Source: Flavihumibacter fluminis
GTDB taxonomy: Bacteria; Bacteroidota; Bacteroidia; Chitinophagales; Chitinophagaceae
Assembly (NCBI RefSeq): GCF_021491375.1
Contig: NZ_JAKEVY010000004.1
Coordinates: 248,001 to 312,000, forward strand
Direction of reading: 5' to 3'
Length of the DNA: 64,000 bases
Under the pieces are notes generated by a model. The model ran no database searches, was not told the DNA's origin, and saw only the letters and a list, made by a program, of their open reading frames with translations. Positions 1 through 64,000 of the stretch are shown in pieces. A program made the position numbers and the translations under genes. The first letter of the stretch is position 1, and each line of letters starts with the position of its first letter.

Positions 1-672
1 GTAACAAAAAATTTCAACTTTTACGCTACTGAGCGATATTCCAATCAACAACTGCTGTATTCGAAATTTTATCAGTCCGACTATACTGGTATTTACACAA
101 AACAATTAAACGGTTCAGATTATTCCAATCTGCCGGATACTGCCAGTCCCTTTTTGCTCAATGAACCACTTCCTTCAGTACAATATGTGCGCGTAAGTAG
201 TTTTTCCAACAATGGTAAATTGAAGAAGCAATCCGATAGCCTGTTTCAATTGCTAACCCGTTCCAATCCACAAGCCTATACTATTTTCGATTTGCGTAAT
301 AATACAGGTGGTGCAGCTTCCATGGCGAAGCTCTATATTAAGTGGATTAACCATATCAGGAAAAAATCCAGGGTAGTTGTTTTAATCAATGCCTATACCC
401 TCAGCCAGGGAGAAATAACTGCATCTAAATTATCCAAATTAAAAGGGGTTGTATTGGCAGGTCAATCTACCAAAGGTATGCTGGCCTATGGTAGTAACTA
501 TGGCAGGCATATTCTGATTGCAGGAGGGGAATTTGTTTTTTATCCAACCGATATGCGAACGCCTGGTATGTTTAAATTTGAAGATATTGGTATTCAACCG
601 GACATGGAGTTATCAAATCAGGAAGACTGGTTGAAACAAGTTTATAATTACTGGAAATTACCTGCCGAATAA
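1..672 (+). CDS. S41-family (tail-specific) serine peptidase, C-terminal part
   Basis: The frame is open from base 1, so the gene begins before the window and only the last 223 codons are visible. The segment carries the S41 hallmarks in order: DLRNNTGG, then TLSQGE with the likely nucleophilic Ser, about 25 residues later QSTKG with the likely general-base Lys, and a GIQPD motif near the C-terminus. S41 peptidases degrade or trim exported proteins in the periplasm or as lipoproteins. The Ser motif is somewhat diverged from classical CtpA (usually S-x-E), so it may belong to the retinoid-binding-protein-like branch. The N-terminal signal or PDZ domain cannot be seen. Confidence 0.75.
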   Translation, partial: VTKNFNFYATERYSNQQLLYSKFYQSDYTGIYTKQLNGSDYSNLPDTASPFLLNEPLPSVQYVRVSSFSNNGKLKKQSDSLFQLLTRSNPQAYTIFDLRNNTGGAASMAKLYIKWINHIRKKSRVVVLINAYTLSQGEITASKLSKLKGVVLAGQSTKGMLAYGSNYGRHILIAGGEFVFYPTDMRTPGMFKFEDIGIQPDMELSNQEDWLKQVYNYWKLPAE

Positions 673-721
673 TTAATAACCTAAACCAATGCTACAATTA
701 ATCAACTCACAACCCAGAAAT

Positions 722-1267
722 ATGAAGAAATTCTGCATTCTTTTAAGTACTCTATTACTCTTATTTGCAGGCAGCCAGGAAGGAACGGCACAGACAACCA
801 AATACAAACATGAAACAGATAAATACACAATTGAATTTCCAAATCAATTTCAACAGAACACTCAATACCTGGAAACAGCGGTTGGCACTTTATTAATGAA
901 CATAAGCGCTTGGGCATCCGACGAAAATAGCAACGACAGTAATTTAGTCTATATGCTCTTTGATACTGATTATCCGGACTCAACCATACATTCTGATAAA
1001 AAAGATAAACTGAATATATTTTTTGATGGCGCCATCAATGGAGCTGTAAATTCAAGCAAGGGCAAATTAATAAGCCAGACTGAAGGAACAACAGGTATAT
1101 ATCCTCATAGAATAATTGAAATTGAATACCAGGAAGGATTGGCAATGATCAGGATGAAAATGATTCTTGTAAAAAACAAATCAATCATCATTCAGACCAT
1201 CACTCTCAAAGAGAACTATCCAAACGATTCAATTACCAGGTTTTTTAACTCTTTACGCCTAAAGTAA
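722..1267 (+). CDS. Small secreted protein of unknown function
   Basis: The protein has 181 residues. A frame start at 689 exists, but the ATG at 722 gives a clean signal peptide (MKKFCILLS, a Leu-rich core, then an Ala-Gln cleavage region around residue 24), so 722 is preferred. The mature part is about 155 residues with many beta-prone segments and no Cys pair, repeat or catalytic motif that I recognise. It follows the S41 peptidase by 49 bp on the same strand and could be co-transcribed. Predicted location is periplasm or outer surface. I cannot assign a function. Confidence 0.6.
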   Translation: MKKFCILLSTLLLLFAGSQEGTAQTTKYKHETDKYTIEFPNQFQQNTQYLETAVGTLLMNISAWASDENSNDSNLVYMLFDTDYPDSTIHSDKKDKLNIFFDGAINGAVNSSKGKLISQTEGTTGIYPHRIIEIEYQEGLAMIRMKMILVKNKSIIIQTITLKENYPNDSITRFFNSLRLK

Positions 1268-1301
1268 GACGCTGGTAATACTCATCAATAAATACTGTTT
1301 A

Positions 1302-2246
1302 ATGTCGCCAATTGTCTCCAAAAGACATCCCTATAATTTTTATTTTTCAATAATTTTTCTGGCTCTATTCTACATTGCCTTGGGTTCTGCAATCATTTTT
1401 GGTTACATCCGAGAAAGTAGCGAAGGAGATGTCAAGGTAAAAACATTTTTTTTGCTCATAATGGGTATCGCCTGTTATGCTCTTGCGGTTTATAGCATTT
1501 ACCGTTACATAAAGAATGCGCCAACAATCATACTGGATGAAGATTTTATTTCATTTGGAAATACAACATATGCATTGACAGATATAAAAAAAGTTACTCT
1601 TACAGGAAAACGACCTTTTAAATATGTAGACAATCTTCCAATGGAGGCTGCAACCATTACATTTCGTAATAATGAGATCCGATACATTTTTAATGACATG
1701 TACTCCAACTCCTGGGAATTTAAATACTTTCTTAAACAGGTCGTTGTAGATAAAAATAATTATACAGAAAAAAAAGAATTATCCATTGAATCAAATGAGA
1801 CAATCATCGATACTTTTGAAGTATTTAAAGGTAACCAATTCACTTCCTTTAGAGGGATTATTCTTTGGGTTTTAATAATAATACTCATCTATGCGCATTT
1901 TAATAATAGCATAAAAAATTCATACGGAGGCAATATATTTTTAGCCGGTGCAGGTCTGTTTTGGTTTTTTCTAAACTCCTATTTTATGTATTACTTCAAG
2001 GTATCCAACAGTTTTTTTCTTATACGTAATCATAATTTCTTTTGGGTTAAAAAAGCCTATCGCATTTCCGATATTAAAGAGATAGTTTATGAAACTCAGG
2101 GGAATATGCCAAACTGTCTCCGAATCATTACAAAAGATTATAGAGATAAACTTTACCCAGCAGGAACATTAAGAGATACAGACTGGCTAAATTTAAAAAC
2201 AACACTTGAAAGTTATAAGATTAAAGTCAGGAATGAGTGTATTTGA
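1302..2246 (+). CDS. Membrane protein with PH-like cytosolic segments, unknown function
   Basis: The protein has 314 residues with two pairs of hydrophobic helices (about residues 13-33, 46-66, then 185-203 and 211-231). Each pair is followed by a soluble stretch of 80-110 residues. The second soluble stretch (YFKVSNSFFLIRNHN, then RISDIKEI) has the look of a bacterial PH-like (bPH) domain. The layout therefore reads as a duplicated two-helix plus PH-like module. This is a fold-level impression only. It lies 34 bp after the preceding secreted-protein gene and 14 bp before the Crp-like regulator, so it may belong to a small operon. Confidence 0.55.
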   Translation: MSPIVSKRHPYNFYFSIIFLALFYIALGSAIIFGYIRESSEGDVKVKTFFLLIMGIACYALAVYSIYRYIKNAPTIILDEDFISFGNTTYALTDIKKVTLTGKRPFKYVDNLPMEAATITFRNNEIRYIFNDMYSNSWEFKYFLKQVVVDKNNYTEKKELSIESNETIIDTFEVFKGNQFTSFRGIILWVLIIILIYAHFNNSIKNSYGGNIFLAGAGLFWFFLNSYFMYYFKVSNSFFLIRNHNFFWVKKAYRISDIKEIVYETQGNMPNCLRIITKDYRDKLYPAGTLRDTDWLNLKTTLESYKIKVRNECI

Positions 2247-2260
2247 AATACTGAAAAAAT

Positions 2261-2833
2261 ATGGTAGCGCAACTCCTAAAAGAATTCTTTGACCCCTACA
2301 TAAAACTGGAGCTCCAGGTATGGCGCAATTTTGAACAATTGGGTGAAGTGATTCAATACCCGAAAGAAACCATTCTCAAACCTGCCGGCAGCGTGGAGAA
2401 ATACATGAATTTCATCATGGAAGGCTCAGGAGGAAACCTGATCTGGAAGAAGAATAATTTCGTTTGTATCGACATCTCTTTTGACCGAGATTTTCTCAAC
2501 GATTATATGTCCTTCACTACCCGGCAACCAACTCCGATTGAAGTGCGATTATTTGAAGACGCTACTATTTTCCGAATCAGCCACCAGGAATTTCAAAAGA
2601 CCTTTGCTTCCGGTGCAAAAGGAGAAAAAGTAAGCCGAATTGCAGCCGAAGCCAGTTATATTCATAAACAAAACCAGCAGATCGACTTATTGACCAAAAC
2701 CGCCAAAGAACGCTACCTCGAGATGCTGAAAACCAATCCCAATATTACCCGAACCCCACTTAAATACCTGGCGTCCTACCTGGGTATTACGCCTCAAAGT
2801 CTCAGCAGGATCCGGTCCGGCAAACTAAGCTGA
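2261..2833 (+). CDS. Crp/Fnr-family transcriptional regulator
   Basis: The protein has 190 residues, typical of the short Crp-like regulators common in Bacteroidota. Residues about 25-115 form the cyclic-nucleotide-binding beta-roll; residues about 145-190 form the winged-helix DNA-binding domain with the recognition-helix pattern YLGITPQSLSRIRSG. The Fnr-type cysteine cluster is absent, so it is not an iron-sulphur sensor, and the classical cAMP-contacting residues are not clear, so the ligand is unknown. Such genes often control a neighbouring detoxification or transport gene; the CPBP protease gene starts 49 bp downstream. Confidence 0.85.
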   Translation: MVAQLLKEFFDPYIKLELQVWRNFEQLGEVIQYPKETILKPAGSVEKYMNFIMEGSGGNLIWKKNNFVCIDISFDRDFLNDYMSFTTRQPTPIEVRLFEDATIFRISHQEFQKTFASGAKGEKVSRIAAEASYIHKQNQQIDLLTKTAKERYLEMLKTNPNITRTPLKYLASYLGITPQSLSRIRSGKLS

Positions 2834-2882
2834 CTTACCAAATGGTAACTGGTATACTGCCCTGCACATCTATTTTCGCAGT

Positions 2883-3593
2883 ATGCCACCAACCATTACT
2901 GCTAACGCATCAGCAAAAATTCCGGCAACCCAGGTGTTGTTGGTACTGTTTGGATTTCCCATCATTTCCACCCTGCTTTCCCTGCTGTTACTGAAGAAAG
3001 AAGCATTTACAGCAGCTGGATTTGATTTCATCCTCTTTTTCTGGATCCTGGTTACTGTTTGGTACCTGGTCCAAATCCTGCTCATTTCCAGGATACTTAA
3101 AAAAGCTAGTCTTAATTGGGAATTTGTGAATTATTCTTTGAATAATAAGCAAACGCTTTTTTTTATCGCAGGATATTTGGTGGTCGGCTTTGGAATCGTT
3201 GCCTTTATTGAGATATCTCTTGCCAATATGCAGGTGGATCCCGTCAGATTAGCTTCAATTTCTTCCCTTATTCCAAAAACAACTACTGCAAGGATAGTCT
3301 TTGTTATCATGGGACTCACGGCGGGTATTTCTGAAGAAATCGTTTACCGCGGGTTTGCTATCCGGGCATTGGAAAGTCATCGGGTTAATAAATGGCTAGC
3401 TATAGCGTTGGCTGCTATCCCCTTTATATTCCAACACGGACTAAAATCCATCGACCAGTTTTGGTGGTTTCTGGTTTGGGGATTGGTATTTGGCATCATT
3501 TTATTACTAACAAAACGGCTGTATATTACCATCATTATTCACTGGATGATAATATTATCGGCATTGTTTGGGATATTCCAGGCTATCGGATAA
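2883..3593 (+). CDS. CPBP-family intramembrane metalloprotease
   Basis: The protein has 236 residues with about six to seven hydrophobic segments. It carries the CPBP (CAAX protease/bacteriocin-processing) motifs: EEIVYR at residues 151-156, FIFQHG with the metal-ligand His at 185, and a third His in the last helix (IIIHWM). Members cleave substrates inside the membrane or give immunity to peptides. A near-consensus element TATTTTCG lies 4 bp before the ATG. The adjacent Crp-like gene may regulate it. The substrate is unknown. Confidence 0.85.
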   Translation: MPPTITANASAKIPATQVLLVLFGFPIISTLLSLLLLKKEAFTAAGFDFILFFWILVTVWYLVQILLISRILKKASLNWEFVNYSLNNKQTLFFIAGYLVVGFGIVAFIEISLANMQVDPVRLASISSLIPKTTTARIVFVIMGLTAGISEEIVYRGFAIRALESHRVNKWLAIALAAIPFIFQHGLKSIDQFWWFLVWGLVFGIILLLTKRLYITIIIHWMIILSALFGIFQAIG

Positions 3594-3617
3594 ATAAACT
3601 TGCGTAATCCTATAATT

Positions 3618-3646
3618 TTTGAATCAATGTCAGTCAACTATATTTG
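3618..3646 (+). promoter_or_regulatory. Predicted Bacteroidota-type promoter for the DUF4239-like gene
   Basis: TTTG at 3618-3621 and TATATTTG at 3639-3646, separated by 17 bp, match the Bacteroidota -33/-7 consensus (TTTG, TAnnTTTG). The start codon at 3669 lies 22 bp downstream, leaving a short leader without a Shine-Dalgarno sequence. Confidence 0.6.
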
Positions 3647-3668
3647 ATATATTTATCAAATAAAATGT

Positions 3669-4469
3669 ATGACCGAAGAACTTTTATACAGCCAGCCTCA
3701 ATGGCTGATTGGTCTTGTGACACTGGTTCTTTTGATCATTTCTGTTGAAACTGGTTTCTGGATTGGCTTAAAGGCAAAGGTTGAAATGACCCAACCAATG
3801 AAAGCTCAGATCTCTACAATCCAAACTGCCATTCTCACCATATTCACTTTTCTCCTTGGCTTTACATTTGCTATGGCATTATCCCGTTTTGACAATAGGA
3901 AACAAATGGTGGTAAAGGAATCAAACGCAATTGGAACCGCCGTATTAAGATCCAAACTTTTGCCAGAGAATCAACGGGCAAAAATGAATAAATTGTTCAA
4001 GCAGTATGTAAATGTTGAATTCAGTATAACATCAAGAGCAAATGTTCCTTTAGAGGAAAGAAAACAGCAAAACTTAGAAGCCAAACAACTACAAACATTA
4101 ATGTGGGATGAGGCATTTGCGGCTACAGAAAACAATCCACTATCGGTTCCTGCAGGATTATTTGCAACCTCTATCAACCAACTGATTGATGTTAAAACAG
4201 AACGGGACATTGCCATTTCTAATCACGTTCCAGAGATAGTTTTACTTGGGCTATTGCTTTTTGCTGCATTAGCTATCGGTATTCTTGGTTATGGAAATGG
4301 ATTAGCAGCTACACATGCCAGGTATCCTGCAATAATTTTGTGTCTTGTAATCACCATATCATTTATACTCATTATAGACCTTGACAGACCTAACAGGGGA
4401 CTTACAAAAGTTAGTCAGGAAAGTATGATAGACTTAATGTCAATTATAAACAAAGTCAGCAAAGAGTAG
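3669..4469 (+). CDS. DUF4239 (bestrophin-like) membrane protein
   Basis: The protein has 266 residues. Two hydrophobic helices lie near the N-terminus (about residues 12-32 and 50-70, the latter followed by FAMALSRFDNRK) and two near the C-terminus (about 190-215 and 220-240), with a long polar, helical central segment. The sequence around NAIGTAVLRSKLLPE is typical of DUF4239. The family is compared with bestrophin anion channels, but transport has not been shown to my knowledge. The gene converges on the DUF2202 gene with only 3 bp between them. Confidence 0.7.
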   Translation: MTEELLYSQPQWLIGLVTLVLLIISVETGFWIGLKAKVEMTQPMKAQISTIQTAILTIFTFLLGFTFAMALSRFDNRKQMVVKESNAIGTAVLRSKLLPENQRAKMNKLFKQYVNVEFSITSRANVPLEERKQQNLEAKQLQTLMWDEAFAATENNPLSVPAGLFATSINQLIDVKTERDIAISNHVPEIVLLGLLLFAALAIGILGYGNGLAATHARYPAIILCLVITISFILIIDLDRPNRGLTKVSQESMIDLMSIINKVSKE

Positions 4470-4472
4470 TTA

Positions 4473-5153
4473 TCAAAATCCTGTTGCCATTGCACTTTCC
4501 ACAATTGCATCAAACTCTGCCTGCGATATGTATTGAGGAGTATAAGAACCTCCAACTTTCAGGATATTCTTATAAAATGATCGCAGGTGATTACGACTTC
4601 CTTTCATCAGCATTTCATAAACCAATCGTATGTCCTGATTATCAATATTGATTAGCTGATTCTTTAAATCAAACAGATCCAGGTCTTCAATAGTCGCACC
4701 AACTTTATACGCTTCTAAAATACTCGTATTTCCTTTTGCCACAAGTTGGTTATAGAGTTTCTGTAGCGATGTGTCTCTAAACACACCAACTGGATTTGAA
4801 CCAACGGGATCTGTTAAACTATATTTATTCAACAATAACAAAACCGTGTTCATGTGAGTGAGTTCGCTGGCAGATATATTGGTAAAAATATTTACCCCCC
4901 ATTTATTGTATAAGGTAACATATACATCCTTTGCCAGTTTCTCTTCTTCCCGCATAAACGACAATGAGGCTAATTCTGCAGTATTTAATGATTCTTTAGG
5001 CAAGCCTTTTATTTGAGCTTCCAGCCCGGCATAATTTAAGTTATCAGTGTTATTATTCACTTGATCCGAAACATCCTCTTTTGTACAGGAAAATAGAAAC
5101 AATGAAACTGCTAACAGGAAGAGTTTGCCTATATTTTTAGCTGAATTTTTCAT
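4473..5153 (-). CDS. DUF2202 ferritin-like lipoprotein
   Basis: The protein has 226 residues. An N-terminal signal ends in a lipobox-like FSC at about residue 23, so it is predicted to be a lipoprotein. The mature part matches DUF2202, a ferritin-like four-helix fold: MREEEKLAKDVY, ELTHMNTV and RNHLRSF supply Glu and His residues in the helices. Whether the metal site is complete cannot be judged by eye. It is transcribed alone, and the 159 bp upstream hold no clear TAnnTTTG element on this strand. Confidence 0.75.
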   Translation of the reverse strand: MKNSAKNIGKLFLLAVSLFLFSCTKEDVSDQVNNNTDNLNYAGLEAQIKGLPKESLNTAELASLSFMREEEKLAKDVYVTLYNKWGVNIFTNISASELTHMNTVLLLLNKYSLTDPVGSNPVGVFRDTSLQKLYNQLVAKGNTSILEAYKVGATIEDLDLFDLKNQLINIDNQDIRLVYEMLMKGSRNHLRSFYKNILKVGGSYTPQYISQAEFDAIVESAMATGF

Positions 5154-5312
5154 TGTGAAGAATTTTGTTCAAGTTACCATAAGCCACCTTGTCGTTTAGT
5201 AACTGTAGTTACACAATAATCACCCTCAACCTTACGTTACCGATTTTTGTAATACGAGAGATTAAACTTTCGGCAAAAAAGCGCGTCCAACGAAAAACCA
5301 AGTTCCAATTTT

Positions 5313-6386
5313 ATGAAGCCGATCGCCTACCTGCTGCTTATCCTTGTATCTTTTGCAAGTTGTAGTAAAGACAATAGTGATGGACCAACCACGCCCCCCG
5401 ATACCCTATACTTCCCTCCTGTTTCGGGGAATTTCACCTGGGAAACCACCAGCCTGTCCAGCCTGGGATGGAAGCAGAATGCAGTTCAGTCCCTGAAAGA
5501 TTTTCTTGCTGCTAATAATACCAAATCCTTTATGATCCTGGTAAATGGCCGGATTGTGATGGAAGAATATTTCAATGGCCACAATGCCAGCACTGAATGG
5601 GAATGGAACAGCGCCGGGAAAACCCTGGTTGCTACTGCCACCGGTTTGGCAGCCCAGGATGGATTGGTGAACATCAATAATAAGGCATCCGATTATTTGG
5701 GTACAGGTTGGACAAGCATGCCGCTTGAGAAGGAGAACCTCATCACGGTAAAGCATTTGCTGACAATGACATCCGGCAATGATGACACCAAACAATTAAT
5801 GATCAAGTCCAACCTGACCTATGTTGCCGATGCTGGCACCCGTTGGGCCTATAGCAATATTTTTCAGAAGCTGACCGATGTGGTGGCGGAAGCCAGCAAC
5901 CAGGAATTTGAAGCGTACTTCAATGCCAAACTCAAAAATAAAATCGGTATGGATGGCAGATGGAATTTCGGTACCATCTTTACGATCTATCATAGTACCG
6001 CCAGAAGCATGGCAAGATTTGGCATCCTGGCCCTGAACAAAGGAAAATGGAATACAGAGCAGGTCGTAAATGAAGCCTTTATTACGGCAAGTACAACTAC
6101 CTCCCAGGCCATCAATCCCTCTTACGGTTATATGTGGTGGTTAAATGGTAAATCCAAGTATATGCTGCCAAGTGATCAGACGGTGTACCAGGGAACACTT
6201 ATTCCGAATGCTCCTGCAGATATGTTTGCGGGTATGGGTGCCGGTGATCAACGCGTATACGTAATTCCCAGCAAAAAAATGGTAGTGATTCGGATGGGAC
6301 AAGCATCGAATCCGGACAATCCTGATTTTGCAGTATCAGGATTTGACAATGCGCTTTGGGAGAAAATTAGTGCGGTGATTAACTGA
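5313..6386 (+). CDS. Beta-lactamase-fold serine hydrolase (class C-like), predicted lipoprotein
   Basis: The protein has 357 residues. A short signal ends at a Cys (VSFASC, residue 17) with a weak lipobox, suggesting membrane anchoring. The active-site motifs are SAGK at residues 100-103 (S-x-x-K) and YSN at 180-182, as in class C beta-lactamases, D-alanyl-D-alanine carboxypeptidases and related esterases. True beta-lactamase activity cannot be inferred. The GAGDQRVYVIPSKK region near the C-terminus fits the usual late part of the fold. It is followed after 22 bp by a decayed alpha/beta hydrolase gene. Confidence 0.8.
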   Translation: MKPIAYLLLILVSFASCSKDNSDGPTTPPDTLYFPPVSGNFTWETTSLSSLGWKQNAVQSLKDFLAANNTKSFMILVNGRIVMEEYFNGHNASTEWEWNSAGKTLVATATGLAAQDGLVNINNKASDYLGTGWTSMPLEKENLITVKHLLTMTSGNDDTKQLMIKSNLTYVADAGTRWAYSNIFQKLTDVVAEASNQEFEAYFNAKLKNKIGMDGRWNFGTIFTIYHSTARSMARFGILALNKGKWNTEQVVNEAFITASTTTSQAINPSYGYMWWLNGKSKYMLPSDQTVYQGTLIPNAPADMFAGMGAGDQRVYVIPSKKMVVIRMGQASNPDNPDFAVSGFDNALWEKISAVIN

Positions 6387-6408
6387 TCCGGATTCAGTAA
6401 ATTAGAGT

Positions 6409-6969
6409 ATGATATCTAAAGTGCTTGCGCTATGCTGGCTGGTGATACATTCAGTCAGCGTTTATGCCCAGGCAGAAAAATTCAAATGCCTCTGCTCAAC
6501 AATCGGCCTTGCTGATTCCTGGGCTGATAGTGCCGGCGTCAGTTGTTACATGATACCGGTATCCAGGGATGCTTTCAATAAATCAGCAGGCAATTTTAAA
6601 CTGGCTGTTGCAGTCGCATCTCCCCTAAGTGCAACTAAGGAAAAACCTCTTTTATATCTGCATGGCGGTCCGGGTATTGCCACATTAGGAAACCTCCCAA
6701 ACTACCTGAAGTCAGCCACCTGGAAGCAGATAAGGTAAACGCGATCGCTTGTATTTTTTGATTACCGGGGAACCGGTTATTCTGAACCTGCTGCATCACA
6801 TGCAGCCATACATGTTGATGATTGTATCCGGGAGATAGCAACAACTTTTTTATCGAATCCATCTGCGAAAGTTGAAATTGCTTGTGTAGGCAAGCGTTCA
6901 AAAATCGTGTTTCTCAAAAGCGATCTGGAAAATGCTCTTTCTGATCTGCAAAAGAATAAAAGGAATTAA
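6409..6969 (+). pseudogene. Alpha/beta hydrolase, broken by an in-frame stop and internal deletion
   Basis: The start (signal peptide ending in VYAQ) reads into the oxyanion-hole motif LHGGPG and then meets TAA at 6736-6738. Past the stop, in the same frame, translation continues LVFFDYRGTGYSEP, the next conserved motif of proline-iminopeptidase-like hydrolases. It then runs into CIREIATTFLSNPSA, which resembles the C-terminal segment of that family. The nucleophile-elbow Ser (GxSxG), the catalytic Asp and the core between them are absent. So both a nonsense codon and a large in-frame deletion are present, and the product cannot be active. It ends in TAATG shared with the next gene. Confidence 0.75.
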
Positions 6970-8060
6970 TGTATTCAGTAATGCACAGAGCTTTTATACT
7001 AATTGTTGCAGTATCGCTTTCCATTATAAGTATCGCCCAGGAAAAAGAAAACAAATTCGCCGCGGTTGACAGTTTTGCGAGGACGGTGAAGTATAAAAAT
7101 GATCTCACCAACCTGACCAACGAACTTACCAATCGTTACCCAGATCAGCTACAAAAAGCTAGAGCAATCTTCAGATGGATTACAGAAAATATCGCATACG
7201 ATTACAAATATGTCAATAAGTACGCCAAGAGGAATAAAGAACCGAAAGCTTACAAATGCAAGGGCGATAAAGACTGCGAGGCGAAAAGAATTGCCTGGGA
7301 GATAAAATACATCGACAACGTACTGAAAAAGAATAAAGCGATTTGCCAGGGCTATTCCATGCTTTTCAAAAAGATGTGTGATATAGCAGGCATACAATCA
7401 GAAATCGTACCGGGTTATGTACGCACCGAATACTACCAGGTTGGCTCGGCAGGGTCCATGGATCACAGTTGGAATGTTATTTTAATTGACAGTGCCTATT
7501 ATTTATTGGACCCTACCTGGGCGGCAGGGGCCTGTACCAAAAATGAAGAAGGCAAATTGCTCAGCTATATAAAAGAATTTGATGAGTACTATTGGATGAC
7601 CCCTCCTTCCGATTTTGCCCGCAATCATTTTCCTGTAACGGGAAAATGGGCGCTCATCCCTAACTACACCAAAGAAAAATTCGCCGCCAACCCCTACTAC
7701 CACCCAGGGGAAATTCAGAATATACAGCTAATTAGTCCGGCTACAGGGATTATTGAAGCCAAAAAAGGCGATACGATTCAGTTTAAAATTGCCTACAAAA
7801 GACCATTCAAGTTCCTTCAAATTAACTCCAATCAATTTAGAAATCCAGATATAATGAAGGAGGAGCAATTGTCGAAGCGAAAAAAAGTAATTCAACTCGA
7901 TACCCTGGCATTGAAAAAGCAACAATATATACCTTACCATAAAACCGGGGATGTTTATGAGTTCAGTTATGCTGTAACAGATGAATCTCTTTATTATATT
8001 GATGTCCTTTTTGACTATACACGGATCATGCGATTTAAAGTGGTTATTAAAAACAAGTAA
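6969..8060 (+). CDS. Secreted transglutaminase-like cysteine hydrolase
   Basis: The protein has 363 residues with an N-terminal signal peptide (cleavage near SIAQ). The start at 6969 overlaps the upstream stop (TAATG); an ATG at 6981 is an alternative. The transglutaminase-like core has the triad in order: Cys in AICQGYSMLF, His in MDHSWNVI, Asp in YLLDPTWA. The C-terminal about 120 residues form a separate beta-rich domain with KGDTIQFKIAYKRPF. Such proteins act as peptidases or amidases in the periplasm. No partner gene identifies a substrate. Confidence 0.8.
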   Translation: MYSVMHRAFILIVAVSLSIISIAQEKENKFAAVDSFARTVKYKNDLTNLTNELTNRYPDQLQKARAIFRWITENIAYDYKYVNKYAKRNKEPKAYKCKGDKDCEAKRIAWEIKYIDNVLKKNKAICQGYSMLFKKMCDIAGIQSEIVPGYVRTEYYQVGSAGSMDHSWNVILIDSAYYLLDPTWAAGACTKNEEGKLLSYIKEFDEYYWMTPPSDFARNHFPVTGKWALIPNYTKEKFAANPYYHPGEIQNIQLISPATGIIEAKKGDTIQFKIAYKRPFKFLQINSNQFRNPDIMKEEQLSKRKKVIQLDTLALKKQQYIPYHKTGDVYEFSYAVTDESLYYIDVLFDYTRIMRFKVVIKNK

Positions 8061-8128
8061 CGAAATTCTTACCTTTCATCAAGAATCTCAACAACTTCTT
8101 TTAAGACCTTTGAAGTAATTCAACTAGA

Positions 8129-8746
8129 ATGAAAGCAAGACAAGTTCATTTCTTCTCAGGGGTAATTTTATCTCTCTTTATAGGCATTCATTTATTCAAT
8201 CATTTTTTCAGCATTTTTGGCATTCAGCGGCATATTGAGTTAATGGATAGCCTTCGAAAAATATACCGCCATCCGTTTATTGAAATCATACTACTGGTTG
8301 CAGTGGTGGTTCAAATACTATCCGGGCTTCGGCTAGTTCGAAGGAATAGCAGCAGGAACGCCAACTTTTTTGATAAAATTCATCTTTATAGTGGGCTTTA
8401 TCTGGCCATTTTCCTGGTGATCCATGTCAGTGCTGTTTTGGCGGGTCGATTCTTTTTAAAATTGGATACTAATTTTTATTTTGGAGCAGCGGGTATCAAC
8501 AGTTTTCCGGTCAACCTGTTTTTTATTCCCTATTATGCATTGGCCGTCCTCTCTTTTTTCGGACACCTGGCGGCAATACACAGCAAAAAAATGAATCAAC
8601 CTATCTTGATACTAAGCCCGATTCAACAAGCATGGGGCATTTTGATTCTGGGAGCAGCACTCACATTGATTCTGTTTTATGGATTGACTAACCAGTTTTC
8701 CGGAATTGAATTACCCGAGGAGTATCGTATCTTGACGGGGCAATAA
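8129..8746 (+). CDS. Multi-helix membrane protein with heme-b-like histidines
   Basis: The protein has 205 residues with about five transmembrane helices. Histidines sit inside or at the edge of helices (IHLFNHFF, KIHLYSG, LVIHVSAV, FFGHLAAIH), a pattern like the cytochrome b subunits of succinate dehydrogenase/fumarate reductase. No flavoprotein or iron-sulphur partner is adjacent, so it is not a standard respiratory-complex subunit. It precedes the next hydrolase gene by 13 bp and is likely co-transcribed with it. Heme binding is inference. Confidence 0.5.
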   Translation: MKARQVHFFSGVILSLFIGIHLFNHFFSIFGIQRHIELMDSLRKIYRHPFIEIILLVAVVVQILSGLRLVRRNSSRNANFFDKIHLYSGLYLAIFLVIHVSAVLAGRFFLKLDTNFYFGAAGINSFPVNLFFIPYYALAVLSFFGHLAAIHSKKMNQPILILSPIQQAWGILILGAALTLILFYGLTNQFSGIELPEEYRILTGQ

Positions 8747-8759
8747 GCAGTTGCCTTAG

Positions 8760-10031
8760 ATGAAATCAGTCCTTCTCTCAATATTTCTCTGGCTATTTAT
8801 AAGCACATCGTACGCCCAGCAAATCAACACCAGGAAGCTGGACAGTTTTTTAACAACGCTTTCTTCTAAGGGAGTAGCAATGGGAAGCCTGGCTATCTCA
8901 AAAAAGGGACAGCCTCCATACCGAAAGGAATTAAGTCCTGCCACGTTGTACAGAATTGGATCCGTAACCAAATTATTTACAGCCGTACTCGTCTTTCAGT
9001 TAATTGAAGAAAAAAAGCTATCCTTAGATCAGAAGCTGAGCAGGTTTTATCCTGATCTCCCCAATGCCGAATCCATATCCATTGAAGATATGCTCTATCA
9101 CAGAACAGGTTTGCACGATTATACGAAGGATACGGACTTTACTACCTGGATGGATCAACCCAAATCGAAAGCTGAACTTTTAACTATTATCAAACAAAAA
9201 GGAAGTGATTTCCAGCCGGGTGAAAAATCCGAATACAGCAATAGCAACTTTCTTTTACTTGGGTATATTATTGAAAGCATTTCAAAGAAAACCTATGCAG
9301 AGGTCTTAAAGAAACGAATAAGCGATCCGCTCCAATTAACGAATACATGGTTCGGAACTGATGCAGGCATAAAAACGCCGCAAGTTTACTCTTTCAAAAA
9401 CAAAAATGGAAACTGGACACCCGAAAAATCAACTGATTTAAGCATTCATGGCGGTGCCGGTGCTATTGTTTCTTGTCCGGATGATTTGATTCGTTTCATC
9501 AATGCCCTCTTTGCAAATAAACTTATCAGCCAGGCAAGCTTAGCCAGCATGAAAACGATCGTAAATGAGTATGGAATGGGGATGTTTGCCAACAAGTATG
9601 GCAGTAAAAAAAGTTATGGGCACAATGGAAGAATAGAAGAATTCTATGCGGCAGTATGGCATTACCCGGAAGCCAATTTATCCATTGCCTATTGTACCAA
9701 CGGCATACATTATCCACGCACGGATCTGATAGAAGGAGTGCTGAAAATCTGCTTTGATGAACCCTTTAGCCTTCCTTTCAGCAACAGATCTGATGAAGAT
9801 CTGAAAATCTATACCGGAAATTATTCAAATAATGAGCTATCAGTAAACTGTTCAGTGGATGGAAATCAACTTACGGTTGAAACCAGGGGCGTTGTATTTG
9901 ATCTGGAGCGAATTGGGAATAACTATTTCATGCACGCCGGCAGCGGGTATTATTTTGAATTCTTTCCCCAAAGAAGAGAACTACAGATAAAGGAGACAGA
10001 CAATATCTACTACCTTAATAAGCAGAAATGA
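8760..10031 (+). CDS. Secreted beta-lactamase-fold serine hydrolase
   Basis: The protein has 423 residues with a signal peptide (cleavage near SYAQ, residue 20). Active-site motifs are SVTK at 68-71 and YSN at 159-161, with a later GHNG in the place of the third motif. This is the usual set for class C-type esterases and DD-peptidases. A beta-rich C-terminal extension (about residues 330-423, YTGNYSNNEL onward) matches the DUF3471-like tail common in this group. The stop overlaps the next start as ATGA (10028-10031), so translation is probably coupled to the nitrilase. Confidence 0.82.
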   Translation: MKSVLLSIFLWLFISTSYAQQINTRKLDSFLTTLSSKGVAMGSLAISKKGQPPYRKELSPATLYRIGSVTKLFTAVLVFQLIEEKKLSLDQKLSRFYPDLPNAESISIEDMLYHRTGLHDYTKDTDFTTWMDQPKSKAELLTIIKQKGSDFQPGEKSEYSNSNFLLLGYIIESISKKTYAEVLKKRISDPLQLTNTWFGTDAGIKTPQVYSFKNKNGNWTPEKSTDLSIHGGAGAIVSCPDDLIRFINALFANKLISQASLASMKTIVNEYGMGMFANKYGSKKSYGHNGRIEEFYAAVWHYPEANLSIAYCTNGIHYPRTDLIEGVLKICFDEPFSLPFSNRSDEDLKIYTGNYSNNELSVNCSVDGNQLTVETRGVVFDLERIGNNYFMHAGSGYYFEFFPQRRELQIKETDNIYYLNKQK

Positions 10032-10741
10032 AAATTAGCCTGGCGCAAATCAAACCAGTAAAAGGAAGTATCGAAGCGAATCTGGCTATCCATAAAAATT
10101 ACATCCGGATGGCAGCCCAACAAGGAGCCGACTGTATCTTTTTTCCTGAACTTTCCATTACCAGTTATGAATCAGCGCTTGCAGAACAACTGGCAATGAA
10201 AGAGGATGACAGTACCCTGGATGAACTCCAGGACCTTAGCAGCCAATTATCAATAACTATCGGAGTGGGAATGCCAACAGTTGGTAGGGAAAAACCAAGA
10301 ATTGGTATGGTCATTTTTCAACCCTTTCAATCGCGGCAATACTATTTCAAACAGCAATTACATTCGGATGAGTTTCCATTTTTTGAAGCCGGTGAAAAGC
10401 AGGTAGTAATCCCGGTTAAAAACTACCAAATCGCACCCGCCATTTGTTATGAAAGTCTGCAGCCGGATCATTCTGAGTGCGCCTATCAGCTTGGAGCCAA
10501 TCTCTACCTGGCAAGTGTGGCCAAATCACAACAGGGTGTAGATAAGGCGATGGCCTATTTCCCACAAGTTGCCCGAAAGTATGCAATGCCGGTTGTGATG
10601 GTAAACTGTATCGGCCCCTGTGATGATTTTGAGGCTGCCGGACAAAGCACCATCTGGTCAAAAGAAGGAAGAAGGATTGCTCAGTTAAAAACGGAAGAAG
10701 GATTGCTAATTTATGATACGGAAACAAATCAAATAGTATGA
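10028..10741 (+). CDS. Carbon-nitrogen hydrolase (nitrilase superfamily)
   Basis: The protein has 237 residues. The catalytic triad is visible: Glu41 in FFPELS, Lys108 in YYFKQQ, Cys140 in APAICYES. Members hydrolyse amides, carbamoyl groups or nitriles in the cytosol. The 237-residue length is slightly short, and the specificity loops do not point to a named enzyme. It is joined by 4-bp overlaps to the upstream hydrolase and the downstream DUF2200 gene, so these three genes form a tight operon. Confidence 0.85.
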
Positions 10742-11103
10742 AATCCACTGCAGCACATGACGAAAAAATTGCGAAGATGAGCTTTGCATCCGTTTATCCG
10801 CATTATATAACGAAAGTGGAGAAAAAAGGCAGAACCAAAGCAGAATTGCACGAGGTGATCGAATGGCTGACCGGTTTCAATGAGGCTAAAATTCAGGAGC
10901 TGATTGAGCAAAAAGTCAGTTTCGAAACCTTCTTTCAGCAGGCAACAATGAATCCAAATGCACATCTGATAACCGGGTTGATTTGCGGATACCGGGTAGA
11001 GGAAATTGAGAACCCATTAACTCAGCAGGTACGATACCTCGACAAGCTGGTAGATGAATTGGCCAAGGGCAAAAAAATGGAAAAAATATTACGCGAATCC
11101 TGA
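10738..11103 (+). CDS. DUF2200 family protein
   Basis: The protein has 121 residues. The segments [25 protein letters not shown], split by the conserved SVYPHY core, and [22 protein letters not shown] are characteristic of DUF2200, a small, mainly helical cytosolic family of unknown function. The start codon overlaps the nitrilase stop (ATGA, 10738-10741). The C-terminal Lys-rich tail is normal for the family. The gene neighbourhood gives no specific role. Confidence 0.8.
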
Positions 11104-11118
11104 TATTTGGCAACAACT

Positions 11119-11655
11119 ATGCCAGATAAACTCTTCAGTCAACAATTATGGAACCAGTTTGGCGCGAGCATCGATATGCTCACTAATTGTATTCATTCTG
11201 TTCCGGATGATTTCTTCTCCCAACATAAGCGCGCCTATTATCTCACTTATCACACCATACTATTCCTTGATTATTACTCCAGTTTTCCACCTTCAAGTTT
11301 TTCGCCTCTTCTTCCCTTTTCACAGTTACCTGAGGAAAAAAGACCAGCTGAGTCCATTGGAGATATGATACCTGATGCGATTTACACCAAAAAAGAATTA
11401 ATGCATTATGTTGAAGTCATTCGTGCAAAATGCAGGCAGCTTATATTTTCAATAACTGAAGAAACGATGCAAACCCGCTTCACGGAAGGAGCCGAAGAAG
11501 GGGACATGGATTACCCTTTTCTTGAAATATTGCTTTACAATATGCGTCACACAGCTCATCACGTAGGACAACTGCAACTGCTAATACGTCAACATTTGAT
11601 TGAACATATGGAGTGGGCCTTTCGGGAAGGAGAAAGTACCTTTACAATAATCTAA
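11119..11655 (+). CDS. DinB-family protein (four-helix bundle, putative metal-dependent hydrolase/transferase)
   Basis: The protein has 178 residues when started at the ATG at 11119; the longer frame from TTG at 11107 is less likely. Metal-ligand histidines occur in the expected places: one in YLTYHTILFLDY of helix 2 and a pair in MRHTAHHVGQLQ of the last helix. DinB proteins are four-helix bundles that bind a divalent metal; some are thiol transferases. The function here is unknown. It lies 15 bp after DUF2200 and probably belongs to the same operon. Confidence 0.78.
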   Translation: MPDKLFSQQLWNQFGASIDMLTNCIHSVPDDFFSQHKRAYYLTYHTILFLDYYSSFPPSSFSPLLPFSQLPEEKRPAESIGDMIPDAIYTKKELMHYVEVIRAKCRQLIFSITEETMQTRFTEGAEEGDMDYPFLEILLYNMRHTAHHVGQLQLLIRQHLIEHMEWAFREGESTFTII

Positions 11656-11670
11656 CCCCTTTTCGATAAC

Positions 11671-12026
11671 ATGCACAAGGAATCAGTAGCACCGGAAAAT
11701 CTAACAAGCACACAACATTTTGAAATACTGGATGGGCTGATCAGGAAAATCGTACGCTTACACCCTCTGGGAAGGAAAAACTGGACGGTTTTTGGATTCA
11801 TTTAGATGTAGATGTACTTAACGATGAAATAATGCCCGCAGTTGACAGTCGAACACCAGATGGATTATGGTATTCAGAATTATCTGAGCTTCTGGAACCG
11901 CTTTTAATTAGTGATAAGGCAACGGGCCTGCAAATCACTATTCTTGATCCGGATCTTGACCCGAGTGGTTATTATACAAAAGAATTTGTAAAAAGAATTT
12001 GCGAAACAATAAATTCTGTGAAGTAA
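11671..12026 (+). pseudogene. Remnant of a ureohydrolase (arginase/agmatinase-like) gene
   Basis: From 11781 to 12026 the frame encodes FWIHLDVDVLNDE, MPAVDSRTPDG and LQITILDPDLDPSGY, which is the C-terminal third of an arginase-superfamily enzyme including one of its two Asp-rich manganese-binding motifs. No start codon with enough upstream sequence exists in that frame. An ATG at 11671 opens a different frame and stops at 11803-11805. About two thirds of the usual roughly 300 residues, including the first metal motif, are missing, so this is a decayed fragment. Its stop forms TAATG with the following PhyH-like gene, suggesting they were once an operon. Confidence 0.7.
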
Positions 12027-12741
12027 TGGATGTATTTAATGTAAATGGTTTTGAAGTAATTGACACAGTTTATTCATCTTCTGAAATAGAGGAAATTATA
12101 ACTGTTATCAATGAGAATACGAGCAATAAAGCAACATTCCGGAAATCCGCCGATCTTTTTGCTATTCGACAATTTCTAAAAGAGATACCAGCGTGCATCC
12201 CGCTGCTGTTTAATAACAATCTCCAAAACCTACTTTTGAGTCGGTTTGGAAAAGAATATTTTGTAGTTAAATCTATCTATTTTGATAAACCAGCTGAATC
12301 GAACTGGTTTGTTGCTTACCATCAGGACCTCACCATTTCGGTAGACAAAAAAAAATGGAATTAGAGGGATTTGGGCCCTGGACGATCAAGCAGAACCAAT
12401 TCGCTGTTCAGCCGACTTCAAAAATATTAGAAGATAACTTTACCATTAGAATTCATCTCGATTCTGCAACTGCCGAAAACGGTGCATTGAGAGTCATTCC
12501 TGGCTCAAACACAAATGGAATTGTACGTCCCGATGAAATAAATCACCAGCATCTCGAACAAACCTGCTCAGTAGATGCAGGAGGAGTCATGCTTATGAAA
12601 CCACTCCTGCTACATGCTTCGGGCAGAACTATCAATAATCGTCGAAGAAGAGTGGTACATATTGAATTTAGCGGAACTGAATTACCGCTGGGATTGAGCT
12701 GGTCAGAGAAGCAATCTATCCCCCTCTCTTATAACAGTTAG
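12026..12741 (+). pseudogene. Phytanoyl-CoA dioxygenase (PhyH)-like gene split by a frameshift at an A9 run
   Basis: The first frame runs from ATG 12026 to a stop at 12362-12364. It ends with AYHQDLTISVDKKK, which contains the H-x-D iron-binding motif. The second frame opens at 12355 and continues ELEGFGPWTIKQNQFAVQP to 12741, with the distal His and Arg (LLLHASGR). Together they form one roughly 238-residue Fe(II)/2-oxoglutarate oxygenase. The junction is a run of nine A at 12347-12355; one more or two fewer A would restore the frame. So this is decay, a sequencing error, or a slippage site. As written no full-length protein is made by normal reading. Confidence 0.75.
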
Positions 12742-12899
12742 AATCTTCTCCAGTCCTGCATCACTGAAAAGGTTTTCAAAAAGGAATACTCAGAGTATTA
12801 CCACATTATGCATTGATAGATGGCCAATCGATAGAAAGTCAAATCCGGCAAAAGAGCTCGAGTAAGAAATAGGTATTTAAAATTTATTTATTTTGGAGT

Positions 12900-13380
12900 A
12901 TGGCAGGACTAGAATGCAGCCGACTAACATATAATCAATCTGATATCTTTCAGCAAATAGCCAACTGGTATCAAATGGAATGGAAATTCCCCTCTGGAGA
13001 CGACCTTATCAAGACTAACTGCCATTACTCGGCAAAAAGATCAGTTTCAACTTGTCATGACCAGTGATGGAGTTCCTATTGGAACAGCTGGCGTATACAA
13101 TACCGTTCGTATCCTGGAAAAGATACCTAGACTGAATATCTATACACATTGGTTGGCATTGGTATACACGATTCCGATGGAGAGAGGCAAGGGATACGGC
13201 GCCCTGCTTTGTGAAAAAGTAGAAGAAGAGGCCAAAAAAGAAGGAATATCAAAACTCCACTTATATACTTACACCGCCGAATCACTTTATAAAAGAGGTG
13301 GTTGGCAGTTAGTGGAAAGAATAGAGGTTGAGTCAAGAAATATTGTATTGATGGAAAAAGAGTTAGCTATTCTTAAATAA
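12900..13380 (+). pseudogene. GNAT-family N-acetyltransferase broken by a +1 frameshift
   Basis: ATG 12900 opens a frame (MAGLECSRLTYNQ to DDLIKT) that ends at 13065-13067. The neighbouring frame continues naturally from TAITRQKDQFQLV at about 13018 into GVPIGTAGVYN and the acetyl-CoA-binding loop RGKGYGALL to 13380. Removing one A near 13017 would give a single roughly 160-residue GNAT enzyme. A shorter product starting at ATG 13057 would lack the first strand and helices, so activity is doubtful. Its stop overlaps the next possible start (13380). Confidence 0.72.
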
Positions 13381-13397
13381 TGATTGAGTATAAAAAA

Positions 13398-14006
13398 ATG
13401 CGCATACTTATTATCCTGTTGTTGCTTGGGATCTTCTCCAATTTAACAGCACAACCAACAGTTATTAAAGGAGAAGTTAGGCATTTAACTGCGGAGGAAA
13501 AAATAATGGACAGTGCGAATCGTCATTGTATTGAAACAAATAGCTATACACCAAAACAACGACTTCAAAATTATCCATTCAATAGAGCAAAGCAGGTTCA
13601 GTTACTTTCATTTGATATGCCAGCTAATGTTATAATGGGTGGAGAAGTGCCTGTAAAAAAAGGCATAATCAACCAGGAAAGGGTGAAAGAAATAATAACC
13701 TTATCAGCCTCGCAAATTGACTCATTAACTCATATCCTTTATAATATTTCCTACCAGGGGCCCTTTTTCACTATTGACGAGGGACTTTGTTACAGTCCAA
13801 GAAATGCCATCCTGTTTAATGATTCAAAAGGGAAAACATTCGCATTTATTGAAGTTTGCTTTCAATGTACTGGAAACAGATTAAGTTCAAAAAAAGTAAA
13901 GGGCGGGGATTTCTGTGATGAGAAATATGAACTTCTTAGAAATTATTTTCGGAATGCAGGTGTACTTTTCGGCACTGAAAAACGTATATATTCCGATGAA
14001 GAGTAA
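13398..14006 (+). CDS. Secreted protein of unknown function
   Basis: The protein has 202 residues when started at ATG 13398, which gives a standard signal peptide (MRILIILLLLG, cleavage near LTAQ); a start at 13380 would add six residues. The mature part contains EVCFQCTG, a CxxC pair that could form a disulphide, and two further Cys. No family is recognised. It is followed by a strong intrinsic terminator, so it is the last gene of this transcription unit. Confidence 0.55.
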   Translation: MRILIILLLLGIFSNLTAQPTVIKGEVRHLTAEEKIMDSANRHCIETNSYTPKQRLQNYPFNRAKQVQLLSFDMPANVIMGGEVPVKKGIINQERVKEIITLSASQIDSLTHILYNISYQGPFFTIDEGLCYSPRNAILFNDSKGKTFAFIEVCFQCTGNRLSSKKVKGGDFCDEKYELLRNYFRNAGVLFGTEKRIYSDEE

Positions 14007-14013
14007 ATAAAAA

Positions 14014-14043
14014 AACCGCCCACGAGGGGCGGTTCAATTTTTT
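14014..14043 (+). terminator. Intrinsic terminator after the 13398-14006 gene
   Basis: An 8-bp perfect stem (AACCGCCC at 14014-14021, GGGCGGTT at 14027-14034) with a 5-base loop is followed by CAA and six T (14038-14043). It lies 8 bp after the stop codon. Confidence 0.85.
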
Positions 14044-14379
14044 CCGGACGAGTCAACAACCTACGGTTTCATAGAAATAGGCCTTTCAATAACTGCTTAC
14101 TTTTTTTTGTTTAGCTCATCATTTTCAGGGAGCCCGGACAATCAATCTACCAATGATGGACGCATTGATAAATCTTCTTCATTGGGTTGGATTCTACTCG
14201 TTTTCGCGGATGTCGGATTCGTTTACTGCTGCTTTCAAAGGATTGGATTGGTTTCTGCTGTTTCTACGGTCGCTTCAGAGGTATTGGATTGGTTTAGGAT
14301 CTAGGGACTACTATTCTCTGTTGCTGATACAAAGATGTAGTGTTTTTTCGCCCTTTAAAAACTCTTTCGCCCTTCAAGC
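14044..14379. other. Intergenic region without a supported gene
   Basis: About 340 bp lie between two terminators. Open frames here (for example at 14107 and 14153) give low-complexity or arginine/phenylalanine-rich translations with no family resemblance, so I do not call them genes. A near-duplicated segment GATTGGATTGGTTT occurs twice (around 14241 and 14285). Nothing else is seen. It may be a decayed region. Confidence 0.5.
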
Positions 14380-14417
14380 AAAAACCGTCGATAAATGGAC
14401 ATTTACGACGGTTTTTT
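14380..14417. terminator. Bidirectional intrinsic terminator (serves leuS)
   Basis: The stem AAAAACCGTCG (14380-14390), a bulged A, TAAAT, loop GGAC and the matching ATTTACGACGGTTTTT end at 14416. The A-run and the T-run flank the stem, so U-tracts are produced in both directions. The leuS stop codon is 27 bp away on the minus-strand side, so it most likely ends the leuS transcript. Confidence 0.8.
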
Positions 14418-14443
14418 GGAAATTTCATCAGTGCTCAAATCGA

Positions 14444-17221
14444 CTAAATCACCACATTGATCATCCTGTTTTTCACATACACAATCTTTTTCGGCGCCTT
14501 CCCTTCCAGCCATTTCTGCACCAGCTCATTTGCCAGCACAATCTCCTCCACTTCCGCCTGGGAAGCCTCCAAACCAATGGTGATCTCTGTACGCGTTTTA
14601 CCATTGATTGCTACAGGATATGCCTTGGCCGACTCCCGCACATATTCCTCCTTAAACTCGGGGAAAGCTGCATCCAATACGGATCCTGCCTGTCCGGCCA
14701 GTTGCCATAACTCTTCTGTAATATGCGGCGCATAAGGAGCCAGCAATACCAACAATGGCAACAAGATGCTTTTCTTCCGGCATTTCAGCTCATTTAATTC
14801 ATTCACACAGATCATAAATCCACTCACACCCGTATTAAAAGAAAAACGCTCGGTATCTTCTTCAATCTTGCGAATCGTGCGATGCAAAACCTTCAATTCT
14901 GCCGCAGTTGGAGCTTCATCTGTCAGGTTCAGGCCCTTGTTCTCATCCACATACAAACGCCAGAACTTCTTAAGGAAACGATGTACTCCTTCAATGCCCT
15001 TGGTATCCCATGGTTTACTGATCTCTACCGGTCCAAGGAACATTTCGTACATACGGAAGGTATCCGCGCCGAATCTCTCTACGATATGGTCCGGGTTCAC
15101 AGTATTGAACTTGGACTTGGACATTTTCTCCACTTCCGAACCACAGAGATACTGCTCATTCTCCAGCACAAATTCAGCCTGGGCATATTCGGGTTTCCAT
15201 TTCTTAAACGCTTCTGTATCCAGCGCATATCCATCCACGATATTCACATCCACATGCAGTTTGTCAACCAGCTTGCCTTCATACATTCCTTCCTCATTCA
15301 ACAAGCCCTTCGATACAAATGTATTCGTGCCATTGATCCTGTAAACAAACCGACTGCTTCCCTGGATCATGCCCTGGTTTACCAGTTTCTTATAAGGCTC
15401 ATCAAAGCCGATATGTCCGAGATCGTATAATACTTTGGTCCACATCCGGCTGTATAATAAATGTCCTACCGCATGCTCGGTTCCACCGATATACAAATCC
15501 ACCTGTCCCCAGTAATCACTGGCCGCCCTGGAGCAAAACTCCTTGTCGTTTTTGGGATCCATATACCGCAGGAAATACCAGGAAGATCCAGCATAACCAG
15601 GCATGGTATTGGTCTCCAGTTCTGCAGCAATCCATTCCGGAATATTTGCCAGGGGGCCCTCCCCTTCTGGTCCGGGTTTGTAGGATTCCACATAAGGCAA
15701 TTCGAGTGGAAGGTCAGACGCCGGTAAGGCTTTCGCCACCCCATTCTGCCATTTAACCGGGAAGGGTTCACCCCAATAACGCTGACGGCTAAACGCTGCA
15801 TCCCGCATCCGGTAATTCACTTTGCGATTGCCGATACCCATCTCTTCCAGTTTCTTCAGCACGATTTCAGTTGCTTCGCGCATGCCAATACCATTCAGGA
15901 AACCACTGTTCTCGAGAATCGCATCCTTGGTAGGATTGGCTTCCTTGCCATCATACTGTGCTCCAATTATATTGGTGATGGGAATGGAAAAATGTTCTGC
16001 AAAACGATGATCTCTTTCATCTCCGCAAGGCACGGCCATGATGGCACCTGTACCATAACCTGCGAGCACGTATTCTGATAACCAGATCGGAATTTCTCTT
16101 CCATCAAAAGGATTGATCGCATAAGAACCTGTGAAAACACCAGTAATCTTTTTCTCAGCCATCCGCTCGCGCTCACTGCGGCTCTTCACATAATCAAGGT
16201 ATTGCTCTACAGCAGCAGCCTGCCCTTCAGATTTTAATCCCTCTACAATATCCAATTCCGGTGCCACAACCATAAAGTCCACGCCGAAAATGGTATCGGG
16301 CCTTGTGGTATATACTCTCAGACTGGACACTGATCCTTTCTCTGACTTCACGGCGAAATCAATCTCCGCGCCATAACTCTTGCCAATCCAGTTGGTCTGC
16401 ATTTCCTTCATGGCCTCGCTGAACTCAATGCGATCCAAACCTTCCAGCAGGCGATCTGCATATTCTGTGATGCGCAGGTACCACTGGCGTAGTTTCTTTT
16501 TTACCACGGGATGACCACCACGCTCACTTACACCATTCACCACTTCATCATTTGCCAACACTGTTCCCAGTGCCTCACACCAGTTTACTTCTCCATAACC
16601 GCAATAGGCCAGGCGGTAGTTCATCAGGATTTCCTGCTGGCGATGAGAAGAATAGGCTTTCCAGTCGGCCGCGTTGAATTGCAGTCCCGGTTCACCCGGA
16701 CAAACAACTCCTTCATTCCCCTTCTCTTCAAAGATGGCAACCAGGGAGCTGATTGACTCCGCTTTTCCGGTAGCCCTGTTATAATAAGATTCAAATAATT
16801 GCAGGAAGATCCATTGTGTCCATTTGTAATAGGAAGGATCGCAGGTACGCACTTCCCTGCTCCAGTCGAAACAGAAACCAATATTATCCAGCTGGTTGCG
16901 GAAATTCTGGATATTGGTCTCGGTACTCACAGCCGGATGCACACCATGTTCGATGGCATACTGTTCTGCCGGCAATCCAAACGCATCATAGCCCATCGGG
17001 TGTAACACATTGTACCCTTTCAGGCGCTTGAACCGGCTGTAGATATCGCTGGCAATATAACCCAGGGGATGGCCAACATGCAATCCTGCTCCACTCGGAT
17101 AGGGAAACATATCCAGTACATAACATTTGGGCTTGTCCGAGTCATTGGAAACCTGGTAAGTCTGCTGCGCTTTCCACTCTGCCTGCCATTTTTTTTCGAT
17201 CTGCCTGAAACTATACTCCAT
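14444..17221 (-). CDS. leuS: Leucyl-tRNA synthetase
   Basis: The 925-residue enzyme charges tRNA-Leu with leucine in the cytosol. The HIGH signature appears as HVGH at residues 48-51, and KMSKS as EKMSKSKFNTVNPD in the C-terminal third. The editing (CP1) domain carries TTRPDTIFGVDFMV and the GYGTGAIMAVPCGDERD region. A Bacteroidota-style insertion follows the first catalytic block (KAESISSLVAIFEEKG). A longer frame starts at 17299, but ATG 17221 (MEYSFRQIEKKW) is the usual N-terminus and lies downstream of the predicted promoter. It is divergent from ftsX. Confidence 0.97.
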   Translation of the reverse strand: MEYSFRQIEKKWQAEWKAQQTYQVSNDSDKPKCYVLDMFPYPSGAGLHVGHPLGYIASDIYSRFKRLKGYNVLHPMGYDAFGLPAEQYAIEHGVHPAVSTETNIQNFRNQLDNIGFCFDWSREVRTCDPSYYKWTQWIFLQLFESYYNRATGKAESISSLVAIFEEKGNEGVVCPGEPGLQFNAADWKAYSSHRQQEILMNYRLAYCGYGEVNWCEALGTVLANDEVVNGVSERGGHPVVKKKLRQWYLRITEYADRLLEGLDRIEFSEAMKEMQTNWIGKSYGAEIDFAVKSEKGSVSSLRVYTTRPDTIFGVDFMVVAPELDIVEGLKSEGQAAAVEQYLDYVKSRSERERMAEKKITGVFTGSYAINPFDGREIPIWLSEYVLAGYGTGAIMAVPCGDERDHRFAEHFSIPITNIIGAQYDGKEANPTKDAILENSGFLNGIGMREATEIVLKKLEEMGIGNRKVNYRMRDAAFSRQRYWGEPFPVKWQNGVAKALPASDLPLELPYVESYKPGPEGEGPLANIPEWIAAELETNTMPGYAGSSWYFLRYMDPKNDKEFCSRAASDYWGQVDLYIGGTEHAVGHLLYSRMWTKVLYDLGHIGFDEPYKKLVNQGMIQGSSRFVYRINGTNTFVSKGLLNEEGMYEGKLVDKLHVDVNIVDGYALDTEAFKKWKPEYAQAEFVLENEQYLCGSEVEKMSKSKFNTVNPDHIVERFGADTFRMYEMFLGPVEISKPWDTKGIEGVHRFLKKFWRLYVDENKGLNLTDEAPTAAELKVLHRTIRKIEEDTERFSFNTGVSGFMICVNELNELKCRKKSILLPLLVLLAPYAPHITEELWQLAGQAGSVLDAAFPEFKEEYVRESAKAYPVAINGKTRTEITIGLEASQAEVEEIVLANELVQKWLEGKAPKKIVYVKNRMINVVI

Positions 17222-17288
17222 GCTTGCTATTTGGATCAACAATATTTTAAATGTGAAATTGGCCTTAAAAGAACCGGCCAAGGGGCGA

Positions 17289-17296
17289 CAAAAATA
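17289..17296 (-). promoter_or_regulatory. Predicted -7 element for leuS
   Basis: The minus strand reads TATTTTTG, a full match to TAnnTTTG, 67 bp before the leuS ATG at 17221. It argues against the longer start at 17299. No clear -33 TTTG is seen at the usual distance. Confidence 0.5.
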
Positions 17297-17318
17297 CAAA
17301 CAGAAAGGCTAAAACCGC

Positions 17319-17326
17319 TATTTTTG
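17319..17326 (+). promoter_or_regulatory. Predicted -7 element for ftsX
   Basis: TATTTTTG matches TAnnTTTG and lies 39 bp before the ftsX ATG at 17366, within the divergent leuS/ftsX spacer. The -33 element is not obvious. Confidence 0.5.
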
Positions 17327-17365
17327 TCCGCGTCGACAAGTACTGACCCATCGAAACATCAAATC

Positions 17366-18238
17366 ATGACGCAAATCGGAAAATCCTCCGCGAAACGTTC
17401 CCAGCCATCTTATTTTATGTCCATTCTGGGGGTTTCCCTGGTGCTTTTCATATTGGGACTGCTGGGCTGGATCGTGATCAATGCCAACAAACTGGGGCAA
17501 TATTTTAAGGAAAATGTGGAAGTGCGGGTGTATTTGAAAGAGAATATCTCTTCCAAGGACAGCGTGGAGCTGACGCAGTACATTGCCAGTAAGCCCTATG
17601 TGCGGCAGTACACCTATGTAACGAAGGAGGATGCCAAGAAGAAATTCATGGCAGATGGGAACGACGACTGGAAAAATATCCTGGAGGCCAACCCTCTGCC
17701 GGCCAGTATCGATTTTACCCTAATTAATGAATACGTACATTCTGATTCCCTGGCAGCTATCCAGGCCGACCTGGAACAGAATATAGCTGTGAATGATGTA
17801 CAATACCCCCGCACGCTGGTGGATAATCTGAATGAGAATGTCAAAAAAATCAGCCTTATACTGCTGATTATTGCGATCGTGCTCTGTGTAGTAGTTATTG
17901 TGCTGATTGATAATACAATCCGGCTGGCCATGTTCAGCAACCGGTTTATCATCAAAACCATGCAAATGGTAGGGGCCACCCGGGGCTTTATCGCCAAACC
18001 GATGGATATGCGGGCTATTTTGAATGGGGCTATAGCCGGGGTGATTGCGATTGCAGGCATCATCGCCCTGATCTTTTTTGCCGAACAACAGCTTCCGGAG
18101 CTGAAAGCCATGCGGGATACCACCTGGCTGGCTATTCTGGGAGCGGGAATCATATTATTAGGAATCCTGATTTCATTGCTGAGTACCCACCGCAGCGTGG
18201 TGAAATACCTGAAGATGAAATTGGATGATCTTTATTAA
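17366..18238 (+). CDS. ftsX: Cell division protein FtsX
   Basis: The 290-residue membrane protein has the FtsX/ABC3 permease layout. One helix near the N-terminus (about 16-40) is followed by an extracytoplasmic domain of about 120 residues (YLKENISSKDSVELTQYI onward), then three helices toward the C-terminus. With FtsE it regulates peptidoglycan hydrolases during division; ftsE is not in this window, as is common in Bacteroidota where the two genes are separate. The longer frame from 17069 overlaps leuS antisense and is rejected: ATG 17366 gives the canonical N-terminus. Confidence 0.9.
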   Translation: MTQIGKSSAKRSQPSYFMSILGVSLVLFILGLLGWIVINANKLGQYFKENVEVRVYLKENISSKDSVELTQYIASKPYVRQYTYVTKEDAKKKFMADGNDDWKNILEANPLPASIDFTLINEYVHSDSLAAIQADLEQNIAVNDVQYPRTLVDNLNENVKKISLILLIIAIVLCVVVIVLIDNTIRLAMFSNRFIIKTMQMVGATRGFIAKPMDMRAILNGAIAGVIAIAGIIALIFFAEQQLPELKAMRDTTWLAILGAGIILLGILISLLSTHRSVVKYLKMKLDDLY

Positions 18239-18254
18239 TCCTTATTTTGCAACC

Positions 18255-18515
18255 ATGTCTAAGAAAGTAACTACAACTCCTACCTCTCATACATCCGAAA
18301 GCTTATTCGGAAAGACCAACTATATCTGGATGCTGGCAGGTATTGCCGTGATTGCATTAGGATTATTACTGATGGCGGGTGGCAGAAGTGCTGATCCAAC
18401 TGTATTTGAGCAGAAAGAGGTGTACAGCACTACGCGGATTACCATTGCCCCGATTCTGATTATTGCCGGATTGGCGCTGGAAGTAGTGGCCATCTTCAAA
18501 AAGCCCAACTCCTGA
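18255..18515 (+). CDS. DUF3098 small membrane protein
   Basis: The 86-residue protein has two transmembrane helices (about residues 23-41 and 63-81) separated by a polar loop with [12 protein letters not shown] and [10 protein letters not shown], the signature of DUF3098. The family is found next to ftsX and uppP in many Bacteroidota, which hints at a role in division or envelope assembly. ATG 18255 is preferred over the frame start at 18225, which overlaps ftsX. A near-consensus TTATTTTG sits 5 bp upstream of the ATG. Confidence 0.85.
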
Positions 18516-18525
18516 TCTTTTTTCC

Positions 18526-19356
18526 ATGAGTATTCTTGAAGCCATTATCATAGCCATCGTAGAGGGCCTGACCGAGTTTTTACCTGTCTCTTCTACGGGC
18601 CATATGATCATTGCCAGCTCCCTGCTGGGTATCCATACCGAATCCTTCACCAAATTATTTGAAGTAGCCATCCAGTTGGGAGCGATCCTGGCTGTGGTGG
18701 TGCTTTACTGGAAGAAATTTGTGGACTTTAAAAGTTTCAGTTTTTACATCAAACTGGCGCTGGCGGTGGTTCCGGCACTTTTGCTGGGTTTCCTGTTTTC
18801 GGATCAGATTGATGCCCTGCTGGAGAGTCCGCTTACAGTGGCCATCACCCTGTTATTGGGAGGTTTTGTACTGATATTCATTGATCGCAGTTTTCAACAT
18901 CCAAGCATACACGAGGAAGCTGAAATCAGTTATGGTAAAGCCATCATCATAGGTATCTGGCAGTGCCTGGCGATGATACCCGGTGTAAGCAGAAGTGCTG
19001 CTTCTATTATTGGTGGTATGCAGCAAAGTTTATCACGTAAGGTGGCAGCTGAATTTTCCTTTTTCCTGGCGGTACCAACAATGGCAGCAGCAACCGGCTA
19101 TTCCCTGGTATTAAAAGACTGGCCCGGGGCAAATGGCGTAGAACAGAAAGGATATGAAATGCTGCTCAGTTCCCAGGACAATCTGATAGCATTTATTGTA
19201 GGGAATATTGTGGCCTTTGTTGTTGCGCTGCTGGCCATCAAATTCTTCATTGGTTTTCTACAGAAACACGGCTTCCGCTGGTTCGGTTATTACCGGATTG
19301 TGGCTGGGGTAATTCTTCTTATATTGCTGTGGACAGGTGTCATCCATAATGGATAA
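18526..19356 (+). CDS. uppP: Undecaprenyl-diphosphatase (UppP/BacA)
   Basis: The 276-residue integral membrane enzyme dephosphorylates undecaprenyl diphosphate to recycle the lipid carrier for peptidoglycan and other surface glycans. Family motifs are clear: [14 protein letters not shown] near the N-terminus (catalytic Glu and Ser/His) and [10 protein letters not shown] in the middle (the second active-site Arg motif). Eight hydrophobic segments fit the known fold. It starts 10 bp after DUF3098, consistent with an ftsX-DUF3098-uppP operon. The truB gene that often follows in relatives is not present here. Confidence 0.95.
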
Positions 19357-19383
19357 CCTCCTGTTCCAAAACCAAGCAACTGC

Positions 19384-20724
19384 ATGCAGACGGCACCAAA
19401 AAAAGTCATCAATGGTTGGGCCATGTACGATTGGGCCAACAGTGCGTATAACCTGGTCATCACCAGCACGATTTTTCCGGCCTATTTTGTAGCAATAACC
19501 TCTTCAGGAAATGGCAATGGCCAGCATAAAGTTTCTTTTTTCGGAAGAGAGTTTGTGAACACGGCCCTGATGGATTATGCCCTCAGTGTGGTCTTCCTGC
19601 TGGTGGCCTTCAGCAGCCCGATCCTCTCCTCCATTGCGGATTACAGGCGCAATAAAAAAGTATACCTGCGCTGGTTCAGTTTTATGGGCTCCGCCTCCTG
19701 TTTGGGATTATTCTTTTTCACCCCCGAACGCATTGAGTTAGGCATCATCTTCTTTTCCATTGCGGCTTTAGGGTATTGGGCGAGCCTGGTATTTTATAAT
19801 TCCTATCTGCCTGATATTGCTGCACCGGAGGACCAGGACCGCATCAGTGCGAAAGGTTTTGCACTGGGGTATGTGGGATCAGTATTATTACAAATTATTT
19901 GTTTCATTCTTATTCTCTATCCGGGAATTCTCGAAACTTTGTTTGGATTTGATCCAAAAGATAAAACCCTTGGTCCCCGATTTTCCTTTTTACTAGTAGG
20001 CATCTGGTGGTTCGGGTTTGCTCAATTCACGCTGCGCGTATTGCCCCTCAGCAGCAAGGCGGAGCGCAAATCCAAAAAACATGTACTCGTAAATGGATTC
20101 CATGAATTGCAACTGGTTTGGAAACAGCTCAAACAGATGGCTGTTTTAAAGCGATTCCTGCTTTCCTTTTTCCTTTACAACATGGGAGTGCAAACCGTGA
20201 TGCTGGTAGCAGCAGGTTTCGGAAAAAAAGAGATCTTCCCTAACCCGGAGGATGAACCCAAATTGCTGGTCACCATCATCCTGATACAGCTGGTAGCTAT
20301 TATTGGCGCTATTGGTTTGAGCCGGTTGTCAAAAAAAATCGGGAATATGTGGGTGCTGATTATAGCTGTAAGCATCTGGATCCTGGTGTGTATCGCTGGC
20401 TATTACGTACAGACACAAACGCAGTTTTATATTCTCGCTGCCTGCGTGGGATTGGTAATGGGTGGTATCCAGAGTATGAGCCGTAGCACCTATTCCAAAC
20501 TATTGCCTCCTACCCAGGACACGACTTCCTTTTTCAGCTTCTATGATGTAACAGAAAAGATCGCTATTGTGATCGGCATCTTTACATTTGGTTACCTCGA
20601 AGAACTAACCGGGAGTATGCGCAATTCAATCATAGCATTAGGCATCTTCTTTGTACTGGGATTGATCGCCTTATTCTATACCAAAAAAGCCTACGATAAA
20701 GCACATGCAACTATACACAATTGA
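19384..20724 (+). CDS. MFS transporter, UMF1/Atg22-like family
   Basis: The 446-residue protein has about 11-12 transmembrane segments. The N-terminal MYDWANSAYNLVITST is the hallmark of the UMF1 (Atg22-like) branch of major facilitators, and GGIQSMSRSTYSKLLP in the C-terminal half is also typical. Fungal relatives export amino acids from the vacuole; bacterial substrates are unknown. It begins 27 bp after uppP and its end overlaps the next gene by 20 bp, so it is part of the same strand-wise run. Confidence 0.88.
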   Translation: MQTAPKKVINGWAMYDWANSAYNLVITSTIFPAYFVAITSSGNGNGQHKVSFFGREFVNTALMDYALSVVFLLVAFSSPILSSIADYRRNKKVYLRWFSFMGSASCLGLFFFTPERIELGIIFFSIAALGYWASLVFYNSYLPDIAAPEDQDRISAKGFALGYVGSVLLQIICFILILYPGILETLFGFDPKDKTLGPRFSFLLVGIWWFGFAQFTLRVLPLSSKAERKSKKHVLVNGFHELQLVWKQLKQMAVLKRFLLSFFLYNMGVQTVMLVAAGFGKKEIFPNPEDEPKLLVTIILIQLVAIIGAIGLSRLSKKIGNMWVLIIAVSIWILVCIAGYYVQTQTQFYILAACVGLVMGGIQSMSRSTYSKLLPPTQDTTSFFSFYDVTEKIAIVIGIFTFGYLEELTGSMRNSIIALGIFFVLGLIALFYTKKAYDKAHATIHN

Positions 20725-21568
20725 TACGGGTTATTTCAAACTGGACGGTGGTGCCATGTTTGGTGTGGTTCCCAAAACCATGTGGAACAAATTGAATCCG
20801 GCAGACGAAAACAATCTCTGCACCTGGGCCATGCGCTGCCTGCTGGTACAGGATGGGAACCGGTTAATACTGATTGATACCGGCATTGGTGATAAACAGG
20901 ATGCCAAATTCTTTTCGCATTATCATTTGCATGGTGATAGCAGTCTCGATCGTTCGCTTTCCCAGCATGGTTTTCATCGCGATGATATTACAGACGTGTT
21001 TCTCACCCATCTGCATTTCGATCATTGCGGAGGTGCGATTATCCGCCAGGGAGATCAACTGCTGCCTGCTTTTAAAAACGCAACTTACTGGAGTCACGCA
21101 GACCACTGGAACTGGGCCGTGCATCCCAATGACCGGGAGAAAGCATCTTTTCTTAAGGATAATATTTTGCCCATCCAGGAGTCGGGACAATTGAAATTTA
21201 TTGAAGGGGAAACTGCGCCTATAGATGGCCGTTTGGGAGAGCTGAAGTTTACTGATAACTTCTCCGTAAGGCTGGTCAATGGCCATACCAATTCCATGAT
21301 GCTGCCTCAGATAAAGTACAAAGGCAGAACGATTGTGTATATGGCAGACCTCCTGCCTTCAGCTGCTCATCTGCCCATACCTTATGTGATGGCCTATGAT
21401 ATGTTTCCGCTTACCACCCTGCAGGAGAAAAAATCCTTCCTTGCAGAGGCTGTCGAAAACAACTACCTGCTCTATTTCGAACACGATCCTCAAATTGAAC
21501 TGGCAGAACTGGTGCAGACGGAAAAAGGTGTGCGGGCAGGGGAAACGCTGAAATTAACTGAGTTGTAA
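20705..21568 (+). CDS. MBL-fold metallo-hydrolase
   Basis: The 287-residue protein has the metallo-beta-lactamase zinc motif HLHFDH (His102, His104, Asp106, His107), an upstream LIDTGIGD strand, and later metal ligands in NGHTNSMM and YFEHDPQIE. This resembles the quorum-quenching lactonase/glyoxalase-II-like branch of small-molecule hydrolases. The substrate is not predictable. The ATG lies 20 bp inside the MFS gene, suggesting translational coupling. No signal peptide, so it is cytosolic. Confidence 0.88.
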   Translation: MQLYTIDTGYFKLDGGAMFGVVPKTMWNKLNPADENNLCTWAMRCLLVQDGNRLILIDTGIGDKQDAKFFSHYHLHGDSSLDRSLSQHGFHRDDITDVFLTHLHFDHCGGAIIRQGDQLLPAFKNATYWSHADHWNWAVHPNDREKASFLKDNILPIQESGQLKFIEGETAPIDGRLGELKFTDNFSVRLVNGHTNSMMLPQIKYKGRTIVYMADLLPSAAHLPIPYVMAYDMFPLTTLQEKKSFLAEAVENNYLLYFEHDPQIELAELVQTEKGVRAGETLKLTEL

Positions 21569-21592
21569 CCTCACCGGCCGGGTAAAGAAAGA

Positions 21593-22387
21593 CTACCGCA
21601 CTCCTACCAAACTACTGAGGGGATAACGCAGGTTGCGGTAAGACATCATGTCAACTTTTACACTTCCTACGCTGATCGGGCTCTCCACGCGCAGGGGGAT
21701 TTTGTTGCCATCGTCGCTTACCCAAACAGTCATCTTTTCGCCCCCTTCAAAAATGGTTCCTTTCACCAGCAGCGGCTTGAATTTGATGGCGCGGAACTTT
21801 CCGTACTTGGTTTTAATCGTTTCCTTACCCAGGTAACGGATGTAGAGATTATAGGTTTCATCATCCAGGAACATGGAAAAAGGAATTTTATCTCCAGGTT
21901 TGTATTTGCCGAAATCGATATTACGCGCATAGTAGATGGAACTCACTACATCCTGCACGCAGTTTGGAACATCAAACGTGCCATAGTTGGCGATCGCCTT
22001 ATTGGCTTTGTGATCAAAATTCACTGTTTGAAATTTCGTATACCCACCCTCGTACACATTCCGGATAAACTTGTGCGGCTGTAAAGAAAAGGTATCGATA
22101 TAGGACTCGTATTTATCCCGCACCTTAAAAAAGTTGTCATAGAAGCTATAGGTTTTTCCATCTCCTATTACATGATACACCGGGTTTCCATTCAGGTTGG
22201 TTAAACGGACAGAGAAATTAGCTTCACCTGCTCCGATATACATGCCGGCGAGTGTATAATAAACCTTGTAGGTGGTAGATTCTCCATCCTTAAATGCGAT
22301 ATTACGAACGCCACAAAACTCATTGTATGCATCCAGTCTTTTGGAAAACACCAGGCTTACGAATATGAACACTAAAATTCTTTTCAT
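21593..22387 (-). CDS. DUF3108 periplasmic protein
   Basis: The 264-residue protein has a signal peptide (cleavage near residue 20) and a beta-rich mature domain typical of DUF3108 (FKDGESTTYKVYYTLAG, VWVSDDGNKIPLRVESP). The fold is likened to lipoprotein-carrier beta-barrels and the role is probably in the envelope. It starts 1 bp after the upstream flippase-like gene ends, so the two genes are an operon. It converges on the MBL-fold gene with a 24-bp gap. Confidence 0.82.
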   Translation of the reverse strand: MKRILVFIFVSLVFSKRLDAYNEFCGVRNIAFKDGESTTYKVYYTLAGMYIGAGEANFSVRLTNLNGNPVYHVIGDGKTYSFYDNFFKVRDKYESYIDTFSLQPHKFIRNVYEGGYTKFQTVNFDHKANKAIANYGTFDVPNCVQDVVSSIYYARNIDFGKYKPGDKIPFSMFLDDETYNLYIRYLGKETIKTKYGKFRAIKFKPLLVKGTIFEGGEKMTVWVSDDGNKIPLRVESPISVGSVKVDMMSYRNLRYPLSSLVGVR

Positions 22388-22388
22388 C

Positions 22389-23405
22389 CTACTTCTTTTC
22401 TTTGACCGGACCGGAACCTACGAGTTTAATCCGGATGATCAGTAAACTACCAACAATAGCCGGGCCAATAAGGTTGATCAGCCAGATTCCCAGCGCTGCT
22501 GCAATGATACCCAACTGGTTGGTGCTGATCATTCCGAACAACTCCAGTGCCAGCTTTCCGCGAATCCCAATATCTGCCAGTGCAATAGTAGGAATAATCG
22601 CCATGATCAGAAACTGGAGGCTGATCAGCCAGGCAGCTACTCCAATTGCATCCGTCACGTTAAAACTTTGCAGTAGTAAGATATATTGAATAACAAATAC
22701 CGCGTACCGCAACACTGACCACCCAAGCACTCTTAACAAAATTGTAACCGGTAAATGATCCACCACCTGCAAAACCGGAAGGATTTTACCCGCTCCCGGA
22801 ATTTTTTCTGCAGCTCTTACCACCCAGCTGATGCGAAAATACAGCAGGATAGCCGCACCACTGATAAAACTCAGCAACCAACCCAGTGCCGGTACCCAAA
22901 TTTCCTGTAGGTTCCAATGCGAAGGCAGGTCCACAGATTGATAATTGGCATACCAAATCCAGAGTGAGATGGTACCAACTACCAATGTTACCAATACCTG
23001 GCTGAAACTTCCGATCAGGGTCAGTGATACCGATGCCATTCTTTTACCCTCCGGCAGATATAGCACCCGCCCACCATATTCACCAATCCGGTTGGGTGTA
23101 TTCACTGCAAATGCGAGTCCGGCTAGTGTTGCCTTAAACGCCTTTACCATGGATATACGATGCAGGGGCAATAAGAGTTCTCTCCATTTCAATGCTTCCA
23201 GTCCCCAGTTAGCCAACATCAGCACAACCACAGCAATCAGTTTCCAGGCATGTTCGGTTCTCAGGGTCTCCTGCATTTGTTGCCAGGTGGTTGTCAAATC
23301 GGGCTGGCTACTCAGTTGCCGATAGATCGACCAGCTCAACCAAATGAATATCAGGGGTCCCAACCAGTAGTTGAGAAAGATTTTGATATTTTTGCTGGAT
23401 ACCAT
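22389..23405 (-). CDS. Lysylphosphatidylglycerol synthase TM-domain/flippase-like membrane protein
   Basis: The protein has 338 residues from ATG 23405; the frame start at 23474 would overlap ruvC and is rejected. About eight transmembrane helices and the conserved block NTPNRIGEYGGRVLYLPEGKR, split here by its core NRIGEYGGR, fit the UPF0104/MprF-like membrane domain. Such domains flip or transfer lipids. There is no synthase domain, so it is a stand-alone flippase-type protein. It is divergent from ruvC with only 22 bp between the start codons. Confidence 0.75.
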   Translation of the reverse strand: MVSSKNIKIFLNYWLGPLIFIWLSWSIYRQLSSQPDLTTTWQQMQETLRTEHAWKLIAVVVLMLANWGLEALKWRELLLPLHRISMVKAFKATLAGLAFAVNTPNRIGEYGGRVLYLPEGKRMASVSLTLIGSFSQVLVTLVVGTISLWIWYANYQSVDLPSHWNLQEIWVPALGWLLSFISGAAILLYFRISWVVRAAEKIPGAGKILPVLQVVDHLPVTILLRVLGWSVLRYAVFVIQYILLLQSFNVTDAIGVAAWLISLQFLIMAIIPTIALADIGIRGKLALELFGMISTNQLGIIAAALGIWLINLIGPAIVGSLLIIRIKLVGSGPVKEKK

Positions 23406-23427
23406 CCGGGTTAAAAATAAGCGCTCG

Positions 23428-23997
23428 TTGAAAAAAACCTCACAAATAATTCTGGGTATTGATCCAGGCACCATTATTATGGGCTATGGATTGATAGCAG
23501 TGAACGGTCAAAAGCTCCAACTATTGCACATGAATGTGCTAAAATTGAACGCTAAAAAAGACCAGCATATCCGCCTGGAGCTGATTCATCGCCGGGTGGC
23601 CGAATTAATTCAGGAATACCAGCCGACCAGTTTTGCAATCGAAGCACCCTTCTTTGGAAAAAACGTACAAAGTATGCTCAAGCTGGGAAGAGCACAGGGT
23701 GTGGCAATTGCTGCCGCCATTCAAGCCGGACTCGAAGTATGTGAGTATTCTCCCAAAAAAGTGAAACAGTCCATCACCGGGAATGGCAATGCCGATAAAC
23801 ACCAGGTTTGGTCGATGTTACAGCGCATACTCACGATAGAAGAGAAACCCGAATTCCTGGATGCCTCGGATGCATTGGCAGTAGCGATCTGTCATCACTA
23901 CCAGACATCTTCTCCCATTCCCGGAGCAGGTTCCAAATTAAAAGGCTGGGAAGATTTCCTTAAGAAAAACGAGCACCGGATCAGGAAACCGGTCTGA
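23428..23997 (+). CDS. ruvC: Holliday junction resolvase RuvC
   Basis: The dimeric endonuclease cuts Holliday junctions with RuvAB in recombinational repair. Acidic active-site residues are present: Asp12 in ILGIDPG, Glu72 in FAIEAPFF, and the C-terminal pair in LDASDALAVAICH. Starting at TTG 23428 gives 189 residues, the normal family length, and the usual MKKxxQIILGIDPG N-terminus. The TTG at 23371 would add 19 unlikely residues and overlap the divergent gene. The C-terminal tail is slightly extended and overlaps the convergent HIT gene by 17 bp. Confidence 0.93.
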   Translation: MKKTSQIILGIDPGTIIMGYGLIAVNGQKLQLLHMNVLKLNAKKDQHIRLELIHRRVAELIQEYQPTSFAIEAPFFGKNVQSMLKLGRAQGVAIAAAIQAGLEVCEYSPKKVKQSITGNGNADKHQVWSMLQRILTIEEKPEFLDASDALAVAICHHYQTSSPIPGAGSKLKGWEDFLKKNEHRIRKPV

Positions 23998-24400
23998 ATA
24001 CTTCAGGATTTTCCAAATATGCCAGGATTTTTTCCTGTGCGGTTTTTAATTCCTCCGGACTCACTTTCAGTTTTGGCCTGGTGAAATTCAGGTCGTCTGC
24101 AGATTGCAACGGTACCAAATGCAGGTGTGCATGTGGTACTTCCAGTCCGATTACAGCAGAACCTACCCGCTGACAGGGAAATGCCTGTTCAATAGCGCGC
24201 GCGATGGGTTTTGCAAAAACCAGGATTTCCGCCAGGTAGGCATCCGGCACATCATAGAATTTATCTACTTCCATTTTTGGCACGACCAGCACATGGCCGT
24301 GTGTCATGGGGAATACATCCAGAAAGGCGTAGAATTTGTCATTCTCAGCGATCTTATAAGAGGGAATTTCGCCGTTGATCAACTTGGTGAATATGGTCAT
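23981..24400 (-). CDS. HIT-family nucleotide-binding protein
   Basis: The 139-residue protein has the histidine triad HAHLH at 90-94 followed by LVPL, and the N-terminal FTKLINGEIPSYKIAE of the HINT/Hit branch. These enzymes hydrolyse AMP-linked phosphoramidates or adenylated compounds in the cytosol. The start overlaps the stop of the upstream gene by 4 bp (minus-strand ATGA, 24397-24400), so both are on one transcript and share the promoter at 25109-25176. Confidence 0.9.
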   Translation of the reverse strand: MTIFTKLINGEIPSYKIAENDKFYAFLDVFPMTHGHVLVVPKMEVDKFYDVPDAYLAEILVFAKPIARAIEQAFPCQRVGSAVIGLEVPHAHLHLVPLQSADDLNFTRPKLKVSPEELKTAQEKILAYLENPEVFRPVS

Positions 24401-25104
24401 CTTGAGGTGATTGTTTGCAAATCTGCCCCCAATGACATCGTAATTTTTATATCCCGGGTTTCCCAGGTATCAAAAAATGGCTGCCAGCGTCCCATGTTGT
24501 AGAACATGCCAAAAACTTCATTCTCAAGGTTCTCGGTCCAGAGTTCATCTCTTGACGGACATTCCACATGGGTCACTTTGCCAGATGCATTGATGGTGAC
24601 CACAAAGGTATGATTCCAGTTGGGAATGGCATTCGCTTTATAATAGGCAGCACTGAAATAATCGATCAGGTTTTGAGTAGCGAACATGTACACCGGCTCG
24701 ATCTTCACAGCATACCAGCGCTTAAGTTCGGCCAGTTCTGCTGAGCCAAAACCTGCGGGAATGTGATCCAGTTCGATCCGGAAGCGATCTTCATTTTGCA
24801 CAAAAGCACCGCTAATTTTTTCACCCTTGTGATAAAAGATAAAATGCTCAAGGCTATCGGTGGGGGTTAAGCGAACCAGTACAGTATCCCCTTCATTAAA
24901 GAATACCCGGGGGCCTACCACTTTATCATTCTGAAACTGGCACTGCATCAGCGCATTGCCTTTTTTGTCAAAGAAAAGCCAGTCGCCCTGCTTGCGACCT
25001 TTTTTATCAATGGCATTCAGCTGCAAGCCATTCCATTTAATGGTCTTCTGTGCCTGAATGGCCAAGGGGAAAAATAACAGCATGAAAAGGAGTCGCCAAA
25101 TCAT
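24397..25104 (-). CDS. Secreted MORN-like/TonB-C-like protein, unknown function
   Basis: The 235-residue protein has a signal peptide (cleavage near AIQAQ, residue 19). Residues about 35-70 (DKKGRKQGDWLFFDKKGN and a repeat of this pattern) resemble MORN/YwqK-type repeats. The C-terminal part (FVVTINASGKVTHVECPS, later GRWQPFFDTW) resembles the TonB C-terminal fold without a membrane anchor. No function is known. It is the first gene of a two-gene operon with the HIT gene. Its promoter carries five 11-bp repeats, which places it in the same putative regulon as the TonB receptor and porin genes near 62 kb. Confidence 0.65.
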   Translation of the reverse strand: MIWRLLFMLLFFPLAIQAQKTIKWNGLQLNAIDKKGRKQGDWLFFDKKGNALMQCQFQNDKVVGPRVFFNEGDTVLVRLTPTDSLEHFIFYHKGEKISGAFVQNEDRFRIELDHIPAGFGSAELAELKRWYAVKIEPVYMFATQNLIDYFSAAYYKANAIPNWNHTFVVTINASGKVTHVECPSRDELWTENLENEVFGMFYNMGRWQPFFDTWETRDIKITMSLGADLQTITSR

Positions 25105-25108
25105 GGCG

Positions 25109-25176
25109 CAAAACTATCAGGCCAGTGTTACCAGAATGTATCCCCAATGTTACCGCAAGGTTACCGAATTGTTACC
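25109..25176 (-). promoter_or_regulatory. Promoter with five 11-bp direct repeats (putative PhoB-type operator A)
   Basis: Read on the plus strand, hexamers start at 25127, 25138, 25149, 25160 and 25171: GTTACC, GTATCC, GTTACC, GTTACC, GTTACC, each followed by a 5-bp spacer, so the period is exactly 11 bp. On the minus strand the nearest unit ends 10 bp upstream of TAGTTTTG (25109-25116), a perfect TAnnTTTG element. The ATG of the 24397-25104 gene follows after 4 bp. The repeats take the place of a -33 element, the usual layout of an OmpR/PhoB-type activator site. The last unit overlaps the stop codon of the upstream rhamnosidase gene. Confidence 0.7.
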
Positions 25177-27550
25177 AGCCATGCAGGAGGGTATGCAGGA
25201 TGGTATGTTTGCCCTGTTTCAGGATAGTTGTTTTCAGGTTTCGCGAGGTTTCAGTTGTAGGTAATTGCAACTGTACTATAGTGTTAGCAGGCACCTCCAA
25301 CACCAGCTCCAGCTGATTTCCTGTCTTTTTCCATGCTACACTAAGCTGCCCATTTTTGGCGCCCACGGCAGCTTTTGCCCATTCCAGCCTCCTGGTATCC
25401 GGTTGAACAACAAACCTTTCTTCCTTTCCTCCCTCCTCCTTTCCTCCATCTTCCATTCCCCCCTTCTCCATCCTCCTTATCCCTGCTATCCATTTAAAAA
25501 AGAACTCCGTTACCGTCCCAAACATCGGGTGATTATGCGAAAAAGTATTATCACTGTAAGCCCAATGTTCCCACAAACTGGTAGCGCCATTATCCATCAT
25601 GTGCATCCAGCCGGGAAAACCTTCTTTTGTGATGATATCATAAGCGAGATCAGCTCTGCCATTTTCCCCTAACACTTCCAGCAGGTATTTCGTACCAAAA
25701 ATTCCGGTACTGAGATGACCGGATTGCCTTGACGTAATATCCTTGACCAGGTAATCGAAAGCCGCTGTTTTCAATTGAGAAGGCACCAGTCCGAAATACA
25801 ATGCATGCGCCTGAGTAGATTGGGTTCCAATCCCGACCTTACCGGAATCCTTACTAATATAGGTTTCCACAAACCGTTGTTTGATCTGTTCCGCCAATCC
25901 AACATAGTTCATCGCTTCCTCCTCTTTTCCCAGAATAAATGCCAGTCGCGCTAACAGGCTCACATTGTAATAATAAAAGGAAGTCGCGCTTACTGAAATA
26001 TCTTTGGGTGCAACGGATTCATGGTCTCCAATCGTAGTATGAAACTGGTGATCGACTGCTTTACTGCGCAGGAACTGCACCCATTTTTTGGCGTTCGGAT
26101 ACTGATCCTGCAGCAGTTTTTTATTTCCATAATACCGGTACAACTGCCACAACAATTCAGGATGCGCAGTACCCCATTCAATAGGTCCGGATCCTTCGCC
26201 ATATCCTTCATCTGCAATACCAACAAAGGGGGCTGTTTCGGTAAACGCTCCATTGGGCCGGGCGGCATCTGCAAAATCGTTAACTGTTTTAGCATAGAAA
26301 GCTGACATATCAAACAGGTGAATGAAAGACTCTGCCGTTGCTACAATATCACCTCCATATCCCAGTTTTTCTCTATGCGGACAATCAGACTGAACACCAA
26401 TCAGATTACTCAAAAAAGTTCGCTTGCAAATCGCCATCAATTCATTGATACGGGGATTAGAGCAGGAGAAGCTGCCGGTTTCTTTCACATCCGCATGCAA
26501 CACCAGCGCGCGAATAGCTGAAGTATCCGGCCTGCCCGGATAGCCCTGGATTTCTGCATATCGGAAACCATGATAAGTAAACTTCGGCCGAAACAGATCT
26601 TCTCCGCCTGAACAAATAAAAATATCTTCCTGGTAAGCAGTGTCAGGAGCGCCCGGGCCACCAATACCGGCAGCTTTTATCTGACCGGTTACACTGGTCA
26701 TTTTATTCAGACTTCCATCCGGGTACAGGAGTTCACCATATTGGACCTTCAGTTTCGTTCCAGCCGGGAGGCGGGTTTTAAGTTGCAATACACCGGTTTG
26801 ATTGGTGCCAAAATCCAGCAGCCATCCGGTTTTAGTTGAGTGTATGGCAACAGGAGCCAATGTATCGCCAATAACAACAGATGGACTACGATGCGCCTCC
26901 AGTTTGCCTGCTGTCGGATCAGCTTTGATAGCCTTTCGCCATTCACTAACGTTGTTGTTCACACGCAGATCAATCCATTCTCCCAGGTAAATACTATTTC
27001 TCCGGATGGAACTCTCGGCCACCTGCCAGGATTCATCTGTAGTGATAAACTGCCTGCTGCCATCTTTATAAATTAGTTCCAGCTGCGCAAGCAGCGCAGG
27101 TTCCCCAACAGGAAGCGTTTCCTGCAAATTAAAGCGACCGAACAGGCGAAGCGGCATTGGATTGTACCAGCCATTACCAACCACAACCTCCAATGAGTTG
27201 CTTTGTCGGTTAAGCTCTGACGTTAGATCATAACTGCTGTAAAATATCCGGTGCGCATAATCAGTTTGAGAAGGCTCCAGTACGCGGTTACCGATTTTTT
27301 TTCCATTCAGGCTAGCTTCATAATAGCCAAGTGCGCTGATATGCAGCATAGCAGAACGCAATCGCTTACGCAGCCGGAATTCCTTTTTAAAAACCGGCGC
27401 CGGATTTTCCTGGTAGGCTTTCTCATCAGCAAAAAAATGGGTTCTGGGATCACGTATCCATTTCCCCTTCCAATTAATGGTTGAAGATGACTGGGCTGTG
27501 CCAGCTCCGATAACAAAAAGATGAAACAAACAGACAAGAATCAATCGCAT
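25172..27550 (-). CDS. Alpha-L-rhamnosidase, glycoside hydrolase family 78
   Basis: The 792-residue secreted enzyme would release terminal alpha-L-rhamnose from polysaccharides or glycosides. ATG 27550 gives a signal peptide (MRLILVCLFHLF, cleavage near AGTAQ); the frame start at 27634 lies in the greA terminator and is rejected. N-terminal beta-sandwich domains (KEFRLRKRLRSAMLHISALG region) precede the (alpha/alpha)6 barrel with SDCPHREKLGYGGD, characteristic of GH78. Residues about 688-712 form a Gly/Glu/Lys-rich low-complexity insert encoded by a purine-rich repeat (25418-25492). After it comes the C-terminal beta-sandwich. Confidence 0.88.
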   Translation of the reverse strand: MRLILVCLFHLFVIGAGTAQSSSTINWKGKWIRDPRTHFFADEKAYQENPAPVFKKEFRLRKRLRSAMLHISALGYYEASLNGKKIGNRVLEPSQTDYAHRIFYSSYDLTSELNRQSNSLEVVVGNGWYNPMPLRLFGRFNLQETLPVGEPALLAQLELIYKDGSRQFITTDESWQVAESSIRRNSIYLGEWIDLRVNNNVSEWRKAIKADPTAGKLEAHRSPSVVIGDTLAPVAIHSTKTGWLLDFGTNQTGVLQLKTRLPAGTKLKVQYGELLYPDGSLNKMTSVTGQIKAAGIGGPGAPDTAYQEDIFICSGGEDLFRPKFTYHGFRYAEIQGYPGRPDTSAIRALVLHADVKETGSFSCSNPRINELMAICKRTFLSNLIGVQSDCPHREKLGYGGDIVATAESFIHLFDMSAFYAKTVNDFADAARPNGAFTETAPFVGIADEGYGEGSGPIEWGTAHPELLWQLYRYYGNKKLLQDQYPNAKKWVQFLRSKAVDHQFHTTIGDHESVAPKDISVSATSFYYYNVSLLARLAFILGKEEEAMNYVGLAEQIKQRFVETYISKDSGKVGIGTQSTQAHALYFGLVPSQLKTAAFDYLVKDITSRQSGHLSTGIFGTKYLLEVLGENGRADLAYDIITKEGFPGWMHMMDNGATSLWEHWAYSDNTFSHNHPMFGTVTEFFFKWIAGIRRMEKGGMEDGGKEEGGKEERFVVQPDTRRLEWAKAAVGAKNGQLSVAWKKTGNQLELVLEVPANTIVQLQLPTTETSRNLKTTILKQGKHTILHTLLHGW
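25418..25492. repeat. Purine-rich low-complexity repeat inside the rhamnosidase gene
   Basis: The minus (coding) strand is almost pure purine with recurring GGAGGAAA, GGAATGGA and GGATGGAG words. The plus strand uses the same words (CCTCCATT, TTCTCC, TTCCATT) as the intergenic array at 48843-48988. It is translated as a KGGMEDGGKEEGGKEE-type linker between two domains and keeps the frame. Confidence 0.65.
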
Positions 27551-27585
27551 ACCCGCAGTTTGTCTGAAATTAACAAGATCCGGGC

Positions 27586-27619
27586 AAAAAAAACGGTCAC
27601 CTGAAAGATGACCGTTTTT
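27586..27619 (-). terminator. Intrinsic terminator of greA
   Basis: An 11-bp perfect stem (plus-strand arms 27589-27599 and 27609-27619) with a 9-base loop is followed on the minus strand by eight U (A-run 27586-27593). It lies 22 bp after the greA stop codon, before the rhamnosidase gene. Confidence 0.88.
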
Positions 27620-27641
27620 AAAATTTGCTGTCAACCTTTTT

Positions 27642-28115
27642 TTAAAGCGATATCTGCTCTACTTTGAATTTCAGAATGCCTGCCGGAGCTTTCACCTCGG
27701 CAACCTCACCTACTGTTTTGCCAAGCAATCCCTGTCCGATTGGAGAGGTTACGGAAATCTTTCCTGCTTTCAGATCTGCTTCTTTTTCAGAAACAATCTG
27801 GTAGGTCATGGTTTTCTTCGTATTCAGGTTTGAAACGGTCACTTTTGTTAAGATGGATACTTTACTGGTATCAATGGAATCTGCTTCCAGAATCCTGGCA
27901 ACAGCCAGATCGCTTTCTAGTTTTTTGATCTTGGCTTCCAGGATTCCCTGCGCCTCTTTGGCTGCATCGTATTCAGCATTCTCACGCAAATCTCCTTTTT
28001 CCCGCGCCTCGGCAATCGCTCTGGAGGCAGCAGGACGTTCCACCGCTTTCATATGGTGGAGCTCTTCCTTCATTTGTTCAAGGGTCTCTTTTGACACATA
28101 AATTACATCTGCCAT
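27642..28115 (-). CDS. greA: Transcription elongation factor GreA
   Basis: The 157-residue factor enters the RNA polymerase secondary channel and stimulates cleavage of backtracked RNA. The N-terminal coiled coil carries the acidic tip GDLRENAEYD with Asp42 and Glu45, and the C-terminal FKBP-like domain has TSPIGQGLLGK. The length is normal. The gene is monocistronic: a terminator lies 22 bp downstream. The leader is unusual for this phylum, with a strong Shine-Dalgarno sequence inside a small hairpin and a terminator-like hairpin further upstream. Confidence 0.96.
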   Translation of the reverse strand: MADVIYVSKETLEQMKEELHHMKAVERPAASRAIAEAREKGDLRENAEYDAAKEAQGILEAKIKKLESDLAVARILEADSIDTSKVSILTKVTVSNLNTKKTMTYQIVSEKEADLKAGKISVTSPIGQGLLGKTVGEVAEVKAPAGILKFKVEQISL

Positions 28116-28117
28116 AA

Positions 28118-28135
28118 TTAACCTCCTTTGGTTAA
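28118..28135 (-). promoter_or_regulatory. Strong Shine-Dalgarno of greA displayed in a hairpin loop
   Basis: On the minus strand the leader reads TTAACC-AAAGGA-GGTTAA, then TT, then ATG (the terminal A of the right arm is followed directly by TT). AAAGGAGG is a full match to the anti-Shine-Dalgarno and is spaced normally from the start codon. TTAACC and GGTTAA are a perfect 6-bp inverted repeat, so the AAAGGA would sit in the loop. I see no other site like this in the window. Confidence 0.75.
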
Positions 28136-28140
28136 AAAGT

Positions 28141-28182
28141 AAAAAAAAAGAACAACGCCTTCAGCGAATAGCGAAAGCGTTG
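28141..28182 (-). terminator. Terminator-like hairpin between the dehydrogenase gene and greA (possible greA attenuator)
   Basis: On the minus strand a 9-bp stem (plus-strand arms 28153-28161 and 28174-28182, one G-U pair, 12-base loop) is followed by UUC and nine U (A-run 28141-28149). It could simply end the upstream dehydrogenase transcript (stop codon at 28214-28216). The predicted greA -7 element at 28196-28203 lies upstream of it, so a transcript from that promoter would also contain the hairpin. Confidence 0.75.
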
Positions 28183-28195
28183 CACTCAGATGTAG

Positions 28196-28203
28196 CAAAT
28201 ATA
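28196..28203 (-). promoter_or_regulatory. Predicted -7 element for greA
   Basis: The minus strand reads TATATTTG, a perfect TAnnTTTG. A TTTG at 28219-28222 is 15 bp further upstream, slightly closer than usual for a -33 element. Transcripts would start near 28190 and run through the terminator-like hairpin before greA. Confidence 0.5.
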
Positions 28204-28213
28204 GGGAATTTAA

Positions 28214-29137
28214 TTAACCAAACAGCTTTTGTACGATCACCTCAGCCATCTTCAGATAGGCTTCATGACTATATCCTGCAATATGCGGAGTAACCAGCAC
28301 ATTGGGTTGAGAGCAGAGCCAGGAAAGGCGCGCCTTCTCCTCTTCCGTATACGTGCTGAGCTGTTCATTTTCAAGCACATCGAGTCCGGCGGCAGCAATT
28401 TTCCCGGTTTCCAGGGCCCTGATAACGGCGCCAGTATCATGCACTTTTCCACGGCTGGTATTCAGGAAAACAGGCTGGTTTTCCAGCTTGTTAAAAAACG
28501 AATCGTTGGCCAGGTGCCGGGTTTCTTCAGTAAGGGGCACATGTAAACTGATCACCTGTGCATATCGGACGATCTGTTCCAGGCTGGCTTCCTTGATATA
28601 GTCTTTGGCAAATCCGAACCTGTATTTATCATAAGCCAGGACAGTTACCCCGAAAGGCTGCAGCAACCGGGAAAAAGCACCACCGGTGTGACCGAATCCG
28701 ATAATCCCAACAGTTTTGCCACTCAACTCGGTTCCCCTGTTGGCATCCCTTAACCATTTTCCCTGGCGAACTTCTTCAGCGCTGGAATGCAGTTTGTTCA
28801 GAAGAGATAAGAGCATGCCCAGTTCGTGTTCGGCAACAGCATTTCGGTTGCCTTCCGGACTGCTTTCGCAGCGGATTCCTTTTTCCCTGGCATAGACCAG
28901 ATCAATCAGTTCCAGCCCGCTTCCAAGGCGGCCGATCCATTTTAAACGATCCGCTTTTTGGAGCAGGTTGCGATCCACTTTAATTCGGGTGGTCACAATC
29001 ATACCGATATAATCAGCAATGCCCGCAACTACCTGATCGTAGGTAATAGCCGGCTGATAATCAACTTCAAATCCGAGCGATTTCAACTTTTCCGGCAACC
29101 AGGGATGAACCCCCGCCGTGATTAATACCTTATCCAT
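28214..29137 (-). CDS. D-isomer-specific 2-hydroxyacid dehydrogenase
   Basis: The protein has 307 residues from ATG 29137 (an ATG at 29146 is also possible). The NAD-binding motif is [10 protein letters not shown]; the catalytic residues are Arg in LNTSRGK, Glu in DVLENE and His in VTPHIAGYS. It is similar to D-3-phosphoglycerate dehydrogenase but lacks the C-terminal ACT domain, so it may be the short SerA type or a general 2-ketoacid reductase. The start lies within the last codons of rsmA, so the genes are co-transcribed. Confidence 0.85.
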
Positions 29138-29894
29138 TTTTACCATTCATTTTAAAAGTCAGCGCTGCGAAATCAGCTACAGACAACTGTTCTGCCCGTT
29201 GCTGAAAGATCGCGTCCGTCAATACTTCAGGAGGAAACAGGGATTTAACAGCATTACGCAGGGTCTTACGGCGTTGATTAAACGCAGTTTTCACCAGCAG
29301 GAAAAAATCTCTCCGGCTGCGCATATCCGGCACCTCATTTCGTGGCACCAGCGCAATTACGCCACTCATCACTTTAGGAGGGGGCTTGAAACAGCCTGGA
29401 GGAACATCAAACAAGTACTGCACCTCATACCAGGCCTGCACCAGTACACTTATCACGCCATACACTTTTGAACCTGGAGGTGCTGCAACCCGCTGGGCTA
29501 CTTCTTTCTGGAACATCCCGATCACCCGTTCTACCTGATTCTCCCACTCCAATACTTTAAACAGGATTTGAGTGGAAATGTTATAGGGAAAATTTCCAAC
29601 CAGAGTAAACGGTTGTTCAAAGGGGCAATCGATATCCAGGAAACTCCGGTGGATTAGCTTGCCTTTTAAAGCCGGATAGGTGGCTTCCAGGAATTGCACT
29701 TTTTCGGCATCCAGCTCAACAGCGCGGAAATCAATCCCGGGCAGTTCCAGCAGGTATTTGGTGAGTGCTCCCCCACCCGGACCTACTTCCAGCAGGCGGT
29801 TAAAAGGCTGTTCCTGCAGGGCATCGACGATTTTACGACAGATGTTTTCATCACGAAGAAAGTGCTGGCCCAGTGATTTTTTAAGCGTGTACAT
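29130..29894 (-). CDS. rsmA: 16S rRNA dimethyladenosine transferase RsmA (KsgA)
   Basis: The 254-residue enzyme dimethylates the two adjacent adenosines in helix 45 of 16S rRNA, a late step in 30S assembly. N-terminal [10 protein letters not shown] and the SAM-binding [10 protein letters not shown] (36-45) are standard. The catalytic motif is NFPY at 101-104, in place of the usual NLPY. ATG 29894 is chosen over 29906 because a perfect -7 element at 29904-29911 overlaps the longer start, leaving a 9-nt gap to the ATG. Confidence 0.95.
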
Positions 29895-29903
29895 AGAATA
29901 GAG

Positions 29904-29911
29904 CAAAAATA
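29904..29911 (-). promoter_or_regulatory. Predicted -7 element for rsmA
   Basis: The minus strand reads TATTTTTG, a perfect TAnnTTTG, only 9 bp before the ATG at 29894. The mRNA leader would be a few bases or absent. Confidence 0.55.
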
Positions 29912-29972
29912 CAGTATTGGGCGCGGCCGCTGAATACTGTATTTTTACTGCTTATTCAACGAGATAGAACAT

Positions 29973-31064
29973 ATGTCAACAGAATCTATACGTCCACTGA
30001 TTGGGATTAGTTGCGGCGATCTGAATGGAATCGGACTCGAACTGATCATCAAAACAGTATCCAATAACAAACTGCTGGAACTTTGCACGCCCATCATCTT
30101 TGCATCCAACAAGGCGATCAATTTTTACCGGAAATCCATACCTGACAGCAATTTTAATTTTCAGCAGATCAAGGATTTCACCCGCATCAATCCCAAGCAG
30201 GTAAATGTATTCAATTGCTGGGAAGAAGAAGTAGCTATTACGCCTGGGCAGTTGACACCGGAAGGAGGCAAATATGCGATTCTTTCTCTGACTGCGGCCG
30301 TAGAAGCGTTGAAAGCAGGACAAATTCAGGGCCTGGTAACTGCACCAATACACAAGAAAAATACACAGGGAGATAGTTTTCCATTCACTGGCCATACACC
30401 TTATCTCAAAGAAGCATTTGCCGCAAAAGAAGTGGTGATGATGATGGTGGCCAGTAATATGCGGGTAGCCCTGCTAACGGAGCATGTGCCGGTTCAGGAG
30501 ATAGGTCCTCATATAACAAAAGCAGCTATTGTATCCAAACTGAAACTGATAGAAGCCAGCCTGAAACAGGATTTTGGTATTGATCGTCCAAAAATTGCGG
30601 TACTGGGATTGAATCCGCATGCAGGTGATGAAGGATTGATTGGCGCAGAAGAAGAAAATATCATCAAACCGGCCATCAAGGAATACAAGCAGCAAAACAA
30701 TGCGATAGTGCAGGGGCCATTTTCAGCAGATGCCTTTTTCGCCAGAGGTTATCATGAGCGATTTGATGCTGTACTGGCCATGTATCACGATCAGGGACTG
30801 ATCCCTTTCAAATCACTCTCTCATGGAGAAGGGGTGAATTTCACTGCGGGCTTATCTGCTATACGCACTTCGCCTGATCATGGAACAGCCTTTGATATTG
30901 CAGGTAAGAATAAAGGCGATGAGAGTTCTTTCATCAGTGCTATTTTCACCTGTATTGACATCATACGTCAGCGTACAGCATATCGTGAAAACAGGGCGAA
31001 CCCCATGAAAAAACTCACCAACCGCCTTCTTGCGAATGCGGTTGATGAGAAAATTGAAGAGTAA
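29973..31064 (+). CDS. pdxA: 4-hydroxythreonine-4-phosphate dehydrogenase PdxA
   Basis: The 363-residue enzyme oxidises 4-phosphohydroxy-L-threonine in the DXP-dependent route to pyridoxal phosphate. Typical motifs: GISCGDLNGIG at the N-terminus, VTAPIHKKN, FTGHTPYL with a metal-ligand His, AMYHDQGLIPFK with another, and TSPDHGTAFDIAGKN near the end. The length is slightly above the E. coli form, normal for Bacteroidota. It is divergent from rsmA and converges on the T9SS protein gene with 7 bp between the stops. Confidence 0.95.
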   Translation: MSTESIRPLIGISCGDLNGIGLELIIKTVSNNKLLELCTPIIFASNKAINFYRKSIPDSNFNFQQIKDFTRINPKQVNVFNCWEEEVAITPGQLTPEGGKYAILSLTAAVEALKAGQIQGLVTAPIHKKNTQGDSFPFTGHTPYLKEAFAAKEVVMMMVASNMRVALLTEHVPVQEIGPHITKAAIVSKLKLIEASLKQDFGIDRPKIAVLGLNPHAGDEGLIGAEEENIIKPAIKEYKQQNNAIVQGPFSADAFFARGYHERFDAVLAMYHDQGLIPFKSLSHGEGVNFTAGLSAIRTSPDHGTAFDIAGKNKGDESSFISAIFTCIDIIRQRTAYRENRANPMKKLTNRLLANAVDEKIEE

Positions 31065-31071
31065 GCAATCG

Positions 31072-34000
31072 TTATCTGAGAATTATCTTATGGGTAATTA
31101 CTTCCTGATTGTTAGACACCAGTCGCAGCAGGTACATACCGCGTGCAAACTTTCCTAAACCGGTAATCTGAATGGTATTGTTTCCTTTCTGAAGTTGTTG
31201 TGATTGCTGGTAAACCAGTCGGCCACGGTCGTCCATCAGCTGGCAATCCAGCCATTGTTTTTCCTTCGCGCTGATGATCACCTGCAGGTAAGATTGTGCC
31301 GGGTTAGGCATAACGGATACCTGTTCCACCACAGAAAGTTTAACGAGAACTACATCACTCAGCACAAATTTACCTGAGCGGTTAACTGCTTTGATACGGT
31401 ATTGCACACCCGAACCGGTACCAGGTTTGGTATCAAAGAAACCGGTACTATTCTGGACGGTACCAACCACAACATAGGCACCATTTACATCCTTGCGCAA
31501 AATTTCAAAATAATCAACCGGTTCAGTGGTACTGATTTCCCAGTTCAGTTGAATACCATTGTTTTGCTGGAAGGCACTTACCTGAATAAATCGGGTAGAA
31601 AGGATATACAGGTATACTCTCCAGTCGCGTTCGGTAGATGCAGTTGAATGTCTCTGCACCATGGTATTGGAGCCCGGATTCGGATCACCGGTTAGTGAGC
31701 CCCCATTGCCCATATAGGCTGAGGTCCCTTTTGCGGATGAGTTATCCCGATCGAAGCGGTTATCCAAACCATCACCATCAGTATCATTTCCGGTTAAGGT
31801 AATAGTATCATCTGGCCGATTGTTCATGTTAAAATCGTTTGCTTCTATAATATCCGGATCACCATCTCCATCTGTATCCTCATCAAGGTAATCTGGGATA
31901 CCATCTGCGTCTTCATCGTTAGGCACGATACCAACTCCTCCGAAACCAGTCATTCCATCATAGGCATTATCGATACCATCATTGTCTGAATCAAGTCCGG
32001 TTGGCATCTGATAGCTGATTGTTGCCAATCCTTCAATATTATCTGGCACACCATCATCGTCTGAATCTATGTCCAGGTAATCAAACGGACCTCTGCCATC
32101 TGAATTGGGATATACAAAATGACGGGGTGTACCTGCATCCAGCATTCCATTAAAATCTGTATCCGGATAACCGGCTTCCCGAAGATCCGTTATGCCATCT
32201 CCATCGCTGTCGAGGTCATAGGGATTCGGGCGCATGTCACGATCCATATTAAAAAACGGATAGCTGTCTGCACGACCGTCATTATTGGTATCCGCACCGG
32301 TACGCAGAATACGTGCTCCGTTATCAATACGACCATCGTTGTTAGCATCCGGGCCGCCTGCTTCTATTACATCATAGATGCCGTCATTGTCGCTATCCAG
32401 ATCAAACATATTGGGGATACCATCGCCGTCGGTATCAGGAAGTCCAAGCCCAACTCCGGAACCTACAGCACCACTGTTGGAAGCATCCACATTTTGCGAT
32501 AAACCGTCACCGTCGGGGTCAGTGAAGTTATCAATACGACCGTCTCCGTTTGCATCAACCCCACCGGCTTCTACAACGTCAGGAATGCCATCGTTATCAC
32601 TGTCAAGGTCAAGTGAGTTGATTGTTCCGTCCAGATCGAAGTCGAATCTATCATCAATGTTATCATTATTAACATCTACAAATCCAGGGGTATCAGCATC
32701 TCGGTAGTTTTGAACACCATCCATATCTGCATCCAGATCCGGATCCAGACCATTGTTTTCAACAATATCAGGAATACCGTCATCGTCATCATCGATGTCA
32801 CAAGCAACGGTTACTGTTCTGCTTACACAGACAGTGTTATTACAATCACCTTCAATCCGTACAAAGTAAGTAGTAGTGGCGGTAGGTGCAACTGTAATAG
32901 TTGGACCTGTACCAATTGGCGTCCCTGAACCACACCCACCTGCGTACCAAACATATCTTGCATTTGTTCCAAACGTGCCTCCAAGCGCAGTCAGTTGGGT
33001 AGGGCTACCAGGGCAAACTTGTGTCCGATTAATTCGAATTGCAAAAGGTGGTGCTGTACTTGGATTTTTAAGTGCCAGATAAAACCCGGGAGAAGTATAT
33101 CGGCATTGTGCATTATTTATATTACCGCCAGATGCAACTAAAACCCTGTAAAAGCGCTGGTGTGAAGCATCAACAGCAGAAATGGAATATGTTGAATTGG
33201 TGGCACCGGAAATATTTGTCCAGCTAATACTATCGGTACTGGTTTGCCATTGGTACTGAATGGTGCCATCAATGATAGTTGGATCACTTAGTGTTGCAGA
33301 AAAGGTTGCTGGTCCCCCAATACAACCTGCACTTACCGCTGTTGTATTAATTACCGGTTCTGCATCACAAAGGCCAAACTCGATATCATCTAATGCAAGA
33401 TCATTACCACAACCACCTTCACCCTGATTAATAATTTCGAGTATTATGGAACTATATCCATTAGGTAATACAAATCGAATCCCATGTCTTTCCCAGGAGG
33501 AACTAGTTATTTCAGGACTAGTAAGGTCAGTAAGCACAAGCCCGGTAACTGCATCACGGGCCCGGAACATTAGGCGAGGAGATTTAAATCCGCCAACGGC
33601 CGAACAGAATGTTCGTTGATTGGCGTTGCTGATATTGGCAACCCAAACATTGAGTGAATATTTAAGATTGGAGCAAAGGTTATCAATGGTTGTGCTATAT
33701 ATAACATTATGCTGAACGTCTGCATTAACTACCATCATTCTGCCGTTCAGGTTACCTGAATGATCTGGCATAGAATTCCAGTATGTTGAATTGCCTGTTG
33801 CAGGGTTACCGGTAACAATATATCTGTCCTCAGCTAAAGGGAATACTGTAGATCCGGTATATTCCGTAGAAACACCAGTTCTGAGGGTTGTATTGGTGTT
33901 GCCGGCACCAAAATCATCCGAATAAAGGACACGATTGATAGCCGGACATGGAGGCGCTTCACCGGCTACAGTTACAACAAATGGTGTAGGCACCGACTCC

Positions 34001-35337
34001 CCTGCATCATCCGGTTTTCCATTGAGGTTTAAATCAGGGTTCGAGCCATCGGTTGAAACATCTCTTAAATTTACACCAAACCCTGTTGCCGTGCTCCCAA
34101 ATCCAGTTCCGGTTACAGTAGCAGAATTGTAATATATTCTACCCCGCTGAATATTTCTTATGCGAACATTCAAACGAATTGTAAAGTTGTTTTCATTAAC
34201 CGGAAAATTTTTGAGCGTTTGGCCTGCTGCCAACAATTGTGTATTTGTGATACCATTATAGGAAGGATTCAAAGCCACACCAGCCGGATTGGAGATCAGG
34301 CTTGCTGAAGAGCTGACAACATTCGCTGCAAAATTGATATTTGACAGCGTATCAAATACCTGCAGGTTGGAAATGGGATAGTTCCCATAGTTTTTGACAT
34401 GCAAATCATACACTACATCATATTCTCCGGCAGTTCCGGTAGGCGTTAAGGAAACCAGTCGCTTGGCGGAACCAATACCAGAAGTAATACTGGTATTGTC
34501 ATAGGAGCTAAATGTAGAATTGGGAGTAACATTGAAACGGTCGCCGGTTAACATATTAATCCGGCTATGAATACAGGTATTGGGAGAAAAACGTACAAAT
34601 GATGAAATAAACTGACCGCCTGCATATGCCAGACCAATCAAATCCTGGTTAGGTGCTGGAAGCCGAATGGTATCAATATAAGTTGCATTAATGGGCAATG
34701 AACCATAATCAGTGTAGTTCATGGTCATCAACTTATTGTCAAAAGCAAAATAAAACTGACCACCAGGGGTAATGGTGAAGTCGCCGCTTTTCTCATAAAT
34801 ATTCACACCACTGGGAAGCGTCACTGGCACTGCTGCCCCTACAACTCCTGTAGTAAAATCAATGCGCTGTAAAGTCAGGTTATGACGAACTGGATTTCCT
34901 GTTGCTATCATGTTCACCATCCAGGCATAACCATCTGAATCAAAGGATGCTGTGAGGTTGGCGTTGGTAAACACTCGCAGCGGTGCCAGGCTACCGGTCG
35001 GACAGGTACCTGGTGTCCATCTCCACACATAAGTATCATTTCCAACCCAGCGGAAATAATACAACATATTGTCTTTGGGGTTATAATCAACCAATGAACC
35101 ATAAATGGAAAAACCTGGTCCGCCAAGGGAGGGGTTACAGTCAGATGGAAACTTATTCAACCTGTTCAAAGGTTCATTAAACTCAAAATGAGTCAGGCGA
35201 TTGTTTCCTGAGTTACAGGAGGTTCTGCCAATACCCACAACTATTGAGCGGGTGGCAGGATTCTGCGACTGAATGTCAAGAAAGGCAAGTAAACTTGCCA
35301 GTAACAAATAACCTATTTTACGGATTCGGGTGGTCAT
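31072..35337 (-). CDS. Giant secreted T9SS cargo protein with thrombospondin-type-3 calcium repeats
   Basis: The 1421-residue protein has an N-terminal signal (cleavage near IQSQ, residue 25). Domains by eye: an N-terminal beta region of about 300 residues; a DUF11-like domain (about 310-415, VYDLHVKNYGNYPISNL); a jelly-roll-like region (about 465-660); an Ig-like domain (about 665-755); then a run of acidic repeats of the DSDNDGIPD / DLDSDGDGI type (about 850-1200), as in calcium-binding thrombospondin type 3 repeats. The last about 85 residues (VMPNPAQSYLQV to THKIILR) form a type A T9SS sorting domain. So it is exported by the Por system and attached to or released from the cell surface, probably as an adhesin. 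Confidence 0.85.
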   Translation of the reverse strand: MTTRIRKIGYLLLASLLAFLDIQSQNPATRSIVVGIGRTSCNSGNNRLTHFEFNEPLNRLNKFPSDCNPSLGGPGFSIYGSLVDYNPKDNMLYYFRWVGNDTYVWRWTPGTCPTGSLAPLRVFTNANLTASFDSDGYAWMVNMIATGNPVRHNLTLQRIDFTTGVVGAAVPVTLPSGVNIYEKSGDFTITPGGQFYFAFDNKLMTMNYTDYGSLPINATYIDTIRLPAPNQDLIGLAYAGGQFISSFVRFSPNTCIHSRINMLTGDRFNVTPNSTFSSYDNTSITSGIGSAKRLVSLTPTGTAGEYDVVYDLHVKNYGNYPISNLQVFDTLSNINFAANVVSSSASLISNPAGVALNPSYNGITNTQLLAAGQTLKNFPVNENNFTIRLNVRIRNIQRGRIYYNSATVTGTGFGSTATGFGVNLRDVSTDGSNPDLNLNGKPDDAGESVPTPFVVTVAGEAPPCPAINRVLYSDDFGAGNTNTTLRTGVSTEYTGSTVFPLAEDRYIVTGNPATGNSTYWNSMPDHSGNLNGRMMVVNADVQHNVIYSTTIDNLCSNLKYSLNVWVANISNANQRTFCSAVGGFKSPRLMFRARDAVTGLVLTDLTSPEITSSSWERHGIRFVLPNGYSSIILEIINQGEGGCGNDLALDDIEFGLCDAEPVINTTAVSAGCIGGPATFSATLSDPTIIDGTIQYQWQTSTDSISWTNISGATNSTYSISAVDASHQRFYRVLVASGGNINNAQCRYTSPGFYLALKNPSTAPPFAIRINRTQVCPGSPTQLTALGGTFGTNARYVWYAGGCGSGTPIGTGPTITVAPTATTTYFVRIEGDCNNTVCVSRTVTVACDIDDDDDGIPDIVENNGLDPDLDADMDGVQNYRDADTPGFVDVNNDNIDDRFDFDLDGTINSLDLDSDNDGIPDVVEAGGVDANGDGRIDNFTDPDGDGLSQNVDASNSGAVGSGVGLGLPDTDGDGIPNMFDLDSDNDGIYDVIEAGGPDANNDGRIDNGARILRTGADTNNDGRADSYPFFNMDRDMRPNPYDLDSDGDGITDLREAGYPDTDFNGMLDAGTPRHFVYPNSDGRGPFDYLDIDSDDDGVPDNIEGLATISYQMPTGLDSDNDGIDNAYDGMTGFGGVGIVPNDEDADGIPDYLDEDTDGDGDPDIIEANDFNMNNRPDDTITLTGNDTDGDGLDNRFDRDNSSAKGTSAYMGNGGSLTGDPNPGSNTMVQRHSTASTERDWRVYLYILSTRFIQVSAFQQNNGIQLNWEISTTEPVDYFEILRKDVNGAYVVVGTVQNSTGFFDTKPGTGSGVQYRIKAVNRSGKFVLSDVVLVKLSVVEQVSVMPNPAQSYLQVIISAKEKQWLDCQLMDDRGRLVYQQSQQLQKGNNTIQITGLGKFARGMYLLRLVSNNQEVITHKIILR

Positions 35338-35428
35338 AATCTAGGGTTGGACTCCTATAAAACGACCGACTGAGATTAATATTTTTTCTTACACAAAAAA
35401 TAATGGAAAACCCTTAAAACACGGAGAA

Positions 35429-36118
35429 CTACTTAAATAAGGCAGGCTTTAAACCGGTATTGATGGTGTAATTGGAATAAACCAGCGTAACCCTGCCTTT
35501 TCCATCTCCCTCTTTTTTGGATGTGGCGGCTTTTTTGCTCCCTTCGTATTCCATCGTTACCCCTTTTGGTAGCTTGAACGTATTGGTATTGAACACAAAA
35601 AGAATTTTGTCAGGCAATCCCCAACGCGCAAAACGACCATATTCCAGGATGGATTCATACGTGCCGTTTTCGCGCGTTGTAGTAGTAGTTTTCCATACCA
35701 GTGCGGTAGTTTCATCTACCAGCAAGGTGCTTAATACGATATCACTGTTATCGTTTACCGGCAAAAGTTTGATCGTCGCCAGTTTACGTCCATTCATCGA
35801 AGTATACCCTGCTGGTACTGCAGTAAACTCCTTCCCTGAAATAAGGGAGTTCAGGCTGATACTCATACCCCCCTTCGGCAGAATTGATATTCCATCTGGT
35901 TTTAAAATTTTAAATTGATCGGGTTGAAGGAAGTAAACTTTTACCCTGGAATCCGGCACATTCATAAATGAAACATTTACTGAAAGTATAGCTTCCCCTG
36001 TATAATCCTTTACAGATTCGAGTTTGGCCTTAATTGCTGCCAGCAATTTATCTGCATCCTGGGCCTGAAGGCTTGAGAAAAGCAGTAGGAAACAGGATAT
36101 AAACAAGTATTTTTTCAT
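35429..36118 (-). CDS. LolA-like outer-membrane lipoprotein-sorting protein
   Basis: The 229-residue protein has a signal peptide (cleavage near LQAQ, residue 19). The mature half-barrel pattern (IKAKLESVKDYTGEAILSV, VKVYFLQPDQFKIL) is that of LolA/LolB-like and DUF2092-type periplasmic carriers. It lies 1 bp after the ABC permease gene and is the last gene of the seven-gene operon, so it may carry a lipid or lipoprotein handled by the ABC transporter. A separate canonical lolA probably exists elsewhere. Confidence 0.7.
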   Translation of the reverse strand: MKKYLFISCFLLLFSSLQAQDADKLLAAIKAKLESVKDYTGEAILSVNVSFMNVPDSRVKVYFLQPDQFKILKPDGISILPKGGMSISLNSLISGKEFTAVPAGYTSMNGRKLATIKLLPVNDNSDIVLSTLLVDETTALVWKTTTTTRENGTYESILEYGRFARWGLPDKILFVFNTNTFKLPKGVTMEYEGSKKAATSKKEGDGKGRVTLVYSNYTINTGLKPALFK

Positions 36119-36119
36119 A

Positions 36120-36959
36120 TCAGGACAGAATATCTTTTTTACGGAATATCAGAATTGTGGCAACCAGGAAGGCAATGATATGGAACAATAAAATACCTGC
36201 GGATTGTAAAACGGGTTCCCATTGTACCGGAGCATCAAAAAAGCCCTTCCACCCAATCATGTGCGTGGTAAACAGAAACGGTTTGATCGCATTAAAAATG
36301 GGGATATCCATAGTGGTCAGGATAGTAAAAACAATAATGATACTCATTGTGGTAACAATCGGACCAATAGAATTTTCAGCAAAAACCGAAAGTAAAAATG
36401 AGAGCGCTGCAACGGTGGTCATTGCGATGGCTGCAAAACCAAAAGCTGCAAAATAGCGCCATAGCACATCTGCTTTTTCAAGTATCACTACCTCCTCGCT
36501 TTTCAGGATCATAAGGTCGCCGGTACCGAAGATTAAAATAGAAACGACTAACGACAACAAAGCCATCCAGCAAAGCAGGAGAATGGTATAAATGGTGGAG
36601 GAAAAAAATTTCGCCAGCAATAGTTTTGTTCGGCTTACCGGTTTCGTAATCAACAATCGAAGCGTTCCCATATTGGCTTCACCTGCAATCTGATCTCCCG
36701 CAACCAGCGCAATCAGCAGTGGTACGTGAATCAGGAGGGTCTGCAAAATGATAAAGCAAATCAGGTAACCATTGAGTACTTTGCCCTGAATGTCAAAACT
36801 CTGGGTCAGGCTTTGCATACCAAATGCCATATAATTGGTGCCATCTGCATAAAAAGCCAGCAGAATAAGCGCCACAATAGCGCCAATGGCAGCAAAGCTG
36901 ATATACGTACGGGGTCGTTTGAAAATCTTAAACAATTCAATTCGTAAAAGCTGCCACAT
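36120..36959 (-). CDS. ABC-2 type transporter permease
   Basis: The 279-residue membrane protein has six hydrophobic segments and the family pattern EANMGTLRLLITKPVSRTKLLLAK, shown by its core TLRLLITKPVSR, between helices 2 and 3. It pairs with the ATPase encoded just upstream, whose end overlaps its start by 23 bp. ABC-2 permeases export drugs, lipids or polysaccharides. The substrate is unknown, though the operon includes an outer-membrane receptor and a LolA-like carrier. Confidence 0.88.
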   Translation of the reverse strand: MWQLLRIELFKIFKRPRTYISFAAIGAIVALILLAFYADGTNYMAFGMQSLTQSFDIQGKVLNGYLICFIILQTLLIHVPLLIALVAGDQIAGEANMGTLRLLITKPVSRTKLLLAKFFSSTIYTILLLCWMALLSLVVSILIFGTGDLMILKSEEVVILEKADVLWRYFAAFGFAAIAMTTVAALSFLLSVFAENSIGPIVTTMSIIIVFTILTTMDIPIFNAIKPFLFTTHMIGWKGFFDAPVQWEPVLQSAGILLFHIIAFLVATILIFRKKDILS

Positions 36960-37869
36960 GCTGATTTCCGGAGGTTAAGGATAAAAAATAGGCTTCGAGC
37001 GAATTCACGGAGCGAATGGATTGAATTTCCACTCCCTGCTCAACAAGGTAACGGTTCAAAGCAGGTACCTGGTGGGAAGCAAGGGAAACGATCAATTCTT
37101 CCCTGGACAGTTCCACCTGTAAACCCCAGGGCTCCTTTTTTAATAATTCAATGGCTTTTTCAGGATTGGTCACACCCAGGTGAACTTTATTACTGGCTGG
37201 CTGAAAATAATCCGCCACAGATCCCTCCATCATTTTTTTCCCCTTGTCGAGAATGATCATTCGCGTAGCGATCTGTTCAATTTCAGTAAGTAAATGCGAT
37301 GAAACCACTACCGTTTTCTGGAACTCACGGCTCAATCGAAGGATCAGGTTTCGCATATCTGCAATTCCCTGGGGATCCAGTCCGTTCGTGGGTTCATCCA
37401 GAATCACCAGGTCAGGATTATGTACCAATGCAACGGCAATGCCTAATCGCTGTTTCATACCCTGGCTATAAGTTGCAACTTTACTATTGGCTCTTTCTGC
37501 AAGTCCCACCATTTCAAGCTGATCCATTAACAGGCGATGACTGGGCCTAACCCCGCTCATCCTTGCAAATATGCGCAGGTTCTCTATTGCGGTTAGATAT
37601 TTGTACAGATCAGGCCGCTCAATAACGGCACCAACCCGGTTTAGAATAGATTTGTGATTAGGCGTGAGCTCCTCTCCGAATAAGCGAATACTGCCAGAAC
37701 TGGGCAGTATCAGGGAAAGCAGCATCCGCAGGGTTGTTGATTTTCCTGCTCCATTCTGCCCAAGGAAACCATACACATCTCCCTGATAAACGGAAAAAGA
37801 AAGATTTTCCACTGCTACCAGGGTATCAAATTTTTTAACCAGTTTGTTGACTTCAATCAAAGGTTGCAT
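36937..37869 (-). CDS. ABC transporter ATP-binding protein (ABC-2 exporter class)
   Basis: The 310-residue ATPase starts at ATG 37869 (TTG at 37878 is rejected). Walker A GQNGAGKST is at 37-45, the signature is YSQGMKQR, Walker B LVILDEPTNGLD, and the switch His lies in VVSSHLL. A C-terminal extension of about 90 residues after the nucleotide-binding domain is typical of exporter ATPases such as BcrA-like proteins. It works with the overlapping permease. The regulator gene upstream ends 70 bp before the start. Confidence 0.93.
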   Translation of the reverse strand: MQPLIEVNKLVKKFDTLVAVENLSFSVYQGDVYGFLGQNGAGKSTTLRMLLSLILPSSGSIRLFGEELTPNHKSILNRVGAVIERPDLYKYLTAIENLRIFARMSGVRPSHRLLMDQLEMVGLAERANSKVATYSQGMKQRLGIAVALVHNPDLVILDEPTNGLDPQGIADMRNLILRLSREFQKTVVVSSHLLTEIEQIATRMIILDKGKKMMEGSVADYFQPASNKVHLGVTNPEKAIELLKKEPWGLQVELSREELIVSLASHQVPALNRYLVEQGVEIQSIRSVNSLEAYFLSLTSGNQHVAAFTN

Positions 37870-37939
37870 CCTGCCCAATTAGTTGCTAACTATAACAGCG
37901 GATGAATTCCATTGTTGAGCAGCGATGCCTTAAATACCG

Positions 37940-38230
37940 TTAATTTCCGGCATTCAGGTAAGATTGCAGGTTTTTGACATAAGTTTCGAAAGCACGGACC
38001 CCCTCAGGAGTTATCTTACAGATAGTCTGCGGATAATTGTCCCTGAATTGTTTTACCACATCAATATAGCCTGCCTCTTTTAGTTTACTGATCTGCACGC
38101 TCAGGTTACCGGCGGTTGCATTGGTTTTCTCTTTAATAAAGGTGAATTCTGCTTCCTTTACGCTAATCAGTAAAGAAACAATGGCCAGCCTCAGGGGGGT
38201 ATGCAATATGGGATCCAGTTCTTTAAACAT
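37940..38230 (-). CDS. Winged-helix transcriptional regulator (ArsR/MarR-like)
   Basis: The 96-residue single-domain protein has the pattern PLRLAIVSLLISVKEAEF then TNATAGNLSVQISKLKEAGYI (recognition helix and wing) and a C-terminal dimerisation helix. It belongs to the small MarR_2/HTH_34-like regulators that control adjacent ABC exporters. It lies in the middle of the operon between a membrane protein and the ABC ATPase. The 16-bp palindrome before the first gene of the operon (41776-41791) is a natural candidate for its dimeric binding site. Confidence 0.85.
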   Translation of the reverse strand: MFKELDPILHTPLRLAIVSLLISVKEAEFTFIKEKTNATAGNLSVQISKLKEAGYIDVVKQFRDNYPQTICKITPEGVRAFETYVKNLQSYLNAGN

Positions 38231-38251
38231 GAAAACGCATCTCCTTCCTCT

Positions 38252-38866
38252 TTAATTCACAGATTGATTTTTATAGCGCCGTTTTAACAGGTATCCCGGT
38301 AGGATCCAGGCAACCAGCATCGCAACGGCAATTAAGAGCAAATGTTCGGTAACCGGTATAAATGTAGATAAAACCGCCAGTCCCCAACATACTGCAGCCC
38401 CTGTTTGCAGTGGTCTGAATTTCAACACCACTCCAGAAACAAAGGTTGGAATACCATAGATAGTAAGATAAATCGGGTTGAGCACCGTATAAAATTTAGC
38501 ACCTAATACCTGACCAAGGATAAAGCCAGTCAAAAACAGCCCTATACTGAACGCAATCCAGGTCGCCCCTATTACCTCATCGGTATAGGTAACGACCCTG
38601 CGCTGTTTTTTATTCCGGACCAGGTAAAACACCATATATATGACTGCTAGAATGGTAAGCAACCATATATAAGCGCTGGACTGAATATTCAAAAACCGCA
38701 TACCGATGTACTGACCCAGGCTGCAAATAAAGACCACCCATCCCCATAGCAAATAGAGATGTCCGTCTTCACTGAATTGATTTTTTGCCTTATTAATCAT
38801 GGATTCGATCAGCATCAGGCTTTCAGCACTGCTCATTGGCATTTCAGGTTGTACTCTTCTTTCCAT
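38252..38866 (-). CDS. Membrane protein of unknown function
   Basis: The 204-residue protein has a short cytosolic N-terminus with SSAESLMLIESMINKAKNQF and then about six transmembrane helices. The N-terminal amphipathic helix and following HLYLLWGWVVFICSLGQY are a recurring pattern in Bacteroidota proteins next to ArsR/MarR-like regulators and ABC transporters. No catalytic motif is seen. It starts 1 bp after the TPR-like gene and ends 21 bp before the regulator gene. Confidence 0.65.
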   Translation of the reverse strand: MERRVQPEMPMSSAESLMLIESMINKAKNQFSEDGHLYLLWGWVVFICSLGQYIGMRFLNIQSSAYIWLLTILAVIYMVFYLVRNKKQRRVVTYTDEVIGATWIAFSIGLFLTGFILGQVLGAKFYTVLNPIYLTIYGIPTFVSGVVLKFRPLQTGAAVCWGLAVLSTFIPVTEHLLLIAVAMLVAWILPGYLLKRRYKNQSVN

Positions 38867-38867
38867 T

Positions 38868-39509
38868 TTATTTGCATTGAGCTAAGAAATATTGCGCAGC
38901 TGCTTTCCCCCAGGTTGGATGGAGCTCGGAAGCAGGTTTGAACTGATCAAACATAGCGATCGCTTTTTCCAGTACCTGTGCTGCAGCAGCTTTACCACCC
39001 CCGAATTGTTCAGGTGTATAAAATTTGGATTGCCCTTCCAGGTATAGCGGACGCGGATTGGTGGGGTCCTGGGCTTTGGCCTTCTCCAGAAAAGCGGATG
39101 AACTTTGTCCATATTGCATCCAACGGGCTGCAGGATCCACGGTCAGATGAGCCGTTGCAATCATACTATAGATGACATTTATTTCACTATTGGCTCCACC
39201 GGCCAATTCTTCTGCCTTCTTGAGGAGAACTTCTGCCTTATCAGCGATAGGATCCACTTTTGATTTATCCTGCTCCAGTAAGGCAGTCATAACCTGGCAA
39301 TAGGCCGCATAGTAATACGGAAGCCACTGGTTTTTTTCAGCCTCCGCAATACGTTCAAAAGTATTGGCAAGTGCAGGCATGTTTCCATTTTGAACTGCGG
39401 TTTCTATTTCAGCAATGCGCTGTTGCATGGTTTTCTGGTATTTCTCAGATTGCGCAAACAGAGAAAAAGAACCCAGCATGAAAAGCAATAAAAAAGCTGT
39501 TTGTTTCAT
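38868..39509 (-). CDS. Secreted TPR-like protein
   Basis: The 213-residue protein has a signal peptide (MKQTAFLLLFMLGSF, cleavage near LFAQ). The mature part is entirely helical with TPR-like pairs (EKNQWLPYYYAAYCQVMTAL, KAEVLLKKAEELAGG, KAAAAQVLEKAIAMFDQFKP; conserved cores WLPYYYAAY and LEKAIAMF). Such proteins act as periplasmic scaffolds. It sits between the TonB receptor gene (12 bp) and the membrane-protein gene (1 bp), so it is clearly operonic. Its partner is not known. Confidence 0.7.
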   Translation of the reverse strand: MKQTAFLLLFMLGSFSLFAQSEKYQKTMQQRIAEIETAVQNGNMPALANTFERIAEAEKNQWLPYYYAAYCQVMTALLEQDKSKVDPIADKAEVLLKKAEELAGGANSEINVIYSMIATAHLTVDPAARWMQYGQSSSAFLEKAKAQDPTNPRPLYLEGQSKFYTPEQFGGGKAAAAQVLEKAIAMFDQFKPASELHPTWGKAAAQYFLAQCK

Positions 39510-39521
39510 AACAGTTGATAT

Positions 39522-41771
39522 TTAAAGATTACTATTGATCACATCCTGCGAACGATCTACACCAAAACTGATAAAGCAGCCAATGAAAAAGAACTGGTTG
39601 GCAGCCGGACGAATCGGTCTTCTGGTTAAACCATCGTAGGAATAGTTATAATTGAAAATCTGGTTTTGGTTAAGGACGTTGTTCACCGATAACACCCAAA
39701 CGGTAAAGGAATTTGCACCGGATCTTCCAATTGCCGGCAGATAATTTACACTCAGGCTCAGGTTATTAAAGGGAATCGTTTTACCCTGATCAGCAACTAT
39801 GAATTTATTAGCACCCTGGTCAAAACGGATATTGTAGTAAGGTCTTCCCGTTGCAAAAGAATAGGACGCATTGAACTGGGTCTTCCACTTGGTGATGAAT
39901 TTCTTTACGACCAGTGAGGCGGTATGATTAGCAGCAAAATTAGGCTGCAGACTTCCAGGGAAATTCAGGTAATCCCGTTTGGTATCCAGGTAAGAATAAG
40001 ACACCCAATAATCTACTCCTTCAATCGTTTTTTTATCACGCCAGAAGAATTCAATTCCCTTCGCATATCCTTTACCGCTATTATTCGTGGACGGGAAAGT
40101 TTTAACAAGATCCTCGTATTTCTTATAAAACACTTCGGCGCGGAATGTATAGGAACTGTTGATCACCTGGTAATTCGCGATATAATGAGCCGCTTTGGTG
40201 AAACGAAGATCCGGGTTCAGCAATAGCTGATTGCGTTCCGGTTTTTGATAAAAAATGCCATAGGCAAGAGAAGCCTGTCCTTTTTCTCCCAGTTTGTAAG
40301 CCATGGAAAGTCGGGGTACCATATTAGCGCGACCCAGCAGGGAAGAATGCTCCACCCGGGTACCCAGCTTAGCGGCCAGGTTATTGGTAATGTACACATC
40401 CACTTCAGCAAAACCAGCTTTGAACTGGTCTTCTTGCAGGTTGTTACGGGCGATGGTATCCCTGAATTTCACATCGTCTTTAAAATAGAGCCACTCCCCG
40501 CCAAAGCGAAGTACCGATAAACCTGAACCAAGGCGTCGATCAAATACTGTTTTAACCTGCAAAAGGCTGCCACGTGCATCCACATCAAAAGACTTGGAAA
40601 CATAAGGCTGCTCTCGGATTAACTGGTCTTTATTGTCCTGGTCCTGTAACCGATTTTCGATATCATCCTGGTTTAAACTATAGGAAGTACCAAGAAATAA
40701 TTTCCATTTTTTTCCTAACCGTTCCTTCCAGGCAAGGTTCGTGTAAATGTTATAATTGGTTAGTCCGAATGAATTTTTAAGACTGCCGGAGTCAATATCG
40801 GGTGTTCGGATACCCAACTGATTGGCCTGTATAGTGCTATAAAATTTCAGCATGCCGGTTTTGGAAGTTTTGATCCTGAAATTGGCATCCCCTGCATGAA
40901 ATGCCGGGATTCTAAAGTAATCAGGCCGTTGTTTTACCAATTGGAAATATGGATAAAGATTGGTGTAGCCGTAATTCGCACCCCAGCTGGCTGTTTTCTT
41001 TTTATTAAGGTGTTGATAGCCTCCGCTTAAACCAACGGATGATATACCTAAGGAAGCTGAACTCTGATCAGGCAGGTCGATGGTTTCAAGGATCAGTGCA
41101 CCTGAAAGCGCCTGACCGTATAAAGCGGAATATCCTCCTGAACTAAACACCGTTCCCTTAAACAGAAAGGGAGAAAAACGGCCCCTGGTTGCCAGGTCCG
41201 GCAGCGCCGAATAAAAGAAATTATTGACCAGTGTGCCATCAATAAAAACCCTAGCTTCCTCACCACTGCCACCCCGAACAAACAGGCCTTCCCGCTCTCC
41301 TATCTGTTGCGTACCAGGCAGGGTGCGAAGAGCAGCTGTTACGTCTGCGTTAGCACTGGCAGTAGTAACCACATCAATTGAACTTAATACCGTAGTTCGT
41401 TTCGTATCACTGGCTTCAAAGCTTCCTGCAGTAACCACAACTGCTTTTAACTCATCTATGGCTTCTTTTATGGTTAATTTAAGTTCAACAGGGGTTCCAT
41501 TCAGTTCCAGCCATTCTTCAACCGGTTTATACCCGATAGCCGTAACCTGGAGCAGTTGTCTTCCCTTTTCTGTGGTTTCAAACTGAAACCGGCCGGTGGA
41601 ATCAGTGGTAGTTCCATCGTAACTATCTTTTATTGCCAAACTGGCGCCCGGTACCGGTTTGCCTTTTGGCGTGAGTAGTCTTCCCCTGACGGTTGTTTGT
41701 CCCAGGGCAGCCAGCTGGCTGATTAAAAGCAGAAGAAGCAGGATAAGGTGGTTCAATGCGCTAATTTTCAT
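39522..41771 (-). CDS. TonB-dependent outer-membrane receptor
   Basis: The 749-residue protein starts at ATG 41771 (the frame also offers TTG 41774). A signal peptide precedes a carboxypeptidase-regulatory-like domain (about 27-110, VRGRLLTPKGKPVPGASLAI), then the plug (TAALRTLPGTQQIGEREGLFVRGG region, about 130-240; core LFVRGGSGEEARVFIDG) and the 22-strand barrel. Receptors of this type import siderophores, vitamins or glycans using TonB energy. No SusD partner is present, which argues against a glycan system. It is the first of seven co-directional genes that end with an ABC-2 exporter and a LolA-like protein. Confidence 0.9.
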   Translation of the reverse strand: MKISALNHLILLLLLLISQLAALGQTTVRGRLLTPKGKPVPGASLAIKDSYDGTTTDSTGRFQFETTEKGRQLLQVTAIGYKPVEEWLELNGTPVELKLTIKEAIDELKAVVVTAGSFEASDTKRTTVLSSIDVVTTASANADVTAALRTLPGTQQIGEREGLFVRGGSGEEARVFIDGTLVNNFFYSALPDLATRGRFSPFLFKGTVFSSGGYSALYGQALSGALILETIDLPDQSSASLGISSVGLSGGYQHLNKKKTASWGANYGYTNLYPYFQLVKQRPDYFRIPAFHAGDANFRIKTSKTGMLKFYSTIQANQLGIRTPDIDSGSLKNSFGLTNYNIYTNLAWKERLGKKWKLFLGTSYSLNQDDIENRLQDQDNKDQLIREQPYVSKSFDVDARGSLLQVKTVFDRRLGSGLSVLRFGGEWLYFKDDVKFRDTIARNNLQEDQFKAGFAEVDVYITNNLAAKLGTRVEHSSLLGRANMVPRLSMAYKLGEKGQASLAYGIFYQKPERNQLLLNPDLRFTKAAHYIANYQVINSSYTFRAEVFYKKYEDLVKTFPSTNNSGKGYAKGIEFFWRDKKTIEGVDYWVSYSYLDTKRDYLNFPGSLQPNFAANHTASLVVKKFITKWKTQFNASYSFATGRPYYNIRFDQGANKFIVADQGKTIPFNNLSLSVNYLPAIGRSGANSFTVWVLSVNNVLNQNQIFNYNYSYDGLTRRPIRPAANQFFFIGCFISFGVDRSQDVINSNL

Positions 41772-41803
41772 CAAATGTAAACTAGTTTACAATATAAACC
41801 AAA
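41772..41803 (-). promoter_or_regulatory. Predicted promoter and 16-bp palindromic operator of the TonB receptor operon
   Basis: TGTAAACTAGTTTACA at 41776-41791 is a perfect 16-bp palindrome whose near edge is 4 bp before the ATG. On the minus strand TTTG (41800-41803) and TACATTTG (41772-41779), 20 bp apart, match the -33/-7 consensus, so the palindrome lies between and partly over them, a classical repressor position. The -7 element abuts the start codon, so the mRNA would be leaderless or the start lies elsewhere. Confidence 0.6.
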
Positions 41804-41872
41804 CAAAAAAAATAGAGGCCCGACTAAGACTAGCCAGGCCTTGTTGATCGTACCCTTTAAAACTATACGCTC

Positions 41873-42022
41873 TTATTTCTGGAGCAGACTGATAACCAGG
41901 CTAAGCCAAATCACAGCCAATACTCCAATGGTGATCCATTTATTTACAACAGTCTGTGGGGAAGAAGGCAGGCGGTATTCTTCCGGCACAGAACCGTTTT
42001 TTGAGGTTCGGTTCAGGTCCAT
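41873..42022 (-). CDS. Small tail-anchored membrane protein, 49 residues
   Basis: This short frame starts at ATG 42022 (MDLNRTSKNGSVPEEYRLP) and ends with TAA at 41873-41875. The first 27 residues are polar; the last 20 (WITIGVLAVIWLSLVISLLQ) form one transmembrane helix, so it would be anchored by its C-terminus. Its reading is clean and it lies in an otherwise empty spacer upstream of the receptor operon. The plus-strand frame over the same bases has no such organisation. No homologue is recognised by eye. Confidence 0.5.
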   Translation of the reverse strand: MDLNRTSKNGSVPEEYRLPSSPQTVVNKWITIGVLAVIWLSLVISLLQK

Positions 42023-42053
42023 ACGGTTCGGTTTAGTGGTTCCTACAATTTAT

Positions 42054-42088
42054 TTCTCACGTTTGACGTCTCACTTCTCACATCTCAC
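42054..42088. repeat. Heptamer array, five imperfect units (RTCTCAC type)
   Basis: Consecutive 7-bp units on the plus strand: TTCTCAC, GTTTGAC, GTCTCAC, TTCTCAC, ATCTCAC. On the minus strand the array begins inside the last codons of the 42085-42723 gene, and the TGA stop codon (42085-42087) is part of the first GTGAGAT unit. The same unit recurs near the atp genes. Confidence 0.8.
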
Positions 42089-42723
42089 TTAATCTTCACC
42101 AGCCGGGCATGTATCGACTCAGCAGCGGTCCGGGCTTTTAGAATATACCAACCGGGCGCCAGATCATCAAGATCCATACTCAGTGTTACGGAAGCTCTTT
42201 TCTCAATCCTGGTTTTCAGCAACTGTCCATTTCCGTTATACAATTCCAGTAAGACTTCCTGTTGGTTCCATTGCTGCGGAATTGCAGCGACCACAGTACG
42301 TTGTACCGGATTGGGATAAAGACGCAGGCGCATGGTTTCAGCTGCTTCCAGGCTTACCTGTTGCGGAGAAGAATATTGGATGGTTCCATCTTTATTGATC
42401 AACCTTAACCTGTAATACAAAAACTTATTTTTATTCGGAAGGAATTTGTCGGTATAGGCATAACTGCACTTTAACCGGGGATCACCTTCCGTAAAATAGA
42501 GTGCCACTTCCTTAAACTCCTCACCATTTACGCTTCTTTCAATTGCGAAATGACTAAAGTTTTGTTCTACTGCTGCAGTCCATTTCAGAACGACCTGGTT
42601 CTTCTCCCATTTGGCCGAAAAATTTTCCAGTCCGATACGATCAGCAGCGCTTACTGCCAGCATTTTAAGTAACAGCATGCCTATCAGCATGAACTGTTTG
42701 TTCAGGGGGTACGACGTTTTCAT
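42085..42723 (-). CDS. Small secreted protein with a T9SS-type C-terminal domain
   Basis: The 212-residue protein has a signal peptide (cleavage near AVSAA). Residues about 30-120 form a beta-sandwich of fibronectin-III-like type (QVVLKWTAAVEQNFSHFAIERS; core FAIERSVNGEEF) that commonly precedes sorting domains. Residues about 130-212 (LRLYPNPVQRTVVAAI to ARLVKIK) are a type A T9SS sorting domain. It therefore consists of almost nothing but the stalk and sorting signal, and could be a surface stub or a partner of the adjacent gene. The stop codon lies within a heptamer repeat. Confidence 0.75.
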   Translation of the reverse strand: MKTSYPLNKQFMLIGMLLLKMLAVSAADRIGLENFSAKWEKNQVVLKWTAAVEQNFSHFAIERSVNGEEFKEVALYFTEGDPRLKCSYAYTDKFLPNKNKFLYYRLRLINKDGTIQYSSPQQVSLEAAETMRLRLYPNPVQRTVVAAIPQQWNQQEVLLELYNGNGQLLKTRIEKRASVTLSMDLDDLAPGWYILKARTAAESIHARLVKIK

Positions 42724-42819
42724 TTTAATGCGTTGGGGTTAACAAATCGGAACCCACAGGCATTGGAACGATCAGGGATGTGTAATTCAGAGGAGTGGAG
42801 AGAAGAATGTAAAACCTTA

Positions 42820-43908
42820 CTACAACTGTGAAGACCGGATGGTCAGCATAGTGAACTTTTTATCATCAGATTGTACTTCTATTTTGTAGGAGCCTGCTGC
42901 CAGATCTCCGATTTCAACCAACAATTGCTGGGGAGCTTTTTCTTCAATAATTTTTCTTCTTAATTCCCCTTTCTGGTTATAGATATTTATTACAACTTTC
43001 TTTTGCACCATTTCATCCGGAATAAACACCAACAGATCATTGGAAAGCTGTACCTTTTTTAAAGTTTTAACCTTGCTGGTATCCTGCACAACTACAACTG
43101 TTTCATCTCCTATCCACTCCGGTAACATGTCGATTTTTTTTACCAGGGAAGCAAAGTGAACAGCGTTTCCAGCCTGACTAACTGGAACAGATTCCGTCAG
43201 CAAAAGGTTATAAACGGAGCGACCTTTATAGGGACTACCTTTACTGTTTACACCCATTTTTATTCTAAAGCCACTTACATCCTGGTTAGCAAATACTACC
43301 GGTGTAGCATTTACTGACAATGTTTCATCTTCATTACTCCATTTATACTGAGCTCGGAAAGCATCTCCGCTCCTGGCTAACATAATATTTTTCGAATCCC
43401 GGTTTACCCATACCCGACCATTTTTACCGATAGCACATTCGGCGAACGCCTGTGCATCTTCTAGTCCTTTTAAACCGGAGAGAGAAGCAGCAAGTGCTGG
43501 AAAAATGTATTTACCCTCCGTATTAGTAGCAGGATCATGCGGTACAAACTCAAAACTGAAACTTACAGACGCTGCACCAATGGTTTGCTGATGTTCCACT
43601 ACAGGTTCAAATGCCGCCAGCTGATTACTTTCCTCCTGATCAATTGATTGCAACTCAACTCCTTCCGACATAGCCTCTACCCGAACTACACAATCTGTCA
43701 GTGGCTGGCCATTGGAAGCTGAAATAACGCCAGTAAACTTATAAGCAGATCCTACCTGACCGGCTTGACCTTCGATCAAAACAGGATGATGAAAATACAA
43801 AGGAGTTGTTGCCTGGGGTGATTGGGCCTGAGAGGTACCAACCAATAAAAACAGGCTGCTGTATAGAATTGTCAATGCGGGTAACATCGACGGGTACGTT
43901 CTTTTCAT
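42820..43908 (-). CDS. Secreted beta-rich protein with a sorting-domain-like C-terminus
   Basis: The 362-residue protein starts at ATG 43908 (TTG 43914 is less likely) with a signal peptide (cleavage near TSQAQ). Residues about 50-200 are beta-rich with an internal FTGVISASNGQPLTDCVVRV stretch (core NGQPLTDCVVRV). The last about 80 residues (LVFIPDEMVQKKVVINIYNQKGELRRK onward; core VVINIYNQKGELRR) resemble a T9SS sorting domain but lack the usual YPNP opening, so assignment is tentative. It lies 96 bp upstream of the other T9SS-like gene on the same strand. Confidence 0.6.
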   Translation of the reverse strand: MKRTYPSMLPALTILYSSLFLLVGTSQAQSPQATTPLYFHHPVLIEGQAGQVGSAYKFTGVISASNGQPLTDCVVRVEAMSEGVELQSIDQEESNQLAAFEPVVEHQQTIGAASVSFSFEFVPHDPATNTEGKYIFPALAASLSGLKGLEDAQAFAECAIGKNGRVWVNRDSKNIMLARSGDAFRAQYKWSNEDETLSVNATPVVFANQDVSGFRIKMGVNSKGSPYKGRSVYNLLLTESVPVSQAGNAVHFASLVKKIDMLPEWIGDETVVVVQDTSKVKTLKKVQLSNDLLVFIPDEMVQKKVVINIYNQKGELRRKIIEEKAPQQLLVEIGDLAAGSYKIEVQSDDKKFTMLTIRSSQL

Positions 43909-44066
43909 GATCAACTATGGGTGGATTATCAAAATGCCCATAGGTACTGGATAACAGCCATTCAGCAGGATTGGATCATGTCAGACGCAGAACAAAGATT
44001 GCATCCCTTTTTGACATATGCAAGGGCTTGGGAAAATTATTTCGACGAATGGAACAATAAGAGGAA

Positions 44067-44115
44067 TTGAGACGTCAGATGTGAGACGTGAGATGTGAGA
44101 TGTGAGATGTGAGAC
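44067..44115. repeat. Heptamer array, seven units (GTGAGAY)
   Basis: Units on the plus strand: TTGAGAC, GTCAGAT, then five perfect units GTGAGAC, GTGAGAT, GTGAGAT, GTGAGAT, GTGAGAC. The array is exactly 49 bp. Together with the array at 44206-44233 it forms an inverted repeat flanking a hairpin, downstream of atpA. Confidence 0.9.
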
Positions 44116-44123
44116 CTGCAAAG

Positions 44124-44159
44124 CAAAAGGGGATGTATCAGTCGATACACCCCCTTTTG
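44124..44159. terminator. Strong hairpin downstream of atpA, probable end of the atp transcript
   Basis: Fifteen base pairs and one A-C mismatch form between 44124-44139 and 44144-44159, with loop AGTC. The ends of the stem are AAAAGGGG/CCCCTTTT, so U residues lie within the distal arm rather than in a separate tract. It lies about 80 bp past the atpA stop codon on the minus strand. Confidence 0.65.
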
Positions 44160-44170
44160 GAAATATTAAT

Positions 44171-44233
44171 TAAGAAGTGTGAAGTATGAAATAACGGGCA
44201 TTCCCGTCTCACATCTCACATCTGACGTCTCAC
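44171..44233. repeat. Heptamer-periodic segment next to the atpA stop codon
   Basis: Four units on the plus strand at 44206-44233 (GTCTCAC, ATCTCAC, ATCTGAC, GTCTCAC) end 3 bp before the atpA stop codon. A more degenerate 7-bp pattern precedes them at 44171-44195 (TAAGAAG, TGTGAAG, TATGAAA). The four-unit block is the reverse complement of part of the 44067-44115 array, including the GTCAGAT variant. Confidence 0.8.
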
Positions 44234-44236
44234 TTC

Positions 44237-45814
44237 TTATTTCATCTGCGCTGCAATTCCCTTCGCCAGTTCCACCATCTTGTTCAGGCCATCCTCAGGC
44301 AATCCGCCCTTCTTGAATTCAGCCAGTACATTCGGCAGTTTGGCTTCCATCTCATGGAGGAACTGCTCTTCAAACTCTTTTACTTTATTTACAGGCACAT
44401 CCCGCAGCAGACCTTGTGTACCAAGATAAATAATCGCTACCTGCTTCTCAACTGAGAATGGAGCAAACTGGGGCTGCTTCAGGATCTCCACGTTACGGGC
44501 ACCTTTATCCAGTACCAGTTTGGTAGCCGGGTCCAGATCACCACCGAATTTGGAGAACGCTTCCATCTCACGATACAGTGCCTGGTCCAGTTTCAGGGTA
44601 CCAGCAACTTTTTTCATGGATTTAATCTGCGCATTACCACCCACACGGCTAACCGAAATACCTACGTTGATCGCCGGACGAATACCAGCGTTGAACAGGT
44701 TACCTTCCAGGAAGATCTGACCGTCGGTAATTGAAATTACGTTCGTAGGAATATAGGCAGATACGTCACCCGCCTGTGTTTCAATGATTGGCAGAGCAGT
44801 CAGGGAACCACCACCTTTTACCAGGTGTTTGATGCTTTCAGGCAGATCATTCATATTACGGGCAACCTCATCTTTTCCGATGATTTTTGCTGCACGCTCC
44901 AGCAAGCGGCTGTGCAGATAGAATACGTCACCAGGATATGCTTCACGACCAGGAGGACGACGAAGCAGCAGGGACACCTCACGATAAGCTACCGCCTGCT
45001 TGGACAGATCATCATAAATGATCAGGGCAGGACGACCGGTATCACGGAAGAATTCTCCGATAGCTGCGCCAGCAAAAGGAGCATAGAACTGCTGAGGAGC
45101 AGGGTCAGATGCAGAAGCTGCTACGATGGTAGTGTACTGCATCGCACCATTTTCTTCGAGGGTCTTCATCACGCCTGCAATGGTAGAAGCTTTCTGACCA
45201 ATCGCAACGTATATACAATAAACGGGTTTGCCCGCATCGAAAAATTCTTTTTGATTGATGATGGTGTCAATCGCGATAGCAGTTTTACCTGTCTGACGGT
45301 CACCAATGATCAATTCCCGCTGACCACGACCAATCGGAATCATCGCGTCAATTGCTTTGATACCGGTCTGAAGCGGTTCTTTTACCGGCTCACGGAAAAT
45401 TACACCCGGCGCTTTACGCTCCAGTGGCATTTCATAGAGGTCTCCGGTAACCGGACCTTTACCGTCGATCGGCTGGCCCAGGGTATTGATAACACGACCC
45501 ACCAATCCATCACCTACTTTAATGGAAGCGATCTGGCCGGTTCTTTTTACTTTATCACCTTCTTTGATTTCGGATGACTCACCCATCAATACTACACCCA
45601 CATTATCTTCTTCCAGGTTCAGGGCGATTGCTTTCACTCCGTTGGCAAATTCAACCAGCTCACCTGCGCGCACGTTGCTCAGTCCGTATACACGGGCGAT
45701 ACCATCACCCACCTGCAAAACGGTACCCACTTCTTCCAGGTCGGCAGAAGCGTTGAAGTTGCTCAGCTGCTGGCGCAGTATCGCTGATATTTCATCTGGT
45801 TTAATGTCTACCAT
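44237..45814 (-). CDS. atpA: ATP synthase F1 subunit alpha
   Basis: The 525-residue alpha subunit of the F1 hexamer carries a non-catalytic nucleotide site: Walker A GDRQTGKT, followed by [21 protein letters not shown] (core [10 protein letters not shown]). The N-terminal beta-barrel and C-terminal helical domain are complete, and the length is normal. It starts 26 bp after atpH and is the last atp gene here. atpG, which often follows atpA, is absent; the next 320 bp hold heptamer arrays and a hairpin. Confidence 0.98.
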
Positions 45815-45840
45815 ATAACTTTATTTAGACGTTTGTTTTG

Positions 45841-46404
45841 TTATCTGATTTTCTGAATATACATGTTCTCAACGAACTGCTTTTTGATTGCCTGCAAATC
45901 ATTCCGGATGCTGGCATCATACAGCTTATCACCGATTTGAGCTAGAAAGCCACCAAGTATGGATTCATCCAGCTTTTCTTTAACCTCAAAAGTATTGGCA
46001 CTGTATTCCGGCATCTTTTTAAAATTGTCAACGATGCTTGCTTTCACCTCATCGGAAACAGCAACCGCCGTAGTCAGTTCCAGAATTTCAATTCCTTTCA
46101 TCTTACGATATGCTGCATTGAATGCGTCCAGAATTTCAGGAAGTACAATTTCGCGGCCTTTTTCGAACAATAAGCTGAAGAACATACTGGTAAGCTGACT
46201 TACTTTTCCTTCAAATATTGCTGAGAAAATAGCCTGTTTTTTATCCTGACGAATAATCGGACTTTTCAGGACAAGATCCAACTCACCAGTTGTAGCAACC
46301 TTCAGCAGATCTACATCCTTCTTAACAGTTTCCACCTGGTTGGTTTCAACTGCAATGTCCATCAGGGCTTTTGCGTATCTTCTGGCAACACGTGTATTGC
46401 GCAT
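45841..46404 (-). CDS. atpH: ATP synthase F1 subunit delta
   Basis: The 187-residue protein has the N-terminal helical bundle (RVARRYAKALMDIA) and the C-terminal part with ESILGGFLAQIGDKLYDASIRNDL (core GGFLAQIGDKLYDASI), both typical of the delta/OSCP subunit that links the F1 head to the peripheral stalk. The length is normal. It lies between atpF (54-bp gap) and atpA in the canonical order. Confidence 0.95.
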   Translation of the reverse strand: MRNTRVARRYAKALMDIAVETNQVETVKKDVDLLKVATTGELDLVLKSPIIRQDKKQAIFSAIFEGKVSQLTSMFFSLLFEKGREIVLPEILDAFNAAYRKMKGIEILELTTAVAVSDEVKASIVDNFKKMPEYSANTFEVKEKLDESILGGFLAQIGDKLYDASIRNDLQAIKKQFVENMYIQKIR

Positions 46405-46458
46405 AATTTATTTTTTCAAATTGTATTCCTTGATTCCTAAACTCAGTGGAATGCTGAC

Positions 46459-46962
46459 TTAATTACGTGATGCAGTTCCCAGCTCATTAGCGAGACTGCG
46501 GATATAATTTTCCTGCTCAGTTTTGGAAGCCAGTTCACGGCGAATAACCTTCTCCGTTACTTCGATTACCATATTACCGATTACATTCTTGACATCCGTA
46601 AGCGCTGCATTCTTCTGCTGCTCTATGGTAGCCTGGGCATCTGCCATTATTTTAGATGCTTCCACCTTGGCCTGCTCTTTCGCTTCGTTTACGATTTTAT
46701 CTTTCAGTTCCTTCGCTTCTTTCAGCAACTGTGAACGTTCTTCACGGGCTTTGGCCATCAGCACTTCATTTTCGTTCTTCATCTGGGCCATTTCCAGCTT
46801 CACTTTTTCAGCGGTCGCAATGGAATCAGCGATATTTTTTTCTCTTTCAGAAAGAGAGGAAATGATGGGCTTCCAGGCAAATTTCTTCAGAATGAAGAAA
46901 ACAATCAGGAAAGCTACCAGGGTCCAAACGAAATAACCTAAAGCAGGCAGTAATAATTCCAT
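46459..46962 (-). CDS. atpF: ATP synthase F0 subunit b
   Basis: The 167-residue protein has one N-terminal transmembrane helix (YFVWTLVAFLIVFFILKKF), then a long charged coiled coil (about residues 30-150) that forms the peripheral stalk. The order and length match the family. The 139-bp gap to atpE upstream is unusually long for this operon and contains the stem-loop at 47049-47089 and the heptamer array at 47002-47043. Confidence 0.95.
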   Translation of the reverse strand: MELLLPALGYFVWTLVAFLIVFFILKKFAWKPIISSLSEREKNIADSIATAEKVKLEMAQMKNENEVLMAKAREERSQLLKEAKELKDKIVNEAKEQAKVEASKIMADAQATIEQQKNAALTDVKNVIGNMVIEVTEKVIRRELASKTEQENYIRSLANELGTASRN

Positions 46963-47001
46963 TTTATTAAATTAAAAGGTCAATTTATTTTCTTTTTTTA
47001 C

Positions 47002-47043
47002 ATCTCACGTCTCACATCTCACGTCTCACATCTCACGTCTCAC
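47002..47043. repeat. Heptamer array, six perfect alternating units between atpE and atpF
   Basis: On the plus strand six units alternate exactly: ATCTCAC, GTCTCAC, ATCTCAC, GTCTCAC, ATCTCAC, GTCTCAC (42 bp). On the minus strand, the direction of the operon, they read GTGAGAC/GTGAGAT. They would be part of the polycistronic mRNA. Confidence 0.92.
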
Positions 47044-47048
47044 TTTAA

Positions 47049-47089
47049 AATTGGCTGGTCCTCGGCCCTTTGCTCCGGACCAGCTAATT
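47049..47089 (-). ncRNA. Intercistronic stem-loop between atpE and atpF
   Basis: Arms at 47049-47061 and 47077-47089 pair over 13 bp, with one mismatch (A-C on the transcript; G-U if read on the plus strand), and a 15-base loop. On the minus strand it begins 12 bp after the atpE stop codon and is followed by TTTAAAG rather than a long U-tract. It may be a partial terminator or an mRNA-stabilising element that raises subunit c output. It is a regulatory RNA structure, not a separate RNA gene. Confidence 0.55.
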
Positions 47090-47101
47090 TTTTTGCGTGG
47101 A

Positions 47102-47386
<285 letters not shown>

Positions 47387-47396
47387 TCAAATCAGT

Positions 47397-48497
47397 TTAG
47401 TGTGCTTTTGCCGCTTCATGTCCATGAGCTTCCTCGTGGTGATGTTCACCTTCCATTGCCTGACCAATAAAAACGGCAGTTAGGTTGGTGAAGATAAATG
47501 CCTGGATAAAGGCAACCAGTAATTCAATCACATAAATAAATACAGAAAACGCGATGGATACGGGAGAGAAGCCCCATCCAGCCACTGTACTCATTTGTCC
47601 AAATATGAAGATCAGGGATACAAAACTCAGGATTACAATGTGACCAGCCGTCATGTTGGCAAAAAGACGTATGATCAAGGCAGCGGGTTTGATAAATACA
47701 CCCAACAGTTCCACTGGTATAAGGATTAGCTTCACCAGGAAGGGTACACCCGGAGGCCAGAAGATATGTCCCCAGAAATGACCATTGGTGCTGAACATAA
47801 TTACGATGAAGGAAACCAAACCAAGCAGCATGGTGAAAGCAATATTACCGGTTACGTTAGCAGCACCGGGCAATAAGCCAAACAGGTTATTGATAAGAAT
47901 GAAGAAGAATACAGTCAGCAGGTAGGGCAGGTACTTCTGGTATTTATGTCCCAGGTTGGGTTTTGCCACCTCATCTCTTACAAAGGTAATCACTGGCTCT
48001 ACCGCATTCTGCAATCCACTGGGTGCTTTGTTCGCACCATTGGCAGCATATTTTTTTGCGATGCTGGTCATAATAAGCACCAGTGTAATTACTGCCAGTA
48101 ACATCTGAACCACGTTTTTGGTCATGGAAAAATCGTAGACCTTAACGGATGCATCCACATTTCCGCTGGCATCAACCGGCACGATATGATCATGATCCAG
48201 TTTATACCCCTCATGTATGGTTTCACCGTGGTGAAATTTGGAGGAAGAAAATATGCTGAGTCCGCGTTGCGGAGAATATACAACAATAGGAAGCGGCAGG
48301 GTTACATGTGTTTCTCCAATTGTGAAAAAATGCCATTCGTGTGAGTCAGCAATGTGATGCAGGATGGCTTTACCGGCGTCAAATTTTTCAGCTTTCCCGT
48401 TGCCACCGCCCTCATTGGCCAGAACAGCGGTTCCGAAACATACCAAAAATGCGCTGAAAGTCGCTACCAGTAAAGATTTGACGCTTTTCCTTGCCAT
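47397..48497 (-). CDS. atpB: ATP synthase F0 subunit a
   Basis: The 366-residue protein is longer than the E. coli subunit because of an N-terminal signal-like segment (cleavage near AVLANEG) and a periplasmic domain of about 100 residues, as is usual in Bacteroidota. The C-terminal half holds the helices with the essential Arg in PAALIIRLFANMTAGHI, and the tail is His-rich (GEHHHEEAHGHE). It opens the atpBEFHA operon. The -7 element lies 19 bp before the ATG. Confidence 0.96.
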   Translation of the reverse strand: MARKSVKSLLVATFSAFLVCFGTAVLANEGGGNGKAEKFDAGKAILHHIADSHEWHFFTIGETHVTLPLPIVVYSPQRGLSIFSSSKFHHGETIHEGYKLDHDHIVPVDASGNVDASVKVYDFSMTKNVVQMLLAVITLVLIMTSIAKKYAANGANKAPSGLQNAVEPVITFVRDEVAKPNLGHKYQKYLPYLLTVFFFILINNLFGLLPGAANVTGNIAFTMLLGLVSFIVIMFSTNGHFWGHIFWPPGVPFLVKLILIPVELLGVFIKPAALIIRLFANMTAGHIVILSFVSLIFIFGQMSTVAGWGFSPVSIAFSVFIYVIELLVAFIQAFIFTNLTAVFIGQAMEGEHHHEEAHGHEAAKAH

Positions 48498-48516
48498 GCC
48501 GTTTCAAAATTTTGCG

Positions 48517-48524
48517 CAAAGATA
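48517..48524 (-). promoter_or_regulatory. Predicted -7 element of the atp operon
   Basis: The minus strand reads TATCTTTGCGC, with a perfect TAnnTTTG at 48517-48524, 19 bp before the atpB ATG. The -33 position falls at the edge of the heptamer-periodic segment 48539-48580; no clear TTTG is seen there. Confidence 0.55.
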
Positions 48525-48538
48525 GGGAGGAAGGGGGA

Positions 48539-48580
48539 ATTATGAAGTAAGAATTATGAACTATGAACTATGAAGTTTAA
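48539..48580. repeat. Heptamer-periodic array upstream of atpB (ANTATGA type)
   Basis: Successive 7-bp units: ATTATGA, AGTAAGA, ATTATGA, ACTATGA, ACTATGA, AGTTTAA. The period is the same as in the GTGAGAY arrays, but the unit differs. It lies at the -33 region of the atp promoter and beyond. Confidence 0.75.
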
Positions 48581-48585
48581 GGACT

Positions 48586-48672
48586 AGGGGGCAGACGGGG
48601 GGCAGGGAACAGGAGGCGGCGGAAAGGAAGACAGGATACGCGAGACGGCGGAAACAGGAGACGGGAAACAGC
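48586..48672. repeat. Purine-rich array with approximate 7-bp period
   Basis: Read in steps of 7 from 48586, units such as AGACGGG, GAACAGG, GGAAAGG, GAGACGG, AGGAGAC, GGGAAAC recur with drift. It directly follows the ATTATGA array. No open frame of biological appearance is seen in either strand. Confidence 0.55.
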
Positions 48673-48707
48673 AGCAACCGGTAAAATAGATAATAAGGAT
48701 TCATTTA

Positions 48708-48737
48708 GGGGCATTCCAGTAAGGAAGGGAGTGCCCC
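48708..48737. terminator. Hairpin in the atpB/ABC-exporter spacer
   Basis: GGGGCATTCC (48708-48717) pairs with GGAGTGCCCC (48728-48737) over 10 bp with one G-T position and a 10-base loop. No U-tract follows on the minus strand, so its role as terminator of the ABC exporter transcript is uncertain. Confidence 0.4.
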
Positions 48738-48842
48738 GATTTAATATATAAATTATTGAATATCAAAAACTTAAAATCAATAACCATCCAACATACCACA
48801 TCTCCAACTTCCAAAAAATTGGAACCGCAGATTTATTTCGCA

Positions 48843-48988
48843 GGTTTTGTTTCCATCCTCCTCCCGTCTCCCGTCTCCATCGCCTCCATTCTCCCTCCTC
48901 CATTCTCCTTTGTCTCCCGTTCCATTCCCCCATCTTCCTTTCTTCCATTCTCCTTTCTTCCATTCTCCTTTGTCTCCTCTTCCCTACC
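48843..48988. repeat. Pyrimidine-rich tandem array downstream of the ABC exporter gene
   Basis: On the plus strand the 146 bp are almost pure pyrimidine. CCGTCTC is repeated twice in tandem, CATTCTC recurs 14 bp apart, and a 15-bp unit TTTCTTCCATTCTCC occurs twice in tandem. GTCTCCC units resemble the GTCTCAC heptamer of the atp arrays. The array runs up to and over the stop codon of the ABC exporter gene at 48984. Confidence 0.75.
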
Positions 48989-50756
48989 CCTTTTCAAACT
49001 GCGACTCATACAAACTGTGGTAATAGCCCTTCCGCTCCAGCAATTCTTCATGAGAACCAATTTCCCGGATCTCCCCTTTATCCAATACAATGATCTTATC
49101 TGCCTTGCGGATCGTACTGAGGCGGTGCGCAATTACAATCGCCGTACGGCCCGATATCAGGTTTTCAATCGCCTGCTGAATCAATTGCTCACTTTCCGTA
49201 TCCACGCTGGAAGTGGCTTCATCGAGGATCAAAATGCTTGGATCATATAAAAGTGCCCGGATAAAAGACAAAATCTGCCGCTGACCTAATGACAACGTTG
49301 CACCCCGCTCCATCACTTTATAATCATAACCGCCGGGTAGTGACTCTATGAATTCATGCACCCCGATCATTTTAGCAGCACGTTCAACCTGCTCGCGACT
49401 GATGGCTGGATTGCGAAGAGTAATGTTTTCAAGTACCGATCCGGAAAAAAGAAAAACATCCTGAAGCACCACACCGGTTTGCCGTCTCAATGCTTCCAAC
49501 CGGTATTCCTCCACCTCTACTCCATCAATCCTGATACTGCCTTTATTGATATGATACAAGCGGTTCAGGAGGCTAATGATCGAAGTCTTGCCACTACCTG
49601 TATGCCCCACCAGGGCTACTGTTTCGCCAGGTTCCACCGTGAAATTCAGATCCTTTAATACATACTGCTCATCCTTGTAAGCAAACCAGACATGGTCAAA
49701 TTCTATTTTACCCGCCACTTTATCCGGTGCAAAGCTTCCTTCGGTCTGGATATAATCTTCATTGTCCAGTACCTTAAATACCCGTTCACTGGCCACCATG
49801 CCCATCTGCAACACATTGAATTTATCTGCTATCACCCGAAGCGGACGAAACAGCAGGTTCAAAAACAATATGAAAGAGATCATTTTACCTGCCATCTCAG
49901 CCCCCTGCTCGGGTGGCAGTTGCAACGCATGACTCGCCGCCCACCAAACCAGCAGTCCGGTGGAGACTGCCAGTACAATTTCAACCACCGGGAAAAAGAC
50001 CGAATAGGCAAAAATCGCATTGATATTGGCGTTCCGGTGTTCTTTATTGATTTTTTTAAACTTGTCAAACTCCCTTTCCTCCGCCGCAAACGTCTGCACC
50101 ACCTGGATCCCCGTCAAATGCTCCTGTACAAAGGCATTCAACGCCGCCACTGCATTCCGCACCCGGATAAAAGACCGGTTTACACTTTCCTTAAAAATAT
50201 AGGTTGCCAGAATCAGGAATGGAAAAGGCGCCAGGCTGATCAGGGCCAGTTTCCAGTCGACCCAGAACATGACAAATAATATTGATAAAATGGAAAGGAA
50301 ATCAGCAATGATGGGAATCAGTCCGTCTGAAAAAACTTCATTTACCGATTCGATATCATTGATCGTACGAGTGGTAAGTGTACCAATGGGTGTTGCGTCA
50401 AATTGGGAGAGATTCAATCCCACTACCTTATTGAAAACACGCACCCGCAGGTTTTTCACCACCGTTTGTCCAAGCCAGGAAGTAGTGAATGTAAAAAAGA
50501 AACGGAACAGGGTCTCCACGAGGAGCAATCCGAATTGAATCAAGGTGATTCGGATTACCCAATCGAGCATCCCGTTCCGTATGTAATTATTTACTGTGAT
50601 CTGGATCAGCCAGGGTCTCACCGGTGTTAGTAAGGCCAGCAAGATTGCCAAACCCAGTGATAACATCACTTTTTTCCGATAAGGTGCGGCAAGGCTGAAT
50701 ACCCTTCTCAACAATGTCCAGTCAAATATCTTCTTATTGCCAGAGGTCGATGACAT
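48984..50756 (-). CDS. ABC exporter, fused membrane and ATPase domains (half-transporter)
   Basis: The 590-residue protein has six transmembrane helices (about residues 25-310, including the family pattern FDATPIGTLTTRTINDIESV) and a C-terminal ATPase: Walker A GHTGSGKTS, signature LSLGQRQ, Walker B ILILDEATSSVD, switch His in IAHRLS. It would act as a dimer, exporting lipids, peptides or drugs (MsbA/LmrA-like). The signature has LSLGQ instead of LSGGQ, seen in some family members. The start lies 4 bp after a TATCTTTG element, so the mRNA may be leaderless. Confidence 0.92.
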   Translation of the reverse strand: MSSTSGNKKIFDWTLLRRVFSLAAPYRKKVMLSLGLAILLALLTPVRPWLIQITVNNYIRNGMLDWVIRITLIQFGLLLVETLFRFFFTFTTSWLGQTVVKNLRVRVFNKVVGLNLSQFDATPIGTLTTRTINDIESVNEVFSDGLIPIIADFLSILSILFVMFWVDWKLALISLAPFPFLILATYIFKESVNRSFIRVRNAVAALNAFVQEHLTGIQVVQTFAAEEREFDKFKKINKEHRNANINAIFAYSVFFPVVEIVLAVSTGLLVWWAASHALQLPPEQGAEMAGKMISFILFLNLLFRPLRVIADKFNVLQMGMVASERVFKVLDNEDYIQTEGSFAPDKVAGKIEFDHVWFAYKDEQYVLKDLNFTVEPGETVALVGHTGSGKTSIISLLNRLYHINKGSIRIDGVEVEEYRLEALRRQTGVVLQDVFLFSGSVLENITLRNPAISREQVERAAKMIGVHEFIESLPGGYDYKVMERGATLSLGQRQILSFIRALLYDPSILILDEATSSVDTESEQLIQQAIENLISGRTAIVIAHRLSTIRKADKIIVLDKGEIREIGSHEELLERKGYYHSLYESQFEKG

Positions 50757-50760
50757 GGCG

Positions 50761-50768
50761 CAAAGATA
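50761..50768 (-). promoter_or_regulatory. Predicted -7 element of the ABC exporter gene
   Basis: The minus strand reads TATCTTTGCGCC followed at once by ATG (50756), a perfect TAnnTTTG 4 bp from the start codon. It abuts the stop codon of the upstream gene on the same strand. Confidence 0.55.
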
Positions 50769-52994
50769 TTATTCTTCCTCTTCCACCCCTCTGTAGGCTT
50801 TGATAAAGATCGCACCCAGGTTTTTATAGGGTGGGATATAATCATCAAAGCGCTCTTTTGCCTCCCCTGTAAAAAGCTTGCCAAGCTCCGTCCACATGGG
50901 CATCCATTCAATAGCAGCGCCATTTCTAAGGGAAGTATTAATAGAATTCAATATAGGTTCATTCACCGCGCGGGCACCTATCTGCTTGGAGGAAATGATA
51001 TGGGCATCCGGACTAATCGTCAAGACGTCATTCAGGTTATTGTAACCACCACAGGACCCCAGCACTACAATGCGCGCACTAGGAGTAATTTGACCAAGTG
51101 AAGACTTCACATGATAACTATGTCCGCGATGGATATACACTGTTGGATACAACTGATTCTGATCCAGGTATTCCTGCAATTTGGCCTGGGCTTTGGCATC
51201 CGGATCATCCAATCCGTATAGCGGCTTGTTCGCAAAAATCCATACCGGCTTTCCTTTGGTGGATTTGATGGTAACAAAATCCTTGTTTTCGGTAACCGCC
51301 CATTCGGGTTTTCCCTTGAACAGGGTCATGAAATTCGCGAAGGAAACCTGGCCATCCTTATCGTCATCGCCGTAGAAAAAGACCTGCTGAATAACCCGAC
51401 CGGCTGAGTCTGCAAGACGTTCAAACGGTACGGTATATACCGGAGGTATGCCCAAAGCTTTTGATAAATCGACTTTCGAAGTAGTATCCGCCGATTCAAA
51501 CAACGTTTTTTCAATCTGGTAAATCTTCTGCCCATTTAGATCACCGTTCTGAACATTGCGTTCATAGTTCAAACGGGCTTCTTCCAGCATATTAGCTGCC
51601 AGCACTTTATTCTTTTCAAAGATGCTGGAATAGGCATCTGCCACATCTACCGCATCCTCCACATTATTCAGGCTGGTTGTTTTTTCCAGGCCAAACATGA
51701 AAGATTTCATCAGCACTGTTGCGTTGGAATCCGGCATCAGTTTAAGCAGGGTATCTAATTCATTATATGCCGCAGCCATTTTGATGAACTTCCTGAAATA
51801 GTCAAAATTCATACTCATGAACAAACTATCGGTTGGAGTTCCTTTCAATTTGGTAATGATCCTTTTGAAAACGCCCCGGTAGCTGGAAGTATAAATTTCA
51901 TCTTCCCCCAGCACACAGAGATAATAGAGCTCTTGCGGATTCAAAGACTCCACCACTTTAAACCGAACCGGGTCAGGGGAATTATGCAATCCGTTGATCT
52001 GGCTGATAAAATACTGGCGGGCCTTGTTATCCATGCGTTCAATAAGGGCTTTCCGCTCCATTGGGGTATCTTTCTGCAGCATCCGCTCTGTGTGGTTGAG
52101 GCGTGTTTTCACCATCAGGCGGTAATATTCCAGGTCGTTGTCTTTCACCTTATCAACCTCTTCAAAAGTCATTTTACCACGGTAAATTTCATCAATGAAG
52201 GGAAAGTATAACTGACCACTGCGACTGGAAGCCATTTCCGCAATCACTTTCACCACTGGATCAGGGTGAATGCGGATATACCGGGCCAGCGCATCATTCG
52301 AAGCTGCATAATCGTAGACCTTACGCGGATCACGGCGAGCTTCGGCAGCTATCAGGCTATCGCGCTTTGGATAAGCAAAATTGGTTTTCAGGAAAGGCAT
52401 GGTGCGCTCAGGATATAGCTGCAGGTATTTGATCTGCAGGATATCTTTACTGGCTTTTACCCCAATATTCTCCGGATAGGAAAAACAATCCACAATGATT
52501 TTGCCTACCCAATAATGAGATTTGGCAACCACAGGATCAATACCCTTACTTTTTTTATCCAACGACATGGCTTCGCTGAAATGCTCAATCATTTCCGGAG
52601 CCAGTGCAGGCTGGATCTGACGGGCACGGGCACCCGAACCAAAATTCCTGGCAAGGATTTCCAGCCCTTTTAAATATTTAATTTTTTCATTATCCTTCAG
52701 TAGAGAATCCAGCTCAACCGATTTCTGGATAGCATCCAGCTGGTCAACCATCGCATACCGTACACTTGTATTAATGGTCTCATCCTTACTCAGTGGAATA
52801 TAGCCTTTCACATAAGAGCCGGGCTGCTGAAACAGTTTCTTTTGTTCTTTATCGATGTTTTCATGAAAGATCACACGGCTGCGCTCCACCGGATAAGTGG
52901 CAACCGGCATGGCCTGGAAGCCAGATGCCGAGGTCTGTGCGATCGAACCCAGACTGGCTAAAACCAGGCTGGAAAAGGGTATCAGTTTGTTCAT
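50769..52994 (-). CDS. Secreted protein with an EF-hand-like loop and a caspase-like (clan CD-type) C-terminal domain
   Basis: The 741-residue protein starts at ATG 52994 (the frame extends to 53039) and has a signal peptide (cleavage near SIAQ). The first about 500 residues are helical, with repeat-like character and several polar helices. At about residue 570 lies DDDKDGQVSF, an EF-hand-type loop (Asp at 1, 3, 5, Gly 6, Val 8; Asn at position 12). Further on, VYIHRGHSYH and RIVVLGSCGGYN have the spacing and the strand-His/strand-Cys pattern of clan CD cysteine peptidases (caspase, gingipain, clostripain). No family name comes to mind, so peptidase activity is inference. It is divergent from the PhoB-like gene. 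Confidence 0.65.
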   Translation of the reverse strand: MNKLIPFSSLVLASLGSIAQTSASGFQAMPVATYPVERSRVIFHENIDKEQKKLFQQPGSYVKGYIPLSKDETINTSVRYAMVDQLDAIQKSVELDSLLKDNEKIKYLKGLEILARNFGSGARARQIQPALAPEMIEHFSEAMSLDKKSKGIDPVVAKSHYWVGKIIVDCFSYPENIGVKASKDILQIKYLQLYPERTMPFLKTNFAYPKRDSLIAAEARRDPRKVYDYAASNDALARYIRIHPDPVVKVIAEMASSRSGQLYFPFIDEIYRGKMTFEEVDKVKDNDLEYYRLMVKTRLNHTERMLQKDTPMERKALIERMDNKARQYFISQINGLHNSPDPVRFKVVESLNPQELYYLCVLGEDEIYTSSYRGVFKRIITKLKGTPTDSLFMSMNFDYFRKFIKMAAAYNELDTLLKLMPDSNATVLMKSFMFGLEKTTSLNNVEDAVDVADAYSSIFEKNKVLAANMLEEARLNYERNVQNGDLNGQKIYQIEKTLFESADTTSKVDLSKALGIPPVYTVPFERLADSAGRVIQQVFFYGDDDKDGQVSFANFMTLFKGKPEWAVTENKDFVTIKSTKGKPVWIFANKPLYGLDDPDAKAQAKLQEYLDQNQLYPTVYIHRGHSYHVKSSLGQITPSARIVVLGSCGGYNNLNDVLTISPDAHIISSKQIGARAVNEPILNSINTSLRNGAAIEWMPMWTELGKLFTGEAKERFDDYIPPYKNLGAIFIKAYRGVEEEE

Positions 52995-53092
52995 AGATAG
53001 GAGCCTTGGATTCAAATTTACACAATGCAACACCTGCATAACGTTTCAGTAACACTAAAATTGCCCTTAACAATTTCATAATCGGCTGAAAA

Positions 53093-53122
53093 TTGGCTGC
53101 TTATCAGGCAGCATTAACTTTG
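53093..53122 (+). promoter_or_regulatory. Predicted promoter of the two-component operon
   Basis: TTG at 53093-53095 and TAACTTTG at 53115-53122 (perfect TAnnTTTG), with 19 bp between them, lie 16 bp before the ATG at 53139. Two 11-bp-spaced motifs (CATAAC, AGTAAC) lie at 53037-53053, a possible weak autoregulatory site. Confidence 0.6.
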
Positions 53123-53138
53123 CGTAAACAAATTATTA

Positions 53139-53825
53139 ATGGATAACAGGGATAAAAAGATTCTCATCGCCGATGACGAACCGGATATTTTAGAAATCAT
53201 CCAGTACAATCTGCAGGCGGAAGGATACACCGTTTACACTGCCAAAGACGGTGATGAAGCCCTGATGAGAGCCAAACAGATCAAACCCGACCTGATTATT
53301 CTGGACATCATGATGCCCAAAAAGAATGGGGTGGAAGTTTGTGAGTTACTTAGATCCCAACCGGCCTACAAGGATACCCTTATCATTTTTCTTACAGCGC
53401 TGAGTGATGAATCCTCCCAGTTGAAAGGGCTCGACACGGGTGCAGATGATTATATAAACAAGCCCATTAGCCCGAAATTACTAACCAGCCGGGTGAATGC
53501 CCTTTTCCGCCGGGTTACCAAAAAAGAGGAAGCCGGAACCGGTGTGCTGATGATGGACAATCTGGTGATCGATCCCGTTAAGTTCGTGGTAATGGTGGAC
53601 GACAAGGAGATAACCCTCGCCAAAAAAGAATTTGAGTTATTATATTTACTCGCTTCCCGTCCGGGTCGGGTATTCCTTCGGAACGAAATCCTGAACCAGG
53701 TTTGGGGCAATGAAGTGATCGTAGGAGACCGCACCATTGATGTGCATATTCGTAAAATCCGGCAAAAACTGGGATTAGATTGTATTACCACCGTGAAAGG
53801 GGTTGGATACAAGTTTGATTTATGA
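53139..53825 (+). CDS. PhoB/OmpR-family response regulator
   Basis: The 228-residue protein has a receiver domain (acidic pocket in IADDEPD, phosphoacceptor Asp in LIILDIMMP, conserved Thr in FLTAL and Lys in YINKPIS) and a C-terminal winged-helix OmpR/PhoB domain (about 130-228, with RTIDVHIRKIRQKLG and VKGVGYKFDL). The stop overlaps the kinase start as ATGA. Within Bacteroidota this pair resembles PhoB/PhoR, and it is a plausible activator of the 11-bp repeat promoters in this window, since OmpR/PhoB proteins bind direct repeats with an 11-bp period. Confidence 0.9.
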   Translation: MDNRDKKILIADDEPDILEIIQYNLQAEGYTVYTAKDGDEALMRAKQIKPDLIILDIMMPKKNGVEVCELLRSQPAYKDTLIIFLTALSDESSQLKGLDTGADDYINKPISPKLLTSRVNALFRRVTKKEEAGTGVLMMDNLVIDPVKFVVMVDDKEITLAKKEFELLYLLASRPGRVFLRNEILNQVWGNEVIVGDRTIDVHIRKIRQKLGLDCITTVKGVGYKFDL

Positions 53826-54877
53826 TCCAATTCAAAAATTTATCACCAAGGCAGGTGAGTGCTGTGCTGGCATTTGCCATTTCGGCATTAGTGGGGCTCG
53901 CTAATTTCATCCTGGTGGACGACTGGCTGATCGCGCTTGCCTCCTTTGCAGTTTTATTTCTGGTTGCCTACCTGCTCATTTTTTATTTTTTGCAGCAATT
54001 CATCTATCGCCGGATCAAGCTTATTTATAAGTTCATTTACCAGACCAAGGCAACCAAAAGGGAGGAGTTTTATAACAAATACATTATACCTCAGAAAAGT
54101 ATTGATGAGGTTAAGGAAGACGTGGAGAAATGGGCGGTACAGCGGCAGGGAGAGATCGAGGTATTACGTAAGAATGAGGCATTTCGAAAGGAGTTTCTAC
54201 AGAACCTGGCACATGAATTCAAGACTCCGATTTTTGCTATACAGGGATATATCGATACACTTCTAGGGGGCGCGATGGAAAACCCGGATGTTCGTAAACG
54301 TTTTCTGGAAAATACCAGCCGAAATGTTGATCGCCTGGTAAACCTCATGAATGACCTGGATGAAATATCACGTTTAGAAAGCGGAGAGCAGGTATTGTAC
54401 AAACAGTATTTTGTGGTGCAGGAACTGATCCGCGAAGTTATTGAATCACTCTCCATTAAACTAAGTCAAAAGGAAATTACAGCTTCTATTAAAAAAGGGT
54501 GTGAGGCGCCTGTTTATGTTTTTGCAGACAAGGAGCGGATCCGTCAGGTTATGATTAACCTGATATCCAATGCCACCAAGTACGGCAAGCCTGGCGGCAG
54601 TATAGTTATCAGTGTGTACAATACAGATGAGTTTAAAGTATTGGTGGAGGTAAGCGATGACGGAATTGGAATCGAAGAAGCACATTTGCCGCGCATTTTT
54701 GAACGGTTTTACCGTACTGATAAAGCTCGTAGTCGCGATAAAGGCGGCACAGGTCTGGGCCTTGCTATCTGTAAACATATTATTGAAGCTCATGGCGAAT
54801 CCATGCACGTACGAAGCAAACCGGACGTTGGAACCACCATTGGATTCACACTTTCGTCTACAAGAGGAGAAGGATAG
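53822..54877 (+). CDS. PhoR-like sensor histidine kinase
   Basis: The 351-residue membrane kinase has two N-terminal helices (about 14-31 and 36-57), no large periplasmic sensor, then a linker and the catalytic core. The H-box is LAHEFKTP with the phosphorylated His, the N-box NLISNATKYGK, G1 DDGIGI and G2 GGTGLGLAI. The short sensor is typical of PhoR proteins that sense phosphate through PstSCAB/PhoU rather than directly. It is translationally coupled to the response regulator by a 4-bp overlap. Confidence 0.9.
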   Translation: MIQFKNLSPRQVSAVLAFAISALVGLANFILVDDWLIALASFAVLFLVAYLLIFYFLQQFIYRRIKLIYKFIYQTKATKREEFYNKYIIPQKSIDEVKEDVEKWAVQRQGEIEVLRKNEAFRKEFLQNLAHEFKTPIFAIQGYIDTLLGGAMENPDVRKRFLENTSRNVDRLVNLMNDLDEISRLESGEQVLYKQYFVVQELIREVIESLSIKLSQKEITASIKKGCEAPVYVFADKERIRQVMINLISNATKYGKPGGSIVISVYNTDEFKVLVEVSDDGIGIEEAHLPRIFERFYRTDKARSRDKGGTGLGLAICKHIIEAHGESMHVRSKPDVGTTIGFTLSSTRGEG

Positions 54878-54880
54878 GAA

Positions 54881-54912
54881 ATAAAACTGCCCTACGCGGT
54901 AGCGTAAGGCAG
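54881..54912 (-). terminator. Intrinsic terminator of the 54932-55768 gene
   Basis: Arms at 54887-54897 and 54902-54912 form a 10-bp stem with one mismatch and loop GGTA. On the minus strand TTTTATTT follows, and the stop codon of the EEP gene lies about 20 bp upstream. It lies between convergent genes, so it may partly serve the kinase transcript too. Confidence 0.7.
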
Positions 54913-54931
54913 CATAGAAAAACGGTGGAAA

Positions 54932-55768
54932 TCAATAACTGAGTTCTGCTAATACCGGGTAGTGATCAGATGGAAATTTCCCATGATAGGTATCTGTCAG
55001 GACACCATAACGGATCACTTTAAATGGCTTGCTGATGAAGATATGATCAATAATATCTTTTGATTTGGGGAAAGGACGGAAGCTGTTAAAGCTTCCATTG
55101 TTTACATAGGGGTCTTTAGCCAGGGTATAGGTATCTTTCAGATTCGAACTGTTTTGAATCTGTAAATACCAGTCAGATTGATGATTTCCGTTAAAATCGC
55201 CCATCAAAACGACCGGATTTTTTCCGGCAATAGCCTGGATTTTCTTTAAGATCAGTTTGCTGCTTTCAGTTCTTGCAACTACTCCCTGGTGATCATAGTG
55301 GACATTAAACACATAAAATATTTTCTTCGCTTTTTTATCTTCCAATTTAAGCCAGGTACAGATCCGATTGTGTTTGGCATCCCAACCCCAGCCGGGTGCA
55401 TCCGGTTTTTCAGATAACCAGAAGTCACCACTGTCTTTTACCAGAAAACGATCTTTTTTGTAAAAAATAGCAGAGTGCTCGCCCTTTGTTTTGGCATCAT
55501 CCCGACCTAGTCCATAAAACGCGTAACCAGGAAGAGCGTTTTGCAAATCATCCAACTGGTGGCGTAAGCCTTCCTGTGTACCAACAATGTCAAACTGGTG
55601 AAAGCGAATAAGGGCTGCACAAACAGGAGCCCTGTCGACCCAAAGATTACCCGTATCATTCTGATTAGCATAACGGATATTAAAGCTGCCTGTAACCAGA
55701 TTTTGCGCCTGCACCAGGAAACCTGCTAACAGCATACAGAGCAAAACCACTAATCTTGTTTTTTTCAT
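54932..55768 (-). CDS. Secreted endonuclease/exonuclease/phosphatase-family hydrolase
   Basis: The 278-residue protein has a signal peptide (cleavage near FLVQAQ). EEP motifs are complete: SFNIRY with Asn, GTQEG with the metal-binding Glu, VHYDHQG, MGDFNG with Asp and Asn, and PSDHYPV with the final Asp-His pair. Such proteins hydrolyse phosphodiesters or sugar/lipid phosphates outside the cytoplasm. Position next to the PhoB/PhoR-like pair suggests a role in phosphate scavenging, but no 11-bp repeat is seen upstream. Confidence 0.88.
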   Translation of the reverse strand: MKKTRLVVLLCMLLAGFLVQAQNLVTGSFNIRYANQNDTGNLWVDRAPVCAALIRFHQFDIVGTQEGLRHQLDDLQNALPGYAFYGLGRDDAKTKGEHSAIFYKKDRFLVKDSGDFWLSEKPDAPGWGWDAKHNRICTWLKLEDKKAKKIFYVFNVHYDHQGVVARTESSKLILKKIQAIAGKNPVVLMGDFNGNHQSDWYLQIQNSSNLKDTYTLAKDPYVNNGSFNSFRPFPKSKDIIDHIFISKPFKVIRYGVLTDTYHGKFPSDHYPVLAELSY

Positions 55769-55878
55769 GTTGTTCTGTTTATTGCCTGCTAAAGTTATTT
55801 TGTATTTGATGGTTTTCAGCAGGAATCCAGTTGATTTCGGAAATTGAAGTTAGAGGATTATTTTTTGATGATTGATAC

Positions 55879-57144
55879 TCAGAATGGTGGAGCCAGTTCC
55901 CTCTTCTTGAATTTATTTCTGAAATAAAACATGGAAGCAGCAGTTGCTATCAATCCAATAATTCCTGATACAAGAACCAGTTCCTGGTAAAAATTCAACC
56001 AGGACAATTGAATATTAAATACTGATTTACTCAGCAAAACAGTAACACTTCCCAGGTAACCAAACGAATCTGCCAGGTAAATCAGGAATCCAACGTTGCC
56101 GGTTATGCGGAAACTGGCAATCAACCGGTCAAATAAAATACTGTTGAACGGAATATATACAAGATACAGACCTAACCCAACTCCCAACATCCAGTAAAAA
56201 GTGGATGCAGTCTGCTGCCTGTAGGCAATGGTGATCAGCAGGCTAAGTAAAAAACCGATTCCCATAATCCAATGAGTCAGCATCAGGGCTTTGAAGTTCT
56301 GCTTTATCAGTACCATGGAAGCAATAAGTACCAACAATACAACAGTAATAATCGTTTCGGTTTGAGCAAAAACGCTTAGGTTAAATTGATCCCCTGAATC
56401 ACGCCACATATCTGCCATAAAGCTGTCGCGCACCTCTCTGAGAATGGTCACCAATGAATAAACCAGCACCAGCAAAAACAAACCAGGGCCATAGGTTTTA
56501 ACCAGTTCCATACGCTGACTACCGGTCATGGGCAAGCGCACCGTACGATGCCGGATATCGTCCTCGGATGGAGGTGGAATTTTTTCCATCAGTACCACAA
56601 AAAAAACCAGTGGCAGGGCAAAAATGGCACCGGTGGCAAAAGGCATCCAGTATTCCGAAACGCCGAGCTGTTCCATCACAAAGGAAGCAACGGACTTGGC
56701 GAGTCCCGATCCGAAAATAAAACTCACTGCGAGCGCTGCACTGATAAAATCGGTCATACGCCGGCCTTCAACATAGGAGAACACTACCCCCCAAAGCATC
56801 CCCAGTGGAAATCCGCTAAAAAAAAGACAGGGCCAGTTATAAGGGGCGGGTATCAGTCCGAATGCGAGCCAGGAAAGCCAGGCAACACCGGCGAGGATCA
56901 GAATCAGTCTGCCCCTTCCCATTCTTTTCATGGAAGCGATGAACTTGATACCATAAAATTTACTGGCCATATAACCGGCAACCTGGGTGATGACCAGGAC
57001 AATTTTATAATCGAGTCCGGCCAGGTTAAACCCTTCAAAAGCTGCCACATTAAATGCCTTACGAAAGGCAAACAGGCTGGAATAGAGGCAAAACGCAATC
57101 AGTGCCGCATAAAAAGCGCTTAACCAGTCTTTTTTGGTGAACAT
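55879..57144 (-). CDS. DUF5690 family membrane protein (MFS-like)
   Basis: The protein has 421 residues from ATG 57144, about 12 transmembrane helices and the MFS-like fold. The N-terminal YSSLFAFRKAFNVAAFEG (core FAFRKAFNVAAFEG) and GYMASKFYGIK are the conserved blocks of DUF5690, a family widespread in Bacteroidota and distantly like major facilitators. The transported compound is unknown. It is transcribed alone; a terminator of the upstream gene lies 12 bp before its start codon. Confidence 0.8.
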   Translation of the reverse strand: MFTKKDWLSAFYAALIAFCLYSSLFAFRKAFNVAAFEGFNLAGLDYKIVLVITQVAGYMASKFYGIKFIASMKRMGRGRLILILAGVAWLSWLAFGLIPAPYNWPCLFFSGFPLGMLWGVVFSYVEGRRMTDFISAALAVSFIFGSGLAKSVASFVMEQLGVSEYWMPFATGAIFALPLVFFVVLMEKIPPPSEDDIRHRTVRLPMTGSQRMELVKTYGPGLFLLVLVYSLVTILREVRDSFMADMWRDSGDQFNLSVFAQTETIITVVLLVLIASMVLIKQNFKALMLTHWIMGIGFLLSLLITIAYRQQTASTFYWMLGVGLGLYLVYIPFNSILFDRLIASFRITGNVGFLIYLADSFGYLGSVTVLLSKSVFNIQLSWLNFYQELVLVSGIIGLIATAASMFYFRNKFKKRELAPPF

Positions 57145-57155
57145 CACTCAATATA

Positions 57156-57185
57156 CAAAACCCGGACTATAGAAATAGTCCGGGT
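57156..57185 (-). terminator. Intrinsic terminator of the 57298-57717 gene
   Basis: An 11-bp perfect stem (57160-57170 and 57175-57185, loop AGAA) is followed on the minus strand by TTTTG. It is about 110 bp after the stop codon of the lipoprotein gene and just before the DUF5690 gene. The spacer 57186-57297 holds nothing else that I can name. Confidence 0.75.
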
Positions 57186-57297
57186 CTAAACTGCATGAGA
57201 AAATCTTGCTGCTATTGAAAACACAACAACTGAGACACAAATCTCAGCATCTCTTATTACCGAATTATGAATGAGAGGTTAAGTAAACATCAGCTAA

Positions 57298-57717
57298 CTA
57301 AGGCGCAATCGCTTCTTTCTTCCAGGTCTGCAATTGTTGACGGTTTGAAGCCGACATGGGAAAATGATAAAGCCGCGCATTTTTAATGTACCTGAAATGA
57401 GGAACCTGGCAATCCAGGTTAAAATAAACGGTATTGTAAATTGCTCCATCAATAAAGCAATAGATTTTACCCTGCCGGGTGCAGGATACTGGCGCAATGG
57501 TATCATAACGCAGATCGTTGATCAAAGCTTTTATTTTTGAAGGATCCGAATTAACCAGGTAGGTAAAAAAACGATCTTCATCTTCCTTATCATAGAAAAG
57601 CACCTGAATGCTGTCAACCGCAGCCATTTGTGGAAACAGGCTGTCTCCTATTGCATTTTTCTTTTCGGTACAGGAAAGAAATGTGATCAGAAGTCCGAAA
57701 AACAGGCAGTATTTCAT
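57298..57717 (-). CDS. Small lipoprotein of unknown function
   Basis: The 139-residue protein has a signal with lipobox TFLSC (Cys at 16), so it is predicted to be a lipoprotein. The mature part has several Cys and Tyr (APVSCTRQGKIYCFIDG) and looks like a small alpha/beta domain. No family is recognised. The -7 element TATTTTTG is 5 bp before the ATG, so the mRNA would have virtually no leader. Confidence 0.6.
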   Translation of the reverse strand: MKYCLFFGLLITFLSCTEKKNAIGDSLFPQMAAVDSIQVLFYDKEDEDRFFTYLVNSDPSKIKALINDLRYDTIAPVSCTRQGKIYCFIDGAIYNTVYFNLDCQVPHFRYIKNARLYHFPMSASNRQQLQTWKKEAIAP

Positions 57718-57722
57718 ATATC

Positions 57723-57730
57723 CAAAAATA
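57723..57730 (-). promoter_or_regulatory. Predicted -7 element of the small lipoprotein gene
   Basis: The minus strand reads TATTTTTG, perfect TAnnTTTG, 5 bp before ATG 57717. It directly follows the terminator hairpin of the upstream gene, so the U-rich terminator end and the promoter share bases. Confidence 0.5.
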
Positions 57731-57762
57731 AATTGCCGCTTTGCAATTTCTCACAAAGCGGC
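57731..57762 (-). terminator. Intrinsic terminator of the TonB receptor/lipoprotein operon
   Basis: GCCGCTTTG (57735-57743) and CAAAGCGGC (57754-57762) form a perfect 9-bp stem with a 10-base loop. On the minus strand AATTTATTTTT follows. It is 19 bp after the stop codon of the 57782-59140 gene. Confidence 0.8.
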
Positions 57763-57781
57763 AAAAAGAGTTTAGGAATTA

Positions 57782-59140
57782 TTAATAAACGTTCGCACGC
57801 GGGTTAAAGCTGGACCAGCCTTGCGCCCAGTTGGAAGTTCCGAAAGCACCAATATAGGAAGTGGTGGTGAAGAAGCTGTCCATACCGGTAAAGCTTGCAC
57901 CTGTCAAGGCAGGAGAACCGGCTTTGGGTAGGAAATTAGGAGCTGTTAAATTGAACGGATCATTTAACTGAACTGCTTCACGGGATGCTAATGTTCTGTT
58001 ACCCTCTGATTCTGCTTTTGTCTGAAGAATATCATTTGTAGCAAATACTGTCTTAGCACCATCATCCTGTACATTGTAAGGTCTGGTGTAAACTGCCACA
58101 ATATTATTCTTGAATTCAGATAAGCCATCTTTATAAGCCTGGGCAGTTGCTGCAGATTCCATTGAGAAACCAGCACGGCGATGACCAATCAACAAAGAAT
58201 TGTTCAGTACAAAACGGGTAGCTCTTCTCCAGCGATTGGAAAATCCATGGTTTGAATTAGAACCGGTTGTATCATAAGGTCCGATCAAAGTAAGGTTGGA
58301 AAGGTAAGGGCGGGTAAACGGCTCAGCATTGGAACCTGATCCATCGTTATCACACTCGATCCCATTGGCCTGGTCAGTATCAGCTGGTTTATCACGCAGA
58401 GATACTGCAAATTGAATTTTACCCTGGTAACCAAAATCGAAGTCAAAGTCATCGTCCATGGTACCAAAAGCGATCAGGTTTTTACAGTTTACTGTACCAC
58501 CAAAGAACTCATATGCATCATCTGCACCATAAGAAACCTGTACGTTTTCAATAATTGTACCGGAGCCTACTCCACCCAGCGTTAATCCATTGATCTCGGA
58601 TCCTGGCTCGGCAGCAATACCAGAAAATTCAATACGCACATAACGAAGAGTTCCACTATTATCAGCAGCATTGGTACCACCATAAGGGCGGTTAACACCA
58701 CCTTCGATAATTGGAGCCGGAGACTGCGGGCGGTTAGTTGGTGCATTACCCAACAGGATGATTCCACCCCAATCGCCAGGCGCACGCTCACCTGCAGGAC
58801 GGCCGGAAGTAAATACAATCGGAGCATCAGGACGACCATCAGCAATCAGGCGGGAACCACGCTCAATGATCAGGGCACCTTTATCGCTTACATCACTTTT
58901 AATTATGGTGCCTGGTTCGATAGTCAGCACAGCGCCATTGTTTACATACACATATCCTTTCAGGGTCCAGGTTCCACGAGTCAGGGTTACGCTTTCATCA
59001 ATGGTACCGTTTAAAACACGGGCAGTGGTATCCGTACCGCCACCTGGATTGTTAATTGTATCACCCACTTCTACCTTTATACAGGAAGTAATAGTTACCG
59101 CACTAATCGCGATGAGGGCAAATTGTTTTACCAATTTCAT
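57782..59140 (-). CDS. Lipoprotein partner of the TonB receptor, beta-helix-like
   Basis: The 452-residue protein has a signal ending in a lipobox-like ITSC (Cys at about 20). The mature sequence has repeating short strands (GYVYVNNGAVLTIEPGTIIK, GALIIERGSRLIADGRPDAP; core LTIEPGTIIK) as in right-handed beta-helix surface proteins. It starts 39 bp after the TonB receptor gene and has its own terminator, so the two form an operon. In Bacteroidota such lipoproteins commonly cap or feed the adjacent receptor. Ligand unknown, but the upstream 11-bp repeats suggest phosphate control. Confidence 0.7.
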   Translation of the reverse strand: MKLVKQFALIAISAVTITSCIKVEVGDTINNPGGGTDTTARVLNGTIDESVTLTRGTWTLKGYVYVNNGAVLTIEPGTIIKSDVSDKGALIIERGSRLIADGRPDAPIVFTSGRPAGERAPGDWGGIILLGNAPTNRPQSPAPIIEGGVNRPYGGTNAADNSGTLRYVRIEFSGIAAEPGSEINGLTLGGVGSGTIIENVQVSYGADDAYEFFGGTVNCKNLIAFGTMDDDFDFDFGYQGKIQFAVSLRDKPADTDQANGIECDNDGSGSNAEPFTRPYLSNLTLIGPYDTTGSNSNHGFSNRWRRATRFVLNNSLLIGHRRAGFSMESAATAQAYKDGLSEFKNNIVAVYTRPYNVQDDGAKTVFATNDILQTKAESEGNRTLASREAVQLNDPFNLTAPNFLPKAGSPALTGASFTGMDSFFTTTSYIGAFGTSNWAQGWSSFNPRANVY

Positions 59141-59179
59141 TTTATACAGTTTAAAAAGTTGAGTAGTGTTTATAGTTGT

Positions 59180-61972
59180 TTATTTTCTTAAATCGAAATC
59201 ATAGGTGAAGCCAATTGAAATATTGGTACCAGGACGATAAGAACTAAAGAGTCGATCTCCATTCCCTTTATTGAATTCTTTGCTACCTCCTACATTCTCA
59301 AAGAGATAAATCTCATTGTTAAGGATGTCTGAGAAGGTTAGTTTCAATTCTCCCTTTTTCTTCAATATCCTTTTGGATAACTGGAAGTCAAGCAGGTGAC
59401 GGGGACGCTCATATATATCCGGGAACTCACCGTTACCTACCAATGCAAGGCGGGGTCCTATTCGGTTATACAATACTGTTGCATTTAATCCTTTATCGGT
59501 TGAATACTGCAGCCCGGCATTGATCAGGTAGGGAGATTGTCCCTGTATCGGACGGTTAGAACTGATAGTTTGACCAGTTGATGTTGCATCCGGGAAGCTT
59601 ACATCCGAAAACAGGTAAGTGAAGTTTCCGAAAGCCGTCATGTTATCGAAGAATTTGCTATCCCCCAGGAAATCCATGTTTTTGCGAATCTCCAATTCTG
59701 CACCATAAGTATTCGCTTCAGCAGCATTCTGATAGAAGTATAAACGGCGGTCGGCATTGGAACCCGGATCCAGTCGGAATTCGATAGGATCAGTGAAACG
59801 CTTGAAGAAAGCACCAATTGTAAAGGCTTCTCCCGCTCTTGGATAAATCTCATAACGAAGGTCCAGGTTCAGGATTTTGGTTCGCTTCAGATCCGGGTTA
59901 CCGGAAACGCCATAGTTTGACTCATAATCGAAGAACTGGAAGGGAGCAATCTCACGAAACTCCGGACGGGCAACAGTTTGGAATGCGGCAAAACGAAGGT
60001 TCTGAGTGGTATTGATTGAATAGGTCAGGTTTACAGAAGGTAAGAAGTCGTAGGTTTCTGTATTCACATCGATGCGTTTGGCAGTTACATCTTTCGATGT
60101 CAGATACTGCTCAAAAAACTCCAGACGGCCACCCCAAACCAAACGAACTTTATCACTCAATTTATTATCGAACATCAGGAACCCGGCATTGATAGCTGAT
60201 ATACCAAAATACTTATCAGAGTTTCCGGTAAAATCATCCACAACATAACCATTGATACCAAAATTATTGCGGTTAAAAATCTGGTCGTATGGTAAACTCA
60301 CGAGATCATCATTGAAATTCGGTAGGCTCGCTTCGCGGTACCGGAAAATTCTAGACTGGAAATCACGGAAGCGTACAATCGTAGAACCACCTAATTTGAA
60401 ATTCTGCTTCTCACCAAAAAGTTCGAAGGGAATGGTAAATGCACCGGAAGCTGTTACCGTATGATCCTGCAGATCTGACCAGAAACGACGGGAATCATCC
60501 GGATCGATTTGTTTCACATTACTTCCAAATGCCTGTGTGTACTGCTGCGTTCTAAGATCAGGCTGATCCCTAGTAACCAGTGAATACCCGGCGTTCCAGC
60601 GGAATTTTGCTTTAGCAATTGATAGTTGATGATCACCCTCTAACTGGCTACTGAAAAAGTTACGCTGGTTTAAGAAGGAAGAGTAGAAGTCCACATTCTG
60701 GTTACGGTTATTATTCACACCACCCCGTATGAAGTAATTGTCATCGTAGAAACGGTTGAAAATATTCTTAAAGGAAATTTTATTTTTTTTCTGTGAATAG
60801 GTCAGGTTGATCAGGGCTCCCAGGTTGGTCTGGTAACGATTCTGACGGTCTTCAAACTGGAAAATCGGGGTTCCGTCATTTTGCGTAAACTGGCGATCTA
60901 CATTGTAACGAATCATTGAGTTACGATACACTACAGAGGCAATCAAACCCAGTTTGGCATCATTTTTCAAGACTCTGGAACTACCGTAGGCAATATTATA
61001 GGTCATGATGGGAAGTGCCGTAGTGTTGCGCTGTGCATATACATCATCGCGGAACAGCTTTGAATCTCCTATCTGATCGTTCACATTCTGTCCGCGGTAT
61101 TCCTGGGGAGAGCCCGGGAAACCTGCAGGAAATTTACGAGTGCCATCATCAAAACCCAGCCAATCAGTGGATGTTCTGGGGTTGCTGATAAAATCCTTAA
61201 ACGTAGAGTTGGTATTGAATCCGAACTGAACGCCAACAGAAAGGAAATCTTTGGTAGGAATATCTTTTGTTTGTACCTGGATCAAACCACCTGCAAATTC
61301 ACCGGTCAGCTCAGGAGTAGCCGTTTTGTTGATAATGATATTATCAATCATATTGGCAGGAATCACATCGAAAGAGAAGGCCTTACGGTCTGGTTCAGAC
61401 GAAGGAAGCTGGGCATTGTTGATAAAGGCCGCGTTGTATCGATCACTCAAACCCCGAACGATAACAAATTTATTATCCTGGATAGAAGCACCGCTCACCC
61501 GCTTCAATACTTCACCAGTTGTACGGTCGGGTGTTCTTTTGATCAGGTCGGCAGCAATACCACTCGATACTGCTGTATTATTACGTTGCAGGTTAATCAG
61601 TGCAGAAGTAGTTTCACGACGTACGGAAGTTCTTACAACTACTTCTCCCAACTCTGATTTCGTTTCAAGCACAATGGTAACATTGTTCTCTACACCTTCT
61701 TTTAATTCAACCTCCTCAACCAGTTTGGTATTATAACCTGCACTGGATACTCTTAATACATATTTTTTCCCTGCAGCCAGGTTGAGGCTGAACCGACCTT
61801 CCACATCTGCAGCAACCCGTTGTTGAGCACCTTCAATTGCAATGGTGGCACCGGGTACAGGTTCATTTTGGGTATTGATTACTTTACCACTGAGTTTGAT
61901 TGTTGTTTGTGCTGCGGCATGCAGTCCGGTCATCAACACCAACAACAACAGGTAGGTAAATTTTTTGCTCAC
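59180..61972 (-). CDS. TonB-dependent outer-membrane receptor
   Basis: The protein has 930 residues from GTG 61972 (MSKKFTYLLLLVLMTG); the frame reaches 62011, but the predicted -7 element at 61995-62002 excludes that. A signal peptide precedes a carboxypeptidase-regulatory-like domain (about 25-110, VINTQNEPVPGATIAI), then the plug (KRVSGASIQDNKFVIVRGLSD region; core FVIVRGLSDRYNAAF) and the barrel ending in an aromatic-Phe-type C-terminus. With the lipoprotein gene downstream it forms an uptake unit. Six 11-bp repeats lie upstream of the promoter. Confidence 0.9.
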   Translation of the reverse strand: MSKKFTYLLLLVLMTGLHAAAQTTIKLSGKVINTQNEPVPGATIAIEGAQQRVAADVEGRFSLNLAAGKKYVLRVSSAGYNTKLVEEVELKEGVENNVTIVLETKSELGEVVVRTSVRRETTSALINLQRNNTAVSSGIAADLIKRTPDRTTGEVLKRVSGASIQDNKFVIVRGLSDRYNAAFINNAQLPSSEPDRKAFSFDVIPANMIDNIIINKTATPELTGEFAGGLIQVQTKDIPTKDFLSVGVQFGFNTNSTFKDFISNPRTSTDWLGFDDGTRKFPAGFPGSPQEYRGQNVNDQIGDSKLFRDDVYAQRNTTALPIMTYNIAYGSSRVLKNDAKLGLIASVVYRNSMIRYNVDRQFTQNDGTPIFQFEDRQNRYQTNLGALINLTYSQKKNKISFKNIFNRFYDDNYFIRGGVNNNRNQNVDFYSSFLNQRNFFSSQLEGDHQLSIAKAKFRWNAGYSLVTRDQPDLRTQQYTQAFGSNVKQIDPDDSRRFWSDLQDHTVTASGAFTIPFELFGEKQNFKLGGSTIVRFRDFQSRIFRYREASLPNFNDDLVSLPYDQIFNRNNFGINGYVVDDFTGNSDKYFGISAINAGFLMFDNKLSDKVRLVWGGRLEFFEQYLTSKDVTAKRIDVNTETYDFLPSVNLTYSINTTQNLRFAAFQTVARPEFREIAPFQFFDYESNYGVSGNPDLKRTKILNLDLRYEIYPRAGEAFTIGAFFKRFTDPIEFRLDPGSNADRRLYFYQNAAEANTYGAELEIRKNMDFLGDSKFFDNMTAFGNFTYLFSDVSFPDATSTGQTISSNRPIQGQSPYLINAGLQYSTDKGLNATVLYNRIGPRLALVGNGEFPDIYERPRHLLDFQLSKRILKKKGELKLTFSDILNNEIYLFENVGGSKEFNKGNGDRLFSSYRPGTNISIGFTYDFDLRK

Positions 61973-61994
61973 AACTAAGGGATTTATTTGCGGG

Positions 61995-62078
61995 CAAAAG
62001 TAGAAGGGCAATATTATCGCCCTGTTATTGGAGCGTTAACGAATTGTAACTCCAATGTTACCGGAATATTAAGGAGGC
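61995..62078 (-). promoter_or_regulatory. Promoter with six 11-bp direct repeats (putative PhoB-type operator B)
   Basis: Plus-strand hexamers start at 62013, 62024, 62035, 62046, 62057 and 62068: ATTATC, GTTATT, GTTAAC, GTAACT, GTTACC, ATTAAG, each followed by 5 bp, so all are in 11-bp phase. The nearest unit ends 10 bp before TACTTTTG (61995-62002 on the minus strand), the same distance as in operator A. The start codon of the TonB receptor follows 22 bp after the -7 element. The central four units are the best matches. Confidence 0.72.
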
Positions 62079-62102
62079 CTGAAGGCCTTATCCTACAAGG
62101 AT

Positions 62103-63314
62103 TTAGAAATTCAATTGCGCCTGCAGGCGCAGCAAACGACCACTTTGTTTGTTATCAGGATTGGCCGCATCTTCGTAACGGCGATTAGAAAACACATACA
62201 TAGCTACCAGCTCAACATTTCGGTTGATCTGCCATTCGGCACCCAGTTCCAGTTCATTCACCTGGTAACTACGCGCATCGAGCTCAAATTTTTTACCTCC
62301 CTGATAATAATGGTAACGCGCGAAAGGAATCAACACCATTTTACCCGGCTTCATCATATAGTTAGCGATAAAATAACCTCCCTGCAATTTTTTTTGCTGA
62401 ATTGTATTAGTGGCCGGATCATATTCTGGACCTGTTCCAACATTATATTCTGCCTGGATACCAAAAGGTTGTGGGTATAATGTAAATGACGCGGCAACCC
62501 GTTCATCTTTATAACTTGCCTCGGGGTTAATTAGTTTGACGCCGCGGGTGGTATCGGCAACAGTGTATTTTCCGGTGTAAGCCTGAATGCCAGCTTCGAT
62601 GATTTGCCCGTTGGACAATTGGGTAGGCCATGAAAACCGGCCGACCACATGCACCTGGCGATTCTGGTCGGGTCGATTGGCAGATTGTCCGTTAAACACG
62701 CCAAAACCTGCAACGCCATAATCCCCGGAGCCCTTGAGTCCATCCTCCGTGAGACGACTCAATAACTCTCGCTTTTCTGCAGGGGCCCAATATAAAAAAG
62801 CACCGATATCCCGCTCGTTAACAAAAGAGGAGTTGATACCATCGCTACGATCCAGGGGTAAGCGATTGGAGCTGCTCTGCATACCTTCAAATCCGTAAGG
62901 AATTTTACTTTGACCAACCCGAATGCGCCAGGTCTTTTTTTCATCAAAAGCAAGATCAAAATAGGCATCGCGGATCTGACCATAATTGAGTCCTCCACCG
63001 GCAGAGGAGGCAAAATCAGGTTGTATATATATAGACACCCGATCAGAAATATTTCCCTGGATTATGACCCGGACCCTGCGAAGAAAAAATCCTCCATTAC
63101 CTCCCCAACTACGGTCACATTGCTCACATTTTAAGTTAGGATTGGTTTCCAGCAGGCGATTGTACCGTGTTTGAACATAGCCCCGGATCGTGAATGTCTC
63201 AAACCACTTCTTCTTGGTAACGGCTACTGTTGTCACCGAATCCTGGCCCGACACATTAAAAAAAACAGTCAACCCAATCAGAATCAAGCCAAAAACACGG
63301 TAAAACGAAGCCAT
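62103..63314 (-). CDS. Phosphate-selective porin O/P family protein
   Basis: The 403-residue protein has a signal peptide (cleavage near VSGQ, residue 24) and a strand-rich 16- to 18-strand barrel with the family segments GYVQTRYNRL, GFFLRRVRVIIQGNI, RVGQSKIPYGFEGMQS and a C-terminal LRLQAQLNF. OprO/OprP-type porins take up phosphate or polyphosphate across the outer membrane. The downstream DUF47 gene (divergent) fits a phosphate role. A weak GC hairpin (62075-62088) lies 14 bp after the stop. Confidence 0.85.
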   Translation of the reverse strand: MASFYRVFGLILIGLTVFFNVSGQDSVTTVAVTKKKWFETFTIRGYVQTRYNRLLETNPNLKCEQCDRSWGGNGGFFLRRVRVIIQGNISDRVSIYIQPDFASSAGGGLNYGQIRDAYFDLAFDEKKTWRIRVGQSKIPYGFEGMQSSSNRLPLDRSDGINSSFVNERDIGAFLYWAPAEKRELLSRLTEDGLKGSGDYGVAGFGVFNGQSANRPDQNRQVHVVGRFSWPTQLSNGQIIEAGIQAYTGKYTVADTTRGVKLINPEASYKDERVAASFTLYPQPFGIQAEYNVGTGPEYDPATNTIQQKKLQGGYFIANYMMKPGKMVLIPFARYHYYQGGKKFELDARSYQVNELELGAEWQINRNVELVAMYVFSNRRYEDAANPDNKQSGRLLRLQAQLNF

Positions 63315-63322
63315 TTACTGGA

Positions 63323-63355
63323 GTTAATTTAATGTTACCAAATTATTAACGGCGG
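63323..63355. repeat. Three 11-bp direct repeats next to the porin start codon (operator C)
   Basis: GTTAATTTAAT, GTTACCAAATT and ATTAACGGCGG begin at 63323, 63334 and 63345, exactly 11 bp apart. They lie 8-40 bp upstream of the porin ATG, too close for a -7 element between them and the gene, so their relation to the porin promoter is unclear. Confidence 0.6.
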
Positions 63356-63384
63356 CAAAGGTACCCGTCAAATACAGGCGGGGC

Positions 63385-63417
63385 GGGTACGCAATGTTAA
63401 GAAATTATTACCAAAGC
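63385..63417. repeat. Two to three 11-bp direct repeats in the porin/DUF47 spacer (operator D)
   Basis: GTTAAGAAATT at 63396 and ATTACCAAAGC at 63407 are 11 bp apart; a weaker GGGTAC at 63385 keeps the phase. Toward the porin, an imperfect -7-like TGTATTTG (63369-63376, minus strand) lies 8 bp away. Toward DUF47, the -7 element is 36 bp away from the last core hexamer. Confidence 0.5.
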
Positions 63418-63448
63418 CCCCGACACCCTTCAACAGGGTAAAGCGGTC

Positions 63449-63456
63449 TATTTTTG
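63449..63456 (+). promoter_or_regulatory. Predicted -7 element of the DUF47 gene
   Basis: TATTTTTGCGC contains a perfect TAnnTTTG 14 bp before ATG 63471. A -33 TTTG is not evident, which would fit activation from the upstream repeats. Confidence 0.55.
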
Positions 63457-63470
63457 CGCAAAATTTAGTT

Positions 63471-64000
63471 ATGGCACTGTCCTCGATCCTGAAACTGTTC
63501 ACTCCCAAGGATAAAGTCTTTTATTCTCTTTTTGAAGAAGTAGCAAATACTGTTGCCAAAATGGGCGCTCTGATGAAAGATGTGGTGAGTGAATCGGACT
63601 TCGACAAGAGAGCGGGGCTGATTTCAAAAATGGAGGATCTTGAACATGTGAATGATGATCTGACCCATAAAATCTTCACTGAGCTCGGCAGAAATTTCAT
63701 TACACCATTCGATCGCGAGGACATACACTACCTGGCAACGGCACTGGACGACATTTGTGATTATATATTCGCGTCAGCCAAAAAGATCAACTTCTATAAG
63801 GTGAACCCGAATGATCCCGGCATCCAGAAAATGGCTGACCTGATTGAGCAGGGAGCAGAGCATATCAAAAATGCAGTAATTGAACTGCGGAACATGAAAA
63901 ACATGCGCCAGATCACCGATGCACTGGTAAAAGTGAACAGCATTGAAAACCAGGCGGACGATATTTTTGATCTGAGCATTGATCGACTCTTTGAAACCGA
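63471..64000 (+). CDS. DUF47 (PhoU-like) phosphate transport regulator, N-terminal part
   Basis: The frame opens at ATG 63471 and runs past the window end; 176 codons are visible of about 215 expected. The sequence (MALSSILKLFTPKDKVFY, LFEEVANTVAKMGALM, DREDIHYLATALDDICDYIF with core DREDIHYLATALDDI, NQADDIFDLSIDRLF) is that of DUF47 proteins, helical bundles related to PhoU. They usually precede and regulate a PiT-type inorganic phosphate transporter, which I would expect just outside the window. It is divergent from the porin gene. Confidence 0.85.
   Translation, partial: MALSSILKLFTPKDKVFYSLFEEVANTVAKMGALMKDVVSESDFDKRAGLISKMEDLEHVNDDLTHKIFTELGRNFITPFDREDIHYLATALDDICDYIFASAKKINFYKVNPNDPGIQKMADLIEQGAEHIKNAVIELRNMKNMRQITDALVKVNSIENQADDIFDLSIDRLFET

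Follow-up and report, generated by a model that had tools for sequence, protein, structure and literature searches.

A PHO-box-like repeat array in conserved promoter register before a TonB receptor-lipoprotein operon of Flavihumibacter fluminis

Which signal switches on the genes for a TonB-dependent receptor and its neighbouring lipoprotein in Flavihumibacter fluminis, and what do the two proteins take in? In the 64,000-nucleotide stretch of DNA analysed here (the window), a preliminary description had pointed to six in-phase 11-bp repeats upstream of the receptor gene and had proposed a phosphate function. We located the array of direct repeats at 62007..62072 on the minus strand. Its units, TTAATATTCCG, GTAACATTGGA, GTTACAATTCG, TTAACGCTCCA, ATAACAGGGCG and ATAATATTGCC, are TTAACA-like and start at 62072, 62061, 62050, 62039, 62028 and 62017, respectively, a spacing of 11 bp. 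On the minus strand from 62072 to 61995, the six units are followed by CTTC and then by TACTTTTG (61995..62002, minus strand), a TAnnTTTG sequence which, from its letters and from the conserved register described below, we take to be the Bacteroidota -7 promoter element. From the start of the final unit to the TTTG of TACTTTTG there is a step of 19 bp, and the 6-mer of this unit ends 9 bp before TACTTTTG, rather than 10 bp as given in the preliminary description.

The units were scored against a consensus set beforehand, TTHAYA, that of B. subtilis, whose TTAACA type the array unit resembles. Over six units the array scored 31/36, above the highest value (29) in 100 dinucleotide shuffles of the window, which together with the coordinates of the unit starts (62072 to 62017) bears out the count of six in phase. 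Over five units it scored 26, which 0/100 shuffles reached (maximum 25), and over four units 21, a score equalled by 6/100 shuffles; thus the length of the array matters.

The preliminary description had made its reading depend on conservation of the repeats upstream of orthologous receptors. Two sets of loci were examined, which overlap (G031:C1 and L132) and are not independent, and whose counts ignore shared descent. In the first set, receptor matches at E <= 1e-100 were found in 50 of 79 family genomes and 30 loci were read. The best four-unit upstream score was at least 19 in 29/30 of them, while letter-shuffled versions of these upstreams reached 19 in 36/1500 cases and in-gene windows in 2/210. 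Period 11 alone stood out, with a mean of 20.8 against 16.1–16.7 for periods 7–10 and 12–16, and the step from the array to the best-placed TTTG was 8 modulo 11 in 27/30. The second set held 80 loci among the matches listed, of 577 relatives, of which one without upstream DNA (L142) was dropped, leaving 79. Among these listed matches, a score of at least 19 was reached in 75/79, compared with 103/655 for the regions ahead of the remaining genes at these loci. With the 19/30-bp register fixed, 64 of the 79 listed loci scored at least 18, whereas each of ten shifted registers gave 0–5/79 and other genes at the fixed register 33/655; several of the top-scoring upstreams among the latter were in fact the start of the lipoprotein gene. 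Position and register are thus kept upstream of orthologous receptors, as the preliminary description had expected. By order, the register was found among the matches listed in 34/39 Chitinophagales, 20/26 Sphingobacteriales, 2/4 Flavobacteriales, 1/2 Saprospiraceae and 7/8 unclear loci, the assignment being a rough hand grouping of record titles that left 8/79 unclear. The 15/79 listed loci lacking the register at score 18 fell mostly (10/15) outside the hand-made Chitinophagales group. The closest receptor among the matches listed was that of Flavihumibacter solisilvae, with 70% identity.

The repeats could also be a chance similarity in AT-rich intergenic DNA, as the four-unit score was equalled by 6/100 shuffles and 103/655 other upstreams reach 19. 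However, with a six-unit score above 100/100 shuffles, a single period and a conserved register, we regard this as extremely improbable.

Which other genes stand behind such an array was examined with R1, a sequence model built on the promoters of 25 of the 30 relatives (two of the window's genus and three out of register were left out). R1 was run on the F. fluminis genome itself, with scores obtained for 150 of the 1208 first-look candidates. Among these, a site at 25 kb of the window ranked first (45.1 bits, E 3e-11) and the 62-kb array second (62030-62073, 27.1–27.4 bits), with the second piece of the latter (61994-62027, 19.7–19.9 bits) at rank four. Rank three (23.0 bits) had genes for a metallophosphoesterase and a glycosyltransferase behind it, which resemble the lipid-remodelling genes (PlcP and glycosyltransferase) in the regulon published for F. 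johnsoniae (PMC8115612). Weaker matches at dnaB (E 0.035), oprP (E 0.06) and the polyphosphate kinase gene (E 0.33) would not stand alone; the last is a weak three-unit array upstream of the gene (G000:C21:790266-790296, L073, E 0.33).

In 10 relatives, with 150 first-look candidates scored per genome, R1 gave 45 matches at E <=0.003; loci were available for 30 of them, and 21 of these were inspected downstream. The genes behind them included phoX (in two genomes by eye, confirmed by Pfam for one), metallophosphoesterase, DUF47, lipoprotein, other TonB-receptor-like genes and dnaB, along with several of no clear interpretation. Genes of the phosphate regulon thus have the array in front of them both in this genome and in its relatives, weakly so for polyphosphate kinase (E 0.33), and the 62-kb site has both the 11-bp direct-repeat period and the fixed promoter register of a PHO box. 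In several relatives the lipoprotein gene has a PHO array of its own, in the same register or detected by R1, apart from that of the receptor (L100, L103, L104 and L148; also L169 and L171). A three-unit pattern with <=3 mismatches was tried as evidence and dropped, the genome having 7 matches to it and 5 to its reversed control; 6/7 of the matches fall at the 25-kb, 62-kb and phoB sites.

The 25-kb site is a PHO-box array of five units (25121..25175, minus strand). It precedes a gene for a 235-aa protein (24397..25104, minus strand), with no Pfam or NCBIfam match, which is followed by a HIT-domain gene (PF01230). The geometry had been described as the same at both sites; the 19-bp step from the final unit to TTTG is indeed equal, but the 25-kb array has five units and not six. 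The two regions had also been called otherwise dissimilar, and a BLASTN comparison of 401 bp from each gave a single alignment at E <0.01 (35 bp, 77%), which lies within the arrays. Against the preset consensus, the 25-kb array scored 23/30 for five units, with a shuffle mean of 22.9, and is not beyond chance; its strength comes from R1, a model built from relatives (45.1 bits), rather than from the consensus. Both the array and the 235-aa gene are kept in one same-genus genome. At this gene TTTG lies four bases ahead of ATG, so that the mRNA may be leaderless.

A candidate regulator is encoded in the window itself. A PhoB-type response regulator of the OmpR family (53139..53825, plus strand) is the genome's best match to the PhoB models, at scores below the curated cut-offs (229.6 of 296.2 bits and 224.8 of 270 bits). 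It is followed by a PhoR-type histidine kinase (53822..54877, plus strand) with HisKA and HATPase_c domains, which falls below the cut-off of the PnpS/PhoR models. This phoBR pair lies 2.4 kb beyond the last lipoprotein gene of the receptor operon, behind a DUF5690 gene and an endonuclease/exonuclease/phosphatase-family gene. Two weak units (53067..53088, plus strand; a weak R1 match) lie 52 and 41 bp before the TTTG (53119) of the phoB promoter.

Judged from sequence, we hold with high confidence that the 62-kb repeats are a PHO box that activates the receptor operon, and the PhoB whose gene lies 8 kb away is very probably its regulator; both the role of this PhoB as binder and the activating effect of its binding are inferred. 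The array might instead be bound by another OmpR-family regulator, responding to envelope or metal stress, with its phosphate neighbours coincidental, since the genome encodes five or more further OmpR-type proteins that match the PhoB model over its full length, and the PhoB of this locus is under the curated cut-off. This is improbable, however, as the array precedes phosphorus genes across genomes (phoX, metallophosphoesterase with glycosyltransferase, DUF47 and the FII-like lipoprotein), a PhoB gene lies close to that of the receptor in 12/80 listed loci, many of them cut short, and the PHO boxes of other bacteria are likewise built of 11-nt direct repeats (PMC4415409). The conserved array and register and the phosphorus genes behind the array strongly support phosphate control.

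With PhoB as the regulator, low phosphate would lead the PhoR-type kinase (53822-54877) to phosphorylate the PhoB-type regulator (53139-53825), which would then bind the 11-bp repeats head to tail and recruit RNA polymerase to the TAnnTTTG promoter. The final repeat would replace the upstream element of the promoter; bound PhoB could stand in for that element because the 19-bp step puts the final unit there. The TonB receptor, a beta-helix-like surface lipoprotein and probably a 139-aa lipoprotein would be switched on as one operon, and their products would bind organic phosphorus material on the outside of the cell and import it.

Further phosphate genes adjoin the array on its other side. 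An OprP-like porin gene (Porin_O_P; 62103..63314, minus strand; PF07396, 114 bits) is preceded by TACCTTTG (63356-63363). A three-unit array (63323..63350, minus strand; R1 15.6 bits) lies between TACCTTTG and the oprP start, and two more units (63390..63411, minus strand; R1 63391-63414, 11.9 bits, weak) lie 41 and 52 bp ahead of TTTG, in register. Units thus lie on both sides of the TACCTTTG element. Perhaps this two-sided arrangement bears on the listing of OprP of F. johnsoniae as not induced (PMC8115612). The unit pairs of oprP and phoB are in a common phase with TTTG, although two cases prove little. Divergent from oprP is a DUF47 (PhoU_div) gene (63471..63998, plus strand; PF01865); the gene after it, which falls just beyond the end of the window, encodes a Pit phosphate permease (PF01384, L051:714-1772). 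Sensing coupled to Pst was considered and rejected on a search for its PstB component, as the best PstB match in the genome reached 146.7 of 343.2 bits, while 13/14 control genomes pass the cut-off. That PstB does not exceed the cut-off here fits a statement in the literature that PstSABC is missing from plant-associated Bacteroidetes (PMC8115612). The adjoining DUF47-Pit pair is a candidate for phosphate sensing by PhoR.

The receptor gene (59180..61972, minus strand) encodes 930 aa with CarboxypepD_reg-like (PF13715), Plug (PF07715) and OMP_b-brl_3 (PF14905) domains. Its start would be the GTG at 61972, ahead of the signal peptide, and not the TTG of the automatic ORF call. The lipoprotein gene (57782..59140, minus strand) begins 39 bp after it and encodes an FII/ElpS-like protein of 452 aa, whose Cys20 is invariant in an alignment of 11 sequences and whose predicted fold is mostly beta and beta-helix-like (model pLDDT 86). 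The third gene (57298..57717, minus strand), an ORF for a small putative lipoprotein of 139 aa, probably forms one operon with the other two; weak homologues of its product lie downstream of the FII-like gene in 5/11 family relatives and in 3/80 listed loci. The lipoprotein gene is directly downstream of the receptor gene in 10 of 11 family relatives, with DUF47 nearby in 9/11. Among the 80 listed receptor loci, 73 have the lipoprotein gene (72 downstream, 1 upstream), 25 have DUF47 and 12 have PhoB. A SusC/SusD reading was tried and rejected: receptor residues 25-113 match TIGR04056 at 48.6 of 368 bits, and the lipoprotein, with no Pfam family and a mostly beta predicted fold, shows no sign of being a SusD partner.

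The lipoprotein matched no Pfam family, and searches of the PDB by sequence gave no relative of it at E 1 and partial matches for the receptor. Among solved folds, 0/213 matches reached E 0.001, the best being pectate lyase Pel9A at E 0.012. The nearest, all weak, were beta-helix enzymes (pectate lyase, alginate epimerase, chondroitinase) and tailspikes. As only weak neighbours were found, no enzyme activity is assigned to the lipoprotein.

By analogy, the operon products most likely take in phosphorus-bearing organic matter, a reading based on the F. johnsoniae data and on the conservation of the pair; for the receptor itself to take up a phosphorus compound, we put the chances at even. It is a nearly equal possibility that receptor and lipoprotein act on a phosphate-carrying polymer (cell-wall glycan or nucleic acid) or aid a phosphatase, and that phosphate freed outside enters through OprP and Pit. 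The beta-helix-like prediction, with pectate lyase, alginate epimerase and chondroitinase as nearest folds (0/213 at E 0.001), is consistent with this, as are the OprP and DUF47-Pit genes adjoining the operon and the report that overexpressed ElpS raises secreted phosphatase activity, with the suggestion that it is no phosphatase itself (PMC2996285). Against it, the receptor-lipoprotein pairing is kept in most Bacteroidota loci examined and in two proteobacterial records. TonB receptors also normally import, which we count on the same side. Whether by uptake or by release outside the cell, a role of the operon in phosphorus is well supported, but it is already known from comparable systems.

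An array in another position was found at dnaB, for which a search gave 57 matches, spread over 56 of 60 genomes, and 30 upstreams were read. Arrays scoring at least 19 were present in 12 of these 30 (this genome included) against 0/150 in-gene windows, and they start 22–26 nt after the start of a TATATTCG-like -7 box in 11/11 cases with a recognised box. In F. fluminis the PHO-like array lies between the TATATTCG-like box and the dnaB start (G000:C36:141679-141721, outside the window; L068 and L189; relatives L190-L218). R1, although derived from receptor promoters, matched dnaB at E <0.003 in 4/10 relatives. On the other hand, 18/30 upstreams had no such array, a score of 19 is met by 103/655 other upstreams, the gap between the mean scores of the forward (17.8) and reverse (17.1) strands is small, the match in this genome is weak (E 0.035), and the counts ignore shared descent. 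An array downstream of the presumed dnaB start site suggests repression. We therefore propose, tentatively and as a doubtful case, that in this family one PHO array could have opposite effects by position, activating phosphorus scavenging upstream of TAnnTTTG and acting as a roadblock that lowers dnaB transcription directly downstream of TATATTCG; PhoB would in this way slow DNA replication once the cell is short of phosphate for making nucleotides. A literature search on dnaB with PhoB returned, in the text available, nothing on phosphate control of dnaB. If true, the arrangement may couple the replicative helicase directly to phosphate status.

The gene content of the locus is ordinary, resembling a phosphate-induced Flavobacterium operon, and it is the conserved layout of the switch that is worth recording. 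It provides a usable definition of a Bacteroidota PHO box, [GT]TAA[CT]A units every 11 bp with the final unit 19 bp before TTTG, which allows prediction of the phosphate regulon in sequenced members of the group. It also ties to phosphorus an uncharacterised receptor-lipoprotein pair of Bacteroidota and proteobacterial records. No such definition was found in the literature searched, including the available text of PMC3547664, PMC9723704 and PMC4415409; the term 'Pho box' occurs nowhere in the main text of PMC8115612, and 'consensus' has 0 occurrences in that of PMC3547664.

The preliminary description thus went in the correct direction with its phosphate idea, which had been published before. 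Its view that a phosphorus compound would be an unusual substrate class for TonB receptors does not hold, as several TonB-dependent transporters of F. johnsoniae are reported to be induced on phosphate depletion (Lidbury et al. 2020, PMC8115612), with organic phosphorus predicted as the target of their clusters. The closest of these is PUSIV at the phoBR locus (Table 1 rows Fjoh_0541-0546 and 0549), in which Fjoh_0545 and the lipoprotein gene Fjoh_0546 are listed as strongly induced on phosphate depletion, with 8.02 and 9.91 in the FC column. As the text of that paper gives three transporters as phosphate-depletion-only and its table labels four rows so, depletion-only induction is not claimed here for Fjoh_0545 itself. 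The F. fluminis locus likewise has a receptor with Plug, CarbopepD_reg_2 and OMP_b-brl_3 domains, the three Pfam domains of Fjoh_0545, beside a lipoprotein (FII) and phoBR, with OprP in the neighbourhood; the match of this pair to Fjoh_0545/0546 was made on Pfam domains and gene neighbourhood rather than on sequence. Unlike in PUSIV, the receptor gene here has OprP, DUF47 and Pit next to it, and phoBR lies 2.4 kb past the small lipoprotein gene.

ElpS, a surface lipoprotein of Caulobacter crescentus that goes together with the TonB receptor Cc0171, is made on phosphate starvation, while cc0171 is expressed in rich and poor media alike (PMC2996285). According to the authors, the two genes co-occur across genomes, and ElpS overexpression gives more secreted phosphatase activity, ElpS itself being suggested to be no phosphatase. 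The pair described here is likewise a TonB receptor and a lipoprotein, likened to that of Caulobacter by gene context and not by sequence; the ElpS link of the lipoprotein rests on this context plus a statement in PMC8115612. Of 20 listed records with lipoprotein homologues, 4 were inspected. An FII-like homologue lies directly upstream of a TonB receptor in Indioceanicola, with type II secretion genes next, and in Pseudoalteromonas (receptors 25–26% identical to this one), whereas in F. fluminis the gene order is reversed and type II secretion genes are absent. The Marinobacter record had no annotated TonB receptor within 6 kb on either side of the homologue, and the Phocaeicola record carried no annotation.

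In Bacteroides fragilis, PhoB binds the pstC promoter and controls the pst operon, and low phosphate or phoB affects the polyphosphate kinase and porin O genes (PMC3547664); in F. fluminis, by contrast, PstB does not pass the cut-off. Finally, the PHO boxes of E. coli, B. subtilis and Streptomyces consist of 11-nt direct repeats that the effector domains of PhoB occupy head to tail (PMC4415409), and, unlike the two-unit box described there, the array reported here has four to six units, locked 19 bp before TTTG.
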